A DNA stretch of 64,000 nucleotides, taken from positions 1,627,001-1,691,000 of the forward strand of contig NZ_CP011477.1 of the NCBI RefSeq assembly GCF_001010805.1. Reading direction: 5' to 3'. The number at the start of each line of letters is the position of its first letter. Within the stretch, counting starts at the first letter, position 1. The translations under genes were made by a program, and so were the position numbers. This document shows positions 1 through 64,000 of this stretch, in pieces. This DNA is from Spongiibacter sp. IMCC21906. Its GTDB lineage: Bacteria > Pseudomonadota > Gammaproteobacteria > Pseudomonadales > Spongiibacteraceae. The notes beneath the pieces were generated by a model. The model saw only the letters and a list, made by a program, of their open reading frames with translations, searched no databases and was not told the origin of the DNA.

Positions 1-108
1 AGAAGGCCCTGTTTTAAAAAACCATGTTCCTGCGCGCCATGTCTAGCGAGCCGTGTTCGACAAACCCTATTCGACAAGCATAGTGTTGCTAGCAATAGTA
101 CCGCTAAC

Positions 109-131
109 AAAAAACGGGCGTAAAGCCCGCT
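109..131 (-). terminator. Rho-independent terminator of speD-speE
   Basis: Read on the minus strand, a GC-rich stem of six pairs (one G-U) with a five-base loop is followed directly by a run of six T. It lies about 40 bases past the speE stop, so it should end the speDE transcript. I see nothing gene-like in bases 1-108. Confidence 0.75.
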
Positions 132-171
132 TAATGTTAAGACTCTTTTAGTGATGTGAGCTATGACGGTA

Positions 172-1020
172 TCAGCTCAAAGAATCGACAAGGTATTGAG
201 GAAGGGCAAAGCTGCCTTGATGTAGCGCCGGATTGTAATAGCGGGTTTGTATGCCGCTATCCTGATAGCGTTGCTCAAGAGTGGCTAAAGCGGTTTGTCG
301 AGCGGCAGCGTTGTCGCTGGCCCAAGCAAAGGTCATGAGGCCACCGATGTAGGTAGGAACCGGCGCGGAATAAAATCCGGTATCGGTAAACAGCGGCGAC
401 AATCGCTTATTGGTGGTGCTGACCTCATCGGGCTGCATAAAAGCAACGCCGTTTTGCGCTGCAAAAATGCCACCGGGTTTCAGGCAGCGTTTAATACCTT
501 CGTAAAACGGTGAGGTAAATAACACTTCGCCGGGACCGATGGGGTCGGTGCTGTCAGATAAAATAATGTCAAATTGGCGATCGGTGGTTTTGACATACTC
601 AATGCCGTCGTTAATCACAATTTCAGCACGAGGGTTGTCATAGGCACCTGCCGAATGATTCGGCAGATACTTTACGCACATGTCGATAACGGCTTGATCA
701 ATTTCTACTTGAACCGCACGTTCAACATTTTGATGCTTGAGCACTTCACGTAGTAATCCGCCGTCACCGCCACCAATAATCAACACGTCTTTGGCCTGAC
801 CATGGGCAAACAGTGGCACATGGGCTAGCATTTCGTGGTAGATGAATTCGTCGCGTTCGGTGGTTTGAATGATGCCGTCTAGCGCCATCACTCGACCGAA
901 GCTGGTGGACTCGAAAATGACCAGGTGCTGATGATCGGTCTTGTTTTCAAACAAGACCTCAGCGACCTCAAATCCTTGGTGATAGCCGTTATGGAGCGTT
1001 TCATTAAACCACTCAGACAT
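172..1020 (-). CDS. speE: Spermidine synthase
   Basis: Polyamine aminopropyltransferase: moves the aminopropyl group of decarboxylated S-adenosylmethionine to putrescine, giving spermidine and methylthioadenosine in the cytosol. At 282 residues it has normal length (E. coli SpeE has 288). The nucleotide-binding motif GGGDGG is at residues 83-88, and DSTDPIGP at 156-163 carries the conserved acidic residues of the active site. The start overlaps the end of speD by 8 bases, so the two genes are translationally coupled, and this pairing fits because SpeD makes the substrate SpeE uses. A terminator follows at 109-131. Confidence 0.95.
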
Positions 1021-1468
1021 CGCCCATATTCCCGCGCAGGTTTTCGCCCACCTCTACACGAGAGGGGTTGAAGGCCTTTTGCAGGATGCCCACAGCAAGC
1101 TCGGGTTTAGCGTCGCCACACATAAAGACATCAAAGGCGGCATAGTCGCGCTCTGGCCAAGTGTGTACGCTGATATGAGATTCAGCCAAAACTGCTACTC
1201 CAGACACGCCACCATTAGGGGTGAAGTGGTGCATATGAATATGCAACAGAGTTGCTCCGCATTCGCGAACGCAGTCTAAAAAGGCTTGTTCCATACGGGG
1301 GATATCATCGAGGTGGGATGCGCCCCAAAGATCGATAATAAGGTGTGTGCCGGCATAGGCCATGCCATCACGGACAATAAAATGGTCCAAATTGTCGTCC
1401 GATTGGCTAATCGGGTTGCAGCTAGCCGCGCTGGCCTCCATCTGAGGCATGAGATCTAAACTTTTCAT
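1013..1468 (-). CDS. speD: S-adenosylmethionine decarboxylase proenzyme
   Basis: Makes decarboxylated AdoMet, the aminopropyl donor for SpeE. The protein cleaves itself to form a pyruvoyl cofactor; the expected processing site is E96-S97 in the motif [11 protein letters not shown]. At 151 residues it belongs to the short prokaryotic class (class 1B type), not the long E. coli class, and it has an N-terminal extension of about 25 residues before the conserved core. A GGAGG stretch lies about a dozen bases before the ATG. First gene of a two-gene operon with speE. Confidence 0.93.
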
Positions 1469-1607
1469 CTCGCATAAATCCTCCGCAGGGGTGAAAGAAG
1501 CGGCGATTTAAACGTTTTTTGCTTTAAATAGCAACCTTAAAATAGTTAAAAAAATGCCCCGGAATTTTACTTATAAACTAAGGACTTATGTATAGCAGCT
1601 AGACTTG

Positions 1608-1633
1608 CCTGGCAATGCCAAAGCATTGTCAGG
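1608..1633. repeat. Inverted repeat between speD and msrA
   Basis: Two 11-base arms, CCTGGCAATGC and GCATTGTCAGG, pair with one G-T wobble around the loop CAAA. No T run follows on either strand, so it does not look like a terminator. It lies in the shared upstream region of two divergent genes and could be an operator or an RNA hairpin in the msrA leader. The rest of 1469-1725 is AT-rich with no clear promoter match. Confidence 0.5.
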
Positions 1634-1725
1634 GGCTGGTATAAAGGTAGCGTAACAGGGCATATTAGACGGCAGCCAAATGACAATGTCCGTTTCGTAG
1701 ACCCCATATTTTCAGGAGCCTCACT

Positions 1726-2388
1726 ATGAGTATATTCGATCGCTATGTAAAACCGGCTAAATCGTTGGTATTACCCACCGCAGAAGAGGCTCTGCCCGGA
1801 CGCTCAGCCACCATGAAAGTACCCGAAAAGCATGCGGTTTTGGCGACGGCAATGGTGCCGCCATTTCCGGCGCACTGCGACCAAATTTATTTTGGCTTGG
1901 GTTGCTTTTGGGGTGCCGAGCGTTGTTTCTGGCAACTGCCGGGCGTTTATACCACCGCAGTGGGCTATTCGGCGGGACATACACCCAACCCCATTTATGA
2001 AGAAGTGTGCTCGGGCATGACGGGCCACAATGAAGTGGTGTTGGTGGTATATGATCCAGCGGTGTTGCCACTGGAAAAATTACTGGCAGTGTTTTGGGAA
2101 AGCCATAATCCTACCGAGGGAATGAGCCAAGGTAATGATGTTGGCACGCAGTACCGCAGTGGTATTTATTGCCTTGATGAGACTCAATTACAGCTAGCGA
2201 AGCAGTCTCGACAACGCTACCAGCAGGCGTTAACGCAGAGTAAACGAAAGATCGCTGAAATTACGACTGAAGTGGAAATGGCCGGGCCGTTTTATTACGC
2301 CGAACCGTACCACCAACAATATTTAGAGAAGAACCCCGGAGGCTACTGCGGCTTGGGCGGCTTGGGTATTAAATGCGAGCTTGAGTAA
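1726..2388 (+). CDS. msrA: Peptide-methionine (S)-S-oxide reductase
   Basis: Repairs oxidised methionine (S-sulfoxide form) in proteins, using thioredoxin for recycling. The catalytic cysteine is C60 in [11 protein letters not shown], and the likely recycling cysteines are C208 and C217 in the Gly-rich tail ([13 protein letters not shown]), as in the three-cysteine E. coli type. Length is 220 residues, with the long N-terminal arm typical of E. coli-like MsrA (212 residues). An AGGAG ribosome-binding site sits about 9 bases before the ATG. It stands alone, divergent from speDE and convergent with apaH. Confidence 0.95.
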
Positions 2389-2417
2389 AAGGATGACATC
2401 GAGGGCAAGTGAAGGGC

Positions 2418-3227
2418 TTAGCTGCACTGCTGTTGGTAACGTTGCCGGGTTTCCATATTCAGCAGTGTCATGCAGTTACCCCACACGCAGCCACTGTCTA
2501 AGCCAATAATATCCTCCCGGCCTGTTTTGCCCTGCAAGGCCGCCCAGTGACCAAATATAATCGTTTCTTGGCGGTCGCCGGGTGCTTGCCAGTCAAACCA
2601 CGCCTTGTCACCCGCTGGAAAGGCTTCGCCGTCGCCCTTGTAGGCTAAGTTCAGGCTGCCCTGTTCGTCACATAAGCGCATGCGGGTAAGATAATTTGTG
2701 ATGCAGCGGAATCGCTCCATGCCCTGTAAGTCATCATGCCAACAACTCGGTTCATTGCCGTACATGGCCGCTAAAAACCCATCAAGCTGATCACTTTGCA
2801 GCACGGTTTGTATTTCTTTGCTAAGGGCGAGGGCTTTGTCACTGGACCAGATACTGGGAATGCCAGCATGAGACATTATGAAGTCACCACTGGGGTCACG
2901 GTAAACAAGGGGCAAGGTGCACAACCAGTCCATTAGCGTTTTACGGTCGGGGGCTTTTAGCAACGCTTTGAGGGTGGGGTGCCGGCCTCGGCTTGTTGCC
3001 CCCCGGGCTAGTGCTAAGGTGTGAAGGTCATGATTGCCCAGAGTGATTTTTAAACTGTCGCGAATACCATAGAGAAATCGCAGCGTGTCCAGCGAGTCTG
3101 GGCCGCGATTGACTAAATCCCCCACCAGCCATAATTCGTCTGTGCTGGGGTCAAAGTTGCACTGCTTTAATAATTTTTTTAGCGGTTTTAAACAACCTTG
3201 TAAATCCCCTACGGCAAAACGCGTCAT
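2418..3227 (-). CDS. apaH: Symmetrical bis(5'-nucleosyl)-tetraphosphatase
   Basis: Hydrolyses Ap4A to two ADP; ApaH can also remove Np4 caps from RNA 5' ends. It is a calcineurin-like metallophosphatase with GDLQGC near residue 7, GDLVNRGPDS and GNHD in the usual order. The first motif has Gln where E. coli has His (GDVHG); from memory this Gln form is common in Pseudomonas-like ApaH, so it is not a defect. Length is 269 residues. It starts 10 bases after apaG and is the last gene of the lptD-surA-pdxA-rsmA-apaG-apaH operon. Confidence 0.94.
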   Translation of the reverse strand: MTRFAVGDLQGCLKPLKKLLKQCNFDPSTDELWLVGDLVNRGPDSLDTLRFLYGIRDSLKITLGNHDLHTLALARGATSRGRHPTLKALLKAPDRKTLMDWLCTLPLVYRDPSGDFIMSHAGIPSIWSSDKALALSKEIQTVLQSDQLDGFLAAMYGNEPSCWHDDLQGMERFRCITNYLTRMRLCDEQGSLNLAYKGDGEAFPAGDKAWFDWQAPGDRQETIIFGHWAALQGKTGREDIIGLDSGCVWGNCMTLLNMETRQRYQQQCS

Positions 3228-3237
3228 GGCGAACGGC

Positions 3238-3615
3238 TCAGTGCAACGCGGAGGGTTGCGCTAAAGAAAAGACAGCAATCGGTGCAATAAAGGGACGGCC
3301 CGAGGCGCTGATCATTTCATAGCTGCCTTCCATGGTGCCCACAGCGGTATTAATGACCGCCCCGGAGGTGTAGCGAAAGGCTTCACCCGGTTCGATCAAG
3401 GGCTGCTTGCCGACGACGCCTTCACCGTGAACTTCCTGCACTTCATTGTCGCCATCGGTAATAATCCAGTGCCGATTGAGCAGGCGCACGGCTTCGTCAC
3501 CGGTGTTTTGTACGGTGATGGTATAGGCAAAAGCAAAGCGCTGCTGCGCCAGATCAGATTGCTCTTTCAGGAATTCAGTTTCTACGGTAATTTCTACGGC
3601 TGTGCTCTCTGACAT
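3238..3615 (-). CDS. apaG: ApaG domain protein (Co2+/Mg2+ efflux protein family)
   Basis: Small single-domain beta-sandwich protein of 125 residues; the family is linked to metal tolerance, with unsettled biochemistry. Conserved stretches seen are FAYTITVQNTG, the GEGVVGKQP loop and GTMEGSYEM. The reading frame is open upstream to 3747, but that would overlap the end of rsmA and add residues unlike the family, so I chose the ATG at 3615, which gives the usual length of about 125. It lies 37 bases after rsmA and 10 bases before apaH, the usual gammaproteobacterial order. Confidence 0.92.
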   Translation of the reverse strand: MSESTAVEITVETEFLKEQSDLAQQRFAFAYTITVQNTGDEAVRLLNRHWIITDGDNEVQEVHGEGVVGKQPLIEPGEAFRYTSGAVINTAVGTMEGSYEMISASGRPFIAPIAVFSLAQPSALH

Positions 3616-3652
3616 AGTTTTCTCGGTAGTGAATAACTTGAGGTTGCTGACT

Positions 3653-4435
3653 TTAGGACTGTACGCTATTCGCAATGGCGACGAAATCAGCGAGTTCAAG
3701 TCGCTCGGGGCGCAGGCCCGGATCAATGCCCAGTTTTTCCAGTGCATCGCTGCTGATTAATTCTTTAAGGTTGTTACGCAAGGTCTTGCGACGTTGATTG
3801 AAAGCGCTGCGTAACACCTGCTGTAATTTTTCGACATCCTTGGCGGGATGGGGCAAGGTTTGATGGGGAGTCAGCCTGACAATAGCTGATTGTACCTTTG
3901 GCCGGGGTGAAAAGGCCTCGGGGGGTACTTCAAATAGATTCTCTACCTGGCAGTAGTATTGGGCCATGATACTCAGTCGCCCGTAAGCCTTGCTGCCAGA
4001 GGACGCGGCCAGCCGCTCTACCACTTCTTTTTGCAGCATAAAGTGCATATCGGCAATGCCCGACTGCTGGCTGAGCAGGTGAAAAATCAAGGGTGTAGAG
4101 ATGTTGTAGGGCAGGTTGCCGACAACCCGTAGTTTGTCGTCGCCAGCCAATGCCTGAATATCAAACTTGAGTGCGTCACCTTGAAATAAACGAAAATTAC
4201 TCTTTGCCGCAAACTTCTCTTCTAATATTGGTAGCAGGTCTCGGTCCAGCTCTATAACGGATAGCTCGCAGCCAGATTCCAAAAGCTCTTCGGTAATGGC
4301 GCCCTGGCCGGGGCCAATCTCAAGCAGTCGCTGCTTGGGAAGTGGATGTACTGACGAAACGATACGGCGGATGATGCCTTGATCGTGGAGAAAGTTTTGT
4401 CCGAAGCGTTTTCGTGCGCGGTGCTTTTGTTCCAT
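3653..4435 (-). CDS. rsmA: 16S rRNA dimethyladenosine transferase
   Basis: Dimethylates two adjacent adenosines (A1518 and A1519 in E. coli numbering) in the 3' terminal helix of 16S rRNA, a late step in small-subunit maturation. The protein shows the family N-terminus RKRFGQNFLHD, the SAM-binding motif LEIGPGQGAITE, and the catalytic NLPYNIST motif. Length is 260 residues. Its ATG shares one base with the pdxA stop (TAATG), which implies translational coupling. Confidence 0.96.
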   Translation of the reverse strand: MEQKHRARKRFGQNFLHDQGIIRRIVSSVHPLPKQRLLEIGPGQGAITEELLESGCELSVIELDRDLLPILEEKFAAKSNFRLFQGDALKFDIQALAGDDKLRVVGNLPYNISTPLIFHLLSQQSGIADMHFMLQKEVVERLAASSGSKAYGRLSIMAQYYCQVENLFEVPPEAFSPRPKVQSAIVRLTPHQTLPHPAKDVEKLQQVLRSAFNQRRKTLRNNLKELISSDALEKLGIDPGLRPERLELADFVAIANSVQS

Positions 4436-5430
4436 TAGGGTGTTATTCCTGATTGGGCACGACTCATGGCAATGGCTGTCGTGAGTGCCGCTTCAAAGCT
4501 GCCTAGGTCTGCCAGGCCTTTACCGGCCAAATCCAGTGCCGTGCCGTGGTCTACCGACGTGCGGATAATGGGCAGCCCGAGGGTGATGTTCACCGCGCGA
4601 CCGAAGCCTTGATATTTAAGTACGGGTAAGCCCTGGTCGTGGTACATCGCCAATACGGCGTCACAGTTGCTGAGATATTTGGGTGTAAAGGCGGTGTCAG
4701 CGGGCAGTGGCCCGGTGATTTGCCAGCCCCGGTCTCGGAGCTGATCCAGACAGGGAATAATAATATCAATTTCTTCCCGGCCCATGTGTCCACCTTCGCC
4801 GGCATGGGGGTTGAGGCCCAGCACGATAATCTTCGGGGCGGCGATGCCAAATTGCTCTTGTAGGCTGCGATACAGTATTTCGGCGACCTCGGTGAGGTTG
4901 CCTGGAGTGATGGCAGCGGGCACAGCGCTTAAGGGCAGATGAGTGGTGACTAGGGCAACACGTAGTGATTCGGTTGCCAACATCATGACCACTTTCTCAA
5001 CACCACAACGCTGAGCTAAAAATTCGGTATGGCCACTAAAGGCAATGCCCGCATCGTTGATAATCGACTTTTGAACGGGACCGGTAATTAAACCGTGACA
5101 CTGCTTGCTTAGGCAGCTGTCGGTCGCTTTTTCCAGCGTGCTCAATACGTATTGGGCGTTATGCCTGTCGAGCTGACCGGGTTTCGCAGGGGCATTAAGT
5201 GGCACCGCGAGGCATTTTATGGTGCCGGGAGTGTGTTGCTGAGGCGGCGCAGCAAAATCTACCGCCTGACATTGCAGGGGTAGACTGAGCTGATGGGCAC
5301 GCTGTTGCAGCAGCTCTGGGTCAGCAACCGCCACCAGCTCTGCTGGCCAAGATTGCTGTGCGAGCTTGGCGAGTAACTCTGGTCCAATGCCAGCCGGTTC
5401 GCCTGGTGTTATGGCTAGCCTTGGAATCAT
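4435..5430 (-). CDS. pdxA: 4-hydroxythreonine-4-phosphate dehydrogenase
   Basis: NAD-dependent oxidation of 4-phosphohydroxy-threonine in the DXP-dependent pyridoxal phosphate pathway. Motifs are [10 protein letters not shown] at the N-terminus and the metal-binding histidines in [18 protein letters not shown] and [13 protein letters not shown]. At 331 residues it matches the family. Both ends overlap neighbours by a single base (surA stop/pdxA ATG and pdxA stop/rsmA ATG), so the three genes are tightly coupled. Confidence 0.96.
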
Positions 5431-6692
5431 TAAAGTTTTTCGTCAACAAACGCTTCGCTGCGAATTTTGCGTAACCATGCTTCCAGTTCTTGATCAAACT
5501 TGCGGTCATGCAAGGCCCGGCGGGCGAGCCGTTCGCGAATTTCGTTGGTGACATCTTCCCGGCGACGCTCTTCTACTTTAATAATGTGCCAGCCAAAGTT
5601 TGATTTGACGGGAGGGCTGATATCACCCACCGCGGTGTTATCCATGGCTTTTTCAAACTCAGGTACAAGCTGGCCGGGCGTTGTCCAGCCTAGGCTGCCG
5701 CCTTCCTGGGCAGAGCCAATATCTTCAGAAAACTTTTTGGCTAACTCTGCGAAGGACTCACCTTGTTTGACGCGTTGGCGTAAATCCGCAGCCAGTTGTC
5801 GAGATTGCTCCTCATCGCGAATAGCGGAGGTTTTAAGCAAAATATGCCGAACCTTTGTTTGATCAACCAGTTCAGCAACGCCGCGGCTGGCGAGCAATTG
5901 CACCACGTGATAACCGCTGGCACTTTGCAGAGGCTCCGAGACGTCGCCATCCTGAAGGCTTGATGTCACGTCGGCAAACAAGCTGGGGAGATCTTGCTGT
6001 TTACGCCAGCCCAGGTCACTGCCTTGTACGCCATTTACATTTTCGTAACTGGCACCATTGCGCAGCGCCTTGGCTACGGCTTCTGCTTTTGCCTTTGCCT
6101 GCTTGCGCTGGGCTTCGCTGGCATCAGAGGGTACGGGAATCAGTACGTGGGCCAAGCGGTAGTCTGGTGAGGTTCTCGCTTGACCTTCCTCAGACTTGAG
6201 ATAGTTATCAACTTCTTGTTCGGTGACTTGAATGCGCTGGTTGACGTTACCCGCCTGTACCCGCTGGATAATCATCTCGCGGCGAACCTGTTCCCGCAGT
6301 TCCAGATAAGAGCTGCCGTTGGAGATCAGGGCCTGGCGAAATTGTTCAAGGCTCATGTTGTTCTGAGCCGCAATGCGGGTTACCGCTTGGTTCAGCTCTT
6401 CATCGTCAATACGCAGACCTACCCGATTGGCCATTTGCAGCTGAATACTTTCCAGTATCAGCATGTCCAATATCTCTTTGCGGAGCTGGTCATCTGGCGG
6501 GGCGGTTTGGCCAGCGCGCTGGATATTGTTTTTGACGGTCTGTAGACGATTGTCCAGCTCGCTGATGAGTATTACGTCGTCATCAACAATGGCGGCAATT
6601 CTATCCAGCCACTGGACATCAGCGTTGGCAAAGGAGCTCATGATGGCCATCAGGGCAATCATTAAAACGTGGGATACGCGCATTTTATTCAT
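5430..6692 (-). CDS. surA: Periplasmic chaperone and peptidyl-prolyl isomerase SurA
   Basis: Escorts unfolded outer-membrane proteins, including LptD, through the periplasm. From the chosen ATG (6692) it has 420 residues with a signal peptide ending near SSFANA, a SurA N-terminal domain, two parvulin domains (P1 from about [11 protein letters not shown]2 from about TKVRHILLK) and a short C-terminal helix. P1 looks about nine residues shorter than in E. coli between NGAS and GSDLGW, while P2 looks intact. The frame stays open to 6755, but the ATG at 6692 (or 6683) places a proper signal sequence first. It overlaps the lptD stop by 8 bases. Confidence 0.93.
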
Positions 6693-9075
6693 CAGATTGG
6701 TAACCAAAGATACTTTCCTTAAGAGTATTGCTGACGGCTGTTCCCAAGCCACCAAGACCCTTCAATTGAAATTCCACCAGAATGGCCGAATCGCGTTCGG
6801 TGCCGCCGACGTTAGACCCTAGCACGTCGTCAGGTTCCAACGCACTTTGAAAGACTATTCGGGTCAGCCAGCAACAGTTCTGATATTCTGCGCCGACTAG
6901 GTTTTCTACCGAGCGGCTGTTTTCGAAATCGTGCTGTGTTTTTACGAAGAGCTTCCATTGATTATTAATTGGCAGGCTCAACGACGCTTCTGCCTGGCGA
7001 ACGTCGGACTCCAAGCCACCAAATTGGTTGCCTTCGCGGCGAAAGGTGTAGCCAATATTAAACAACACATTGCTATCGCTGCGCAGATGGTAGCTTAGAT
7101 TGCTCTGATTAATCATCCCCTGCCGTGCATCTAATAGCAGATCGGCGCTAAACCAATGATTATCTCTGGGTAAAAAGCGAACTTGAGTGGCGACGTCGGA
7201 GTTACTGCTGCGTCGCTCTTCGTCGCCGGGGAGCTGTACCCGGCCGTCGTCAAAGTAGTAAAGCTGGCCAACGCTAACGGTAAGAATTTCCCGGCCGATA
7301 TCGTTGTTAATAAAACGGCTGCTGACACCCACGGCGACCTGGTCGGCGTCATCCAGCCGGTCGCGGCCCGTAAAGCGGGTGTCTCGAAACAATTGCTGAT
7401 ACGTGAAGGTAAGGGCTGAGCTATCGAAGTCGGGCTGGTCTCCCTGATCTTCGTATTCGGCATAGCGATAAAAAACCCGTGGCTCCAGCGTCTGAGTCCA
7501 AGACTGCTCTTGAAATTCCAACGGCCGTTCAAAATACATGCCGGCATCCACGCTCATTTGCGCGCTGCTAGCGGCGGGGTTTTCTTCGAGTCCTGCCGAT
7601 TGCGCGTCTTCCAATTGATAAGCTACATGACGGGTTTTGTAGGCGGGCTCAATAAAGCCCCAACGCCAGCGCATGGGTAGGCTGACACCGGCGTCGCCAT
7701 AAAACCGTTGGCCGGTGATATTGCTGCCACCCTCAGAGATGGGATCGCGGTGGGCAAAATCGGTGAATTCAAACGCGATACTGGGCTCAAGAGCAAAGTT
7801 TTTGGCGGGTGAAATGTAGTTCAAGCTGAGTTGGGGTAGCTTTTGGTAGGGGTCATCTACCGTGGCAATGGTTTGATAACGCTGCACTTCTAAGCTGCTT
7901 AGCCAGTTGTTGGCCCGGTAATGCACGGCGGCTTGCTGCTTTAAATGGGTACTGCGTTTAACCGCCAGATTGGCCAGTCCCAAGTCAGTAAAGTAATCCT
8001 CGTCACTCACTCGGGTAAAGTCTATTTCGGTGGAGACTTGGTCGTTAATAAAGCCCTGTTCTTGAACACCTAGTAGCCAGCGGTCAATATTTTCTTTTTG
8101 ATCGTTGGGCAAATAGCCGGTGTTGATTTCCCATTCGCTGTAGGCATTGAGGTAGCGAAACTCGGTTTCTAAGGCCTCGCCGCGTTGCTCAATAAAGCGT
8201 GGCGCTAGCATGAGGTCGTAGTTCGGTGCCAAATTAATGTAATAGGGCATGGAAATGTCGAGGCTGCCGTCTGCTACCCCAAAGGTCGGAAACAAAAAGC
8301 CTGTCGCCCGGCGATCGTCAACGGGAAAGTTGAGATAGGGCGAGTAAAACACCGGCACGTCATAGATTCGAATGGATGTGCCCCGGGCCACGCCACGGCC
8401 GGATTCGTAATTTAATTCAATCTCGTCAGCATGTAAGGACCAGGTTTCTTTATCGGGTGTGCACTGGGTGTAGCTGGCCTTTTCGAGCACAAACGTTGTT
8501 GTGTTGGGGCGGGAGATGCGTCCGGCACTGCCTCTGGCGCCGGGCTCGTAGGCCAGTATTTCGGCCTGTTCTATTTCGCCGAGGCCGAGATTGGTGTCAA
8601 TGCGTGCATATTGACCTCGCAGCAGTACGCCTGGCTGACGCAGCACCACATTGTCTCTCAGTACTACGGTGCTATTACTGCGGTCATATTGCGCGTAACC
8701 CGCATCCAGGCTGAGGCTGCCTTTACGCAGCTCTACCAGACCGCTCATGGTGGCCTTGTTTCCCAGTGACTCAATGGTATTGGCAGACACATTCAGCGGT
8801 GCTTCGATGGGCGTGCTATTCGCCCCTTCCCACTGCCTGGCGGGCTCTACAAATCGGCCTTCACAGCCGGGTTCCAGTTGACAGCGTTGGGAGTCGCTAA
8901 GATATTCATTGGGTAGCCAGTTCCAATGCTTGTAATAGGCGGGTAAGGTTTCTGGGAAATCATTTACCGTGGGCTTGGGAGCCGTTGCACAGCTCTGCGT
9001 CGGCGCAGCTTGGCCGAGAGCGAGTCCACTGGCGAGCAGCAGAGCAGAGATTATAAAGTGGCGTGACGCTGGCAT
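6685..9075 (-). CDS. lptD: LPS-assembly protein LptD
   Basis: Outer-membrane beta-barrel that, with LptE, inserts lipopolysaccharide into the outer leaflet. The 796-residue product has a signal peptide (PASRHFIISALLLASG), a periplasmic OstA/LptA-like jellyroll (about residues 100-260) and a large C-terminal barrel. The adjacent cysteine pair near the C-terminus (QNCCWLTR) and N-terminal cysteines fit the known inter-domain disulfides. The frame is open to 9255, but that would overlap the divergent amgK; ATG 9075 gives a clean signal peptide, although I see no strong ribosome-binding site before it. First gene of a six-gene operon, placed next to its own chaperone surA. Confidence 0.94.
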   Translation of the reverse strand: MPASRHFIISALLLASGLALGQAAPTQSCATAPKPTVNDFPETLPAYYKHWNWLPNEYLSDSQRCQLEPGCEGRFVEPARQWEGANSTPIEAPLNVSANTIESLGNKATMSGLVELRKGSLSLDAGYAQYDRSNSTVVLRDNVVLRQPGVLLRGQYARIDTNLGLGEIEQAEILAYEPGARGSAGRISRPNTTTFVLEKASYTQCTPDKETWSLHADEIELNYESGRGVARGTSIRIYDVPVFYSPYLNFPVDDRRATGFLFPTFGVADGSLDISMPYYINLAPNYDLMLAPRFIEQRGEALETEFRYLNAYSEWEINTGYLPNDQKENIDRWLLGVQEQGFINDQVSTEIDFTRVSDEDYFTDLGLANLAVKRSTHLKQQAAVHYRANNWLSSLEVQRYQTIATVDDPYQKLPQLSLNYISPAKNFALEPSIAFEFTDFAHRDPISEGGSNITGQRFYGDAGVSLPMRWRWGFIEPAYKTRHVAYQLEDAQSAGLEENPAASSAQMSVDAGMYFERPLEFQEQSWTQTLEPRVFYRYAEYEDQGDQPDFDSSALTFTYQQLFRDTRFTGRDRLDDADQVAVGVSSRFINNDIGREILTVSVGQLYYFDDGRVQLPGDEERRSSNSDVATQVRFLPRDNHWFSADLLLDARQGMINQSNLSYHLRSDSNVLFNIGYTFRREGNQFGGLESDVRQAEASLSLPINNQWKLFVKTQHDFENSRSVENLVGAEYQNCCWLTRIVFQSALEPDDVLGSNVGGTERDSAILVEFQLKGLGGLGTAVSNTLKESIFGYQSDE

Positions 9076-9193
9076 GCAGTGCAAATCGTTACTAATCGCG
9101 GTGGAGCCCCCATTGGCGAAGGTGGATAATAAAGCATTCTCTGCTAGGATGCCCGCCTGTATCGCGAAAAGCTGAGAATTCCCCACCGTTATC

Positions 9194-10246
9194 ATGAGCG
9201 CCTTGACGACTGAGTTACTGCAGTGGTGTCTGCAACAACTATCTTTATCGCCCATCCCGGCATTATCGCCTGAGCTGGCCGATGACCATTTATCTGTGGT
9301 GTCAGGTGATGCCAGTTTTCGCTGCTATTACCGCCTGCAGTTCAAGGGTGGCGGCAGTGTGATTGCCGTACACGCACCGCCAGATAAAGAAGATAACCAC
9401 GCCTTTGCCAAGGTGCAGTCGCTGCTGCATAAAAACGGCGCCAGAGTGCCCGCCTTGCTAGGCTGGGATGAACCCCGGGGGTTTCTGTTACAAGAAGATT
9501 TTGGCGATCAGCTGTTGCTGCCCTTGTTAACAGGCCAGGCCGAGGCCGATCAGTATTACCATCAAGCGATGTCGTTGTTACTGCCTGTTCAGCGCATTGC
9601 CTTGGTAGAAGGGGAGTTACCCGACTACGATCAGCAGCGGCTATTGAATGAAATGGCGCTTTTTCCCCAGTGGTTTATTGAGGGGATGCTGGGCTACCCG
9701 TTAAACGATGCCGAGCAAAACCTCTTGGATGAGGTCTTCTCAATATTGACCCAGTCGGCTCTCAGCCAAGTTCAAACCTTGGTTCACCGGGATTTCCACA
9801 GTCGCAACCTAATGTGTTTGCCCGGTGGAGAACTGGGGATGATTGATTTTCAGGACGCGGTCAAAGGTCCGATTAGTTATGACCTGGTGTCATTGTTGCG
9901 GGATTGCTATGTCAGCTGGCCCCAGCAATGGGTTAGACGTTGGGCACTGGATTATCGAGATATGGCCCAACAGCAGGGCATATTGGGGCCTGTCTCCGAT
10001 GCCGAATTTCTACGCAGCTTTGACTTGATGGGATTACAGCGCCATATCAAAGTGCTGGGGATTTTTGCCCGGCTCAAGCTGAGGGATGGCAAATCGGGCT
10101 ACCTGAAAGATTTACCCTTGGTGATGGCCTATACCTTATCCGTCGCTGATGCCTATCCAGAACTGGCGGACTTTGCTGCGTGGTTCAAAGAAACGTTGCT
10201 GCCTTTAGCCATGGAGCAATCCTGGTATCGTGAGGTGACGCTGTGA
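9194..10246 (+). CDS. amgK: Anomeric sugar kinase AmgK (N-acetylmuramate/N-acetylglucosamine kinase)
   Basis: Phosphotransferase of the aminoglycoside-kinase fold. In Pseudomonas AmgK phosphorylates MurNAc at C1 so that MurU can make UDP-MurNAc, a peptidoglycan recycling route that bypasses MurA and therefore fosfomycin. The Brenner motif HRDFHSRN is at residues 198-205 and the metal-binding IDFQD at 217-221. Length is 350 residues. It overlaps murU by 4 bases (GTGA) and is divergent from lptD, an arrangement also known in Pseudomonas. The family name rests on motif plus context. Confidence 0.9.
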   Translation: MSALTTELLQWCLQQLSLSPIPALSPELADDHLSVVSGDASFRCYYRLQFKGGGSVIAVHAPPDKEDNHAFAKVQSLLHKNGARVPALLGWDEPRGFLLQEDFGDQLLLPLLTGQAEADQYYHQAMSLLLPVQRIALVEGELPDYDQQRLLNEMALFPQWFIEGMLGYPLNDAEQNLLDEVFSILTQSALSQVQTLVHRDFHSRNLMCLPGGELGMIDFQDAVKGPISYDLVSLLRDCYVSWPQQWVRRWALDYRDMAQQQGILGPVSDAEFLRSFDLMGLQRHIKVLGIFARLKLRDGKSGYLKDLPLVMAYTLSVADAYPELADFAAWFKETLLPLAMEQSWYREVTL

Positions 10247-10917
10247 AGGCGATGATTTTAGCGGCGGGGCTTGGCACCCGCATGCGTCCTCTCACCAATA
10301 ATTGCCCCAAACCCTTGCTGAGAGCTGCGGGCAAGCCGTTGATTGATTTTCATCTTGAAAAGCTGGCTGCCGCAGGCTTTAGTGAGGTGGTCATCAATTG
10401 TTCTTGGCTGGCCGAGCAGCTTGTGGAGTATCTGGGCAGCGGTCAGCGCTATGGCTTAACAATACACTTGTCTGAAGAACACGAGCCTCTTGAAACTGCT
10501 GGTGGGGTGGTAAAGGCATTGGACAAGCTAGCCGACCAGCCTTTTTTGTTGGTCAATGGTGATGTGTGGACGGATTTTGATTTTGCGAGCTTAAAAAACC
10601 ACCCGACCCAAGGTGCGCACTTAGTTTTGATCGATAATCCGCCTCACCACCCCGCAGGGGATTTTAATCTTGACGACGCGGGTTTGGTGAATGAGTCGGC
10701 CACTGGGCCGCGCTATACCTTTGCCGGAGTCAGTGTGTGGCATCCCCGTTGTTTTCAGGGCTTAGCTCAAGGTTCCCGTGCCCTTAAACCATTGATGTTA
10801 GAGGCGATGGCAGCGAGTCAACTCAGCGGTGAGGTTTATCAGGGGCATTGGTGGGATATTGGCACGCCCGAACGCTTGGCCGCACTGGATCAGTTTTTAA
10901 AAAACAATAAGCTTTAA
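10243..10917 (+). CDS. murU: N-acetylmuramate alpha-1-phosphate uridylyltransferase
   Basis: Nucleotidyltransferase that makes UDP-MurNAc from MurNAc-1-phosphate and UTP in cell-wall recycling. The N-terminus AMILAAGLGTRMRPLT is the nucleotide-binding signature, followed by CPKPLL and the metal-binding VNGDVWTD. Length is 224 residues. Translation starts at GTG inside the amgK stop (4-base overlap). The enzyme could in principle act on another sugar-1-phosphate, but the pairing with AmgK points to MurU. Confidence 0.9.
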   Translation: MKAMILAAGLGTRMRPLTNNCPKPLLRAAGKPLIDFHLEKLAAAGFSEVVINCSWLAEQLVEYLGSGQRYGLTIHLSEEHEPLETAGGVVKALDKLADQPFLLVNGDVWTDFDFASLKNHPTQGAHLVLIDNPPHHPAGDFNLDDAGLVNESATGPRYTFAGVSVWHPRCFQGLAQGSRALKPLMLEAMAASQLSGEVYQGHWWDIGTPERLAALDQFLKNNKL

Positions 10918-11027
10918 GAAGGCGCTAGCGCCGATTTCACTCGAGCTTCTTTACACTTGGGGCTGAATCACTTGCGGCGATGCCGTAAAATAGCGGCCCT
11001 CATCAATCGCATTTTGCAGGATACATC

Positions 11028-11696
11028 ATGGCTGATTACTGGATTGCCCCCTCAATACTGTCTGCTGACTTCGCTAAGTTGGGCGAAGAAGTCGATAATG
11101 TGCTGGAGGCTGGTGCCGACATTGTGCATTTCGATGTGATGGATAATCACTACGTGCCAAACCTTACCATTGGTCCTATGGTCTGCAAGGCCTTGCGCAA
11201 GCACGGCGTGAAAGCACCGATTGATGTGCATTTGATGGTGCAACCCGTGGATCGGCTGATTGGCGACTTTGCCGAGGCGGGGGCCAGCATTATTACTTTT
11301 CATCCCGATGCCTCTATTCATGTTGACCGCTCACTGCAGATGATCCGCGATGCGGGCTGTAAGGCTGGCCTGGTGTTGAACCCTGCCGTGAGTCCTGATG
11401 TGCTCAAATACGTGATGGATAAATTGGATATGGTCTTGTTAATGTCGGTTAACCCCGGTTTTGGCGGCCAGAGTTTTATCCCCTCGACGTTGGACAAAGT
11501 GCGGGAAGTGCGAGCTTTGATCGATGCCTCCGGACGGGATATTCGCATTGAAGTCGACGGCGGCATCTCCGCTAAGAATATCGCGGATATCGCCGCCGCT
11601 GGTGCAGATACCTTTGTGGCCGGTTCAGCTATTTTTAATAGCGATGATTATGCAACGGTGATCGAAAACATGCGCAATGAGTTAGCTCGGGTATGA
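11028..11696 (+). CDS. rpe: Ribulose-phosphate 3-epimerase
   Basis: Interconverts ribulose 5-phosphate and xylulose 5-phosphate in the pentose phosphate pathway. It is a TIM barrel of 222 residues; metal-binding and catalytic segments are visible as [29 protein letters not shown] and VDGGI. GCAGGA precedes the ATG. It overlaps gph by 4 bases (ATGA). The 110 bases upstream hold a perfect 12-base palindrome (GGCGCTAGCGCC at 10921-10932) but no T run. Confidence 0.96.
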
Positions 11697-12388
11697 CACG
11701 GCTTGCCAACTTGATGGCCGGGCGTGAATTAAAAGCCCTGTTATTCGATTTGGATGGTACGTTGATCGACAGCGTGCCAGATTTGGCGGCGGCTGTGGAT
11801 GCGAGTTTGGAAAAGCATCTCTATGTACCTGCTGGTGAAAAACGAATTCGCGAGTGGGTCGGTAACGGTGCCCGTAAGCTGGTGCAACGGGCATTGGCGT
11901 TTGCGCTTGAAATTGAAGAAGACCGGGTTACTGCCGGTCAAGTTGATGAACTGCTCGCGAGTTTCTTTGACTTTTATGCTGCGGCAACGTGCGAGCGTAC
12001 TTGTCTTTATCCCGGTGTCTTAGACAGCTTGGAATACTGGCAGCAACAGGGCATCGCAATGGCTTGTGTAACTAATAAGCCGGAACGGTTTAGCGCGACG
12101 ATTTTGGCGGGTTTGAAGTTGGATCATTATCTGCCAGTGCTAGTAGGGGGCGATACGCTACCCCAGCGTAAGCCCGATCCTGCGCCACTGTTGTTGGCCT
12201 GCGAGCGCTTAGGCGTTGCGCCTGAAAATGCCTTAATGGTGGGCGACTCTGTCAATGATGTAAAAGCCGCCAGAGCGGCTTCCATACCGGTAGCCTGTGT
12301 AAGCTATGGCTATAACCACGGTGAGCCGGTGGTAAATGCCAAGCCCGATTTAGTTGTCGATCATTTCTCCCAGTTGTTGCTGCCCTGA
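11693..12388 (+). CDS. gph: Phosphoglycolate phosphatase
   Basis: HAD-superfamily phosphatase that removes 2-phosphoglycolate, formed for example during repair of 3'-phosphoglycolate DNA ends. The HAD motifs are [14 protein letters not shown] (motif I), CVTNKP (II), KPDP (III) and MVGDSVNDV (IV). Length is 231 residues. It is coupled to rpe by a 4-base overlap. In Pseudomonas rpe-gph is followed by trpE; here a TonB receptor on the other strand follows, so that linkage is broken. Confidence 0.92.
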
Positions 12389-12390
12389 AA

Positions 12391-12447
12391 GACCAAGGCC
12401 CCGATCAATCGAAAGATCGAGGCCCAGGTCAGTGTCCCCCTTTTTTT
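12391..12447 (+). terminator. Likely terminator after rpe-gph
   Basis: A long imperfect hairpin (12391-12430) is built from GACC/GGTC, GGCC/GGCC and CGATC/GATCG arms, then ten bases later a run of seven T. The T run is further from the stem than usual, so function is plausible, not certain. It sits between convergent genes. Confidence 0.5.
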
Positions 12448-14614
12448 AGAACCACACTGTCAGCTCAATACCAAATCGGCGAGGGTAGGGCACTGTGGTA
12501 AATCGGGTCATGGAGCTTGGGTCGATTTGCAAGCCGGTCGGGGTGTCGTTTTCCGTTAAGTTTTTTCCGTAAAACGCGACCTCAAACGTTTCGGATTGGC
12601 TCAAAAACGATATGCGGGCACCGAGATCCCAAAAATCATCAATTTCATACTCTGGCGCATTCGTCGCAGAAAAATGCTGTTCGGCGATATTGGTTGCATC
12701 GGCATGAAAACGTAATGACCCCAACTCGCCAAGATGACGACTGTAGTCTACGGCAATATTAAAGGTGTGCTCGGGGGCCTCAATCAGCTCGTTGCCAGAA
12801 AGATCCTCGCCATTTAAATTCAAGTCTTCATATTCACTATCCAGTAAACCCAGCCCGGCACTGATTTGTAAATTCGCGGTGGGACGATAGATAGTTTCTA
12901 GTTCCAGCCCCATTACTGACGATTCCCCAGCATTGACCAGTTGCTGTTGACCAATACCGGCAACATTCAAAAATTGCTGGTCTGAGAAGTCGTAGTAGAA
13001 CAGGGAGCCGTTCAAGGTGACTTTTCTGTCCAGCCATTGGGATTTTGCCCCCAACTCGTAGGCATTGAGTTTTTCTGGATCGGCGACGGTAAGTTCATTG
13101 GCCGACGTTAAGGCGCCACCATTGATGGCGCTGCTACGGTAACCGTAAGCGTATTGGGCATAAAACATGACGTCGTGATTTTGTAGCCGTTTTTGAATGC
13201 CGAGGCGTCCGGTGGGTTCGGCGTCGTCATAGCTGACTTCGTTCTGGGGAGGAATGGTCGGGTTGACTTGAAAGTCTTCTATGCGACCCTCGTCATCGGT
13301 GTAACGCAGCCCGGCATAAATAGTGTAATCCTCGTTCAGGTCGTAGCTACCATCGGCGTAGGCCGCGTAAGATGTTCTGTGTTGGGTATAGTTTTGGTCG
13401 AGTACAACGCCACCGGGAAAGGGTTCAAAAATTCGATATACCGTATTGACGTCAACATCATCTTTAAAATAATACAGCCCGGCGATCCAGTTGAAGGCCT
13501 GGCCATCGTTGGACGAGAGGCGTAAATCCTGGCTGATCTCACGATTCTCAGCGATAAAGTCAATATGTAATACATTTTGGAAAGTGCCATCGGCATCAAC
13601 CTCGTTTAGAAAGCTGCCGTCCAGGTATGAGGTAATCGAGGTGAGGGTAACGGCCCCCAAATCACGGTTTATGGTCAAGTAACCACCGTCGCCACGGACA
13701 CGAATTTTGCCGCCGCGATCGGTGGCAACCTGGTCATTATCTAAAGGCTGCCCCGTGTAAGGGTTGGTGCGTGGATTGGTGCCCGCGCCGTTGGTGCCGC
13801 CGGGGCCTGTGCCGGTGTTGATGGCACCAATAGCCTGAGGGTCACTTTTGTTTTTGAAAATTCTTAAGGTCACGTCCATGGCCTCATCTTTGTAGCCAAG
13901 ACTTAAACGACCTGCCTGTCGGTCAATATCCGATACGTCGGGCTGTTGGGGATTCACATTTTCGATATAACCATCAGATGAGGCACTGCTAAAGGCCAGT
14001 CGCGCACTTAACTTGTCGTCAATTAAGGGTAGCTCAGCCACCCCTTTTATCTCTCTGTAGTCGTAGGTGCCTGAACCCAAGGTAAGATAGCCCTCCCGCT
14101 CAAATTGGGGGGCTTTAGAAATAAAATTGATGGCCCCTGCGGTGGTGTTTTTTCCAAAAAGTGTCCCTTGGGGACCGCGCAATACCTCGATACGCTCAAT
14201 ATCAAATATTTGCGCACCGCCTAAATAAGACGCGCCTATATACACCTCGTCGTAGAACACCCCGGTAGGTGAAATGGCATTGAGGTTAAACTCAGCGGTG
14301 GAAATCCCCCGCATCGAAAATTTAGGTTGGGATTCATTACCGAGTACCGAGACGCGCAGGTTTGGGGTTTGGCGAGCAATTTCAGTACCGCTATCTATTT
14401 TGGCATTGCGTAGTGCGTCTTCACTAAGCACCGTTTCTGAAATAGGTACATCTTGTAGCCGTTGGTCACGTTTTTGAGCGGTAACGATCACCTCTTCTAC
14501 TGGTGGTGAAGTGCTCGAATTTTGGGCGTTGGCATGAAAACTAAAGCTGGCAGAAAGCGCGGCGACGATAATTAACGAGGGTAAAAGCAGCGCGTCGGAT
14601 GTAGAACGAGTCAT
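12446..14614 (-). CDS. TonB-dependent outer-membrane receptor
   Basis: Outer-membrane active transporter of 722 residues. It has a signal peptide ending near HANA (about residue 30), a TonB-box-like segment EEVIVTAQKR, a plug domain with IERIEVLRGPQGTLFGKNT, and a 22-strand-type barrel ending in WF. The plug signature VTAQKR...LQDVPIS is typical of a large TonB-receptor family in marine and sphingomonad-like bacteria, whose substrates are mostly unknown; siderophores, plant or steroid compounds are possible. No substrate gene adjoins it. The 184-base upstream gap is AT-rich and may hold the promoter. Confidence 0.88.
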   Translation of the reverse strand: MTRSTSDALLLPSLIIVAALSASFSFHANAQNSSTSPPVEEVIVTAQKRDQRLQDVPISETVLSEDALRNAKIDSGTEIARQTPNLRVSVLGNESQPKFSMRGISTAEFNLNAISPTGVFYDEVYIGASYLGGAQIFDIERIEVLRGPQGTLFGKNTTAGAINFISKAPQFEREGYLTLGSGTYDYREIKGVAELPLIDDKLSARLAFSSASSDGYIENVNPQQPDVSDIDRQAGRLSLGYKDEAMDVTLRIFKNKSDPQAIGAINTGTGPGGTNGAGTNPRTNPYTGQPLDNDQVATDRGGKIRVRGDGGYLTINRDLGAVTLTSITSYLDGSFLNEVDADGTFQNVLHIDFIAENREISQDLRLSSNDGQAFNWIAGLYYFKDDVDVNTVYRIFEPFPGGVVLDQNYTQHRTSYAAYADGSYDLNEDYTIYAGLRYTDDEGRIEDFQVNPTIPPQNEVSYDDAEPTGRLGIQKRLQNHDVMFYAQYAYGYRSSAINGGALTSANELTVADPEKLNAYELGAKSQWLDRKVTLNGSLFYYDFSDQQFLNVAGIGQQQLVNAGESSVMGLELETIYRPTANLQISAGLGLLDSEYEDLNLNGEDLSGNELIEAPEHTFNIAVDYSRHLGELGSLRFHADATNIAEQHFSATNAPEYEIDDFWDLGARISFLSQSETFEVAFYGKNLTENDTPTGLQIDPSSMTRFTTVPYPRRFGIELTVWF

Positions 14615-14798
14615 AGTGATATCCCTTTACTATTGTTATTAAGACCCTTTATTTCTAGTTCAATTTATAACGATGATCAAGCTGTGAATGTCTCGTTTTT
14701 AAAAGTTTTTCGTTTTTATACCTGCACTATAGACAATTTTTGGAAGTTTAGCGGTGGGTACGGGTTTTAAAGGAGAGTTTTTAGAGGATTGCTGTGGT

Positions 14799-15380
14799 TT
14801 AAGCTGGTCGCCGATAGGCAAAGCGTGAACTTTGCGCTTGCCATGCCATTTTCAAGCACTCACATTCTGGCGTTAGCATATCAGGGGTAATTTCATTTTC
14901 AGTCATTAAACGTTGTTGCAAGGCTGTATGGGTTTTTATATTGCCGTCATGACAAATGTGCTGAATATCCAGCTGATGTTGGTCTAAAAGGTATTCACCA
15001 ATTAACAGGCTGCGGTGGCAAATGGCGGGATCTTTTTCTGCGCAGAGCATGGCAATATTCAAGCTCTTGCCGAGTCCGGTAAGAATTCTGTTTATACCTT
15101 GCTCGAAGAGTGCGGATTTTTGCAGTCGTTCAAATTGGATCTGACCACGATTGTTATAGTGGTTGTCGTCTTTTGAGCGAGGACCAAGCTCTTCTCCTAA
15201 ATAGACATAATGAATGCCTTGGGTTTTTAAACTCTGAATTAGGTTTTCTCGATGGTAGTCGTGAAACACTTTGTTGTAGGGTACGGAGCGCACATCAGCG
15301 ATAGCGCTGATATTGTGCGCGCTCAGTTGTTGTAGAAAGATATCCAGATCTTTGGTGGCGTAGCCGATGGAATATAACAT
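14799..15380 (-). CDS. DUF488 family protein
   Basis: Cytosolic protein of 193 residues of a widespread family without an established function. Visible signatures are YSIGYATKDLDIFLQQL at the start, ADVRSVPYNK, and LCAEKDPAICHRSLL, the conserved Cys/Glu/Lys/His patch of DUF488. It starts only 8 bases after trpG, so it should be co-transcribed with trpR-trpE-trpG and fall under the same tryptophan control. Why a DUF488 protein would sit in a trp operon is unknown. Confidence 0.8.
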   Translation of the reverse strand: MLYSIGYATKDLDIFLQQLSAHNISAIADVRSVPYNKVFHDYHRENLIQSLKTQGIHYVYLGEELGPRSKDDNHYNNRGQIQFERLQKSALFEQGINRILTGLGKSLNIAMLCAEKDPAICHRSLLIGEYLLDQHQLDIQHICHDGNIKTHTALQQRLMTENEITPDMLTPECECLKMAWQAQSSRFAYRRPA

Positions 15381-15388
15381 GGCTTTGT

Positions 15389-16057
15389 TTAGGCCGCAGA
15401 CGAGAACAAAAAGTTTCTAATCAGCTCTTTGCCGCCTTCGGTAGCAAAGGATTCTGGGTGGAACTGAATGCCATGAATCGGGTATTCCCGGTGTTGTATC
15501 CCCATCACTTCAAAGTCGCCGCCTTGCTGAATACGGGCGATATCATTAAAGCTGCCTGTGGGGAAATCACCCACCAGTGCGGTGAGTTCCAAGCAATCTG
15601 GAAAGGATTCAGCCTCGGCCATAAGTGAGTGATAGCGCATCACTTCGAGCTGGTCGGGGATGTTAGTAAACATACCTTGGCTGGTGTGCGTAATAGGGCT
15701 GATTTTACCGTGCATGGGCAGTGGTGCTTTAACCACCTTGCCACCAAAAACGTGAACAATACCCTGCATACCTAAACATACGCCTAGTAGCGGCGTGGTT
15801 TTACCTAGGGTTAAAATGACCTCGGCACATACACCAAAATAGTGTTCGTCGTCTGGCGAACCGGGGCCTGGCGAAATGATAATCCGGTCCGGTGCCATGG
15901 CTTTGATTTGTTCCAGGCTGATCTCGTCGTTGCGTTTTACCACAATGTTAAAATCATCTACTTGGCCCAGATTTTTTTCGGTATTTAAAATCTCGCCAAT
16001 ATATTGATAAAGGTTGTAGGTGAAGGAATCATAGTTGTCGATAATTAATACGTTCAC
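15389..16057 (-). CDS. trpG: Anthranilate synthase, glutamine amidotransferase subunit
   Basis: Class I glutaminase that supplies ammonia to the TrpE next to it. The catalytic triad is C94 (GVCLGMQ), H200 and E202 (FHPES). Length is 222 residues, longer than the second TrpG in this window because of inserts near residues 25-35 and 165-185. It starts at GTG, overlapping the trpE stop by 4 bases (GTGA), so it is the dedicated partner of that TrpE. It differs clearly from the TrpG at 18005, which suggests different origins and not a recent duplication. Confidence 0.9.
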   Translation of the reverse strand: MNVLIIDNYDSFTYNLYQYIGEILNTEKNLGQVDDFNIVVKRNDEISLEQIKAMAPDRIIISPGPGSPDDEHYFGVCAEVILTLGKTTPLLGVCLGMQGIVHVFGGKVVKAPLPMHGKISPITHTSQGMFTNIPDQLEVMRYHSLMAEAESFPDCLELTALVGDFPTGSFNDIARIQQGGDFEVMGIQHREYPIHGIQFHPESFATEGGKELIRNFLFSSAA

Positions 16058-17460
16058 GATGCATTTCCTTCTGGCTTGTCCTCGGTCATAAACATATCCA
16101 AGACTTTTTTGGTGCCGGCAAACTTACGGCGAATTTCTTCCCATTCATCGTCGGGGTTGGAGTCGTAGACGTTGCCGCCACAGGTTTGCACATAAGCCTG
16201 TTCGCCGTTGGCAAACACGGTGCGGATGGGAATGGCAAAGGTACAATCGCCATTAAAAGAGAAGTGACCTACCGCGCCACCGTAAGGGCCGCGACCGTCA
16301 CCTTCGAGCTCATTGATCACTTTCATTGCTTCAATTTTGGGGGCGCCAGTCAGGGTGCCCGCCGGGAAATTGCTGGCTAGCGCAGAAAACATATCTTCGC
16401 CTTCGGCCATGATGCCGACAATCTCGCTGGAAATATGCTGCACATGACTGAATCGTTTAATGTCCATCAGGTTGCGTACTTTTACGGTGCCAAACTGGGC
16501 GACCCGACCAATATCATTGCGGTGTAAATCGACAATCATATTGTGCTCGGCAATTTCTTTGGGGTCGTTTAACAGGGTGCGGGCCAGTGCGGTGTCTTCT
16601 TTTTCATCGATGCCGCGCCGAGTTGTGCCCGCCAAGGGGAAGGTTTCCATCTCGCCCTGACGCAAGCGGAACAGCAGTTCTGGGCTGGCACCGATTAATC
16701 GCTGTTCAGCAAATTTAACGTAGTACATTTGTGGCGAGGGATTGAGCTCTCGCATTTGTTCATAGATATTGATGGTGTCGCCTTTCAGGCGGAAGCGTTT
16801 TTTAAAGCCCACTTCGGTCTGAAAAATTTTGCCGTCAATAATATCCTGTTTCACTTTCAAAACGGCGGCACGATGATCGTCCCGACTCATGGTTTCGCCA
16901 TCCGCACTCACCTGTAACGGCCCGTTAACGGTGTCCTCTGTGGTGAGCAGAGTTTCAATCTCATCGATGCGACTGTTGTTATAGTAGAAATAAATGAGCT
17001 CGCCGGTCATTTTGTCCAGAATCAAACCGTCTTTAAACAGGCCAAAGCGAAAGGCATCGAACATCTCGCTGGCTTGAATATTTAGGCTGGGCTCAAAGTA
17101 GTTCATGGCGTCGTAGCCTAAATATCCGGTTAAGCCTCCGGCATATTTCCTGGACAGAATATTCTGGGGCACGATGTCCCGGAGCAGCTTATAGGGATTG
17201 TCGCTGGAATAGTCTGTTTTGCTGCCGTCCCGCTCTTCAATCGTCAGAGTATTGCCATTGGCGTACAGCAACTGTTCGGGATCAAAACCGATAATGGAAT
17301 GACGGGCCATATGACTGTCTTCACCCAGTGACTCCAAATAAAAGCAGTTTTCATAGCGGCGCTCGATTTTTTTAAACAGGCCAAAAAAATCGCAGCCGGC
17401 GGTAATGGTGATGTAATGCGGCTTGCGGGGTAGCTGCAAGCGCGGTGGAATTTGGCTCAT
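16054..17460 (-). CDS. trpE: Anthranilate synthase component I
   Basis: Converts chorismate and ammonia to anthranilate, the first committed step to tryptophan. It has 468 residues. The tryptophan-feedback region is visible as YLES at 41-44, and the chorismate-binding half has GKIFQTEV, PSPQMYYVKF, LIGASPELL, LAGTTRRG, AEHNMIVDLHRND, GTLTGAPK and GPYGGAVG. A para-aminobenzoate or isochorismate enzyme is less likely because of the flanking trpR and trpG. The gene begins 12 bases after trpR. Confidence 0.92.
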   Translation of the reverse strand: MSQIPPRLQLPRKPHYITITAGCDFFGLFKKIERRYENCFYLESLGEDSHMARHSIIGFDPEQLLYANGNTLTIEERDGSKTDYSSDNPYKLLRDIVPQNILSRKYAGGLTGYLGYDAMNYFEPSLNIQASEMFDAFRFGLFKDGLILDKMTGELIYFYYNNSRIDEIETLLTTEDTVNGPLQVSADGETMSRDDHRAAVLKVKQDIIDGKIFQTEVGFKKRFRLKGDTINIYEQMRELNPSPQMYYVKFAEQRLIGASPELLFRLRQGEMETFPLAGTTRRGIDEKEDTALARTLLNDPKEIAEHNMIVDLHRNDIGRVAQFGTVKVRNLMDIKRFSHVQHISSEIVGIMAEGEDMFSALASNFPAGTLTGAPKIEAMKVINELEGDGRGPYGGAVGHFSFNGDCTFAIPIRTVFANGEQAYVQTCGGNVYDSNPDDEWEEIRRKFAGTKKVLDMFMTEDKPEGNAS

Positions 17461-17472
17461 ACAATCTCTACT

Positions 17473-17751
17473 TTATTCGGGTGAGTGTTGTTCTGTGTTT
17501 TGTTTCATGGCCCGAGAACCTCGAGTCACTGTGGCAATACCGACGCCTAGTTGCTCGGCAATCTGACGTTGGGGGAGCCCTTGTTCTAGCAATTTAAAAA
17601 TCTGCAGGCGCTTGCTGATTTCTGCCATTTCAGCGGGCGTGAGCAGGCTGCTGAGTAATTGCTCCAGCGTCTCGGCATTGTTGGCAGTCAGCAGGTGTTG
17701 CAAAAGCTCTTGCTGATATTGCTGCGTGTTATTCTTGCTTGTTGTATTCAT
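17473..17751 (-). CDS. trpR: Trp operon repressor
   Basis: Small all-helical DNA-binding repressor of 92 residues that binds operators when loaded with L-tryptophan. The core LLTPAEMAEISKRLQIFKLL and the helix-turn-helix LPQRQIAEQLGVGIATVTRGSR match TrpR. First gene of trpR-trpE-trpG-DUF488. No Shine-Dalgarno sequence precedes the ATG, and a trp-box palindrome abuts it, so the gene probably represses its own operon and may be translated from a leaderless mRNA. Confidence 0.92.
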   Translation of the reverse strand: MNTTSKNNTQQYQQELLQHLLTANNAETLEQLLSSLLTPAEMAEISKRLQIFKLLEQGLPQRQIAEQLGVGIATVTRGSRAMKQNTEQHSPE

Positions 17752-17762
17752 GTACTAGTACA
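17751..17762 (-). promoter_or_regulatory. TrpR operator (trp box) at trpR start
   Basis: TGTACTAGTACA is a perfect 12-base palindrome. It carries the CTAG core and GTACTAG arm of the known TrpR operator. It touches the trpR start codon. On the minus strand a TTGACC hexamer followed after 16 bases by TAGTGT could be the -35/-10 pair, which would place the operator over the -10 and start site. Confidence 0.72.
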
Positions 17763-17889
17763 CTATCACAAATTGTCTTGGGGTCAACTGATATTATTGT
17801 GATGTTTGTTGAACTGTTGGTGAGTCTTCAAGGTGTCAGCGCGAGGGGTAGGGCGAATAGCCGGGATGTTTTAAACCTTTGCCCTTGCG

Positions 17890-17930
17890 TACAATGCGCT
17901 TCGGCTTATTGGCGTGGCCAGTAAGCCGAA
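17890..17930 (+). promoter_or_regulatory. Possible -10 box and 5' hairpin of trpG-trpD-trpC
   Basis: TACAAT at 17890-17895 is a good -10 hexamer, though no clear -35 lies 17 bases upstream. A transcript from it would begin with a strong hairpin: arms 17900-17913 and 17917-17930 pair over 14 bases with one wobble and a GTG loop. No T run follows, so it is not a simple terminator. It may stabilise the mRNA 5' end or control initiation. A short frame through it contains one Trp codon only, so classic attenuation is not supported. Confidence 0.4.
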
Positions 17931-18004
17931 TGAGCAAGAATTTTATTTAAAGTACTACCACCACGGGATGTCCCTGTTGCGGAATCAAGAGTGAGACAAC
18001 AGCA

Positions 18005-18583
18005 ATGCTGTTGATGATAGATAACTACGATTCTTTTACCTACAACGTGGTGCAGTATCTCACTGAGCTTGGCGCGGAGGTGGTGGTGCGGCACAGCGAC
18101 CAGATCAATGTAGAAGAGATTCGCACATTGGCACCGACACATATTGTGGTGTCCCCTGGGCCCCGTACGCCCGATCAAGCCGGTGTGTCGATAGCTGCGA
18201 TTAGCGCTTTTGCGGCTAAGGTGCCGGTGCTGGGGGTTTGCTTAGGGCATCAGTGTATTGGTCAAGCCTTTGGGGGCCGAGTGGTTCGGGCTAAGCAAGT
18301 GATGCATGGCAAGACGTCAGCCATTTATCATCGCGGCCAAGGGGTGTTTACTGGTTTGAATATGCCGTTTACGGCGACTCGCTACCATTCTTTGGTGGTG
18401 GATAAAGCCAGTTTGCCAGATTGTCTTGAATTGACCGCCTGGACACAAAATGCGGCGGGGGAGGTCGATGAGATCATGGGGCTGCGGCATAAAACATTGA
18501 ATGTAGAAGGGGTGCAGTTTCATCCCGAATCGATTCTGTCTGAGCAGGGGCATGAGTTGCTAAAGAATTTTTTGGAGCGCTGA
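18005..18583 (+). CDS. trpG: Aminodeoxychorismate/anthranilate synthase glutaminase subunit (second TrpG)
   Basis: Glutaminase of 192 residues with catalytic C79 (GVCLGHQ), H173 and E175. This is the usual proteobacterial TrpG/PabA type, which in Pseudomonas serves both tryptophan and folate synthesis. It heads trpG-trpD-trpC with one base between its stop and trpD. Since a dedicated TrpG adjoins TrpE on the other strand, this copy may mainly serve PabB for 4-aminobenzoate, or both. The loop usually read SPGPGTP or SPGPCTP is SPGPRTP here (R54). Confidence 0.9.
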
Positions 18584-18584
18584 G

Positions 18585-19634
18585 ATGAGTGAGAGCATGG
18601 ATATTAAAACGGCCTTGGGTCGGGTGATACAGCAACTGAGCTTAAGCACTGAAGAAATGGCCTCAGTGATGGGCGATATCATGACCGGCCAGTGCAGCGA
18701 CGCTCAAATTGGCGCTTTTTTAGTGGCGCTGCGTATGAAGAGCGAAAGCATTGATGAGATTGAAGGCGCCGCAAAAGTCATGCGCGAGCTGGCAACCCCG
18801 GTAGAACTGGGTGATTTAAAGCACGTGGTGGATATCGTCGGTACGGGTGGTGATGGCGCCAATCTATTTAATGTCTCCTCGGCCAGTAGTTTTGTGGTGG
18901 CTGCAGCGGGAGGCCATGTTGCCAAGCACGGTAATCGGTCCGTGTCGTCTAAAAGCGGCAGTGCCGATTTGCTGGAATCCGCGGGTATCAATCTTAATTT
19001 AAGCCCTGAGCAAGTCGCCCGTTGTATTAAAGAGGTGGGGGTGGGTTTTATGTTTGCGGTTAATCACCACACTGCGATGAAACATGCCATTGGCCCGCGT
19101 AAGGACATTGGTCAGCGCACTATATTCAATATTCTTGGTCCTCTGACGAATCCCGCTGGTGCCCAGCGGTTGTTATTGGGGGTATTTAGCGCCGAGCTGT
19201 GTCGTCCCTTGGCGGAGGTGCTTAAACGCCTTGGTGCTGAGCATGTGATGGTGGTGCATTCTAAAGATGGCCTCGACGAAATAAGTTTGGCGGCCGAGAC
19301 GCAGGTGGTAGAACTGAAAGCCGGTGACATCACGGAATATACACTGCGGCCCGAGGACCTCGGCTTAAAAAGCCAAACCTTGGTCGGGCTGGATGTGGCG
19401 GATAGCGTTGCCTCGCTGGCCTTGATTCGGGATGCCTTTGGTAAACGTAGCAGCGAAGCTGCGAGTAAAGCGGCAGATATGATCGCGTTAAACTCGGGGG
19501 CGGCACTTTATGTTGCCGGAGTGGCCAATACGCTACAACAAGGTGTGTCACTGGCAGAAGATGCTATTTACGGCGGCCGGGCATTGGAAAAAATGACCGA
19601 ACTGTCGGTATTTAGTCAGGGGTTTGCAAACTGA
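18585..19634 (+). CDS. trpD: Anthranilate phosphoribosyltransferase
   Basis: Joins anthranilate to PRPP, the second step of tryptophan synthesis. The diagnostic segment [20 protein letters not shown] and the following [17 protein letters not shown] bind PRPP and anthranilate. Length is 349 residues. It follows trpG by one base and overlaps trpC by one base (TGATG). Confidence 0.96.
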
Positions 19635-20431
19635 TGACAGCACCCACTATTTTACAAAAAATTGTCGACCGCAAATGGCAAGAAGTCGCCCAACGCAGTG
19701 CGGCGGTCTCTATTGCTCAGCTCAAAGAGCAGGCGGCCATTGCAGACGCGCCCAGGGGGTTTGTAACGGCGATGGATAGCAAACTCCAGGCGGGGCAGTC
19801 AGCAGTGATTGCCGAAATCAAAAAAGCCTCCCCTTCAAAAGGGGTGATTCGAGAAGACTTTCACCCCGCTGAAATAGCGAAGAGCTATCAGGCCGGTGGT
19901 GCGGCGTGTTTATCGGTGTTGACGGACGCCGATTTCTTTCAGGGCAGCGAGGCCTATTTACAGGCCGCCCGGGCAGCCTGCCAGCTACCGGTAATCCGCA
20001 AGGACTTTATCGTTGATCCCTATCAGGTTTATGAGGCGAGGGCGATTGGAGCAGATTGTATTCTGCTGATCGCGGCGTGCTTGGATGACAGCCAAATGGC
20101 GACGTTAAATGCGTTGGCGATAGAGTTGGGCATGGATGTGTTAATTGAGGTGCACAACGCTGAAGAGCTTCAACGGATCTTGCCGTTGGGAAATCGCTTG
20201 GTAGGGATAAACAACCGCAATTTGCATACTTTTGAGACGGCACTGAGCACGACCTACGACTTGCTTGATCAAATTAGCGCAGCGCATATTGTTGTGACTG
20301 AAAGCGGTATTCACAACCGGGACGACGTTGAAGCTATGCGCCAGCATCAGGTAAATAGCTTTCTGGTGGGGGAGGCATTTATGCGCGCAGCCGACCCCGG
20401 TGAACGTCTTGCAGAACTGTTTGCACAGTAA
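19634..20431 (+). CDS. trpC: Indole-3-glycerol phosphate synthase
   Basis: Closes the indole ring to give indole-3-glycerol phosphate. It is a monofunctional TIM barrel of 265 residues, without the TrpF domain fused in E. coli. Conserved segments are [41 protein letters not shown] and VTESGI. A short stem at 20416-20429 with a T-rich stretch after it could be a weak terminator. trpF, trpB and trpA are not in the window. Confidence 0.96.
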
Positions 20432-20543
20432 TTATTTTTTTGTCACGGAGCTTGGTAACGATATCGACGGCTAAGGGCGGTGTAACCGTCGCCAGTGGCC
20501 ATTTCTTTTTGCGCGATATGCGTGAGCAACAGGGATATTTTAT

Positions 20544-20954
20544 ATGAGTAGTAAAAATATACCGGACGGTTTTGAAAAATTTATTGTTGACTCACCCTTC
20601 GATAATCATTTTGGTGATATTTATACCAAGGAAATTGACGGACGCTTGGTAACAGGATTTTTGGTGTCAGAACAGCATCTTAATGTTGCGGGTAATTTAC
20701 ATGGTGGGGCGATTGCCTCGTTTGCTGACTGGCAGGTACTGGCCGCCAAGCATCAAGAGAATATTACGGCACATACCCCAACCATTAATTTGTCGGTGGA
20801 TTATTTGAGCCCTGGCCTGCTAGGCGATTGGTTGGAGAGTTACGTCACCTTGCAAAAGCGCACCGGCCGCATGTTGTTTACCCGGACTGAAATTCGTCGT
20901 GGCGAAGATATTATTGCACGTTCCAATGCGATCTATTCAATTCGACACAGCTGA
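20544..20954 (+). CDS. PaaI-type hotdog thioesterase
   Basis: Single hotdog-fold protein of 136 residues, probably hydrolysing acyl-CoA thioesters. The family motif is NVAGNLHGGAIASFADW, with the Asn/His/Gly and acidic residues of the PaaI active site, followed by the VDYLSPG strand. The substrate cannot be told from sequence. It stands alone between trpC and fghA, and 112 bases separate it from trpC. Confidence 0.82.
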   Translation: MSSKNIPDGFEKFIVDSPFDNHFGDIYTKEIDGRLVTGFLVSEQHLNVAGNLHGGAIASFADWQVLAAKHQENITAHTPTINLSVDYLSPGLLGDWLESYVTLQKRTGRMLFTRTEIRRGEDIIARSNAIYSIRHS

Positions 20955-21035
20955 TTTTCCGCTGCTGAGAAATGGTCTTTTTCCGGGTGTTTTCCTGCTC
21001 GGCATCGGTTTTGATTTTTAATCTCCCTTCCTTGC

Positions 21036-21082
21036 ACGGTATATTGGTTACCGTTTAGCGGTCACGCAACTCACTGTGACCG
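21036..21082. promoter_or_regulatory. Inverted repeats upstream of fghA
   Basis: Two inverted repeats stand side by side: ACGGT/ACCGT (21036-21054) and CGGTCAC/GTGACCG (21059-21082). A TTGCAC hexamer at 21032 could be a -35. They may be operator sites for fghA and eda; no known regulator consensus is matched by eye. Confidence 0.35.
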
Positions 21083-21125
21083 TCCAATCAATAATCGCTA
21101 TCACAAAAAGATCTAGGAGTGCGTC

Positions 21126-21989
21126 ATGGAACAGCTGGCCAGTAATCGGAGTTTTGGCGGGCAGCAATTGCGTTATAGCCATCATTCGGCCACCTTGGCT
21201 TGTGCAATGACTTTTTCAATTTATTTGCCCCCACAAGTTAATGAAGGCCAGAGACGAGGCGATAGTCAGCAAAAAGTTCCAGTGCTCTATTGGTTGTCGG
21301 GCTTGACCTGCACCGATGAAAACTTTGTGACCAAGGCCGGGGCTCAGCAAGCTGCGGCAGAGTATGGCGTTGCCATTGTGGCCCCGGATACAAGTCCCCG
21401 GGGCGATGGCGTGCCCGACGATGGTGAGGGCAGCTATGACTTTGGCTTGGGAGCGGGCTTTTATGTTAACGCCACCCAAGCGCCTTGGCACCAGCATTAC
21501 CAGATGTACGATTACATCGTGAAAGAATTACCCGCTCTGATTGAGTCTGAGTTTCCGGTTGATGGCAGCCGCAGTGCTATTTTTGGTCACAGCATGGGTG
21601 GTCATGGGGCGCTGACCATTGCTTTGAATAATCCGGGCCGATTCCGTTCGGTTTCTGCTTTTGCGCCAATAAGTTCGCCAACCCGCTGCCCTTGGGGTAA
21701 AAAGGCCTTGTCGGGTTATCTGGGTAATGATGAAACACACTGGGAAAAATACGATGCCAGCTTGTTGATGGCCAAGGCGGAAGAAAAACTGCCAATGCTG
21801 GTTGACCAAGGTGGAGCTGATCAATTTCTGGAAGAGCAATTGCGACCAGAATTGCTAGTTGCGGCGGCACAAGCCAATGCCTACCCGCTAGAAAGTCGAA
21901 TTCAGCCTGGCTACGACCATAGCTACTTTTTTATCGCCAGTTTTATTGGCGAGCATATTGCATTTCATAGCCAGTATCTGAAAGCCTGA
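21126..21989 (+). CDS. fghA: S-formylglutathione hydrolase
   Basis: Esterase-D-type alpha/beta hydrolase that releases formate from S-formylglutathione in formaldehyde detoxification. The nucleophile is S156 in GHSMGG, with a late Asp in [10 protein letters not shown] and His in [19 protein letters not shown] and the [13 protein letters not shown] loop are typical of the family. Length is 287 residues and AGGAG precedes the ATG. The usual neighbour, the glutathione-dependent formaldehyde dehydrogenase gene, is absent; instead it stands 42 bases before eda and may be co-transcribed with it. Confidence 0.93.
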
Positions 21990-22031
21990 ATACTGGGTTC
22001 CAGCCATAACGAAATCATTCCGGAGTAGCTA

Positions 22032-22649
22032 ATGAACGATGCGCTTACCGTATTAAAAAAAGCAGCGCCGGTGATGCCGGTCGCCGCGTTTCAATCGATG
22101 GATCACGCGAGAGCTTGTGCGGAGCTTTTTGCTGAGGCCAAGGTGCCTGCAGTAGAAGTGACGTTGCGACACCCTGATGCATGGCAGATGATTAAGCTGT
22201 TCAAGGAGCTGATGCCGTCGGCCTTAATTGGCGTCGGTACGGTCGTTAATCGTCGACAAATGCTGAGGGCGATGGATGAAACCGATTTTGTGATTAGCCC
22301 GGGGTTTTCAGCCGAGCTGTCGGCAATGGCTCGCAAAACCCTCACCACTTATATTCCGGGGGTGGCAACGGCCACTGAGGTGATGACGGCGATGGCAGAG
22401 GAGCATAGTGTGTTTAAGCTTTTTCCTGCCTCGGCGGTGGGGGGAATTAAATTATTAAAAGGCTTGGCCGGCCCCTTTGCTGACGCCGTATTTTGCCCAA
22501 CTGGGGGGATATCCAGCAGCGATTATCAAGATTACCTGGCGCTGGATAATGTTGTTTGTGTGGGCGGCACGTGGATTGTTCCCAGTGAAGAAAAACTGAA
22601 GGCCGATCCAGATGCCTGCTTACAAGCGCTTAAGGATTTATACCAGTAG
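22032..22649 (+). CDS. eda: KDPG/KHG aldolase
   Basis: Class I aldolase that splits 2-keto-3-deoxy-6-phosphogluconate into pyruvate and glyceraldehyde 3-phosphate, the last special step of the Entner-Doudoroff pathway. The Schiff-base lysine is K129 in VFKLFPA and the catalytic glutamate is E42 in VEVTLR. Length is 205 residues. It points at edd from the opposite strand, and a shared terminator lies between them. Confidence 0.95.
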   Translation: MNDALTVLKKAAPVMPVAAFQSMDHARACAELFAEAKVPAVEVTLRHPDAWQMIKLFKELMPSALIGVGTVVNRRQMLRAMDETDFVISPGFSAELSAMARKTLTTYIPGVATATEVMTAMAEEHSVFKLFPASAVGGIKLLKGLAGPFADAVFCPTGGISSSDYQDYLALDNVVCVGGTWIVPSEEKLKADPDACLQALKDLYQ

Positions 22650-22680
22650 CGTGCCAGCAGAGTAGCGTTATGACTCCCCC

Positions 22681-22720
22681 TTTTAATTAACCAACAAGCA
22701 TGCTTATTGGATTAATAAAA
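22681..22720. terminator. Bidirectional terminator between eda and edd
   Basis: A near-perfect inverted repeat at 22691-22710 (CCAA, one mismatch, AAGCAT and its complement) is flanked by TTTTAATTAA on the left and ATTAATAAAA on the right. This gives a T-rich tail in either direction, as expected between convergent genes. Confidence 0.65.
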
Positions 22721-24520
22721 GCTGGCAGCACCTTGTTCTGGGGTTCCCGCATTGGCTCGCATACTGCTAAACAAATCTCTACCGTAGCCGTCGTGATAAC
22801 CACTCAAGTCCATAACGGTGGCAGGTCTGGCGGCGAGCTCATCGGCGCTCAGTAATACATCCAGGGTACCGGCCTCTGCATCGAGCCTCAGTATATCGCC
22901 GTCTTGTAATCTGGCGATGGGGCCGCCATCGATGGCTTCGGGATAGAGGTGGATGGCTGCAGGCACTTTGCCGGAGGCTCCGGACATCCGGCCGTCGGTG
23001 ACCAGCGCCACTTTAAATCCTCGCTCTTGAAGTACGCCCAGGTAGGGCGTGAGTTTGTGCAGTTCGGGCATGCCATTGGCTCGAGGGCCCTGAAAGCGCA
23101 CAACGGCGATAAAGTCTTTTTCCAGCTCACCTCGGTCAAAGGCGGCTTTGATATCTTCCTGGCGATTAAAGACCACTGCTGGCGCTTCGACGATGCGTTG
23201 CTCCGGTTTTACCGCCGACGTTTTGATAATGCTGCGGCCGAGTTTGCCGGTCAGCAGCTTCATACCCCCCTCTGGAGCAAAGGGCTTATCTGCAGAGCGT
23301 AATACCGCTTCATCTGCGCTATTGGTTTGCACAGGCTGCCATTGCAGGGTGTCGCCTGCCAGTGTGGGCATGCGGCTATAGTGATCCAGACCTTCGCCCC
23401 ACACGGTTTTGACATCACCGTGGAGCAATCCGGCATTTAATAACTGAGAAATCACAAAGCCTGTGCCACCCGCGGCGTGGAAGTGATTGATGTCGGCGGT
23501 GCCATTGGGGTAAATACGGCACAGCAGCGGCGTGATGTGAGAAAGGTCTTCGTAGTCGTGCCAGTCGATGATGATACCCGCCGCCCGGGCAATCGCGATC
23601 CAGTGAATGCTGTGATTGGTGGAGCCGCCGGTGGCCATTAAAGTCACTAGCGCATTGACGATACAGCGCTCGTCTACCACCTCGGAAATAGGCGTGTAAT
23701 TGGGGCCCAAGTCGGTGATTTTACAAATCCGCTCAACGGCGGCCTGGGTTAATTTTTCCCGTAGGGTATTGTTGGGCGGCACAAAGGCGTTGCCGGGTAC
23801 ATGCAAGCCCATGGCTTCCATCAGCATTTGATTGCTGTTGGCGGTGCCGTAAAACGTGCAGGTGCCTTCGCTGTGATAGCTGCTGGCTTCTGCTTCCAAT
23901 AACTCTTCCTGACCGACTTTTCCCTCGGCAAAAAGCTGGCGGACTCGGGCTTTTTCATCGTTGGCTAAACCTGAGTGCATCGGGCCGCCAGGCACCATAA
24001 TGACGGGAAGATGGCCAAAGCTGAGTGAGCCGATCATTAAACCGGGAATAATCTTATCGCAGACCCCTAAACACAGGGCGGCGTCAAACATGCTGTGGCT
24101 CAAGGCGATGGCGGTGCCCATAGCGATGTTGTCCCGGCTGAACAGGCTCAGTTCCATGCCCTCCATGCCCTGGGTCACGCCGTCGCACATGGCAGGAACG
24201 CCGCCCGCCACTTGCGCGCTGCAGCCCATGGCTGCGGCGGTTTGGCGAATTAACTCGGGGTAGTTTTCCAGCGGTTTATGGGCAGAGAGCATGTCGTTGT
24301 AGGCGGTGACAATGCCGATATTGGCAGCTTCTTCCAGACGAATACGATTTTTGTCACCGTCGCCACAGGCGGCAAAGCCGTGGGCGAGGTTGCTGCAGGA
24401 CAGGTGGCCACGCTGAGGGCCTCGGCGGCGCATGGCATCGCATTTGTCCAGATACACTTTGCGGCTGGCTTCACTGCGTTGGCGAATACGGTCTGTCACT
24501 TTTACAACAGCGGGGTGCAT
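22712..24520 (-). CDS. edd: Phosphogluconate dehydratase
   Basis: Iron-sulfur dehydratase of the IlvD/Edd family; converts 6-phosphogluconate to KDPG. Length is 602 residues. Signatures include [15 protein letters not shown], the cysteine motif [20 protein letters not shown] (C112), CLGVCDKI (C150, C154) and [20 protein letters not shown] precedes the ATG. It is last in zwf-pgl-edd, 46 bases after pgl. Confidence 0.96.
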
Positions 24521-24566
24521 AGGGTGCTCCCAGAAGTAGGGTGAATGGGTGTTGCTGGTTTGCGGA

Positions 24567-25262
24567 TTAGGGTGCCCAGTAAATCTCTACTGGCACCTTG
24601 TCCTGATGCAATACGATGGAAATGGGATAATCGGCGCCTTTAAACAATGCCTGTTCCAGCAGTTCGCGTTTGGTTTTTCCGGTCAGCTGGATAAATACAT
24701 GTCGACTATCGAATACGGCCGCAGGGCTCAGTGACAATCTTGGATAGGGCGCGCTGTTGGGATGAACGGCAAGGCAACGTTGTTTGCTGATATTTTGCAG
24801 CGTTTGGTATTCCGGGGCATCGTGAAACCACGACGCAGTGTGGCCGTCACTACCCATTCCCAAGTGCACAACATCCAGTGGCCAAGGCAGCTCTTCGAGT
24901 ATTTCCTCAACGGTGAACTGACCATCTTTTGCTAATTCGTCATCGGTTTTTAAACTGAGGTACTGGCAATGTGCCGCCTCACCTTTAAGCAGCGTTTGTC
25001 TAAGCATATTTTCGTTGCTGTCGTCGTGGTCGGTGGCTAACCAGCGCTCGTCTACCAGCAGTACGTGAATACGGGACCAGTCTAATGGTTCACTGGCCAG
25101 CCGGGTGAGCATGCCTTTGGGCGTACTGCCACCCGACACGGCCAAACTCGCTTCTCCGCGTTCGTTGAGGGCGGCGGCCAGGGTTTTGCTGATTTTTTTT
25201 ACCAGAGCCTCGTCCAGTGCAGTACTGTCTGGCAGGCTGTTCATCAGGGGCTTATTGCTCAT
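24567..25262 (-). CDS. pgl: 6-phosphogluconolactonase
   Basis: Hydrolyses 6-phosphogluconolactone, the product of Zwf. It belongs to the DevB/SOL type; motifs are [17 protein letters not shown] and [13 protein letters not shown]. The frame is open to 25406, but the ATG at 25262 has an excellent AGGAG site and gives the usual 231 residues. It overlaps the end of zwf by 11 bases. Confidence 0.94.
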
Positions 25263-26715
25263 GCCAACTCCTGTTGGATTTTTCCGGCAAGGCCAATGCT
25301 GAGTTAGGACCCATTGTACCGGCCACGTAGGCTTTGGGTTTGACGCCCGCATCTTGCCAGGCGTCGATAATGCCGTCGACCCACTCCCAGCAGGCCTCCA
25401 CTTCATCGCGGCGCATAAATAGTGTTTGGTCGCCCTCTAGCACGTCTAGCAGCAGCCGTTCATACGCTTCGTGATGTTGGCTTTCGTCATGCAATTCAGA
25501 GTCCATATTGAGTTCGACTTGCTCGAGTTTGAGTTGTCGGCTCAGGCCTGGTTTTTTGTTGAGTTTATACAGGGTGATGTTTTCTTCGGGTTGTAGGCGA
25601 ATGACCAGTTTATTGGACAGGTCATTGGGGTCACCTTCAAACAGGGAAAAGGGGTGTTTTTTAAACTCCACCACAATTTCAGAAAAGCGCCGGGTCAGGC
25701 GTTTTCCGGTGCGAAGATAAAAAGGGGTGCCTTCCCAGCGCCAGTTATGCACCTCGGCTTCTATCGCCACAAAGGTTTCGGTGGCGGCGCTGTCTTCAAA
25801 GCCGGTTTCATCTAAAAATCCCGATACAGGCTGGCCTTGCACGGCACCGGCACTGTACTGGCCGCGCACGGTTTTCGCTTTGGCATTGTCGGCAGTAATG
25901 CCGCGCATTGCCTGCAGCACTTTGACCTTTTCGTCGCGGATGGTATTGGGCTTGAGGTTGGCCGGGGGCTCCATTGCCACCAGACACATCAGTTGCAATA
26001 AGTGATTTTGTACCATATCCCGCAGGGCGCCGGTTTTAGCGTAGAAGTCCCCGCGACCGCCAACACCGATATCTTCCGCCACGGTAATTTGAATATTGTC
26101 GATATGCTGACTGTTCCACAGCGGGCCAAATAAGGCGTTGCCAAAGCGCAGTACCAACAGATTTTGAACGGTTTCTTTTCCTAAGTAATGGTCGATGCGA
26201 AAGATATTGCGCTCTGAAAATACCTGCTGTACTTCGCTGTTAATGGCAGAACAACTTGCCAAATCGTGGCCCAAGGGCTTTTCCAGTACTACGGCGGCAT
26301 TGCTATCCACCATGCCAGAACTGTTGAGGTTGCGACAGATAGGGGTGTACAGGGTGGAAGAAGTCGCCAGATAGAACACTTTTTTATGGGGTGAGTCGCT
26401 TTGAGTCAACTCTGCAAGCCGGGCATAGTCACCGGGATTGTCCACGTCTAAATGCAAAAAGTGCAGTTTGGCTGCAAAACTTTGCCAGTGGTGTTGGTCC
26501 CAAAAGTGGCGGGGCAAGTATTCCTGCATTTTGTCGAATACCAGCTGCCGGTACTCGGCATCGCTGCTCGCCGAGCGGCCCAGCGCATAAATGGCGCTGA
26601 CCTTATCCAAAAGCCCCTCTCTCTGTAGCTTGTACAAAGCCGGTTGCAGTTTTCGTAATGCCAAATCGCCAGTGCCGCCGAAAATGACAAGTTGGGTATG
26701 TTGGGGGTCACTCAT
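25252..26715 (-). CDS. zwf: Glucose-6-phosphate 1-dehydrogenase
   Basis: NAD(P)-dependent oxidation of glucose 6-phosphate, entry to the Entner-Doudoroff and oxidative pentose phosphate routes. The Rossmann motif IFGGTGDLALRKL is at the N-terminus, EKPLGHD at 145-151 and the active-site RIDHYLGKE at 173-181. The ATG at 26715 gives 487 residues (E. coli 491); an upstream TTG at 26769 would add 18 residues unlike the family. First gene of zwf-pgl-edd. Confidence 0.95.
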   Translation of the reverse strand: MSDPQHTQLVIFGGTGDLALRKLQPALYKLQREGLLDKVSAIYALGRSASSDAEYRQLVFDKMQEYLPRHFWDQHHWQSFAAKLHFLHLDVDNPGDYARLAELTQSDSPHKKVFYLATSSTLYTPICRNLNSSGMVDSNAAVVLEKPLGHDLASCSAINSEVQQVFSERNIFRIDHYLGKETVQNLLVLRFGNALFGPLWNSQHIDNIQITVAEDIGVGGRGDFYAKTGALRDMVQNHLLQLMCLVAMEPPANLKPNTIRDEKVKVLQAMRGITADNAKAKTVRGQYSAGAVQGQPVSGFLDETGFEDSAATETFVAIEAEVHNWRWEGTPFYLRTGKRLTRRFSEIVVEFKKHPFSLFEGDPNDLSNKLVIRLQPEENITLYKLNKKPGLSRQLKLEQVELNMDSELHDESQHHEAYERLLLDVLEGDQTLFMRRDEVEACWEWVDGIIDAWQDAGVKPKAYVAGTMGPNSALALPEKSNRSWHEQ

Positions 26716-27111
26716 TGCTGCGTCACTATCCACTGTTTGGGGCCACTTAGTTAAGACCACTAGAGCCAAAAATTGCGCCTTTTAGTAAGCCGTCAATACT
26801 TGCTGCCAGGCGAGTGTCGATGTCGCTGAGTACTGGCAAATCAGAGGTTTACTGTTTTTGCCGCTCTTTTGTTATATCACAGCTGTGGCTAAACAACAGG
26901 GGGGTGAGGGAGATTTCGTTCACTGTTTGGGGTTGGGGTTTGCTCTAGAGCCCATGAGAAGGGCATCGAAAAATAGGCTTTTATACTCGGAGAATTTGCT
27001 GATTTTGCTCATCTTGATCGGGCTGTGGCGTATTTTTGGCGTTGGAACTTGTCTTCTGACTTAATCATAGAATGACTTTACTGAGAAGGGTGGAGGAGTC
27101 TGGGCGGATTG
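26716..27111. other. Intergenic region upstream of zwf
   Basis: About 400 bases without a convincing gene. On the minus strand it must contain the zwf promoter; a TTGACG hexamer (26791-26796 on plus) is a -35 candidate without a good -10. I found no HexR-like palindrome by eye. A plus-strand open frame at 26858-27064 (68 codons, one hydrophobic stretch) has no recognisable family and no clear ribosome-binding site. Confidence 0.5.
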
Positions 27112-27756
27112 TTAGCGGCCTTTGTAAGAGCGTATGAGCCAAGGCAACAAGTAAAATACTTGCCGAAGATGAAACCAGGCGATTCGACGAGGCTTAGTAT
27201 TGGTTCGCAAGTGGATAGGCACATCGACAATTTTGGCACCCTTGGAGGCCGCTTCTAGGCTTAGTACGCCACAAATACAGGCGCCGGGAATATGCAATGA
27301 TTTTGCCAGCGAGCTACGCATTGCCCGTAACCCCGTACCGGAATCGCCAACGGTGGTTTTTTGGGTGGCCAGCCAAGTGAGAAACCGTTCGGATGGGCGT
27401 GGCGGCGTTTGGCGTTGACCTTGAACCATATCGGCCACCCCGGCATGAATGGGAGCGACTAGCGCGGTAATGTCGGTGGGGTTAAATTCGCCGTCGGCAT
27501 CGATAGTGATAATAATCTCGCCCTTGGCGACGGCAATGCCCGCTTTAATGGCCTGGATATAGCCTTGATTACGAGGTTGTTGGACAACGCAGGCGCCAAG
27601 CTCTCTGGCGATTTTGGCGGTTTGATCACGGCTACCATCGTCCACCACGATGATTTCATCAACATGGGGACGCAGTTCTTGCAGGGTCTTGGCAATGCGG
27701 CTGGCTTCGTTAAACGCGGGAATCACTGCGCTGGTTTGTATTGGGGCATCGCTCAT
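27112..27756 (-). CDS. Family 2 glycosyltransferase (polyprenyl-phosphate sugar transferase-like)
   Basis: GT-A fold glycosyltransferase of 214 residues, similar in outline to dolichyl/polyprenyl-phosphate mannosyl or glucosyl synthases but without trailing membrane helices. Motifs are AVIPAFNEASRI, IIVVDDGSRD and ITIDADGEFNP, the metal-binding Asp-x-Asp. The frame is open to 27825; the ATG at 27756 has CGGAG five bases upstream and begins just before the fold. Acceptor and sugar cannot be told. Confidence 0.85.
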   Translation of the reverse strand: MSDAPIQTSAVIPAFNEASRIAKTLQELRPHVDEIIVVDDGSRDQTAKIARELGACVVQQPRNQGYIQAIKAGIAVAKGEIIITIDADGEFNPTDITALVAPIHAGVADMVQGQRQTPPRPSERFLTWLATQKTTVGDSGTGLRAMRSSLAKSLHIPGACICGVLSLEAASKGAKIVDVPIHLRTNTKPRRIAWFHLRQVFYLLPWLIRSYKGR

Positions 27757-27929
27757 ACACGCTCCGGGTTTTACGCGCAGCCATTGACGCCGCGGTTCTG
27801 GAATTTGAGGCCACGGGGAGGGCAAATAATTCCCTATGAATTTGGCTGGGCCAAAAAATGAGCTTCCTCAGGGCGTTTTGAGCTGTTCTAAGCGTTGAGG
27901 CTGCGCTAGTGGCTAAGTCTGCAAAGGGA

Positions 27930-30551
27930 TTAAAACCGATAATACAAGTCGATTCCGTAGCTGGCAGGCTCGCCCCAAATGACTGATCGGTCGGCCTCGG
28001 GGAGATTGTCGATAGCGCTGACTTCGTATTCTTCATCCAGAATGTTTTTAGCCCATATTGCAATGCCCATATTACCCCCGGATAAGGGCACGTCGCTCAG
28101 GGTCAGTCTGGCATTGAGTAGGTCATAGGCGCGGAGCTCGGTGTTTTTTATATTGTCGCTTCGGGAGCCGCCGTTGCGCTCATCCAGATAATTCCAGCCG
28201 AGGTTAAGGCTGACGCGTCCCCAATCCCGAGCTAATACGGTGTAGTCTGCGGCAAAGGAGAAGGAGTTTTCTGGTGCCGAAAAGAACACAAATTGGTCGC
28301 TGGCATCGGCGCCATTAATATCTGTAGCCTTGGTCACTTCGGTGTTGAGGTAAGCGTAGCTAAACATCAACATAAGATCCCGGTTAAACAAATAGGTGAT
28401 GTCAGATTCAAAACCCCACATCTCAGCCTCGCCGGCATTCGTGACCTTGGTGTCTGCTACGGTGCCCGCCAAAATAAAATTCAGCTGCATATCTTGGTAG
28501 TCACTAAAAAACACATCGGCATTGACCCGCAGGCGATGACGAAACAGCTCGGTTTTAAAACCGAGTTCGTAGGAGGTCACATACTCTGGGGCGAAGCCCT
28601 CGGCATAACCAAACCCATAGTCGATGCCATCACTGGCTTCGCCTTGCTTGCCATCCCGCTGGGGGTCACGGGTATTAAAACCGCCGGACTTGTAAGCTTC
28701 GACCATTTTTATATACAGAGTGCTGGACTCGGCAATATCTGCGGCGGCAATCATGCTGATGGCGTCGTTACTAAAATCTTGGGAAGCAGATAGATTGTTA
28801 AACTCACGGCAGCTGGCTGTGCCATCGCTGCATAGCGCAGCGGTGACATCAATGGGGACGGCCGCCGTTTCAATAATGGTGATGTCTTGTTGGTTTTTAA
28901 TCGCTTGGCGTTGGTCTTCTGAGTGACGTAGCCCTAGGGTGAAATGCAGGCGGTCTTGCCAGAGTGGCGGCGTCCACGTGAGCTGGCCGTACAGTGCCAT
29001 CGCTTCATTTTCGATATCGTAGCGTTGGCTAAGAAAGTTAACGGCACGAATGGATGTGCCAGTGTTCAGCAAATCTGATATGACCCCACCCAAAATAGGC
29101 ACCTGACCAAAAGCCTCTTCAAAATTGGGTACGCCCAAATTAGCGGGGCCACTGAGTTGATGGTGCAAGGGGCCGTTGTCTTCTACTGCCTCTTCATAGA
29201 AGTAATACGCCCCGAGAATATACTTAAGCCGTTGCTCAAAGAGTTCGCCGCTTAGCTGCAGTTCATGGGACCACTGCTGTTGGTCGACGATGGGTTTTAC
29301 AAGGGGGGTACATTGCCCGGGCCCGGCTACGAGTCGGGCGGCTTGCCCGCAGTATGGACTGGTATCCAAACGAAACACGGATTTGCTTTGGTTGTTGATG
29401 CCGTGGGCATCTTGGCCCGCAGATAAGCCCCGGCCACCGCCCAGGTCGGCGTAGGATTCATCGAAAAGCTGGCGATAAGAACCAATGTACTTTACTTGCA
29501 GTGTATCGAAATCGTGGCTGATGGTAAGTGCGTGACCTTCAATTTCGGTATAAGACCCTTGAAATGGCGTGACGGTTGCCAGCTCATCCTGAAAATTGGT
29601 GGCGTAAACGCTGCTGGGTTGGGCATTGATTAAGTCGGCTTGGCTTCCGGCAACCGGGGTGCGGGGCCGAATGTGTTGGTAATGGTTGTTGTAATAATCT
29701 ATTTCTGATCGGTCATAGGCGTAATCGACGCTAAGGCTGTCGGTGGCATTCCAGCGTAGATCAATGCGGTAACCATTGAGATCGCTGCCACCAAAATCGC
29801 CACCGGGGCCGGTGTTGTCAACGTAGCCATCTTGTTGCGCGAAAAGGGCACCAAATTTGACAGCCAAGCTGTCGGTTATCGGTACATTGATCGAGGTTTT
29901 ACTGCTGAATAAATTGCGACTGCCGGTGCTGAGTTTTTGTTTGACGCTAAACTTCTCGGTGCTGGGTCGGGAGGTGATGAGATTTATGGCACCGCCGGTG
30001 GTGTTGCGGCCATAAAGCGTACCTTGGGGACCGCGTAAGACCTCAATGCGTTCCAGGTCGGCTACATCCATTGCGGCGCCGGTGGACCGGGCAATATAGA
30101 CTCCGTCCAAATACACGCCAACGGGCGGGTCTTGGGTAATTTGCGCGTCAGAAATACCAATGCCGCGAATAAAGACCCTCAAGGTGCCGTTGTTGATGGG
30201 GAAGGGCTCAATGGTAAGGCTGGGCACCAGCGAGTGAATATCTTTTAAGCCGTTAATTCCCTCAACGTCAAGCCGCTCTTCGCTAAATGCGGCGAGTGAA
30301 ATAGGAATTTCTTGCAGAGGTTCGCTGCGCTTCTGGGCCGTCACGGTAACCTCTTCCAGCCTTGGGCGGGTTTCTGGGGCAGCGTGGGCGAGAGTAACAG
30401 TGGTGTGGGCGGCAAGCAGATAAAGACAGGATTGGTAAAGCCTGAAAAAACAATAGTGTGTAATAGAGAGAAGGGGCTGCAGCCTGCTTGCTCCCGTGAA
30501 AGTACCGATGGTGGTAAGCTGTATTGCTCGGTTTGCCGTGGGCAGTGCCAT
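27930..30551 (-). CDS. TonB-dependent outer-membrane receptor
   Basis: Large TonB-dependent transporter of 873 residues, of the same broad family as the one at 12446 but not a close copy. It has a long N-terminal segment, then a signal-like stretch ending in LAHAAP, a TonB-box-like EEVTVTAQKR, a plug with LERIEVLRGPQGTLYGRNT, and a barrel ending in YYRF. The true start may lie downstream of 30551. Substrate unknown; the region NTTGGAINLITSRPS is the conserved end of the plug. Confidence 0.87.
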   Translation of the reverse strand: MALPTANRAIQLTTIGTFTGASRLQPLLSITHYCFFRLYQSCLYLLAAHTTVTLAHAAPETRPRLEEVTVTAQKRSEPLQEIPISLAAFSEERLDVEGINGLKDIHSLVPSLTIEPFPINNGTLRVFIRGIGISDAQITQDPPVGVYLDGVYIARSTGAAMDVADLERIEVLRGPQGTLYGRNTTGGAINLITSRPSTEKFSVKQKLSTGSRNLFSSKTSINVPITDSLAVKFGALFAQQDGYVDNTGPGGDFGGSDLNGYRIDLRWNATDSLSVDYAYDRSEIDYYNNHYQHIRPRTPVAGSQADLINAQPSSVYATNFQDELATVTPFQGSYTEIEGHALTISHDFDTLQVKYIGSYRQLFDESYADLGGGRGLSAGQDAHGINNQSKSVFRLDTSPYCGQAARLVAGPGQCTPLVKPIVDQQQWSHELQLSGELFEQRLKYILGAYYFYEEAVEDNGPLHHQLSGPANLGVPNFEEAFGQVPILGGVISDLLNTGTSIRAVNFLSQRYDIENEAMALYGQLTWTPPLWQDRLHFTLGLRHSEDQRQAIKNQQDITIIETAAVPIDVTAALCSDGTASCREFNNLSASQDFSNDAISMIAAADIAESSTLYIKMVEAYKSGGFNTRDPQRDGKQGEASDGIDYGFGYAEGFAPEYVTSYELGFKTELFRHRLRVNADVFFSDYQDMQLNFILAGTVADTKVTNAGEAEMWGFESDITYLFNRDLMLMFSYAYLNTEVTKATDINGADASDQFVFFSAPENSFSFAADYTVLARDWGRVSLNLGWNYLDERNGGSRSDNIKNTELRAYDLLNARLTLSDVPLSGGNMGIAIWAKNILDEEYEVSAIDNLPEADRSVIWGEPASYGIDLYYRF

Positions 30552-30867
30552 GCTTAAAATAATAACCTTATGGTCAAAGCTAGTAAAACAACCGGGTTAG
30601 CGGCGGTGGCGTAGTGCGTTTATGTAATTTATATCGCCAGATGTTTTTTGTATTGTCGACTGTCTCATACTGGGCGTGGGAAGCTAAGCATTCTTTTAGT
30701 GTCAGACCCTAATCGTGAAATAGTGCCAGTTAACGGCAAATTTCAAGGGATTATAATAAGGGTAATTACGGTATGTTGACGCCGAGTATTAGTGACTGCG
30801 GCAAGTGCTGGTTATAATGCCGCGTTAAATCGATTGCCTATTAATAATTTTGGAGCAGGGAAACCCT
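30552..30867. promoter_or_regulatory. Divergent intergenic region with fabV -10 box
   Basis: This gap separates the TonB receptor (minus) from fabV (plus). A perfect TATAAT hexamer lies at 30813-30818, about 50 bases before the fabV ATG; the best -35 match (GTGACT) has a short 15-base spacer, so another factor may help. I see no convincing operator or small gene in the rest. Confidence 0.5.
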
Positions 30868-32058
30868 ATGATCATTAAGCCCCGTGTACGCGGTTTCATG
30901 TGCGTGACCACCCATCCGGTGGGATGTGAGGCCAATGTCAAACAGCAAATTGACTACGTTAAAGCTCAGGGCCCGATTGGGAACGGCCCAAAACGCGTTC
31001 TTGTGATTGGCTCTTCTACAGGCTATGGCTTGGCGTCGCGCATTACTGCAGGGTTTGGCGCCGGGGCGTCGACCTTGGGGGTTTTCTTTGAGAAAGAAGG
31101 TACCGAGAAAAAGCCTGGCACCGCGGGTTGGTACAACTCGGCTGCGTTTCATAAGTTTGCCGATCAAGAAGGGCTCTATGCCAAAAGCATTAATGGCGAC
31201 GCCTTTTCTGACGAAATTAAAGAAAAAACCATTGCTCAGATCAAAGCCGATTTAGGCCAGATTGATCTGGTGGTATACAGTCTCGCCTCGCCGCGTCGCC
31301 AGCACCCTAAAACGGGTGAAGTGCATATGTCGACCTTGAAGCCCATCGGTAAAGATGTAACCCAGCGCGGCATTAACACCGACAAAGAAACCATTGAGTC
31401 GGTGACGCTTCCCGCTGCTAGCGATGAAGATATTGCTAACACCGTTGCGGTCATGGGGGGGGAAGATTGGCAAATGTGGATTGACGCCCTGGACGATGCC
31501 GGGGTGCTGGCCGATGGTGCTAAAACCACGGCTTACACCTATCTAGGCGACCGTATTACCTGGGATATTTATTGGCACGGCACTATTGGCGCCGCCAAAA
31601 AAGACTTGGACAAACGCGTGCTAAACATCCGTGAACGTCTTGCCAAGAAAGGTGGCGATGCCCGGGTGTCGGTATTGAAAGCGGTGGTAACCCAGGCCAG
31701 CTCGGCGATACCCATCATGCCTTTGTATTTGTCTTTGCTGTTTAAAGTGATGAAGGCCGATGGCAGTCACGAAGGTTGTATTGAGCAAGTTTATGGCCTG
31801 TTTAATAACAGCTTGTATGGCAGTTCGCCCATTACCGATCAAGAAGGTCGCCTGCGTGCCGACAGCTTGGAAATGCGCCCAGAAGTCCAAAGTGCAGTGG
31901 CCAAGATGTGGGAAAAAGTCGAAACTGAGAACGTGCATGAAACCACCGATTTCGTCGGTTACAAACAAGAGTTTCTTAAACTGTTTGGTTTTGGCATCGA
32001 CGGTGTCGATTACGAGGCCGATGTTGATCCGGTAGTGCCGATTAACAATCTGGTTTAA
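30868..32058 (+). CDS. fabV: Trans-2-enoyl-ACP reductase FabV
   Basis: NADH-dependent enoyl-ACP reductase that completes each fatty-acid elongation cycle; FabV enzymes are insensitive to triclosan, unlike FabI. The 396-residue protein begins [20 protein letters not shown], has the nucleotide-binding [12 protein letters not shown], and the catalytic Tyr-x8-Lys motif in [10 protein letters not shown]. The ATG at 30868 is preceded by GGAG; a TTG at 30850 would add six residues. A perfect terminator follows. Confidence 0.96.
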
Positions 32059-32081
32059 TTCAATTTCACTTCCATTGCGGT

Positions 32082-32107
32082 AAGGAGGCTATATAGCCTC
32101 CTTTTTT
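32082..32107 (+). terminator. Rho-independent terminator of fabV
   Basis: AAGGAGGCT and AGCCTCCTT flank an ATAT loop and are followed by a T run, a textbook terminator 24 bases past the fabV stop. Confidence 0.9.
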
Positions 32108-32209
32108 ATGCCTGTTTTTTGTTGTCTATTTGTCGAGTCAATGGACGATGGGTTTGCGGTCCGGGGCGGGCTGGGCTAGAGTGTTGCCGCTTTTTTCGTA
32201 GAGTCCATC

Positions 32210-33556
32210 ATGTCCCTTACTTCCCGTCAGGAGCTCCACCAACAGCTGCGTATTGCGTTGCCAATTTTTGGCGGCCAGCTGGCCCAATCCGGCAACGGTT
32301 TTGTGGATACGGTGATGGCAGGCCGAGTGTCGGCCCTTGATTTGGCGGGGGTGGCGGTCGGCGCCAGTATTTGGGTGCCGGTGTTTTTATTTATGACCGG
32401 CTTGCTGATGAGTGCCACCTCGGTGATGTCCCGGCATCTGGGGGCCGGTCAGACTGAACGGGTGAACCCCCTCGTTCAGCAGACGGTTATGCTGGCGCTG
32501 GTGGCAGGGTTGCTGGCGTTTTTCATGCTGAGGTATACCGGACCTTTATTAGTGTGGATGGACGTAGAACCTAACCTTCGGCCGATGGTGCAAGCGTATT
32601 TGCAGGGCTTAAGTTGGGGGATGCCTGCCATCGCGCTGGTGTTGGCACTGCGCAGTTACACTGAAGCGATGGCCCATACTCGGCCGGTGCTGTGGATTAG
32701 TGTGATTGGCTTGCTGGTCAATATTCCCGTTAACTATGTACTGATTTACGGCAAGCTGGGTTTTCCGGCGATGGGCGGCGTGGGCTGCGGTTGGGCCACT
32801 TCGGTAGTGATGTGGCTGATGGCGGTATTGATGCTGTTGTATGTTGCTAAGCACAAAGCCTATAAAACGGTGCCCTTAAGCATCAAGCCTTGGCGCTGGG
32901 AGCCGCAAAATCTTTGGTATTTGTTTAAGCTCGGCTTGCCCGTTGGTCTGGCCATTTTCTTTGAAGTGAGTATTTTTGCGGTTATTGCCTTGCTGTTGAG
33001 CAGGGAAGGAGCAGAAATAGTCGCAGGCCATCAACTCACTCTCAATTTTACCTCCCTGGTATTTATGATGCCGCTGAGTTTTGCCTTGGCGGCCACCGCG
33101 CGGGTCGGTTTGGCGCGGGGGCGCAAAAACCCCACTGAGCTGCGTCAGGCCATCGTCATCGCGTTTAAAATTACCTTAGTCATTGGCGTTAGCGCCGCCT
33201 TGTTGTTGGTGCTCAATCGCCAGTGGATTCCGCATATTTACACGGATAATCCGCAGGTTACCGAGCTGGCCACTTATCTGTTGTTGTTTGCTGCGCTATA
33301 TCAGATTTCTGATGCCTTACAGGTGACCGCCAATGGTTGTTTGCGGGGCTTTGAAGACACGGCAATCCCTATGTTGTTGACCCTCATTGCTTATTGGGGA
33401 ATAGGTTTGCCTGTGGGTTATGTTTTGGCCCTCACCGATTATCTCGGTCCAGCGATGGGCCCCAGTGGGTTCTGGCTGGGCCTGTTCGCTGGTTTGAGCA
33501 GCTCGGCAATCCTGTTGGGTGCAAGGTTGCGTTGGCGGATGAGTCAATATGATTAA
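32210..33556 (+). CDS. MATE-family efflux transporter (NorM-like)
   Basis: Inner-membrane cation-coupled multidrug exporter of 448 residues with about twelve hydrophobic helices in two related halves. Early residues RIALPIFGGQLAQSGNGFVDTVMAG match the MATE N-terminal signature, and the second half repeats the pattern (LGLPVGLAIFFEVSIF). The substrate is unknown; NorM relatives export dyes and fluoroquinolones. It stands alone, after the fabV terminator. Confidence 0.9.
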   Translation: MSLTSRQELHQQLRIALPIFGGQLAQSGNGFVDTVMAGRVSALDLAGVAVGASIWVPVFLFMTGLLMSATSVMSRHLGAGQTERVNPLVQQTVMLALVAGLLAFFMLRYTGPLLVWMDVEPNLRPMVQAYLQGLSWGMPAIALVLALRSYTEAMAHTRPVLWISVIGLLVNIPVNYVLIYGKLGFPAMGGVGCGWATSVVMWLMAVLMLLYVAKHKAYKTVPLSIKPWRWEPQNLWYLFKLGLPVGLAIFFEVSIFAVIALLLSREGAEIVAGHQLTLNFTSLVFMMPLSFALAATARVGLARGRKNPTELRQAIVIAFKITLVIGVSAALLLVLNRQWIPHIYTDNPQVTELATYLLLFAALYQISDALQVTANGCLRGFEDTAIPMLLTLIAYWGIGLPVGYVLALTDYLGPAMGPSGFWLGLFAGLSSSAILLGARLRWRMSQYD

Positions 33557-33659
33557 TCAGTGGCTTGTTACGCAACTGACACCGTTTTTATTTTATTTAA
33601 GTTAGCGCATCATAGTATGTTGCTGATGGAGCAATCTTTGATCTGATCAGGAGTCTTGG

Positions 33660-34511
33660 ATGAGTAGCCTTGTGCCCGGGGTATTAGACGCAATACTCCC
33701 CGATGTTTACCGAGTGCTTGCACCCAACCCCAGTGTGATGACTGGGCCGGGCACCAACACCTATCTGCTGGGCAGTAAAAATATTACTGTACTTGATCCC
33801 GGCCCTGACTTGCCTGAACACATTAATGCGATTATCGCGGGCATAGAGGCAATTGGCGGTGTGTTGGAGCGGGTTGTTGTGACCCATACCCATACCGATC
33901 ACTCCCCCGGTGCCGCGACCCTCGCCAAGCGCTTTGGGGTGCCGGTGGTGGGCTCGCCAATTGCCGACGACGGCTATCAAGATGACAGTTTTAGCTCAGA
34001 CGCTAGCCTGGCACATGGAGAAAACCTCGATGTTGACGACAGTAAACTGGAGGCGATTTATACTCCGGGGCATGTCGGCAACCATTATTGTTTTCTGCAT
34101 CATAAAAGTGGTGCCGTGTTTACCGGCGACCATATTATGCAAGGCTCGACGGTGGTGATTATTCCCCCTTCTGGTGATATGGCAGATTACGTCGACTCCT
34201 TGCAGCGTTTACTGCGTTATCCCATTCGCTATTTGGCACCAGGGCATGGTTCGGTCATTGATGAACCAGAAGCTGAAATTAAAAAACTCATTGCCCACCG
34301 CCAAGGCCGGGAAGACAAAATTGTTAATGCCATGACATCGGTAATAACCGCGAACTTAGATGAACTGCTCCCCATTGCCTACGACGATGTGCCCGAAAGC
34401 ATTTATCCCGTCGCTCGGCTGTCATTATTGGCGCATATATTAAAGCTACAACGAGAAGGCAAAGCTGAAGAACAGGCTGGTAAGTGGTCATTATGTAGCC
34501 GTGCAATATGA
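33660..34511 (+). CDS. Metallo-beta-lactamase-fold hydrolase (LACTB2-like)
   Basis: Two-zinc hydrolase of 283 residues. The zinc ligands are visible in THTHTDHSPG (H76, H78, D80, H81), GHVGNHY, and FTGDHIM, with a final histidine in LAPGHGSVIDEP. A C-terminal helical part (DELLPIAYDDVPESIYPVARLSLLAHILKL) resembles the LACTB2/winged-helix tail. The substrate is uncertain: thioester or RNA cleavage are both known in the wider group. Its stop overlaps the start of the next gene by 4 bases (ATGA). Confidence 0.85.
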   Translation: MSSLVPGVLDAILPDVYRVLAPNPSVMTGPGTNTYLLGSKNITVLDPGPDLPEHINAIIAGIEAIGGVLERVVVTHTHTDHSPGAATLAKRFGVPVVGSPIADDGYQDDSFSSDASLAHGENLDVDDSKLEAIYTPGHVGNHYCFLHHKSGAVFTGDHIMQGSTVVIIPPSGDMADYVDSLQRLLRYPIRYLAPGHGSVIDEPEAEIKKLIAHRQGREDKIVNAMTSVITANLDELLPIAYDDVPESIYPVARLSLLAHILKLQREGKAEEQAGKWSLCSRAI

Positions 34512-35557
34512 AAATTTTTAGCTGTCAGCAGTGCGGTCAAACCCTGCTCTTTGAAAATACCCAGTGCCAGCGTTGTGGTGTAAAGCTGGGGTATCTTCCC
34601 GCGAGCGGAGTGTTATCGGCATTGCTAGACGAGGGTGAAAGCTACAAAGCACTTGCTGATGCCGATGCGACTTCTCGTTGGGTTTACTGCAGCAACGCCG
34701 CTCACCGGGTATGTAATTGGTTGCTGCCTGCTGGCGCGGAAACCACGCTCTGTGAATGTTGTGAGTTAAACCGACATATTCCCGACCTTGCGGATCCCGG
34801 TCAGCAAGAGGCGTGGCAAGAGCTGGAGTTTGCAAAACATCGGCTTGTTTACAGTCTGCATCGCTTTGGCTTGCCAATACAGCAAGGGCTGCGGTTTGAT
34901 TTTATTTCTACCAATCGGCCGATTCCGCCGGGGGCTACGGCCAGTACGGGACATGCATCGGGTCAAGTCACCATTACCACCGACGAGGCTGACTCTGCCG
35001 AGCGGGAACAACACCGGGTCGATATGGATGAGCCCTACCGTACCTTGATTGGCCATTTTCGTCATGAAGTGGGGCATTACTATTGGGAGCAACTGCTGCA
35101 AGCCGACCCGCAGCGCTTGCAGGGGTTTCGGGATTTATTTGGTGATGACACGCTGAATTACCAACAGGCATTACAGCAACATTATGAACATGGCCCAGCG
35201 GCAAACTGGCAGGCGCAGTATATTAGCGCTTACGCTAGCAGCCACCCTTGGGAAGATTGGGCCGAAACCTGGGCGCATTATTTCCATTTGGTGGATACGC
35301 TAGAAACCGCCCACGCCTTTGGTCTGTCTTTGCAACCGCAAGCAGGGGTAGACGCTGTGATGGCGATGACTGCGGATATTGATCCCTATGTGCATAAAGA
35401 TTTTGATGAGCTACTTAACCGGGCACTGCCACTGACCTTTGCGGTCAATAGCTTAAATCGAAGTATGGGACAGCCTGATCTTTATCCCTTTGTGCTGTCA
35501 TCAAAGGTAAAAGACAAGCTGCGGTTTATCCATAACTTGTTGCTAGAATACCGCTAA
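34508..35557 (+). CDS. Putative zinc-dependent metallopeptidase with N-terminal zinc ribbon
   Basis: Cytosolic protein of 349 residues. A zinc ribbon (C6, C9, C20, C23) is followed by a further Cys/His cluster (CSNAAHRVC, LCECC), then the HEVGH zinc-protease motif at 186-190 and a likely third ligand in EDWAETWAHYFH. This is the layout of the putative zinc-binding metallopeptidase family (Zn_peptidase/DUF2248 type), whose substrate is unknown. Translation is coupled to the MBL-fold gene, which suggests a shared task. Confidence 0.8.
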   Translation: MKIFSCQQCGQTLLFENTQCQRCGVKLGYLPASGVLSALLDEGESYKALADADATSRWVYCSNAAHRVCNWLLPAGAETTLCECCELNRHIPDLADPGQQEAWQELEFAKHRLVYSLHRFGLPIQQGLRFDFISTNRPIPPGATASTGHASGQVTITTDEADSAEREQHRVDMDEPYRTLIGHFRHEVGHYYWEQLLQADPQRLQGFRDLFGDDTLNYQQALQQHYEHGPAANWQAQYISAYASSHPWEDWAETWAHYFHLVDTLETAHAFGLSLQPQAGVDAVMAMTADIDPYVHKDFDELLNRALPLTFAVNSLNRSMGQPDLYPFVLSSKVKDKLRFIHNLLLEYR

Positions 35558-35702
35558 AAATGCTGTGTGGGCCGGTCTGGCTGCAGACATTGCCACGATT
35601 TCTGGTTATGGTAGCCAGCATTAAATTGGCTCTGAAAAGCACTTCACGCTGCCTTGATTTTCACAGGCGACTTAAACCGTTTTATTGAGGAGAAATACAC
35701 GA

Positions 35703-36245
35703 ATGAATCGACGTCTTATTGCCGCAGCAAGCCTTTTGACTATTGCCAGCAGCTCAGCATTGGCCGGTGGCGTGGCATTTCGTTTTGGAGAAGACAGCTT
35801 CGGTGCTTCTATTGCGGGTGATATCAGCTCAGAAAGCAGCGCCCAGTTTGACTGGCTGCATCATGAGGATGGCGCAGACATGATTGCCGCGGGTGTTTTT
35901 GCCAATGGTAAACGTGGGTCACTCACTGGACGTGTTGGCGCTAAAGCCATTGGCCTGGACGGTGACGACGCCGATATCGATGGTGGTGCAGTGGCCTTTG
36001 GCGGCGATTTGGGTTTGCCTTTGAATGATATTTTGCGTCTGCGTGCAGGGCTTTATTACGGCCCAGATGCTGTGGCCTTTGGTGATGTGGATGGATATAA
36101 GGAATGGTCAGTCAGTGCCGAATTCACTATTTTCCAAAACTCTGCATTGCAGGTGGGTTACGCCGAATATGAGTTTGATGCGGAAAATGGCGGCACATTC
36201 GAATTTGAAGACGGCTTGTTTGTGCGCTTGCAACTGCGCCTATAA
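35703..36245 (+). CDS. YfaZ-like outer-membrane protein
   Basis: Secreted beta-rich protein of 180 residues with a clear signal peptide (MNRRLIAAASLLTIASSSALA). The mature part has alternating strand pattern, many Gly/Asp residues, and ends in aromatic/charged strands (GLFVRLQLRL), as in small beta-barrels of the YfaZ family. GAGGAG precedes the ATG at 35703. Function unknown. A terminator shared with selO follows. Confidence 0.72.
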   Translation: MNRRLIAAASLLTIASSSALAGGVAFRFGEDSFGASIAGDISSESSAQFDWLHHEDGADMIAAGVFANGKRGSLTGRVGAKAIGLDGDDADIDGGAVAFGGDLGLPLNDILRLRAGLYYGPDAVAFGDVDGYKEWSVSAEFTIFQNSALQVGYAEYEFDAENGGTFEFEDGLFVRLQLRL

Positions 36246-36263
36246 ACGACATTACGCAGTATG

Positions 36264-36303
36264 AAAAACGCCAGCGGCTTTTGATTTAGCCGCTGGCGTT
36301 TTT
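36264..36303. terminator. Bidirectional terminator between yfaZ-like gene and selO
   Basis: Arms AACGCCAGCGGC and GCCGCTGGCGTT pair perfectly, with A tract before and T tract after, so it works in both directions between convergent genes. Confidence 0.9.
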
Positions 36304-36336
36304 GGTTTTAATTATTTGAAGTGGGGGTGGCGAAGC

Positions 36337-37821
36337 TCAGGTGCCACAAAAGGTTTGCAACACCCGCTCTTCGGGCTTGGCCGGACGGGCATAATCCTGC
36401 CATTGACTGTGGTAGTGAAAAGGCTGTTCCAACACGGTAAGCAATTGGTGGAAACGGTCGAAATTGCCGTCTTGTGTTGCCGTCTGTATGGCTTCTTCTA
36501 CCAAATGATTTCGGGGTATAAACACCGGGTTGGCCGCCAGCATTTGTTGCTGAGCTTGCGATGGTTGCAGCGGGTCTTGCTGCTGCCGGGTTTGCCAGCG
36601 TGCCAGCCATGGTGAAAACGTATCAGAAAACGTAAAAATATCGGCGATGCTTTCTATCTCGCCACTGCTGTGTGATAGCTCACTTAAACGCCGGAAGGCC
36701 AGCGTAAAATCACACTTTTCTTGTTCTAATAATGCCAGAAAATCTTGATACAGCTTTTCGTCGTCTTCGTCACAGCTTGTCAGCCCCAGTTTTGCAGCCA
36801 TGCGTTGACGATAGGCAGAAAAGAAAATATCGGGAAACTCATTCAACACCTGCTGGGCCATTTCCACCGCCATCTCCATATTCTCATCCAGCAGTGGCAA
36901 CAAACACTGGGCAAGCTGGGCCAGATTCCATTGGGCAATGGCGGGTTGGTTGCCAAAGGCATAACGACCTTGGGCGTCAATAGAGCTGAATACCTTGCCG
37001 GGATGATATTCTTCCATAAAGGCACAGGGGCCATAGTCGATGGTTTCGCCGCTGAGCAGCATATTGTCGGTATTCATCACGCCGTGAATAAAACCAAGGC
37101 TTTGCCATTGCGCAATGAGTTCAGCTTGGCGGTGCATAACTTCAGTAAACACGGCCAAGGCTGGAATGTCGGCAGATTCGGCGTCGGGAAAATGCCGTTG
37201 AATAAGGTGGTTTAGCAGCGTTTCAACTGCGTCGGTTTGGCCTTTGGCGGCAAAAAACTGCAGGCTGCCAATGCGTATATGACTTTTGGCAACCCGGGTG
37301 AGAATGGCGCCGGGCAACACCTGATCTCGATAAACCTGTTCGCCTGTTGTGACCGCCGCCAAGGCTCTGGTAGTGGGCACCCCCATAGCGAACATCGCTT
37401 CGCTGACAATATATTCTCTAATCACAGGCCCTAGCGGCGATTTGCCGTCGCCACCACGAGAATAGGGGGTACGACCTGCCCCTTTCAATTGAATGTCAAA
37501 ACGCTGGCCCTGCTGGTCCAGTACTTCGCCAATCAAGATTGCTCTGCCATCGCCGAGTTGAGGGTTAAAACTGCCAAACTGGTGGCCGGCATAGACGGTG
37601 GCAATGGGATCGGCGCCTTCGGGCATCTGGTTGCCAGCGAGCATGGCCAGGCCATCGTCACTGGCGAGCCAGTCGGCATCGATATTCAGGGCGGTGGCTA
37701 AGTCACGGTTGACGCGAATCAGGCCAGGTTGGGGCGTGGTCGCTGGCAGTTGGCGACTATAAAAGCCCTCTGGCAATCGAGCGTAACTGTTATCAAAGCT
37801 GAGTTTTTTAGCGGGTGTCAT
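36337..37821 (-). CDS. selO: Protein adenylyltransferase SelO
   Basis: Pseudokinase-fold enzyme that transfers AMP from ATP to protein Ser/Thr/Tyr side chains, linked in E. coli to redox proteins. Length is 494 residues. Typical segments are VYAGHQFGSFNPQLGDGRA, QLKGAGRTPYSRGGDGKS, REYIVSEAMFAMGVPTTRAL and HGVMNTDNMLLSGETIDYGP. The C-terminal QTFCGT has the cysteine that stands where eukaryotic SelO has selenocysteine. Also known as YdiU/UPF0061. Confidence 0.95.
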   Translation of the reverse strand: MTPAKKLSFDNSYARLPEGFYSRQLPATTPQPGLIRVNRDLATALNIDADWLASDDGLAMLAGNQMPEGADPIATVYAGHQFGSFNPQLGDGRAILIGEVLDQQGQRFDIQLKGAGRTPYSRGGDGKSPLGPVIREYIVSEAMFAMGVPTTRALAAVTTGEQVYRDQVLPGAILTRVAKSHIRIGSLQFFAAKGQTDAVETLLNHLIQRHFPDAESADIPALAVFTEVMHRQAELIAQWQSLGFIHGVMNTDNMLLSGETIDYGPCAFMEEYHPGKVFSSIDAQGRYAFGNQPAIAQWNLAQLAQCLLPLLDENMEMAVEMAQQVLNEFPDIFFSAYRQRMAAKLGLTSCDEDDEKLYQDFLALLEQEKCDFTLAFRRLSELSHSSGEIESIADIFTFSDTFSPWLARWQTRQQQDPLQPSQAQQQMLAANPVFIPRNHLVEEAIQTATQDGNFDRFHQLLTVLEQPFHYHSQWQDYARPAKPEERVLQTFCGT

Positions 37822-38036
37822 AACAAAACCTGTCCCAGTGTGTGGGTAAAGTGTACTGGCATAGCGTCGCTGCTGACAGCCTGTCCTATACAGGTGGTAA
37901 TGTGTTGTGGGCGACCTGGACGAGAATACCAGTTAGAATTGAGCTCTAAAATTTCCTGACCGACTTCCCAAAAATGGTGGCGACAATGACGCTAAATAAT
38001 ATCAGAAAGTCGGTATAACACGGTTTGTCATCACTT

Positions 38037-40532
38037 ATGTCTTGGTTTAAACGTCTGTATTTTTTACTGTGCCGAATGATCGCCGCACCGGTGATGGCGT
38101 TGGTGAAACCCAGTCTGGTGCAGTTTGACGAATCCCTTGCCGAGACACTGGCGGGTAAACCGGTCTGCTATGTGCTGCGTCAATGCAGTTGGACGGATCG
38201 CTACCTTCTTGAGCGAGTATTGCGCAAGCAGGGCCTGCCAAACTTGCGCGCACGCCCTGGCATGCTACCTGATACCGAGCGAGCAGCTTGCCTTTACTGG
38301 CCGGTACTTAGCGGCCAGTTGGGTGAGAAGCGGCGGCAGCAGCTAATTGCCGGATTTCTTGCCGGAGAGGATCTGGCTGCCGGTGATTATCCGCTGCAAA
38401 TTGTGCCGGTATCAATATTTTGGGGGCGCGACCCCGGTAGTGAAACGTCTTTTTTAAAGCTTCTTCTGGGTGACGGTAACCGTGGCGGGGTGTTGCGTAA
38501 GTTGTTGGTCATTATTGCCCAACGCAAAAATGTTATTTTGCATTTGGCTCAGCCGCTTAGCTTTGACAAGCTTCTTGAGCGCAACAGTGATCCCGGCAGT
38601 GCGGCTGCGGTGTTGTCCCGGACCCTATCGTTTTATTTCTCACGACGAAAGACAGCCACCCTTGGCCCCAGCCTGCTGTCTCGGCAGCAAATTATTAATG
38701 TGGTATTGCGCCGTCCGACAGTCAAAGAGGTGATGCGTGAGCAAGTGGACGCGGGCGAAAAACCCAATGTGGTCGACAAAAAGGCCCGTAAAATAGCGGA
38801 TGAGATAGCGGCTAACTTTGACGCACGTTTATTGCGGGTGCTGGAGTTGGTGCTGAGCTGGATTTTCCGCAAGTTGTTTAGCGGTACTCGACTGCATCAT
38901 GTTGAGCGCTTACGCCGCGCAGCAAATGATCGCCAGCTAGTGTATATGCCATCCCATCGCAGCCATTTAGATTATTTATTGATTTCCTATTCTTTGTATA
39001 TCGAAGGTTTGGTGCCACCCCATATCGCCGCTGGGGTAAATTTGAATTTTTGGCCGGTGGGTGGACTGCTTCGGCGGGGCGGCGCCTTTTATATTCGCCG
39101 TAGTTTTGGTGGCCAAAAACTCTATTCGGTGATTTTTAAGTCTTATTTAGATGTACTGCTTGGCCGGGGTTATCCGGTGGAGTTTTTCCCCGAGGGGGGG
39201 CGCTCTCGTACCGGGCGACTGCTGCCGCCCAAGAAGGGACTGCTGAAAATGACGCTGGAAAGTTTTATCCAACAACCGGCGCGTAAAGTGGCGATTGTGC
39301 CCATTTATGTGGCCTACGATAAGCTGGTTGAGGGTGCCTCTTACGCCAAAGAGTTGCGGGGTGCTGCCAAAAAGAACGAATCGGCCGGTGGCTTGCTCAA
39401 AGCGCGAAAAATCTTTAAATCCTCCTATGGCAGCCCCCATGTTTCATTTGGCGAGCCCATCAGCTTGGACGAAACCCTCACGCGCATTGAACCCAACTGG
39501 CGACAGCGTGTGCAAGCCGGTGATTGTGGCTTTTTACCTCAAGTGGTTGACGAGATTGCCCAGGAAAATATGGAGCGAATTAACGCCGCCGCAGTGGTGA
39601 ACCCCATTGGTTTGGTGTCGATGATTTTGCTGGCTAGTCCCCAGCGGGCCATGGCAAAAGATGAGCTGTTGTCGCAAATCGATCACTTTATTGAGTTGTT
39701 GTTGCGACTACCCTACAGCGCCGATATCAGCCTGCCCAGTGGTAGCGCAGAGGAGATTTTTGACCAAGCGGCGCGGACGGCAGGCTTGTCAGAAATTGAG
39801 CACCCGTGGGGGCCGATCATCACGGCGACCGGAAAAGAAGCAGTGATGCTCACTTACTATCGCAACAGTGTGATGCATGTACTGGCCATGCCCAGCTTGA
39901 TCGCACGGTTTTTTCGGCACAGCCATAGTCTGATTGAAACGGAGTTAATTGACTCCTGTGTCTTGCTGTATCCCTTTCTTAAGCAGGAACTATTCCTCAA
40001 CATTCCCGAAGCGAGTTGCCGGGAGGCGGTATGCCAGCAGATTGATAATTTGGTAGAAATTGGCCTGTTATTTAGAGATGAAAAGGGTGGTTTAAGCCGG
40101 GCATTGGTGGGTAGTGACGCCTATTCGGTATTAACGGGATTGGGGCGAATCCTCAGAGAAACCTTTGAACGCTATACCGTGAGCAGTTTGTTTTTGGTCG
40201 AAGATATTCGTAGCCAAGGTGCCAGTCGAACTGCCATCGAGCAGCATATTATTGAAATGGCTCAGCGACTGGCCATTCTAAGCGGCAGAGAAGCACCGGA
40301 GTATTTCGATAAAAATCTGTTTCGGGGTTATTTGGACACCTTGGTTCGACAGCGATTACTGAACGTTACCGAGTCGGAGGCGGGGCAATATTTAGAGCTG
40401 GACCCGCGACTGGAGGATTTATCTCGTCGCTGGGTTGCCTTGCTGGGACCCGACGTGCAGCAGAGCATGTTACAGTTAATTCGCAAACCGGAATTGATTC
40501 TCAGTGCCGCCACGCCTACACCTCCCTTGTAG
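38037..40532 (+). CDS. plsB: Glycerol-3-phosphate 1-O-acyltransferase
   Basis: Inner-membrane-associated enzyme for the first acylation in phospholipid synthesis. Length is 831 residues (E. coli 807). The acyltransferase box SHRSHLDYLL lies near residue 306, GGAFYIRR follows, and EGGRSRTG near 385 binds glycerol phosphate. An in-frame TTG at 38025 is an alternative start; neither has a good ribosome-binding site. It faces away from selO; the 215-base gap holds both promoters. Confidence 0.95.
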   Translation: MSWFKRLYFLLCRMIAAPVMALVKPSLVQFDESLAETLAGKPVCYVLRQCSWTDRYLLERVLRKQGLPNLRARPGMLPDTERAACLYWPVLSGQLGEKRRQQLIAGFLAGEDLAAGDYPLQIVPVSIFWGRDPGSETSFLKLLLGDGNRGGVLRKLLVIIAQRKNVILHLAQPLSFDKLLERNSDPGSAAAVLSRTLSFYFSRRKTATLGPSLLSRQQIINVVLRRPTVKEVMREQVDAGEKPNVVDKKARKIADEIAANFDARLLRVLELVLSWIFRKLFSGTRLHHVERLRRAANDRQLVYMPSHRSHLDYLLISYSLYIEGLVPPHIAAGVNLNFWPVGGLLRRGGAFYIRRSFGGQKLYSVIFKSYLDVLLGRGYPVEFFPEGGRSRTGRLLPPKKGLLKMTLESFIQQPARKVAIVPIYVAYDKLVEGASYAKELRGAAKKNESAGGLLKARKIFKSSYGSPHVSFGEPISLDETLTRIEPNWRQRVQAGDCGFLPQVVDEIAQENMERINAAAVVNPIGLVSMILLASPQRAMAKDELLSQIDHFIELLLRLPYSADISLPSGSAEEIFDQAARTAGLSEIEHPWGPIITATGKEAVMLTYYRNSVMHVLAMPSLIARFFRHSHSLIETELIDSCVLLYPFLKQELFLNIPEASCREAVCQQIDNLVEIGLLFRDEKGGLSRALVGSDAYSVLTGLGRILRETFERYTVSSLFLVEDIRSQGASRTAIEQHIIEMAQRLAILSGREAPEYFDKNLFRGYLDTLVRQRLLNVTESEAGQYLELDPRLEDLSRRWVALLGPDVQQSMLQLIRKPELILSAATPTPPL

Positions 40533-40537
40533 TCAGC

Positions 40538-40563
40538 GCCCATGGGGACTAGTACCTATGGGC
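40538..40563. repeat. Imperfect palindrome between plsB and sensor kinase gene
   Basis: A 26-base imperfect palindrome with outer arms GCCCAT/ATGGGC and core ACTAGT lies just after the plsB stop. No T tract follows, so it may be a protein-binding site or a stem without terminator function. Confidence 0.4.
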
Positions 40564-40621
40564 AGCGGCTTACCGGCTACTTACACTTAATATACTCCTA
40601 AGCGAGTAACTACATGACACT

Positions 40622-42622
40622 ATGAGATTTCAGCAGAGTACTCCGGTAAACCGGCGAATTGGTATCGCTGCGCGAATCATCGTGCCTGTTATTTTATTGC
40701 TGGTGATCAGCAATGCACTGGTCCTCTATGTGACCTTAGCCAGCAATAAACAGCAGTTGCTGGCTAATACCCATAGCGAAATAGCCTCAAGTACGGCACT
40801 GCAACAAACGTTTTTTCAATCAGCGATGAATGAACTCTCCGGCGATGTCTTATTTCTGTCCGGGACCCCACCTATTGCAGGATTAATTCGCGCCAGCCGC
40901 AATGAAGGCTATGACCAAGATGATCAAAGCTCTCAAGTGGCTTGGAAGTCTCGGTTAGCGAAAATTTTTGTAGGAATGCTCAACAGTAAACCCCAAACCT
41001 CCCAACTGAGATTTATTGATGCCAACGGGATGGAGCAGATTCGGGTTGATCGCAGTGGTGAAAACGGCGAAATTCGCATTGTTCCCAACAGTGAGCTGCA
41101 AAATAAGGCGACTCGAGACTACTTTCATGCGGCGACAAAACTGTCCGCTGGACAGGTTTATTTTTCTGATATTGAGCTGAACCGGGAACACGGTAAAATT
41201 ATTGAACCCCACGAACCCACTATTCGTGGCTCCACGCCGGTACAGGATGAATTCGGAAAGCTGTTTGGTGTCATTGTTAAAAATCAATATCTGGAGTCGG
41301 CGTTTAACGATATGTTGGCGCTGGCCGAGCAAGACCGTTTTTTACTGATTGCTAACCGTGAGGGTGAGTATCTAGTGCATCCGACACCGGGCCGCAGCTT
41401 TCGGTTTGAGTACAGTCAGCGCTCAAATATTGTTGATGATATCCCCGAGCTTTATCAATTTGTCAGCCCGGAGGATTCGTCGTTAGAAGCAACGGGGGAT
41501 TTACCTTGGGAAGGGGAAACCTATACTTACCATATTCGACGGGTGGTGTTTGGCCCCAACCCCGAGCGTGATTATATCTTTGTTTTCTCCTCAGAAGAGG
41601 CCAGCACTATTCTGGCACCCAATATCGCTCTTCGAAATAAAGTGCTGTTGTTTCTGATCTTTATTCTATTGGTTGCCGCAACGTTATCCTGGGCCGCCGC
41701 GCGGCAGATAGTTCACCCCATTTCTCAAATGAACTGGGCATTGCGAACGCGTCGCCTGGCTCTCTCTGAAGCGGATGTGCCGGTTTCTGCACCGGGTGAG
41801 TTGGGTTCTCTGGCCAGAGGTTTTGCTGATTTTTCAGCTGCTTTACAAGAGCGGCGCCGGGCAGAGCTTAAAGAAATGGAAGAGCGCAAGGCCGCAGAAG
41901 TGGCGCTACAGCATCATAACGAAAAGCTGTCTCAAGCTAACCATGAATTGGCGCAGTTTGCGTATATCGCCTCCCACGACCTTCAGGAGCCATTGCGGAC
42001 AGTACGCAGTTTTATCGACTTATTCCGGCAGTATTATGGGGCATCGCTGGATTCCCAGGCGATGACGTTTTTGGGTTTTATGGACGACTCCTCGTCTCGA
42101 ATGTCTGATTTGATTAAAGGCTTGTTGGACTACAGTCGTTTGGGTGTGACCGCAGACCGGGAAGAGCTTGACTTACAATTAGTGGTGGACCAGGTTTGTA
42201 GTGACTTAAAACAACGCTTGGATGAGTCGGGTGCGTCAATTCACTACGAGCAATTGCCTAATGTTAAAGGCTTGGCGGTGGAGCTGCGGCTGCTGTTTCA
42301 AAATCTTATTAGTAATGCAATTAAATTTAGTCGAAAGGGCGTACCGCCTCAGGTCGAAATTACCGTTCAGAAAATGCCGGATCACTGGCTGTTTTCAGTA
42401 AGCGATAATGGTATAGGCATTGAAGAGCGGTCATTGGATAGGATATTTTTAATCTTTCAACGGCTGCATTCCCGAGATGCTTTTGAGGGAACAGGGATAG
42501 GTTTGGCGCACTGCAAAAAAATAGTAGAAGCTCACGGTGGTAAAATCTGGGTGGAGTCGGAAGTGGATGTTGGTTCCACGTTCTACTTCACCTTAAAGGA
42601 GGTTAACAGTGAAAAAGCTTGA
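40622..42622 (+). CDS. Sensor histidine kinase with periplasmic sensor domain
   Basis: Membrane kinase of 666 residues. Helix 1 is at about 18-40, a large periplasmic Cache-like sensor at 41-338, helix 2 at 340-360, HAMP at about 361-412, a coiled coil to 445, HisKA with phospho-accepting H452 (ASHDLQEPLRT), and an ATPase domain with NLISNAIKFS, VSDNGIGIE and GTGIGLAHCKKIVEAHGG. The H-box is of the kind seen in phytochrome-type kinases. It overlaps the following response regulator gene by 14 bases. The signal is unknown. Confidence 0.9.
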   Translation: MRFQQSTPVNRRIGIAARIIVPVILLLVISNALVLYVTLASNKQQLLANTHSEIASSTALQQTFFQSAMNELSGDVLFLSGTPPIAGLIRASRNEGYDQDDQSSQVAWKSRLAKIFVGMLNSKPQTSQLRFIDANGMEQIRVDRSGENGEIRIVPNSELQNKATRDYFHAATKLSAGQVYFSDIELNREHGKIIEPHEPTIRGSTPVQDEFGKLFGVIVKNQYLESAFNDMLALAEQDRFLLIANREGEYLVHPTPGRSFRFEYSQRSNIVDDIPELYQFVSPEDSSLEATGDLPWEGETYTYHIRRVVFGPNPERDYIFVFSSEEASTILAPNIALRNKVLLFLIFILLVAATLSWAAARQIVHPISQMNWALRTRRLALSEADVPVSAPGELGSLARGFADFSAALQERRRAELKEMEERKAAEVALQHHNEKLSQANHELAQFAYIASHDLQEPLRTVRSFIDLFRQYYGASLDSQAMTFLGFMDDSSSRMSDLIKGLLDYSRLGVTADREELDLQLVVDQVCSDLKQRLDESGASIHYEQLPNVKGLAVELRLLFQNLISNAIKFSRKGVPPQVEITVQKMPDHWLFSVSDNGIGIEERSLDRIFLIFQRLHSRDAFEGTGIGLAHCKKIVEAHGGKIWVESEVDVGSTFYFTLKEVNSEKA

Positions 42623-43028
42623 CTTGGTATTGTTGGTTGACGACTGCAAGGCCACTAATTTTGTCCACCGTTTGCTGATAGAAAATAATGGCTTTGCCAA
42701 GCGTATTGATGAGGTGGGTAACGGCGTAGAGGCTCTGGATTATCTGACCGGCTCGGTGGATGGGAGCTATCCTCAGCCAGATTTGATTTTTCTGGATATC
42801 AATATGCCCAAAATGAATGGCTGGGAGTTTCTCGATGCCTATGAAAACTTGCCAGATGAACAAAAGGCGGGTGCGGTGGTGGTGATGTTAACAACCTCCT
42901 TAAACCCTGCCGATAAAGAAATGGCGGAGCGTCAGGGGCATATTAAAGGCTTCTCCAGTAAACCGTTAGATTCTGAAAAGTTGAACGCGATGTTGCGTCA
43001 ATACTATCCAGAGTGTTTAGCCGACTAA
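42609..43028 (+). CDS. Single-domain response regulator (Rcp1-like)
   Basis: Receiver domain only, 139 residues, no output domain. The acidic pocket is DD at 11-12, phospho-acceptor D63 in FLDINMPKMNGWEF, TTS near 95-97 and K118 in SSKPL. It resembles the Rcp1 group that pairs with phytochrome-like kinases. It starts at GTG, chosen because AAGGAGG lies six bases upstream, inside the end of the kinase gene. It probably relays phosphate to another protein. Confidence 0.9.
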   Translation: MKKLDLVLLVDDCKATNFVHRLLIENNGFAKRIDEVGNGVEALDYLTGSVDGSYPQPDLIFLDINMPKMNGWEFLDAYENLPDEQKAGAVVVMLTTSLNPADKEMAERQGHIKGFSSKPLDSEKLNAMLRQYYPECLAD

Positions 43029-43047
43029 GTTAAAACGGACGATCTCT

Positions 43048-43081
43048 CCTGCCGTAGCTTGTTTGGCAGGAATGTCCTGCC
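43048..43081 (+). terminator. Alternative hairpins after the response regulator gene
   Basis: CCTGCC (43048), GGCAGGA (43065) and TCCTGCC (43075) can form two mutually exclusive stems. No T run follows. It may end or pause the kinase/regulator transcript just before the Pho-box array; evidence is limited to base pairing. Confidence 0.35.
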
Positions 43082-43085
43082 TCTG

Positions 43086-43141
43086 TTGTCATAAAACTGT
43101 CCTCAAATAGTCCTGCTGCTGTCATCTTTCAGTATTAGTCT
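43086..43141 (+). promoter_or_regulatory. Tandem PhoB-box array and -10 of the plcP-type operon
   Basis: Five 7-base units begin at 43086, 43097, 43108, 43119 and 43130: TTGTCAT, CTGTCCT, TAGTCCT, CTGTCAT, CAGTATT. The start-to-start spacing is exactly 11 bases, with 4-base spacers, as in PhoB boxes. The first pair with its AAAA spacer matches the consensus (CTGTCAT, A-rich spacer, CTGTCAY) at 16 of 18 positions. Ten bases after the fourth unit is TAGTCT, in the place of the -10 box in phoA-type promoters. The operon should be induced at low phosphate. Confidence 0.75.
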
Positions 43142-43171
43142 TGCCACAAATGCATAGAGAGGATGCATGAT

Positions 43172-43990
43172 GTGAAGACAAGGCTGAAATACAAAACGCT
43201 GTGGCTTTCTGATATCCACTTGGGCTTTAAAGATTGTCGAGCAGACTACCTGCTGGATTTTCTGTCACAGGTCGAGTGCGAAACCATCTATCTGGTTGGC
43301 GATGTGGTTGACCTTTGGGCAATGAAGCGTAGTCTTTTTTGGCCGCCTAATCATTACGAAGTGCTACGCACTCTCTTCAAAAAAGCCAATAATGGCACGC
43401 GAATTGTCTATATCCCCGGTAATCACGATGAGCCCTTCCGTGATTATGTCGGTCATATTTTTGGCCCTATCGAAATCAAGAAAGAAGCTGTTCACACCAC
43501 GGTTTCAGGCAAACGCTTACTGATGTTTCACGGCGATTGCCTTGATGAACATATCCGTCTCAGTAAATGGGAAAACCTTATCGGCGACTACGCCTACGAT
43601 CTGCTGTTATTCCTCAATCGCTGGGCTAATTTTTTACGGCGCCGTTTTGGCAAGCATTACTGGTCGCTGGCGACTTATATCAAACAGCGTATTCCCAATG
43701 CCCGCCAAGTGATTGATGTATTTGAACGTGCCGCCGTTGAAGAAGCCGCTCGTCGTAACCTGGATGGTGTTATTTGCGGCCACATTCACCAGCCAGCGTT
43801 AAAAACCATTGACGGAATATTGTATTGCAACGACGGCGATTGGATAGAGAACTGTACCGCCATGGCCGAAAACCATGATGGTGGTTTAGAACTCTTACAG
43901 TGGACTGAAAAGCACGTGTTATTAGCAAGCCTAAATGCAGAAGGGCAACCCGCCACTGCGGACGTGTTACCCATGCGTCGCGCCGGTTAG
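43172..43990 (+). CDS. PlcP-type metallophosphoesterase (phospholipase C-like; often labelled UDP-2,3-diacylglucosamine hydrolase-like)
   Basis: Calcineurin-like phosphoesterase of 272 residues. Metal ligands are in SDIHLG (D14, H16), GDVVD (D44), GNHDE (N84, H85), FHGD (H120) and CGHIHQP. The overall pattern (ADYLLDFLSQ, VGDVVDLWAMKR, YWSLATYIK, CNDGDWIENCTA) is close to rhizobial PlcP, which removes phospholipid head groups to give diacylglycerol under phosphate limitation. LpxH itself is shorter and differs in the C-terminal part. I chose GTG at 43172 because the GAGAGG site sits about nine bases before it, but directly against the ATG at 43163. First gene after a Pho-box array. Confidence 0.82.
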   Translation: MKTRLKYKTLWLSDIHLGFKDCRADYLLDFLSQVECETIYLVGDVVDLWAMKRSLFWPPNHYEVLRTLFKKANNGTRIVYIPGNHDEPFRDYVGHIFGPIEIKKEAVHTTVSGKRLLMFHGDCLDEHIRLSKWENLIGDYAYDLLLFLNRWANFLRRRFGKHYWSLATYIKQRIPNARQVIDVFERAAVEEAARRNLDGVICGHIHQPALKTIDGILYCNDGDWIENCTAMAENHDGGLELLQWTEKHVLLASLNAEGQPATADVLPMRRAG

Positions 43991-44015
43991 TCGGCATTGA
44001 AAAGGTAAACGATAA

Positions 44016-45722
44016 GTGATTTCTGTAGACGCGGTATTAGATCAACGCTTTCCCAAGTTTGCAAAAGACAGCCCGCGCTTGCGCCGTACGGTGACGGCGC
44101 TGCTTAAGTACTTATTTCATGAGGCGGAGTTCAAGCAATTTGAACGGGACTATCCGTATTTACAAGGTTTGGATTTTGTCGATAAAGCCTTGGAATACTT
44201 TGATTTCAGCTACGCGGTTAGCGCTCTGGATAAAGAACGCATTGCTGTGAATGGCAAAGTGGTGATTATTTCCAATCATCCCATTGGCAGTTTAGATGGT
44301 TTGGCTTTGCTGAAATTGGTGTCTGAAGTACGCAGCGATGTCAAAGTGGTTGCCAACGAACTGCTGTATTCACTCAAGCCGCTGCGTAGCATGTTATTGC
44401 CTGTCGACAATATGAGTGGCAAGCGCAATCGCAAAGAAAATGTTCAGGCGATTCATCAGCACCTGCAAGGCGAGGGGGCAGTGATTATTTTTCCTGCCGG
44501 AGAAGTCTCCCGGTTTGGTCCCCACGGTATTCGCGATGGTCGCTGGCGTAATGGCTTTATAAAATTTGCCGAAAAAGCGGGCGCGCCGATATTGCCGGTG
44601 CATATCAACGCTCGCAATTCCGTATTTTTTTATGCTTTATCGTTGCTGGCCAAACCGCTATCAACGCTGTGGCTGATTCGGGAAATGTTTAAGCAAAATA
44701 ATCGCACGGTCAGAGTCAGTGTTGGCCCGGCGATTGATGCGGATATGTATCGGAATCTGCCGTTAACTGCGCCAGCCAAAGTCCGTTTATTTAAAAAGCA
44801 TATCTACAAATTGGGGAGTCGTAAGCGTAAAGGCGAGCCCTGTTTTATTCCCGCTGCGCAACCTGTAGCGCATCCAGAAGATCGTCAAGATTTACGGCGG
44901 GCCATTCGCGCTTGCGATCACTTGGGAAGCACCCGAGATGGCATGGAGATCTACTGTTATCAATACCATGGTGACTGCACCATTATGCGGGAAATTGGCC
45001 GCCTGCGAGAAATCAGTTTTCGGGCAGTAGGCGAGGGCACGGGTCACCGTCGAGATGTAGATGCTTTCGATGCCTATTACGACCATATCGTGTTATGGGA
45101 TGAGAACCAGCTAGAGCTGGTCGGCGCATATCGCTTAAAACGGGTGGCGACCTTGGAGTCAAACGAAAGCCTGTACAGCAGTACCCTGTTTGATTACCGC
45201 GTATTGGAAGCTGAAGAGTTATTTGAGCAGGGCGCAGAGTTAGGCCGCAGTTTTGTTCAACCTCGTTATTGGGGACGTAATGCGCTGGACTATTTGTGGC
45301 AGGGCGTTGGTCGTTATTTAGAGCGTCACAGAGACGTCCGCTATTTGTTTGGCCCCGTTAGTTTAAGCGACAAAATGCCCCGAGGCGCAAAGGACTTGCT
45401 GGTGGAGTTTTATCGCAAGCACTTTCAGTCACCGAGCAACTGGGCAAGTGCAAAAATGCCTTACCGCATAGAAGGCGAGGGCAATGCCTTTAGCGGAGAG
45501 GACTACAAAGCTGAATTTGCCGAGTTAAAAGAACGCTTGGCAGAAATGGGTTGTGCTGTCCCCACGTTATACAAGCAATATTCTGAGTTATGCGAGCCTG
45601 GCGGTGTCAGTTTTGCGGATTTTAATATCGATCCTGATTTTGCCGACTGTATTGATGGCTTGGTGCTGGTGGATATTGAGAGCATGAAACCGGCTAGGCG
45701 GAATCGGTATTTGGGATTTTAG
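44016..45722 (+). CDS. Two-domain acyltransferase, OlsF-like (candidate ornithine/amino-lipid synthase)
   Basis: Fusion of 568 residues. Residues about 75-275 form a PlsC/OlsA-like O-acyltransferase with SNHPIGSLDG in place of the usual His-x4-Asp box (His-x5-Asp here) and PAGEVSRFG. Residues about 300-500 form an OlsB-like (hemolysin-type GNAT) N-acyltransferase with LREISFRAVGEG and DVDAFDAYYDHIVLWD. OlsF of Serratia makes ornithine lipid with the same two-domain plan. GTG start, 25 bases after the PlcP-type gene, so in the same Pho-controlled operon. The acylated amino compound is not proven. Confidence 0.75.
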   Translation: MISVDAVLDQRFPKFAKDSPRLRRTVTALLKYLFHEAEFKQFERDYPYLQGLDFVDKALEYFDFSYAVSALDKERIAVNGKVVIISNHPIGSLDGLALLKLVSEVRSDVKVVANELLYSLKPLRSMLLPVDNMSGKRNRKENVQAIHQHLQGEGAVIIFPAGEVSRFGPHGIRDGRWRNGFIKFAEKAGAPILPVHINARNSVFFYALSLLAKPLSTLWLIREMFKQNNRTVRVSVGPAIDADMYRNLPLTAPAKVRLFKKHIYKLGSRKRKGEPCFIPAAQPVAHPEDRQDLRRAIRACDHLGSTRDGMEIYCYQYHGDCTIMREIGRLREISFRAVGEGTGHRRDVDAFDAYYDHIVLWDENQLELVGAYRLKRVATLESNESLYSSTLFDYRVLEAEELFEQGAELGRSFVQPRYWGRNALDYLWQGVGRYLERHRDVRYLFGPVSLSDKMPRGAKDLLVEFYRKHFQSPSNWASAKMPYRIEGEGNAFSGEDYKAEFAELKERLAEMGCAVPTLYKQYSELCEPGGVSFADFNIDPDFADCIDGLVLVDIESMKPARRNRYLGF

Positions 45723-45729
45723 ACCAGGC

Positions 45730-45759
45730 TGCTGTCGAGAAAAATAAAAATAGACAGCA
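45730..45759. terminator. Inverted repeat between convergent operons
   Basis: TGCTGTC and GACAGCA pair over seven bases around a 16-base AT-rich loop. It lies in the 83-base gap between convergent genes and may help terminate both; no long T run. Confidence 0.35.
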
Positions 45760-45805
45760 CGCAGTGTCGTTATAAGCGGCAGCGTTGGCGCAGCAGGCTT
45801 CCTGC

Positions 45806-46570
45806 TTAAGCGTTTTGCCAGCGCGAAATCTCGGTCAATATCCAATTGGGATCATCTAGAGGCAAGTCGTGCCCGGCATGGTTATGTAACACCAGTGGCC
45901 AATGGTAGCGCTCGGCCACTAGCTCGCTGCACTGCCAGGACACCATGCGGTCTGCGTAGCTGCTAAGCACAAGCCCGTGTTGTATGTGGGTTACGGCATT
46001 CGCACTCGGTAGTCGATAGCGGCTGGCTGCGATGAGTTGGTTTATTACGTTACCCTTTTGTATTTTATTGTGTTGGCGAAGCTTGACCCATTGTGCCAAC
46101 ACATCGTTGTCGTCAGCGCTGTTATTGCTGACCATCTTAAGTATGGCCCGTTCTTGCCGTTTGATGGAGCGGCTGCTGAAACTTTTTATGACGGGTAAAA
46201 GTGCTGAAGGTTTGAGTCTATGATGCAGAGGGCTGTTGCCACTGCTGCTGTTGATAGTGATGACCGCGGTAAGGTCTTGAGGGTAGCTTGCGGCCCAGTG
46301 CAGGGCCAGCATGCCACCTAATGACAGACCGAGAATGCCCCTTTTTTCTGCGGTGTTTTGGGTGGTAGATCGGCTGCGAATATCTGCAACGATAGCAGCG
46401 ATATTGTTGGGGGAGGCGCGTCGATGTTGGTCGCCAAAACCGGGCAAATCAATGCACTCTACTTGCCAGCCAAGATCGGCTTCGCAACGTTGGGGAAAGT
46501 CGTCCCAGTGCGCGGTTTCACGACTGAGGCCGCGAAGAAAAATCCAATGTGTGGGAACGGTGTTACTCAT
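45806..46570 (-). CDS. Alpha/beta hydrolase
   Basis: Serine hydrolase of 254 residues with oxyanion segment FLRGLSRETAHW, nucleophile elbow GLSLGG (S83) and a late His in NHAGHDLPLDDP. It looks like a BioH-type small carboxylesterase, but there is no biotin context. The frame is open to 46765; the ATG at 46570 removes residues that would overlap the preceding gene. Last gene of PAP2-glycosyltransferase-M14-hydrolase, 16 bases after the peptidase. It could act on an ester of the lipid or glycolipid made by the neighbours; this is inference. Confidence 0.8.
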   Translation of the reverse strand: MSNTVPTHWIFLRGLSRETAHWDDFPQRCEADLGWQVECIDLPGFGDQHRRASPNNIAAIVADIRSRSTTQNTAEKRGILGLSLGGMLALHWAASYPQDLTAVITINSSSGNSPLHHRLKPSALLPVIKSFSSRSIKRQERAILKMVSNNSADDNDVLAQWVKLRQHNKIQKGNVINQLIAASRYRLPSANAVTHIQHGLVLSSYADRMVSWQCSELVAERYHWPLVLHNHAGHDLPLDDPNWILTEISRWQNA

Positions 46571-46586
46571 ACTTATCGGTATCTCT

Positions 46587-47696
46587 TTATGAATTTCGAT
46601 ACCACAAGGCTTGAGCCATTTGCTGTAGCTCCCTTTCGGTTTCACCCTTTGCCTGCCAGTGGTGATAGTTACGGGTAGCCGCCAGCAAAAAATCCAGCAA
46701 TATAATATGGCCGCGCAATACTCTCGCGCGTCGATGGGGGACGGTAGGGTTAAACAATCCGGCAAAGCTGAACAGTTGTCGTGGCCGTTTTTTGACCCAC
46801 AACCACGAGCCCATTTCCAGTGTCAGGGGCATGAGTCCTAACCCCGCTTTTCGACTGTTAATATACAAGTAATCCCAAATGTCTCCGTGGCTGAGGTAGT
46901 GCAAGGCTTGGGGGCCAAATGCGTAGTTATGGTTGGCGTAGTTGCGCTCCCATAATAGCTTTAGGGCGACATAGTCACCGATAGATTCGATGGGCGCTCG
47001 CCGGTAGGCATAGGGAATCCACAAATGATCTTGAAAACCGAAGCCAGAATGAAAGTCTATCGCCAAGCTGAGGGAGCCGGGTTTACAGCTGCGCATAACA
47101 ACCTTTTCTAAGGCGGTAAACTCGACTTCTCGAACCTGGTTTTTTTGGCCGCGATACCAGGGGATTTTTCGCCAAATTCGCTGTCCGCCAATAAGAAAAG
47201 GCACATCGTCTTCGGCATCGATGGGCGCGTGACGATTTAGGTCTATACCATTGGCGTTGCTGCGCCAGCTTCTAAGCATGCCGCTTGGGTTTACAATGGG
47301 CAGGGCGACAATGGCAATGTGGCGGTCAAATTGCTTGCGCCAATGACTGTCCCAGCGGTAGCGCTCTAGTAGGGTTTCTAACCATGCTAGCAATACCTGG
47401 GTGCCAATGCGCTCTACGCCGTGAATGCCGCCGGTCAGAATCAAACAGTGTTCTGCTCGCTGGGGATCGCCCAAGGTTAGTGATGCTATCGGCAGGCGTA
47501 AGTCATCGACTTCGACTATGGCTTCGGTGCGAATGTTGAGTACGTCTCGGGACAGTCTATAAAGCTGCTCCATGGCAAGGAGCTCGGGAAGGCGGCGGTG
47601 AAGTCGGCCTCGACATTCGTCCAGAATATCTGAGAAATGAGGAAGCTCTGGACCCGGTGTTTCAGATTTTTGTGGCAATAAAGAATTGATGGGCAA
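46587..47696 (-). CDS. M14-family zinc carboxypeptidase-like protein
   Basis: Predicted cytosolic metallocarboxypeptidase of 369 residues, without signal peptide. Zinc ligands H92 and E95 lie in GGIHGVERIG, the substrate-binding segment NPSGMLRSWRSNANGIDLNR follows, the next zinc His is in AIDFHSGFG, and the catalytic Glu is probably in LTLEMGSW. This group includes M14 peptidases and the succinylglutamate desuccinylase/aspartoacylase relatives; I cannot separate amide from peptide substrates. It starts 8 bases after the glycosyltransferase gene. Confidence 0.8.
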   Translation of the reverse strand: MPINSLLPQKSETPGPELPHFSDILDECRGRLHRRLPELLAMEQLYRLSRDVLNIRTEAIVEVDDLRLPIASLTLGDPQRAEHCLILTGGIHGVERIGTQVLLAWLETLLERYRWDSHWRKQFDRHIAIVALPIVNPSGMLRSWRSNANGIDLNRHAPIDAEDDVPFLIGGQRIWRKIPWYRGQKNQVREVEFTALEKVVMRSCKPGSLSLAIDFHSGFGFQDHLWIPYAYRRAPIESIGDYVALKLLWERNYANHNYAFGPQALHYLSHGDIWDYLYINSRKAGLGLMPLTLEMGSWLWVKKRPRQLFSFAGLFNPTVPHRRARVLRGHIILLDFLLAATRNYHHWQAKGETERELQQMAQALWYRNS

Positions 47697-47704
47697 TGAA
47701 AACC

Positions 47705-48763
47705 TCAGCCATATGCTGCTTGTGAAGACGTTTCGCCGCCGCTATGCCACAGTTCTTCAACCAGGCTTTGGCTGTTATCCCATTGACCTTTTAACAACCA
47801 GTCGCTCAGCGCGGCTGCTACGTCAGGGTAGTGTTGCGGGTGTTGGCGGGGGAGAGCGTGTAACCAGTTGTGGATCGATTCGCGATTAAATTCTTGCATC
47901 ACCGAGGCGAGTCCTAGGGCTTCTAAAGCGGCCGCATTTCCTTGCTGCTCAGACTGCCCGGTTACGGGTTTTGCAAGGGCTGGCATACCCATGTGCAGGC
48001 ACTCGCTAATGAGTTCAAATCCGGCGTTGCAAATTACGCCTTGGGCGCTGCATAAATCCTTTTTAAAACCGTGGAGGCTCGTTGCGCGTTGGCTGACGTT
48101 ACCCAGTTCGCGGTCAATAAGGTCAGGGGAATACTGAATAAAACGATAGCCGGGAATGCTCTGGAGAACTGCGGTCACTTTTTGCTGGTCTTCAAAGGGC
48201 AGATACACCACAAATTGAGGCGGCTGCACTGGCGGCAGCAGCGCTTCTTCCGGGTTGATAATAGGCGGTACAATGGGGGCGTTAAAGTGGCTCCAATGCA
48301 AGCCAATACGGTGTTTGGCCGGGGCAAAGTAACGCATAATTAAGCGGTTTTTATAATCCAGTCCACGCTGGGGAACATCGGGGTAACCAAAGGCATATTG
48401 GTGACCAATGCCCACCACCGGCTTGTTTTTAAGCCGTCCTGCCCACGCAGTGACGGGCTCAAAGTCTGTCACAATCACATCCACATCGTCTAAATCCAAA
48501 CTGCGAATATCTTTTATAAATTGCATGGGTTTGGTTTGCAGTAGGGTATGAAGGTTGCTGATGCTGCCGTTTTTAGTGGCAAAGCTTAGCCCGTGGCGAA
48601 GCTGATAATCGCCAAAGACATCCATATCGAAATACTTGTCGAAAGCTCTGCCGCTAAACAAAAATTGTACATCTACATTCCGGCTGGCAAGGTGCTTGGC
48701 CATCATTCTTGCCCGGGAGATATGGCCGTTACCGGTACCTTGTACACCGTAAAGTATTTTCAT
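47705..48763 (-). CDS. MJ1255/VC2487-family glycosyltransferase
   Basis: GT-B fold glycosyltransferase of 352 residues. The N-terminal GTGNGHISRA loop and the C-terminal CNAGFELISECLHMGMPALAKP segment bind acceptor and nucleotide sugar, as in MurG- and MGDG-synthase-like enzymes (GT28). The frame is open to 48916; the ATG at 48763 begins right before the fold. It follows a PAP2 phosphatase gene by 29 bases. A lipid-linked acceptor is plausible by context; sugar and product are unknown. Confidence 0.8.
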   Translation of the reverse strand: MKILYGVQGTGNGHISRARMMAKHLASRNVDVQFLFSGRAFDKYFDMDVFGDYQLRHGLSFATKNGSISNLHTLLQTKPMQFIKDIRSLDLDDVDVIVTDFEPVTAWAGRLKNKPVVGIGHQYAFGYPDVPQRGLDYKNRLIMRYFAPAKHRIGLHWSHFNAPIVPPIINPEEALLPPVQPPQFVVYLPFEDQQKVTAVLQSIPGYRFIQYSPDLIDRELGNVSQRATSLHGFKKDLCSAQGVICNAGFELISECLHMGMPALAKPVTGQSEQQGNAAALEALGLASVMQEFNRESIHNWLHALPRQHPQHYPDVAAALSDWLLKGQWDNSQSLVEELWHSGGETSSQAAYG

Positions 48764-48792
48764 ATTGGATTCCGGGGGGAGGTTAAGCCAGC

Positions 48793-49320
48793 TCAGGCCA
48801 TGACCAAGTTGTGGCCGATGTGAGCAATGCTGATACCCAGTGCGGCACCGGCTAAGGTATCGGTGGGAAAGTGAACCCCCAAAATGACGCGGGAAGCAGC
48901 CACCGCAGTGGCCCAAATAAAGAGTGGGGCACCGATCACGCCAAAAAAGAGCACGGTCATGGTCGCGAGCAAAAACGCCGCGGCGGTGTGTCCCGACGGA
49001 AAACTAAATTCATCGGAGGCGATGATAGAGGCGCAAAAAGTGGGGATGGCAACGGGTGGGCGCCGGCGCCGACAGGTGTTTTTAAGCACCCAGTACAATG
49101 GCAACCAGAAAGCGAAACTGGCTAGCACGGCCAACAAATATTCCTGACCGAATTGAATGCCTAAACTGCATATTAAGAGAGGGAGAGCTAGCTGAGCGTA
49201 GCCATCGCCGGTCTTTGATATGCCGTAAGCGATGCGGGATAATTGTCGCTGGTGCCGTGTGCTGACACAGGCCATAAACATCCGCACATCAAACTGATTG
49301 ATCGACTGTATTAAGCGCAT
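48793..49320 (-). CDS. PAP2-family membrane phosphatase
   Basis: Integral inner-membrane phosphatase of 175 residues with about five helices. The three active-site motifs are KNTCRRRRPP, FPSGHTAAAF and SRVILGVHFPTD. Family members dephosphorylate phosphatidic acid, lipid diphosphates or undecaprenyl diphosphate. Here, next to a GT28-type glycosyltransferase and near a PlcP-type enzyme, phosphatidate to diacylglycerol is attractive but unproven. GAGG lies eight bases before the ATG. First gene of a four-gene operon. Confidence 0.87.
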   Translation of the reverse strand: MRLIQSINQFDVRMFMACVSTRHQRQLSRIAYGISKTGDGYAQLALPLLICSLGIQFGQEYLLAVLASFAFWLPLYWVLKNTCRRRRPPVAIPTFCASIIASDEFSFPSGHTAAAFLLATMTVLFFGVIGAPLFIWATAVAASRVILGVHFPTDTLAGAALGISIAHIGHNLVMA

Positions 49321-49368
49321 ATTAGTGTCCTCATATGAAACACACTAACGCCTGCAGTTTGCATTACG

Positions 49369-49397
49369 GTGATAATAATATTGCAGAATTACGACAA
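49369..49397 (-). promoter_or_regulatory. Weak Pho-box-like repeat upstream of PAP2 operon
   Basis: On the minus strand TTGTCGT, CTGCAAT and TTATCAC follow each other at the 11-base spacing of PhoB half-sites, with AT-only spacers (AATT, ATTA). Each 18-base window matches the consensus at about 13 positions. It lies 49-77 bases before the PAP2 ATG. No good -10 sits at the expected distance, so this is tentative. Confidence 0.3.
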
Positions 49398-49501
49398 TTT
49401 TGCCGGTATTTGAGTTATAGGCGTGCTCTGCTTTGGCGTGGCGCTGTCTGGGGGTACCACGCTACAAGGCCGCTTACTGCAACTCATATACAATGAATTA
49501 A

Positions 49502-50116
49502 TCAGGCGTTTTCAATTAGCAAAATACTGCCCTTGGGCCGGTTGGCTGCCTGACTTTGCCATGGGATTAACTCGGCAAAATGATCATTAATACAGGCCTC
49601 GGCGACTTCCAAAAAAGGTGGTCGATTGGGGTCGCTGATAATGATTTTTTTAACACCGCTTGCTAATGCCAGAGTCAGGCAGTGAAAAAGATCTTCTGCC
49701 ATTTGATCCCAAAAGCAAATATCACTGCCAATAAGTACGTCAATATTGGCAAGTTGCTCGGCACGAATGCTCGAAAAATCCTGGTGCAACGTGTTAATCT
49801 CAACCTCATTGAGGCTTGCTTGTCGCTCCAAAAAGGCAAAGACTTCATTGTCCGCATCCAGTCCGGTAACACGGTGTTGCTGCTTTGCACAGTAAATACC
49901 AGACAAGCCCCAGCCACAACCTAGCTCTAATACTCGACTTTGTTCTGGCAGGGGGTGTTGCTGAAGGTAGTCCACCAATATCAAGCTGGCGTTCCAGGTT
50001 TTGTTGCCGTGTAGGGCGTTGCTATTTTGACGGCGCTTTAAGCGACGAATAGCGGGATGACGACTGGTCATCCATTTTAGGCCGTAGCATGTTTTGTAGT
50101 GTGTTTGAGTAGTCAC
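49502..50116 (-). CDS. Class I SAM-dependent methyltransferase
   Basis: Predicted cytosolic methyltransferase of 204 residues. The SAM-binding motif is LELGCGWGLSGIYCA, then GLDADNEVF (acidic loop) and DVLIGSDICFWD. The layout resembles the METTL21-like/lysine methyltransferase group (Methyltransf_16), but the substrate is unknown. It is a single gene, divergent from sthA. Confidence 0.8.
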   Translation of the reverse strand: MTTQTHYKTCYGLKWMTSRHPAIRRLKRRQNSNALHGNKTWNASLILVDYLQQHPLPEQSRVLELGCGWGLSGIYCAKQQHRVTGLDADNEVFAFLERQASLNEVEINTLHQDFSSIRAEQLANIDVLIGSDICFWDQMAEDLFHCLTLALASGVKKIIISDPNRPPFLEVAEACINDHFAELIPWQSQAANRPKGSILLIENA

Positions 50117-50268
50117 TGCATTGGCCTATTGCTAAAACCGCAAGTTTAATTCTCAACGCAGTAAAAGGCGAGATTGCCAACCGCAGTTGTGGTTCTGCTT
50201 TGGCACTCGTATTTTAGTGAAAGAGTCACCCTGTGGAACCAGTATTTTAGCTTAGAGGAAGTCAATAC

Positions 50269-51657
50269 ATGGCATATGATTACGACGTTGTGGTACTGGG
50301 AAGTGGTCCTGCAGGTGAATCGGCGGCCTTAAATGCCAGTAAACATGGCCGTACTGTGGCGGTGGTTGAGGCGCAATCGCTGGTCGGCGGCGCCTGTTCT
50401 CATCAGGGTACGATTCCCTCCAAGGCACTTAGACATATGGTGCGTCAGGCTATTCGATTTAATCAAACTCAGATTTTTCGAGATTTGGGTGACCCCCGAA
50501 CACTGACTTACCCCAAGCTGTTAAGTCATGCTGAAGATGTTATTTCTCAGCAGGTGGCAATGCGCAGCCGCTTTTACTACCGCAACAATATCACCCTTAT
50601 TCACGGCCAGGCCGAGTTTGTCGATGCGCATAGCATTGCGGTATTACGTGAGGACGGCAAGCAGAGCAAGCTGACTGCCAAGCAAATTGTGATCGCTACT
50701 GGGTCGAGGCCTTATCGCCCAGCCGATATCGATTTTAATCACCCGCGGGTGTATGACAGCGACAGTATTTTGAAGATGACCAACACCCCACGAAAAATCA
50801 TCGTATACGGGGCCGGGGTAATTGGCTGTGAATATGCGTCGATTTTTTCGGGCATTGGTATGAAAGTTGAGCTGGTGAATACCCGGGATCGCTTGTTGGA
50901 GTTTCTTGACGATGAAATTTCTGACGCCCTTAGTTATCACCTGCGCTATACCGGTGTGATGATGCGGCACCGGGAAGAATATGAGAAGGTTGAGGCAGAC
51001 GATAACGGCGTTACCTTGTATCTCAAATCGGGAAAACGTCTGCATTGTGACGCCTTGCTTTGGTGTAATGGCCGCAGTGGCAACACCGACAATCTCAAGT
51101 TGTCGACGATTGGCCTTGAGGCCGATCATCGCGGCCAGCTCAGTGTGAATGAACATTATCAAACCGCCGTACAAGACATTTACGCGGCGGGTGACGTGAT
51201 TGGTTGGCCCAGCCTGGCCAGTGCGGCTTATGACCAAGGTAGAGCGGCTGCGGCGACAGCACGGGGTAAAGAGCATTGCCGCTTTGTTGATGATGTGCCC
51301 ACCGGGATATACACCTTGCCAGAAATCAGTTCTTTTGGTTTGAGTGAGCGGGAGCTGACTGAAGAAAAGATACCCTACGAAGTAGGCCGGGCGTTTTTTA
51401 AGGATACCGCCCGCGGGCAAATCAGCGGTGAAACGGTGGGGATGTTAAAGCTCTTGTTTCATGTCGATACCTTGGAGATTTTGGGAATCCACTGTTTTGG
51501 GGCCGAGGCGGCAGAAATCATCCATATCGGCCAGGCGATTATGAAGCAGCCCGGCGACGGTAATACCCTACGGTATTTTGTGAATACGACCTTTAACTAT
51601 CCCACCATGGCGGAGGCTTATCGCACCGCGGCGCTTAATGGCTTAAATCGGTTATAA
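50269..51657 (+). CDS. sthA: Soluble pyridine nucleotide transhydrogenase
   Basis: FAD enzyme that balances NADPH and NADH, typically turning excess NADPH into NADH. Length is 462 residues. It has the dinucleotide fold [15 protein letters not shown], and [16 protein letters not shown], the SthA form in which the second redox cysteine of related disulfide reductases is replaced. The NAD domain ([13 protein letters not shown]) and dimer domain ([21 protein letters not shown]) complete it. It fits a bacterium running an NADPH-producing Entner-Doudoroff route. AGAGGAAG precedes the ATG. Confidence 0.95.
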
Positions 51658-51801
51658 GATCGATTTCAACCACTGCATTTTTTTCGATTTCCCCCCTCGG
51701 TTTTTCCATAGTCAGACTTCGGCAAATCCCAGCTTACTTTACCGTGGTTGGGGCTTGTATTTTGACATCTGAAAAAAATGTCTTCATGACGTAATTTTTA
51801 A

Positions 51802-51830
51802 TTGACAGAATTTCGTTCTAGGCATAAATA
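51802..51830 (+). promoter_or_regulatory. Sigma70-like promoter of the PA3496-type gene
   Basis: A perfect TTGACA at 51802-51807 is followed after 17 bases by TAAATA at 51825-51830. It is well placed about 80 bases before the start codon of the small gene at 51908. Confidence 0.45.
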
Positions 51831-51907
51831 GTTCGTTGAAAGCAATGGGACAGAAAGCGGTAGCTTCTGGCCTGGTTTTTGGTTAACCAGTAGCAGTGGA
51901 GTGGGGC

Positions 51908-52090
51908 ATGACAGATAACTTGGCTGACGATGATCTGGACGAGGTGTTTGATGACGCTGATGACAGTAGCTTTGAGGGGCGTGCTGCCATGGGTGGACAC
52001 GACAGCAGCATTCGCCGCAAAATTGAGGAGCGCCTTGAACGCAAGCGTTTGATGGAAGAACTTGATATGCTGGACGATATCGATCTTTAG
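51908..52090 (+). CDS. PA3496-family putative envelope integrity protein
   Basis: Small acidic protein of 60 residues; the C-terminal part IRRKIEERLERKRLMEELD is a charged helix characteristic of PA3496-like proteins, and it ends in LDDIDL. The family is widespread in Pseudomonas relatives and has been tied to envelope integrity, without a known mechanism. I chose the ATG at 51908, which has GGAG upstream, over a GTG four codons earlier. A terminator follows at 52136. Confidence 0.8.
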   Translation: MTDNLADDDLDEVFDDADDSSFEGRAAMGGHDSSIRRKIEERLERKRLMEELDMLDDIDL

Positions 52091-52135
52091 TCGCATAGAA
52101 GGCGGGCTATTGCCGCCGGAGAATGCTGACTTTTT

Positions 52136-52160
52136 ATGCCGCGCTTGTCGCGGCATTTTT
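52136..52160 (+). terminator. Rho-independent terminator of PA3496-type gene
   Basis: ATGCCGCG and CGCGGCAT pair perfectly around a five-base loop and are followed by five T. Confidence 0.88.
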
Positions 52161-52294
52161 CTTTCTGGGCATTTCTTTAGCATTGCCGAGCTGTTGCCCA
52201 TAGAGCGTGGCGGTTATAACATGCTTTTAACGAAACGCGTCGCCAACGGGCGGCGCTAGAACAATAAAGTCCTTGACTGGACCGGGGTTGTAAA

Positions 52295-53077
52295 ATGAAC
52301 TGGAAAGCCATATCAGCCGTTGTCGCGATCGTTGCCGTAGCCGCGTTCGTTTGGTTTATTTTAGAGCGTTCTGCCACCACAGGCAGTGGTGACGTAGTGG
52401 ATGCACCGCAAACAATTGAGCCAAGTAAACCGAAAAAGACGGTAAAAGAGACACTAGCCGTTGAATCGGATCCCGAATACAAAGAAAAAGCCGAAACGAT
52501 TGTGGCACCGCCAGCTAAGGTGGATGACAGTGATGATAAAGTGCGCGAAGCCGCTGCGGATTTGTCTGAGCCTTTATCTAAATGGCTGCTTCCTGCCCAA
52601 CAAATTCGCAAATGGGTCGCGCTGGTAGAGCAAATGGCCTCTAACAAGCTGCCAAGCCGCAATATGCCGGTGTCTTACAACAAAGACAGCTTTCTGGTGA
52701 TTGAAAAGGGCGACGCCCTTGTTGCTGATCCTGCCAATTTTGAACGTTGGGATACGCTGATCAACACGATTACCGCCTTAGACCCCAAACAAGTCGCTAT
52801 TTACTATAAAAAATGGTCGCCGTTGTTGGAAACCAGTTACAACGAGTTGGGTAACCCCCAGTCTTTTGATAACCAATTCCGGACGACGGTGGAGCACATG
52901 CTGTTTGTTGAGCCGATTTCGGCCAATGCCAAGCTCAAGCAGCCTAAGGTGTTTTATGAGTATGTGGACCCCAAGCTTGAAAATGCCGATGCCTTAAGCA
53001 AGTGGATGTGGCGTTTGGGGCCAGAGAATATGGAAGCATTGCAAGCCTGGTTGAAAGAGTTGCAGAGTTACCTGTGA
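52295..53077 (+). CDS. DUF3014 domain membrane-anchored protein
   Basis: Protein of 260 residues with one N-terminal membrane anchor (about 6-24: SAVVAIVAVAAFVWFI), a charged, probably disordered linker to about residue 75, and a helical periplasmic domain. DDSDDKVREAAADL, IRKWVALVEQMASNKLP, YYKKWSPLLETSYNELG and MWRLGPENMEALQAWL match DUF3014 as I know it. Function unknown; several gammaproteobacteria carry it. Confidence 0.8.
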   Translation: MNWKAISAVVAIVAVAAFVWFILERSATTGSGDVVDAPQTIEPSKPKKTVKETLAVESDPEYKEKAETIVAPPAKVDDSDDKVREAAADLSEPLSKWLLPAQQIRKWVALVEQMASNKLPSRNMPVSYNKDSFLVIEKGDALVADPANFERWDTLINTITALDPKQVAIYYKKWSPLLETSYNELGNPQSFDNQFRTTVEHMLFVEPISANAKLKQPKVFYEYVDPKLENADALSKWMWRLGPENMEALQAWLKELQSYL

Positions 53078-53084
53078 GGGAAAT

Positions 53085-53112
53085 GAGCGCTTAATATTGT
53101 CATTAGGCGCTC
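53085..53112. terminator. Terminator-like hairpin between convergent genes
   Basis: GAGCGCTTAAT (53085) and ATTAGGCGCTC (53102) pair over eleven bases with one mismatch and a six-base loop; A-rich flanks give modest T tails on the minus strand. It lies between the DUF3014 gene and the MaoC-like gene. Confidence 0.5.
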
Positions 53113-53127
53113 AAATAAGCTTAAAGC

Positions 53128-54009
53128 CTATGCTAGCGGCCGAAAATACCCCTCTACATGGGGCTTGTCGCCACTTTCATTACGCAGACCAAAATCAATG
53201 CCCTGTTCAGATTGCTGATAACAAAACTGCAGCGTGGCGGGTAAAAACACCGGTGTTTTGAACTCTGCGTAGCATTCACTTCTTTCTCCTACCGATGCTT
53301 CTAATGCCGATATGCACGCGGCTTGGCTCCACATACCGTGGATAATCATCTTTTTAAACCCTAATAGCTTAGCGCTGAGGTTGTGCAGATGGATGGGGTT
53401 ATAGTCGCCAGAGGCCTTAGCGTATTGCCGCGCTTGCTCAGGGCAAAGCTGCCACGGCTCACGATGTTCAAATTCTTGTAATGCTGGACGCTCGGTTTTA
53501 TCTTTGGCAATGCCGGTTTTCATGCGAGTGAGATACAGGCTTTCGTCTTCCCACACTTTGTCTTGGCCGATATAAGCACTACAAATAAAGGTGAACTCCA
53601 CGCCCTTGGAACTTAGCCATGAGTCGCTGATACGACAGCGCAAGCTGGGTTTTTCTGTGGCTTCAATGGGGCGGTATTGACGCAGGGTATTGCTGAGATG
53701 AACCATACCCATGGGCGCGACTGGAAATTCTTTGCGCAGCATCATTGCCAGTTGCAAGCGAAATGCCAGCACATGTAAAAAGCTCATGGGCAGATAGGGT
53801 GAGTGGGTGGCAAAGCCGCAAACCTGGCGATAGCGTTGCAGCTGGGTAGTGTCGATATTGATGTTATCCACGGTAATGACCGTATCTGGGAATACGGGCG
53901 GTTTTGCCGGTGACATTTTCCCCGGTGATTTTCGGGTGATTGCCGCCCGCAATAATAACGAGGGCGTGCTGGGCAAGGCATTCATCTTGATTTGATTACT
54001 TGCGGTCAT
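53128..54009 (-). CDS. MaoC-like (HtdX-type) hydratase
   Basis: Hotdog-fold enoyl-thioester hydratase of 293 residues, probably double hotdog with an inactive N-terminal half. The active-site signature is YAKASGDYNPIHLH followed by FKKMIIHGMWSQA. Mycobacterial HtdX acts on 3-hydroxyacyl thioesters and its gene lies next to fabG4; the same partners occur here (FabG4-like at 55293, thiolase at 56998). GGAGG precedes the ATG. The name is by motif and context. Confidence 0.8.
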   Translation of the reverse strand: MTASNQIKMNALPSTPSLLLRAAITRKSPGKMSPAKPPVFPDTVITVDNINIDTTQLQRYRQVCGFATHSPYLPMSFLHVLAFRLQLAMMLRKEFPVAPMGMVHLSNTLRQYRPIEATEKPSLRCRISDSWLSSKGVEFTFICSAYIGQDKVWEDESLYLTRMKTGIAKDKTERPALQEFEHREPWQLCPEQARQYAKASGDYNPIHLHNLSAKLLGFKKMIIHGMWSQAACISALEASVGERSECYAEFKTPVFLPATLQFCYQQSEQGIDFGLRNESGDKPHVEGYFRPLA

Positions 54010-54186
54010 GCTGGGCTGCCTCCATACTTTAGCCTGTCATTGCTGGGCCGGGGTTACCGACACGCTAAATAGCCTGAGTTAATGCCATGTTAATAGGGAT
54101 GGTAGTGAGTATAAAAAATACTTGTGGCAATGGGATTTGCTGGAATGTACACAATGACTAAAACTGCGGCCAATGCATAGTGGGAA

Positions 54187-55257
54187 ATGAATTCAATTAT
54201 AATGACAGACACTAGCAAAACAGACGTCTCCGATCTCAGCGATTCTAGCTTTCTTGTGCAACTGGTGTACCCAGCAATGCAAAAGCTGGGTTTAGATATA
54301 GATAGAATTGTCGATGAGTGCCGAATCTCTCCAGAACTGTTAAAGGACCGCTCGGCGCGCTTTCCCCATGCCGCCCAAGCCCGTTTTTGGCGGGTGCTGG
54401 AAGAGGTCAGTGGCGATCCCCATATCGGCCTGACTATTGCCGATATGGTGCAGGTATACCGCGGGCAGGTCTTGGAATACCTGTTTTTGAGTAGTCCCAA
54501 CTTTGGTGAGGGCCTAAAGCGGGCGCAAAACTACCAGCGCCTGGTGACCGATGCAATGCAGTTTGAGTTGCTTATTGACGAGCCCAACTCCCGAGTTCGA
54601 CTGGATTTTGCCGGTCAAGATGATCCTTATCTGCGTCACCGCAACGAATGCTTTGCACGGTTTTTAATTCGCTACTTTCAGGCCGTAACCGACGGTGCGT
54701 TTAAAGCAAAAAGCGTCACCTTTGATCACAGCCCAGTGGGGGATACCAGTGCCTATGAGCGTTGTTTTGAATGCCCGGTGAGTTTTGATGCGCCCGAGCA
54801 ATCGCTGATCTTCTCCAGTGATATTTTGGCAACCCCCTCCAGTCATGCCGAGCCAGACCTACTGAAGCTGCACGAAAAACTGGCCAGCAAGCAACTAGAG
54901 CGTTTGGCAAAGCAGGATGTTGTTGCCAATGTAAAAACAGTTATCGCGGAAATTCTGGAATTAGGGCAACCCAGTTTAGAAGGCATCTCTGAGCGTTTGG
55001 GGATGAACGAACGGATTCTGCGGGCCAGACTCACCGAGGCGGGAACCAGTTTTAATCAAGTATTGGCAGATTATCGCTGCATTCTGGCTAAGCGCTTATT
55101 GGCCAGAACCGACGAAAGTATTTCTGATGTGGTGTATTTGACCGGGTTTTCTGAGCCCAGCACGTTTTATCGGGCTTTTAAACGTTGGACTGGCCAGACG
55201 CCGGTAGAATATAGGCAGTTAAAGCAAAGCAGCGATAGTGAAAAAACAGCGCATTAA
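54187..55257 (+). CDS. AraC-family transcriptional regulator
   Basis: Regulator of 356 residues with an N-terminal ligand-binding domain of the Arabinose_bd (OruR/ArgR) type and a C-terminal AraC double helix-turn-helix (SLEGISERLGMNERILRARL and ISDVVYLTGFSEPSTFYRAFKRWTGQTPVEYR). It lies between the HtdX-like and FabG4-like genes and probably controls them. An in-frame ATG at 54202 is an alternative start; neither has a strong ribosome-binding site. Confidence 0.88.
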   Translation: MNSIIMTDTSKTDVSDLSDSSFLVQLVYPAMQKLGLDIDRIVDECRISPELLKDRSARFPHAAQARFWRVLEEVSGDPHIGLTIADMVQVYRGQVLEYLFLSSPNFGEGLKRAQNYQRLVTDAMQFELLIDEPNSRVRLDFAGQDDPYLRHRNECFARFLIRYFQAVTDGAFKAKSVTFDHSPVGDTSAYERCFECPVSFDAPEQSLIFSSDILATPSSHAEPDLLKLHEKLASKQLERLAKQDVVANVKTVIAEILELGQPSLEGISERLGMNERILRARLTEAGTSFNQVLADYRCILAKRLLARTDESISDVVYLTGFSEPSTFYRAFKRWTGQTPVEYRQLKQSSDSEKTAH

Positions 55258-55282
55258 AACAAGGCGCATAATGCGCCTTGTT
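55258..55282. terminator. Perfect-stem terminator between AraC regulator and fabG4-like gene
   Basis: Twelve-base arms AACAAGGCGCAT and ATGCGCCTTGTT flank a single A, so the hairpin is close to a perfect palindrome. It starts two bases past the regulator stop and should serve both convergent genes. Confidence 0.75.
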
Positions 55283-55292
55283 GATGGGTTTA

Positions 55293-56681
55293 TTACGCTC
55301 CAAACCAAGCCTGCCCACACACCCTCACTACGTTGCCGTTCACGGCACGCGAGGCTGGATTGCCGAAGAAGGCGATGGTCTCGGCCACGTCAATAGGTAA
55401 ACCGCCCTGTGACAGTGAGTTGAGGCGTCGACCAAACATTCTCGTCATTAGCGGAATTGCAGCGGTCATGGCTGTTTCAATAAAGCCCGGCGCCACGGCA
55501 TTGACGGTAATCCCACGCTTTAGTAACTCTGGGTCTTTTGACATAAAGTCGACATAGCCAATCACCCCAGCCTTGGAGGCGGCATAGTTGGTTTGGCCCC
55601 GTTGACCGGCAATACCGTTCATTGACGACACCCCGACAATGCTCGCGCCATCATTTATTACGCCATCGCTTAACAAGGCTTCGGTAATACGCTGGGCGGC
55701 TGCCAAGTTGATATTTAAGGTGAGCTGCCATTGCTGTTCGCTCATATTGGCAATGGTTTTGTCGCGGGTTACCCCGGCGTTGTGCACGATTAAGTCGACG
55801 CCGCCCAATTCTTTTAAGCTGTCGCCGATTTTTGCAGGTGCATCTTCAGCAGTAATATCGGCTACTAGCGCTGCGCCATTAATGGCGGTCATCGCTTTGA
55901 TCAGTTCAGCTTCCATTGCGCCTACATCCACCCCCAGTACGGTGGCACCATCTCTGGCCAATGTCTGGGCAATCGCCAGGCCGATACCTCGGGAGGCACC
56001 CGTTACCAAGGCGACTCTACCTGCCAACGGTTTATGCCAGTCGGGAAGGGCGGGGTTGCTTGCCGTAGAGACCTTAATAACCTGCGCGTCGACATAAGCG
56101 GATTTTGCCGACAAGGCAAAGCGCAGGCTGCTATCAATATTCGCTTCGGCGTTATTGGCAACGGTAATGAGTGTTGCCGTTGCCCCTTTTTTGCCCACTT
56201 CTTTGGCTAAAGACCGGCTCAAGCCCTCAAGTGCGCGCTGGCAAGCGGCCTGAGCTGCATTGCCACATTCCATATGGGGACGTGCCAGGATGACGATCCG
56301 ACCACTGCTTTTAAGCTTGCGGATATTTTGATTAAAAAATTCGTAGGCTTGTACCAGTTGCAGGCTATCGCTTAGGCCGCTGGCATCAAACACCAGTGCT
56401 TGATAGCGCTCGGGGCTGCTACTGCCATTGTTAGCCGGTTCGCCGCTTTGGGCTTGGGCACGAGCGCCCAGAGTGATGACGGCTGCACTGTCTTTGATAT
56501 TTCGCAGAGTATCTTTCAGTAGGGCGGCGTTATCGCCACAGTCCAGTAAAACATCGCCTTCTAAATAGCTGCTTAAACCGCTGTGGTAGCGTTTAAGCTC
56601 AACCGGCGTCGCTACGCCAATGGCCCCCAGTATTTTTTTGCCGGCCTTTGAATTAATAAAGCCTTCGATGCGGTCAGTCAT
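55293..56681 (-). CDS. High-molecular-weight 3-oxoacyl reductase (FabG4-like)
   Basis: Short-chain dehydrogenase of 462 residues, nearly twice the normal FabG length. The first 200 residues form a degenerate Rossmann-like domain; the second half has the active one with VTGASRGIG, VHNAGVT, the catalytic Ser in GVSSMNGIAG and YAASK. This two-domain form is the HMwFabG/FabG4 type, which prefers NADH and long-chain CoA substrates in mycobacteria. AAGGAG precedes the ATG. It is divergent from the thiolase gene. Confidence 0.9.
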   Translation of the reverse strand: MTDRIEGFINSKAGKKILGAIGVATPVELKRYHSGLSSYLEGDVLLDCGDNAALLKDTLRNIKDSAAVITLGARAQAQSGEPANNGSSSPERYQALVFDASGLSDSLQLVQAYEFFNQNIRKLKSSGRIVILARPHMECGNAAQAACQRALEGLSRSLAKEVGKKGATATLITVANNAEANIDSSLRFALSAKSAYVDAQVIKVSTASNPALPDWHKPLAGRVALVTGASRGIGLAIAQTLARDGATVLGVDVGAMEAELIKAMTAINGAALVADITAEDAPAKIGDSLKELGGVDLIVHNAGVTRDKTIANMSEQQWQLTLNINLAAAQRITEALLSDGVINDGASIVGVSSMNGIAGQRGQTNYAASKAGVIGYVDFMSKDPELLKRGITVNAVAPGFIETAMTAAIPLMTRMFGRRLNSLSQGGLPIDVAETIAFFGNPASRAVNGNVVRVCGQAWFGA

Positions 56682-56997
56682 TAGCTTGTCTCTCCTTTGC
56701 GGGCTATTCGCGTTTATTTCGGTCGAAAGCCTTGCTAGTGTCTAGTAGAGGGCTACAGTAGTTAAGGCTACCGTAATTAAAGCCCTGTATTAAAAGCCCC
56801 TGCAGTTTTAGCCTAAGCTGTCTGTGGTCAGCAGGGTCGATCTTAGATGCCAGTATTGGATGCTGATTGTAGCCGCTGGCGTGCCGAGACGAATTGACAG
56901 CTTTGCGGTGAGTGTTCGTCGAATCAGCCAATGTGCCTTTGACAACCCTTGCTACACTGCGCTCCCTGAATCGAAAATTCTATCAAGAGGTTAGCTT
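56682..56997. other. Divergent control region of fabG4-like and thiolase genes
   Basis: Two TTGACA hexamers occur on the plus strand at 56894-56899 and 56939-56944, and TACACT at 56953-56958 could be a -10 with a different -35. No clean promoter pair or strong palindrome stands out. It is the natural place for operators of the AraC regulator. No gene seen. Confidence 0.4.
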
Positions 56998-58308
56998 ATG
57001 TCCCCCACGACAACGACAAGTATTCGCCGGGTCGCTATTATCGGCGGTAATCGCACGCCTTTTGCTCGCTCCAATACGGCCTACTTTGGCATTAGCAACC
57101 AACAGATGTTAACCGCTGCTATCGAGGGTTTGACTCAGCGCTATGGCCTGCAAGGGCAGCAATTAGGTAATGTCGTTGCCGGCGCAGTGATGAAGCACAG
57201 CCGCGACTTTAATTTGACGCGTGAATCGGTATTAAGTACTTCCTTGCATCCTCACACGCCCTGTTTTGATATTCAACAAGCCTGTGGCACGGGTTTACAA
57301 GCGGTTAATTTAGTCGCCAATAGCATTGCCCTTGGCCAAATAGAAGTGGGGATTGCTGGCGGTGTCGATACCACGTCCGACGCACCAATTGGTGTCAGTG
57401 AAGGCTTGCGCAAAGTCTTGTTGAATGCCAACCGCGCGCGCACCACAGGGGATCGCATTAAGGCCTTTTTAAAACTACGGCCAGGTCATATTGGGGTGAG
57501 CATTCCCGCAAACTCGGAGCCCCGTACGGGAATGTCGATGGGGGAGCACACCGAGATAACCGCCAAGGCTTGGGGTATTTCTCGTCAACGTCAGGATGAA
57601 CTCGCCGCCAATAGTCACCAAAACCTTGCCGCTGCTTATGAACGTGGTTTCTTCGATGATCTGGTCAATGCCTTTTCTGGCTTGGAGCGGGACAATATTA
57701 TGCGCCCCGACACCACCGTCGAAAAATTGGCTGGCCTGAAACCCGCGTTTGATAAACGCTCCGGTGCCGGCACTATGACAGCAGGTAATTCATCGACGCT
57801 TACTGACGGTGCGTCAGCGGTATTGCTGGCGAGTGAAGAGTGGGCAAAAGCGCATAATCTTCCAGTAAAAGCCTATTTGACGATTGTTGAAACAGCGGCA
57901 GTCGACTTTTTTGGCAAAGGGAGTCGTGATGAAAAAGAAGGCCTGTTAATGGCGCCAGCCTATGCGGTGCCCAGAATGCTGGCAAAACAAGGTCTGAGCC
58001 TGCAGGACTTTGATTTTTACGAAATTCATGAGGCGTTTGCCGCGCAGGTACTGGCCACATTGGATGCCTGGCAGGATGAAAGCTTCTGCCGCGAAAAACT
58101 GGGCTTGGATAAGCCGCTGGGCGCGATTGATGCCAGCAAACTCAATATTAATGGCAGTTCGTTGGCGGCGGGTCATCCTTTTGCGGCGACAGGTGGCCGG
58201 ATTGTGGCAACCCTGGCGAAAATGCTGGAGGAGAAAGGCAGCGGTCGCGGTCTCATTTCTATCTGCGCTGCCGGTGGTCAGGGCGTTACCGCTATTCTAG
58301 AGCGTTAA
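56998..58308 (+). CDS. Acetyl-CoA C-acyltransferase (FadI/FadA2-like thiolase)
   Basis: Thiolase of 436 residues that cleaves 3-ketoacyl-CoA in beta-oxidation. The nucleophilic Cys is in QQACGTGLQA, the His in EIHEAFAAQ and GHPFAATGGR, and the second Cys in CAAGGQG. Length equals E. coli FadI. With the divergent FabG4-like reductase and the HtdX-like hydratase it would cover three of the four beta-oxidation steps; an acyl-CoA dehydrogenase is not in the window. AGAGG lies eight bases before the ATG. Confidence 0.9.
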   Translation: MSPTTTTSIRRVAIIGGNRTPFARSNTAYFGISNQQMLTAAIEGLTQRYGLQGQQLGNVVAGAVMKHSRDFNLTRESVLSTSLHPHTPCFDIQQACGTGLQAVNLVANSIALGQIEVGIAGGVDTTSDAPIGVSEGLRKVLLNANRARTTGDRIKAFLKLRPGHIGVSIPANSEPRTGMSMGEHTEITAKAWGISRQRQDELAANSHQNLAAAYERGFFDDLVNAFSGLERDNIMRPDTTVEKLAGLKPAFDKRSGAGTMTAGNSSTLTDGASAVLLASEEWAKAHNLPVKAYLTIVETAAVDFFGKGSRDEKEGLLMAPAYAVPRMLAKQGLSLQDFDFYEIHEAFAAQVLATLDAWQDESFCREKLGLDKPLGAIDASKLNINGSSLAAGHPFAATGGRIVATLAKMLEEKGSGRGLISICAAGGQGVTAILER

Positions 58309-58318
58309 GCGCTCTTTG
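58299..58318 (+). terminator. Short hairpin at the thiolase stop
   Basis: AGAGCG and CGCTCT pair around a loop that contains the stop codon, then TTGAATTTTATT follows. A modest terminator candidate. Confidence 0.4.
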
Positions 58319-58376
58319 AATTTTATTGGTGCCCACGTCTTTTTAATAAGGTAGTTGCTACGGTAAGTGAGTTTGA

Positions 58377-58715
58377 CTACTTGCCGTAGCTTTCACAGGT
58401 ACCTTGCTCAAAGCCAATCACTTTCTTGTCGGCGCAAGCACTGCAATCATTGCCATAGGTTTTATGTCGCTCTGAGGGGCAGGGGGCTTTAACGCAGCGT
58501 ATCCCGGTGTCGACATGGCCGCAGACGGGACGGTATTCTCGGGTACACATCTCTGGGCGAGGGGTTTCACAGCTGGTAAACCCCTTGGGGCTTGCGGTGT
58601 CGCTGCTATCTGCAGGGGCACTGCATGCTTGAATCAAGCCGACAGTTAGCCCAATGATGAAAAGACTTAGCATTAAACCGCGTGGGCCAAAAAGTGCTTT
58701 GCGCTGGCGTGTCAT
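58377..58715 (-). CDS. Kazal-like cysteine-rich lipoprotein
   Basis: Predicted lipoprotein of 112 residues: signal segment LMLSLFIIGLTVGLIQA then lipid-attached C31. The mature part has a Kazal-type pattern (C57-TREYRPVC65-G and KTYGNDC91-SAC94-...-GTC107). Eight cysteines follow C31, two of them (C74, C79) in an insertion before the KTYGND motif. Kazal domains inhibit serine proteases; here it may guard the cell surface, but inhibition is only inferred. AAGGAG lies eleven bases before the ATG. Confidence 0.75.
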   Translation of the reverse strand: MTRQRKALFGPRGLMLSLFIIGLTVGLIQACSAPADSSDTASPKGFTSCETPRPEMCTREYRPVCGHVDTGIRCVKAPCPSERHKTYGNDCSACADKKVIGFEQGTCESYGK

Positions 58716-59312
58716 ATGTCATTTTCTCCTTGTAGTGTCTGCACTACACAGACTCCCTTTATAACAGCTGTGATGCTGATATGTGCAAGTTGCTTAACTT
58801 ATTATGCTGACTTGGCGTGGCGCTTATAGGTCGATCGTGGCCAATGGGCATTTATAACTCTTTTCAAATAAGCTGATGTTGCCGCTATTACTCATTGTCG
58901 ATATTTTTGTGATGCACTGTAGTTGTGTCGTTGTAATTTTATTCTCAGTTGATTAAAGCAAGTGCAATAGCGGGGGTCTAGACTAATGAGAGCGAGCTGG
59001 GACGGGGTTCACATCACGAATAGGGTTGCTCATTTTTGGTGCTATTGCGCAGGGATATGTTTCACCTATCGATGGCATACATAGAATCTATTTAGCAAGC
59101 TTGGCCGCTTTTGTTACATTAAAGCCGTAGATGTTTTTGGTGCTTAGGAAGTCTTTAGCAAGGTGCTAAGTCAGCAAACAGCAGGAACGCCATGTTGTTA
59201 TCACTGTCACACCTTCCACATGCCAAAAACCTCGGCTGCTCAAATCAGTTTGTATCAAGAATTAAGCAGCGCAGAATTAAATTTAGGATGTAAGCATTAA
59301 GGAGAGCCAAGT
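58716..59312. other. 597-base intergenic region upstream of dps
   Basis: AT-rich, no convincing gene. Just upstream of the Kazal-like gene, TGTAGTG (58731) and CACTACA (58742) form a 7-base inverted repeat with a TCTG spacer that could be an operator for that minus-strand gene. The right half must hold the dps promoter; I found no clear OxyR, Fur or sigma-factor consensus by eye. Confidence 0.45.
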
Positions 59313-59783
59313 ATGACAAAGATTGATATTGGTATTAGCGAATCGAATCGAGAGCAGGCGGCTGAAGGTCTAAAGCGTTTGCTGGCTGACTCTTACACAC
59401 TGTACTTACAAACCCACAATTTTCATTGGAATGTGGTTGGTCCGCGTTTTCGGGAACTGCATTTAATGTTTGAAGAGCACTACACCGAGCTGGCGACGGC
59501 GGTAGATGATATTGCCGAGCGTATTCGTACGCTGGATGTTGCCGCTCCCGGTACCTACAAAGAGTTTGCTCGTTTAAGCTCTATCGAGGAGGTAGACGGT
59601 GTACCCGACGCAGAGGTGATGGTAGACCTGCTGACTAAGGGCCATGAACAAGTCGTCAGAACCAGCAGAGACGTACTGAAGCTTGCCCAAGAAGCAGATG
59701 ACGAGTCGACGGCCTCGTTGGTATCTGACCGTATGCGTATACATGAGAAAACAGCTTGGATGCTGCGAGCACTCAATAAGTAA
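59313..59783 (+). CDS. dps: Dps-family ferritin-like DNA-protection protein
   Basis: Forms a twelve-subunit shell that stores iron and removes peroxide, and may bind DNA. The ferroxidase residues at the dimer interface are in [16 protein letters not shown] and the following [19 protein letters not shown]. Length is 156 residues. The short N-terminus has few Lys/Arg, so DNA binding may be weak. GGAG precedes the ATG and a terminator follows. Confidence 0.93.
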
Positions 59784-59817
59784 GCGTTCTGACGCTGAAC
59801 AACGCTGAGAGTCTTTG

Positions 59818-59858
59818 CCCCCGGGTTTGTAGAGGATGTAACAAATTCGGGGGTTTTT
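59818..59858 (+). terminator. Rho-independent terminator of dps
   Basis: A G/C block (CCCCCG and CGGGGG) continues into TTTGT/ACAAA pairing around a loop, and five T follow. Confidence 0.85.
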
Positions 59859-59895
59859 AGTCTGGGGTATATCACTTGCTGAGAGACGCCCCGAC

Positions 59896-60666
59896 ATGTC
59901 TATATTCAAACTAGTCACTATCCTTTTTTGTGCTGCCGTAGTGTTCTCCGCGCAAGCGGTTGCTTTGGAAGCGAAAAGCGGTATAGCGCGAACTCAAACT
60001 GTAGAACTCTATACCTCCGAGGGCTGTAGCAGCTGTCCCCCTGCGGATACTTGGTTATCGTCCTTAGCGAAAGACCCGCGGGTGTTTGAATCCCTTGTTC
60101 CCATGGCTTTTCATGTTGATTATTGGGATATGCTCGGCTGGAAAGATAAATTTGCCCTTGCAGAATTCTCTACTCGCCAGCGCCGTTGGGCCAAACAGGG
60201 CTTTATCAGTCAAGTTTATACGCCGGGTTTTGTAGTTGATAATCAAGAGTGGCGCGGCTGGTTTAATGGCCGGCGCCAGTTGCCAAAAAATAATGAAAAA
60301 CCGGGTGTCTTGTCTTTTAGCTGGCCACAGAACGATGACCCTTTGACGGTCAGCTTTATACCCCATACCGAGCTGGGTTCTTCTAGGTTTCATATACACG
60401 TTGCGGTACTGGGAATGGGCTTGGAAAGCAGCGTTGCCGCAGGGGAAAATCGCGGTCGAAAATTACAGCACGACTTTGTGGTTTTGTCTCATCAAATTAA
60501 ACCTGCCACGCTGAAAGATAAGCAACTTGCTCTTAAACTGGATGCGCCGGATATACCAAATCGCGGCCAGTCACGGAGTGCGGTAGTGGTGTGGGTGTCG
60601 CCTACCACTAGCCAAAAAATACTGCAGGCCGTAGCGAGATTTGTTGAGCCCAGCGAGAAGCGTTAA
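59896..60666 (+). CDS. DUF1223 secreted thioredoxin-like protein
   Basis: Protein of 256 residues with a signal peptide (SIFKLVTILFCAAVVFSAQAVA). The mature start VELYTSEGCSSCPPADTWL carries a Cys-Ser-Ser-Cys pair on a thioredoxin-like fold, as in DUF1223 proteins. FHVDYWDMLGWKDKFA and YTPGFVVDNQEW are family-typical. Probably a periplasmic redox protein; substrate unknown. Starts 38 bases after the dps terminator. Confidence 0.85.
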   Translation: MSIFKLVTILFCAAVVFSAQAVALEAKSGIARTQTVELYTSEGCSSCPPADTWLSSLAKDPRVFESLVPMAFHVDYWDMLGWKDKFALAEFSTRQRRWAKQGFISQVYTPGFVVDNQEWRGWFNGRRQLPKNNEKPGVLSFSWPQNDDPLTVSFIPHTELGSSRFHIHVAVLGMGLESSVAAGENRGRKLQHDFVVLSHQIKPATLKDKQLALKLDAPDIPNRGQSRSAVVVWVSPTTSQKILQAVARFVEPSEKR

Positions 60667-60702
60667 TAACAGAGTAGTGTCTTGCTTATTGGCGCTGTCT
60701 TA

Positions 60703-60892
60703 GGGCCTGTTAACACTAATTGGATTGTCACTGTCGAGGCTAAAAAAGCGCCAATCTCGGCGCGAGGAGAGCAGTTTGGTCATTCCAAATAAACGACGAG
60801 CAACACAGAGTGGCGCTTTTTTAGCCTCAACCCGCAGGGCTGGGGCCATTTTTGCCGCCAGCAGTAATAATCCAATTAGTGTTAACAGGCCC
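60703..60892. mobile_element. 190-bp MITE-like palindromic element
   Basis: Perfect 24-base terminal inverted repeats (60703-60726 and 60869-60892; they begin GGGCCTGTTAACAC) are flanked by a direct repeat TTA on each side, a 3-base target duplication. A second perfect inverted repeat of 18 bases lies inside (60736-60753 and 60811-60828). No transposase is present. Size, repeats and the TNA-type target suggest a non-autonomous element moved by an IS5-related transposase; that link is inference. Confidence 0.8.
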
Positions 60893-61372
60893 TTAGTATT
60901 CATTTCTTTCTGCGTAGGCTAGCCAGGCATCAAAGGGCGCGGCGGCGTTATCTACGCTGCTATGCCGTAAAAACCTCTGATTTATATTGACGGGCTTTGC
61001 TTGACCATAAAGTTTCTTGGCAATTTCGGTATCGTCAAACCCTGCTCGTATGGCTTCGTGGTGATCCGCGGCGTATACAATTTGGTCAATATGTGCCCAC
61101 AAGCTAGTGGCAAGGCACATGGGGCAGGGCTCGCAGCTGCTATAGAGCACACAGCCTTCTAAGTGTGGTGTTTGTAATTGTTGGCTCGCTAAGCGAATAG
61201 CTTCCACTTCTGCATGGGCGCTGGGGTCGTTGCTTTGAATGACTTTATTGCGGGCTTGAGCAATGATCTTGCCGTTCTTGACAATAACAGCAGCAAAGGG
61301 ACCTCCGCCCTCGGTAACCGATTGTACGGCGAGATGAACGGCTGTTTTTAGATACCTGTCTTCGCTCTCCAT
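60893..61372 (-). CDS. Nucleoside deaminase (guanine deaminase/TadA-like)
   Basis: Zinc-dependent cytidine-deaminase-fold enzyme of 159 residues. The zinc site is HAEVEAI and CEPCPMCLA (His plus two Cys, with catalytic Glu). The FDDTEIAKKLY region and the short C-terminal tail resemble guanine deaminases more than tRNA adenosine deaminase, but the substrate is not certain. Its stop codon is the TTA target site of the mobile element, read on the minus strand as TAA, so the coding region is intact. GAGG precedes the ATG. Confidence 0.87.
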   Translation of the reverse strand: MESEDRYLKTAVHLAVQSVTEGGGPFAAVIVKNGKIIAQARNKVIQSNDPSAHAEVEAIRLASQQLQTPHLEGCVLYSSCEPCPMCLATSLWAHIDQIVYAADHHEAIRAGFDDTEIAKKLYGQAKPVNINQRFLRHSSVDNAAAPFDAWLAYAERNEY

Positions 61373-61477
61373 CTTTTATCCTCGTATGTATATTTTGATC
61401 TCTGATGTCATCAAGATTCGCTCATAAGGGCTAGCCTACGTTAAAATTGTCGTTCCGGCGAAATGTGAGTAGAGCTT

Positions 61478-62422
61478 ATGCCCTTGGATTTAGATGAGTT
61501 ATTACGCTTTAAGCGTGAAATGACCAGCAGTAATAAGGGTGATCATTTTTTGACCTTGGGTATTGAGGTTGATGAAACCGCAATAAATTATGCCCAATTG
61601 AGTATGGCATACAGTGATGCAATTGTTGGCGATCCCGAAACCGGGGTAATTCACGGTGGCTCCATTACCAGCTTACTGGATACTACCTGTGGCTTTGCGT
61701 CGGCGACGACCCTCGATGAGTTAGGACTGACCCCGACCATTGATTTGCGTATTGATTACATGCGTCCCGCGACACCGGGAAAAAAGGTGATTGCTGAGGC
61801 AGAGGTTTATCGCAGCACTGAGTTTGTTATTTTTAGTCGTGCCATTGCTCATCATGGTGATAAAGAGCGGCCGATAGCGCGTGGTGTAGGTAATTTTTTT
61901 CGTTTGAATGCCGATGCTTTTGCAGATATCAGAACCGCCTTTAGAAAAGGCGAAGTGGATAAACTTTTTCCCGCGGCCTATTTGAAATCTGCCCCCCTTA
62001 TTAATCGTGATGACTATCCCTTAGCCGCCGATCAAGAGCTACAGGACTTTAAGGCCTGGGTGCCTTATGCCAATACCTTGGGCATGGAAATACTTGAGGG
62101 TGACAATTATTGTGTTTTGCCACCACGGCAAAGCAATGTGGGTAATTTTTCTTTGCCTGCGTTACACGGTGGTGCCATCGCGGGCTTTATGGAAATGTCG
62201 GCGGTGATTGCGGTAATAAAAAAGACGGGTATTTCCCGCATTCCCAAAATTGTCGATATCAGTGTGGATTATCTGCGGGCGGGTCTTTTTAAAGACACTT
62301 ACTCGCGCTGCAAAGTAAACTATCTTGGTCAGCGAATGGTGAATGTCAGTATTACGGCCTGGCAAGACAGCGAAGATAAGCCCATCGCCAATGCTAGAGC
62401 GCAGTTTTTGCTAAAAGATTAA
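61478..62422 (+). CDS. Tandem hotdog-fold thioesterase-like protein
   Basis: Protein of 314 residues with two PaaI-like hotdog domains: the first has GVIHGGSITSLLDTTCGFA, the second SLPALHGGAIAGFMEMSAVIA. Each is followed by a matching DLRIDYMRP or DISVDYLRA strand. The domains look like an old duplication and might form a pseudo-dimer. Acyl-CoA hydrolysis is likely; the substrate is unknown. It is divergent from the deaminase gene. Confidence 0.82.
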   Translation: MPLDLDELLRFKREMTSSNKGDHFLTLGIEVDETAINYAQLSMAYSDAIVGDPETGVIHGGSITSLLDTTCGFASATTLDELGLTPTIDLRIDYMRPATPGKKVIAEAEVYRSTEFVIFSRAIAHHGDKERPIARGVGNFFRLNADAFADIRTAFRKGEVDKLFPAAYLKSAPLINRDDYPLAADQELQDFKAWVPYANTLGMEILEGDNYCVLPPRQSNVGNFSLPALHGGAIAGFMEMSAVIAVIKKTGISRIPKIVDISVDYLRAGLFKDTYSRCKVNYLGQRMVNVSITAWQDSEDKPIANARAQFLLKD

Positions 62423-62486
62423 AAGTTAAAGATTAGAAACCGCGAAATTAAAACAGGGTGAATAAAGATTAAAGAGCTAGTCTGCA

Positions 62487-63731
62487 GTGGCGAATAAATC
62501 AGCCGTAGTCATTGGCGGGGGCCCCGCTGGCTTAATGGCGGCAGAGCAATTGCTAGCGGCTGGGGTGTCAGTGGATGTGTATGACGCTATGCCTTCGATG
62601 GGCCGTAAGTTTTTGCGGGCGGGCATCGGCGGCTTAAATATTACCCATAGCGAAGCCGATACCGCATTTCGGCGGCGTTATGCTAGCGCCCAATCGTATA
62701 CCAATAAATGGCTTGATGCCTTTGGCACCGAGGCTTTGCTTAGCTGGTGTCGCGGGCTGGGTGTCGAAACCTTTGTCGGCAGTTCCGGACGCGTGTTTCC
62801 CCTTGAGAAAAAAGCGGCGCCATTACTGCGACGTTGGCTGCAACGCCTGCGAATTCAGGGTGTTCGATTGCATACACGGCATCGTTTTAACGGTTGGGAT
62901 TCAAGTGGACAGCTCTTGCTAGACAGTCCCAATGGCCAAATTCAACGTCAAGCCGATGTAGTGATCTTTGCCTGCGGCGGAGGGAGCTGGGCCAAGCTGG
63001 GTTCGGATGGTCGTTGGTTGGCGCTATTAAAAGCGCAAGGTGTCGCATGCACAGATTTTCTCCCCAGCAATTGTGGCTTTGATTTTAATTGGTCAAACGC
63101 ACTGAGTGAGCAATTTGGCGAGCCATTAAAGAATATTGCGCTGGGGTTAACCACCGCGACGGGAGAGCCTTGGTATCGCAAGGGTGATGCCTTGATCGCA
63201 AGCTATGGTATAGAAGGTAGCTTGGTTTACGCGGCCTCTAGTCATATTCGTGATGTCATAAGTACGCAGGGTCAGTGCACGGTGTATTGGGATTTGTTCC
63301 CAGAACGCAGTGTAGACGCGCTGCGATCTGCTATTGGCAAGCGCAAGCCAAAAGATTCTCTGAGTAATGTTCTGCGTAAGCAGTGTCGACTCAGTGGTAG
63401 CAAATTGGCTTTATTAAAAGCGCTGACCAGCAAACAGCAAATGACCGATCTGGAATCGCTTGCGGAATTACTTAAGGCGTTGCCGCAATCTTTGGGCAGT
63501 GCTCGTCCATTGGATGAAGCCATAAGCACCGCTGGCGGAGTGACCTTGTCGCAGCTGAATGAACAACTAATGTTAAAAAATATGCCCGGTGTTTTTTGTG
63601 TGGGTGAAATGCTTGACTGGGATGCGCCAACGGGTGGGTATTTACTCACAGCCTGTTTTGCCAGTGGTTTTGTGGCTGGACGTGGAGCGGCATCTTATCT
63701 TTTGGGTGACGCTGTTACCTTGCGCTCTTAG
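62487..63731 (+). CDS. HI0933/YhiN-family flavoprotein (TIGR03862 type)
   Basis: FAD-binding protein of 414 residues. The N-terminal dinucleotide fold is VVIGGGPAGLMAAEQL, then MGRKFLRAGIGGLNITHSE, typical of the BaiN/YhiN/HI0933 group, with the C-terminal AISTAGGVTLSQLNE and GVFCVGEMLDWDAPTGGYLL. The reaction is not known for this group in aerobic bacteria. GTG start, preceded by AAGAG; 64 bases after the hotdog gene. Confidence 0.87.
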   Translation: MANKSAVVIGGGPAGLMAAEQLLAAGVSVDVYDAMPSMGRKFLRAGIGGLNITHSEADTAFRRRYASAQSYTNKWLDAFGTEALLSWCRGLGVETFVGSSGRVFPLEKKAAPLLRRWLQRLRIQGVRLHTRHRFNGWDSSGQLLLDSPNGQIQRQADVVIFACGGGSWAKLGSDGRWLALLKAQGVACTDFLPSNCGFDFNWSNALSEQFGEPLKNIALGLTTATGEPWYRKGDALIASYGIEGSLVYAASSHIRDVISTQGQCTVYWDLFPERSVDALRSAIGKRKPKDSLSNVLRKQCRLSGSKLALLKALTSKQQMTDLESLAELLKALPQSLGSARPLDEAISTAGGVTLSQLNEQLMLKNMPGVFCVGEMLDWDAPTGGYLLTACFASGFVAGRGAASYLLGDAVTLRS

Positions 63732-64000
63732 CCCCGGACGCCGCTACCACCATCAGGCGTTTTGATTTTGTCCGCAGGATCAACAGCATGGCGGTCCATT
63801 ATTTGTCGCAGCTCCGAGCGGGCTTTATCCAGCAATGTGGGGTTGGCTGGTTGCAGAGGTTCGCAGGCAAGTTTGGCAAAATCATCTTTGTACAGGAGTT
63901 GGTGGTTTAAAACGCCGCGGCTACCTGCTGAGGATATCCAACGATAATAACCTTTGCCTTTGGCAACATACTGCAGGCTTAAACTACGGGTTTCGCCGTT
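63728..64000 (-). CDS. Partial hypothetical protein (C-terminal 90 residues)
   Basis: An open frame on the minus strand runs from the window edge to a TAA at 63728-63730, overlapping the flavoprotein stop by two bases. The visible part includes VAKGKGYYRWISSAGSRG, then a charged helix DKARSELRQIMDRHAVDPADK and a Gly-rich tail. I do not recognise the family. The gene starts outside the window. Confidence 0.55.
   Translation of the reverse strand, partial: NGETRSLSLQYVAKGKGYYRWISSAGSRGVLNHQLLYKDDFAKLACEPLQPANPTLLDKARSELRQIMDRHAVDPADKIKTPDGGSGVRG

Follow-up and report, generated by a model that had tools for sequence, protein, structure and literature searches.

Phospholipid removal by PlcP is known from several arrangements in which plcP lies next to the genes of a substitute lipid. 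In P. aeruginosa (PA3219-PA3218), Methylosinus and SAR11, a Pho-box-driven plcP stands beside agt, the gene of a non-phosphorus lipid synthase, as described in the available parts of PMC8528852, PMC9239053 and PMC4796936. In Phaeobacter MED193 it is joined to the betaine-lipid genes btaAB (type 1 in the accessible text of PMC4796936), again coupling phospholipid removal to a substitute lipid. In such systems PlcP makes diacylglycerol, and Agt or BtaAB consume it (PMC8528852, PMC4796936 and PMC3972451, each in its accessible portion). The same portion of PMC4796936 distinguishes six types of plcP neighbourhood, with btaAB, agt, other glycosyltransferase genes or no operon, and the word olsF was not found in the main text of that paper. 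According to the available text of PMC3972451, PhoB of S. meliloti activates plcP along with the genes for ornithine lipid and betaine lipid, the control of PlcP together with the ornithine-lipid genes also being covered by the accessible part of PMC10315480. In Pseudomonas both arms are likewise phosphate-controlled, but PlcP and OlsA/OlsB are encoded at separate loci, OlsB and OlsA being two proteins (available parts of PMC5082522 and PMC9804370). A bifunctional ornithine lipid synthase, OlsF, occurs in Serratia and Vibrio cholerae (VC0489). The latter forms ornithine lipid at low phosphate (according to the title of PMC12186959), with a dependence on PhoBR that is indicated by a cited title; no plcP partner is reported in PMC12186959, in which the word plcP is absent.

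The locus described here lies in a window of 64,000 nucleotides (the whole stretch of DNA that was analysed) from Spongiibacter sp. IMCC21906, and combines a Pho-box array, a plcP-type gene and olsF (Table 1). We consider it probable that this is a PhoB-activated two-gene operon exchanging phospholipid for ornithine lipid. It resembles the plcP-agt operon in its Pho-box-driven plcP, but differs from it in that its place after plcP is taken by olsF, the gene of an enzyme that does not draw on diacylglycerol, in that the window PlcP falls outside the agt-paired clade, and in that Agt was not found in the organism's own genome (threshold E<=1e-70, with scores computed for the best 6 of 19 candidates from a first look). 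Unlike in the plcP-btaAB system, BtaA (PF11899, E<=1e-10) was found neither in this genome nor in 29 genomes with an adjacent plcP-olsF pair. The preliminary description of this DNA knew of no account of the exact two-gene pairing, and we likewise found none in the literature searched, for which sources were available in part and many subscription papers were outside the scope. The recurrent arrangement is new; its parts and its strategy are already known.

Table 1. Features of the plcP-olsF locus, numbered from the first letter of the window.
Feature	Position	Strand	Remarks
Terminator-like hairpin	43065..43081	+	Between upstream response-regulator gene and array; found by consensus match alone, and shuffled sequence has such matches at least as often
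Pho box 1	43086..43103	+	Half-sites TTGTCAT and CTGTCCT; 16/18 against CTGTCATAAAACTGTCAT; kept in family
Pho box 2	43108..43125	+	Half-sites TAGTCCT (weak) and CTGTCAT
-10-like hexamer TAGTCT	43136..43141	+	Exactly 10 bases past half-site 4
plcP-type metallophosphoesterase gene	43163..43990	+	Pfam Metallophos (calcineurin-like phosphoesterase); 44% to S. meliloti homologue; fails LpxH cut-offs
olsF, predicted bifunctional ornithine lipid synthase	44016..45722	+	NCBIfam NF052615, 822.3 bits (cut-off 620); Pfam domains

The four half-sites of the array (43086-43125) start at 43086, 43097, 43108 and 43119, an exact 11-base period, and match CTGTCAT at 6, 6, 4 and 7 of 7 positions. The array exceeds chance, its four-unit score of 23/28 being the top position on both strands of the window and above anything seen when the 64 kb were dinucleotide-shuffled 200 times (maximum 21); other periods (8-10 and 12-15 bases) gave scores of 20 or less. 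When a two-unit consensus was scanned with up to 3 mismatches, the window gave 9 matches, 3 of them inside the array, against an expected mean of 4.0, which is only mildly unusual (9 matches were reached in 2/100 shuffles). The count of a shorter pattern in the window was not unusual, and a sigma-70 scan gave no -35/-10 pair at the array. The layout is that of a PhoB-type promoter, with CTGTCAT direct repeats at 11 bases in the -35 position followed by a -10. The preliminary description had placed the locus correctly at 43086..45722; its score for the first pair against the Pho-box consensus came out the same on recomputation, and the -10-like hexamer stands at the exact distance that it had given. 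It had also counted five half-sites. Units 1-4 are confirmed, but the fifth (43130 CAGTATT, 4/7 to CTGTCAT) was left out because it overlaps the spacer and the -10 and its family mean is only 2.95/7. Directly upstream, at 40622-43028 of the window, lie genes for a histidine kinase and a receiver-only response regulator.

The genome carries phoB, phoR and pstS in a row. Both PhoB (TIGR02154, 339.4 bits, cut-off 296.2) and PhoR (401 bits, cut-off 334.2) exceeded their cut-offs; with a second, enterobacterial-type model, NF007546, PhoB gave 309.7 bits, below 471. When the genome was scanned for three TGTCA units spaced 11 bases apart, 90 sites had 3 mismatches or fewer, as compared to 44 for the reversed control pattern. 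The single array with zero mismatches (G000:C1:2692727-2692753, L177) precedes a Porin_O_P (phosphate-selective porin O/P) gene, and a 3-mismatch array is present at pstS. Since 3 mismatches are needed in the window, its sites are not significant alone in this triple scan, and the evidence for regulation, as read from sequence, is the four-unit array plus its conservation. Elsewhere in the genome, an array, ten bases and TAGTCT are found ahead of a 61-codon open frame (G000:C1:2836409-2836435, minus strand, L182).

Conservation was analyzed by searching 96 relatives, 38 of which had OlsF over its cut-off, and examining 30 loci. plcP adjoins olsF in 22 of these 30, namely in 20/20 loci of the window's family, the locus described here among them, and in 2/10 others; no locus was obtained from one more family genome, G019, which is outside this count. 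Every family locus has the four half-sites with their 11-base spacing and, 10 bases farther on, TANNNT, and each reached p=0.003, the lowest value that 300 shuffles allow; a separate column count gave TANNNT in 19/20, the best register of one locus being two units upstream. According to the preliminary description, close relatives that had the genes but lacked the array would speak against its reading; all 20 family loci keep both pair and array. Information per column over the 20 sites was 1.33 bits in the half-sites and 1.31 in the -10, with 0.73 in the linkers and 0.15 in the 60 bases upstream. Mean matches for units 1-5 were 6.2, 5.15, 3.45, 5.8 and 2.95 of 7, and the GTC core was present in unit 4 of 20/20 sites and in unit 3 of 9/20; unit 3 is weak too. 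In 7/20 loci (L009, L018-L021, L025 and L026), the highest two-unit score at plcP fell on another place in the region, and the four-unit test was therefore adopted. As a control, the 240 bases before olsF gave a mean score of 2.4, as compared to 3.3 in shuffles. Outside the family, only 7/19 plcP-olsF loci had the three-unit geometry at p<=0.05, indicating that the pairing and the Pho array can occur one without the other; 6/8 loci with olsF but no adjoining plcP, taken from other families of the order, had this geometry. The end of plsB was seen upstream of plcP in 3/20 family loci.

To how many lineages the gene pair extends can be read from 322 genomes of the order, a search of which gave PlcP in 120 genomes, OlsF above its cut-off in 81 and both in 61. 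Where both occur, they are adjacent in 29 genomes, 1856 bases apart in 1, and farther apart or on different contigs in 31. The 29 adjacent pairs come from 10 families, with 14 in the window's own family; 27 have the order plcP-olsF and 2 the order olsF-plcP, and the gap is below 60 bases in 26 (one pair, in G070, includes a partial PlcP match only, model 2-165). Among named plcP loci, taken as the best 80 of 570 matches, OlsF was matched in 8, six times no farther than 280 bases downstream (Thalassotalea, two Alteromonadaceae, Rheinheimera, Glaciecola and Shewanella); Agt was matched in 54 of these 80, at least 3 of them weakly, and 18 loci, part of them with short flanks, matched neither. On a quick tree that we built from 67 PlcPs picked from the order and named-locus sets, olsF-pairing (set against a loose label "apart", which includes S. 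meliloti and genomes without OlsF over cut-off and under which, in fragmented genomes, a neighbour may sit on another contig) required at least 8 changes, 3 of which are forced by starred branches. A single clade for all 28 olsF-paired rows was rejected (p-AU 4e-67), as was the same constraint once the two rows placed next to the protein of P. aeruginosa had been taken out (p-AU 4e-9); the pairing label had been fixed before the tree was made, and the second test was picked after viewing it. A single origin is hence rejected: the pairing is recurrent and arose more than once, a pattern in favour of a functional link.

The substrates of OlsF are ornithine and acyl-ACP, and ornithine lipid is not built from the diacylglycerol of PlcP. 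Aminolipid formation is indeed called independent of the PlcP pathway in the available text of PMC9938194. With Agt and BtaA not found, the usual consumers of the PlcP product seem to be missing. The absence of Agt as a special trait of plcP-olsF genomes was considered and found no support, Agt being present in 2/29 adjacent-pair genomes vs 12/59 with plcP but without OlsF over cut-off (Fisher p=0.13). DgkA gave 2 matches in the own genome. One dgkA gene (G000:C1:1007186-1007560, minus strand, L211/L240) is preceded by two half-sites at 11-base spacing, 10-11 bases and TANNNT, a geometry found at p<=0.05 in 12/14 congeneric loci after the spacer range had been widened to 10-11 upon viewing the sites; with a spacer of exactly 10 bases the result was mixed (7/14 at p<0.05). 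WS/DGAT (PF03007) is present in 6 copies, and in 3-14 per genome across 21 family genomes, numbers that suggest wax ester or triacylglycerol storage. An ELM1-like gene (PF06258; G000:C1:783482-784540, minus strand, L180/L227) occurs in 11/16 genomes of the genus, the own genome included, and has three-unit PhoB-type geometry in 7/11 congeneric loci. ELM1 proteins resemble GT-B glycosyltransferases, and this gene is a candidate for a phosphate-regulated, putative glycosyltransferase; the papers searched held nothing relevant on ELM1. We infer that the diacylglycerol most likely passes to DgkA and/or, via WS/DGAT, into storage lipid.

The two genes may instead be members of the Pho regulon that share a promoter and have no joint task, with PlcP serving phosphorus salvage and its diacylglycerol being recycled by DgkA, and OlsF serving envelope charge or stress resistance. 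This explanation fits Pseudomonas, where PlcP and ornithine-lipid synthesis are phosphate-controlled yet unlinked (available parts of PMC5082522, PMC8528852 and PMC9804370), the 31/61 order genomes in which the genes lie apart, and the related promoter at dgkA in the 12/14 relatives, for which the spacer range was widened afterwards. Repeated pairing with more than one origin, in both gene orders and mostly with gaps of less than 60 bases, nevertheless suggests more than shared control, and we regard the absence of a joint task as possible but rather doubtful.

In the proposed exchange of phospholipid for ornithine lipid, PlcP would be supplied by the first gene, which had been put forward as PlcP-type from the start. 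Its start codon is more probably GTG 43172 than ATG 43163, because AGAGAGG (43156-43162) abuts the latter. The protein is identical at 44% over 265 aa to the S. meliloti homologue and at 44% over 242 residues to the P. aeruginosa homologue, which is encoded upstream of a glycosyltransferase gene, as compared to 24% over 212 residues to LpxH of its own genome. The S. meliloti gene was picked out through its neighbours, genes for a LuxR-type regulator and an AHL synthase, which fit with SMc00171 next to sinR-sinI, the gene that we take it to be. The P. aeruginosa and S. meliloti homologues share 46.6% identity, close to the 46% reported for PA3219, and the gene arrangement of the former is as reported for PA3219-PA3218 in the accessible portion of the literature.

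An LpxH (lipid A) enzyme, or a phosphoesterase for another substrate that leaves phospholipids uncleaved, would agree with the public records, which name the family UDP-2,3-diacylglucosamine diphosphatase, and with the solved structures found by sequence, 7/7 of which are LpxH. However, the window protein scored 45.4 bits (cut-off 134) and 40.7 bits (cut-off 190.35) with the LpxH models and failed both, as did the S. meliloti homologue, whereas a separate LpxH at G000:C1:2416879 reached 319 bits over 134, following a gene that by eye looks like a peptidyl-prolyl isomerase. LpxH identity was accordingly rejected for the window protein on these scores and on its identities to the S. meliloti protein (44%) and to the genome's real LpxH (24%), which bear out the distinction from the latter. 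Residues at the positions that we assumed to form the metallophosphoesterase motif are invariant across 24 PlcP sequences. On the quick tree, which left out the tested PlcPs of Phaeobacter, SAR11 and Methylosinus, the window PlcP branches outside a starred clade of 24 rows to which the S. meliloti protein and the P. aeruginosa protein of the PA3219-PA3218 arrangement belong. This placement, apart from the two PlcPs of characterised type, counts in favour of the alternative activity; we therefore use the label "PlcP-type", and its predicted activity is carried across a deep split. All considered, an LpxH or other non-phospholipid activity appears improbable. PlcP-type proteins at L093 and L094 and in plasmid records carry the diphosphatase annotation.

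The second gene, 25 bases after plcP, encodes in one protein a PF19576 acyltransferase domain (residues 7-241) and a GNAT-type PF13444 domain (330-429), in agreement with the two-domain acyltransferase first described at this spacing. NF052615 matches OlsF residues 1-566 and its curated equivalog cut-off is passed, by which the gene product is a predicted ornithine lipid synthase, OlsF; a match to the OlsB model was below its cut-off. Relatives of OlsF may use other amino acids, but a lipid with lysine, glycine or glutamine, or an array bound by another response regulator, is unlikely here: an OlsF homologue has been speculated to make lysine lipids (available text of PMC11631085) and the glycine-lipid models GlsA and GlsB match at 164 and 138 bits, yet below their cut-offs of 260 and 300 with OlsF well above its own, and the regulator encoded beside the kinase just upstream shows a receiver domain only and its gene was found in only 10/20 family loci (flank before plcP about 650 bases), whereas the array is in 20/20.

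In the PhoB-activated swap operon, phosphorylated PhoB would bind at low phosphate to the two direct-repeat Pho boxes, which would stand in for a -35, and would recruit sigma-70 RNA polymerase to TAGTCT; both genes would be co-transcribed. PlcP would then free phosphorus by splitting phospholipids into diacylglycerol and a head group that carries the phosphate, and OlsF would convert ornithine and two acyl-ACPs into ornithine lipid, refilling the membrane without phosphorus. The preliminary claim that one operon both removes phospholipid and builds its replacement is favoured by the array kept in 20/20 loci, the OlsF equivalog, the 44% identity of PlcP and the recurrent pairing; it does not extend to a substrate-product chain between the two enzymes. 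More tentatively, plcP-olsF may represent a distinct, repeatedly assembled swap module that builds its substitute lipid from something other than the diacylglycerol released by PlcP. Salvage and refilling would run as two streams, and the diacylglycerol would go to other phosphate-controlled genes (dgkA, perhaps the ELM1-like PF06258 gene) or to triacylglycerol via the 6 WS/DGAT copies.

So far, PlcP remodelling has been linked to the genes of glycolipid and betaine-lipid synthesis, the enzymes of which use up PlcP's diacylglycerol. Recurrent pairing with an aminolipid synthase, if true, would be a second route by which phospholipid loss is coupled to replacement. Bacteria with plcP-olsF would be missed by a survey based on agt or btaA, and the pairing raises the testable question of where PlcP's diacylglycerol goes.
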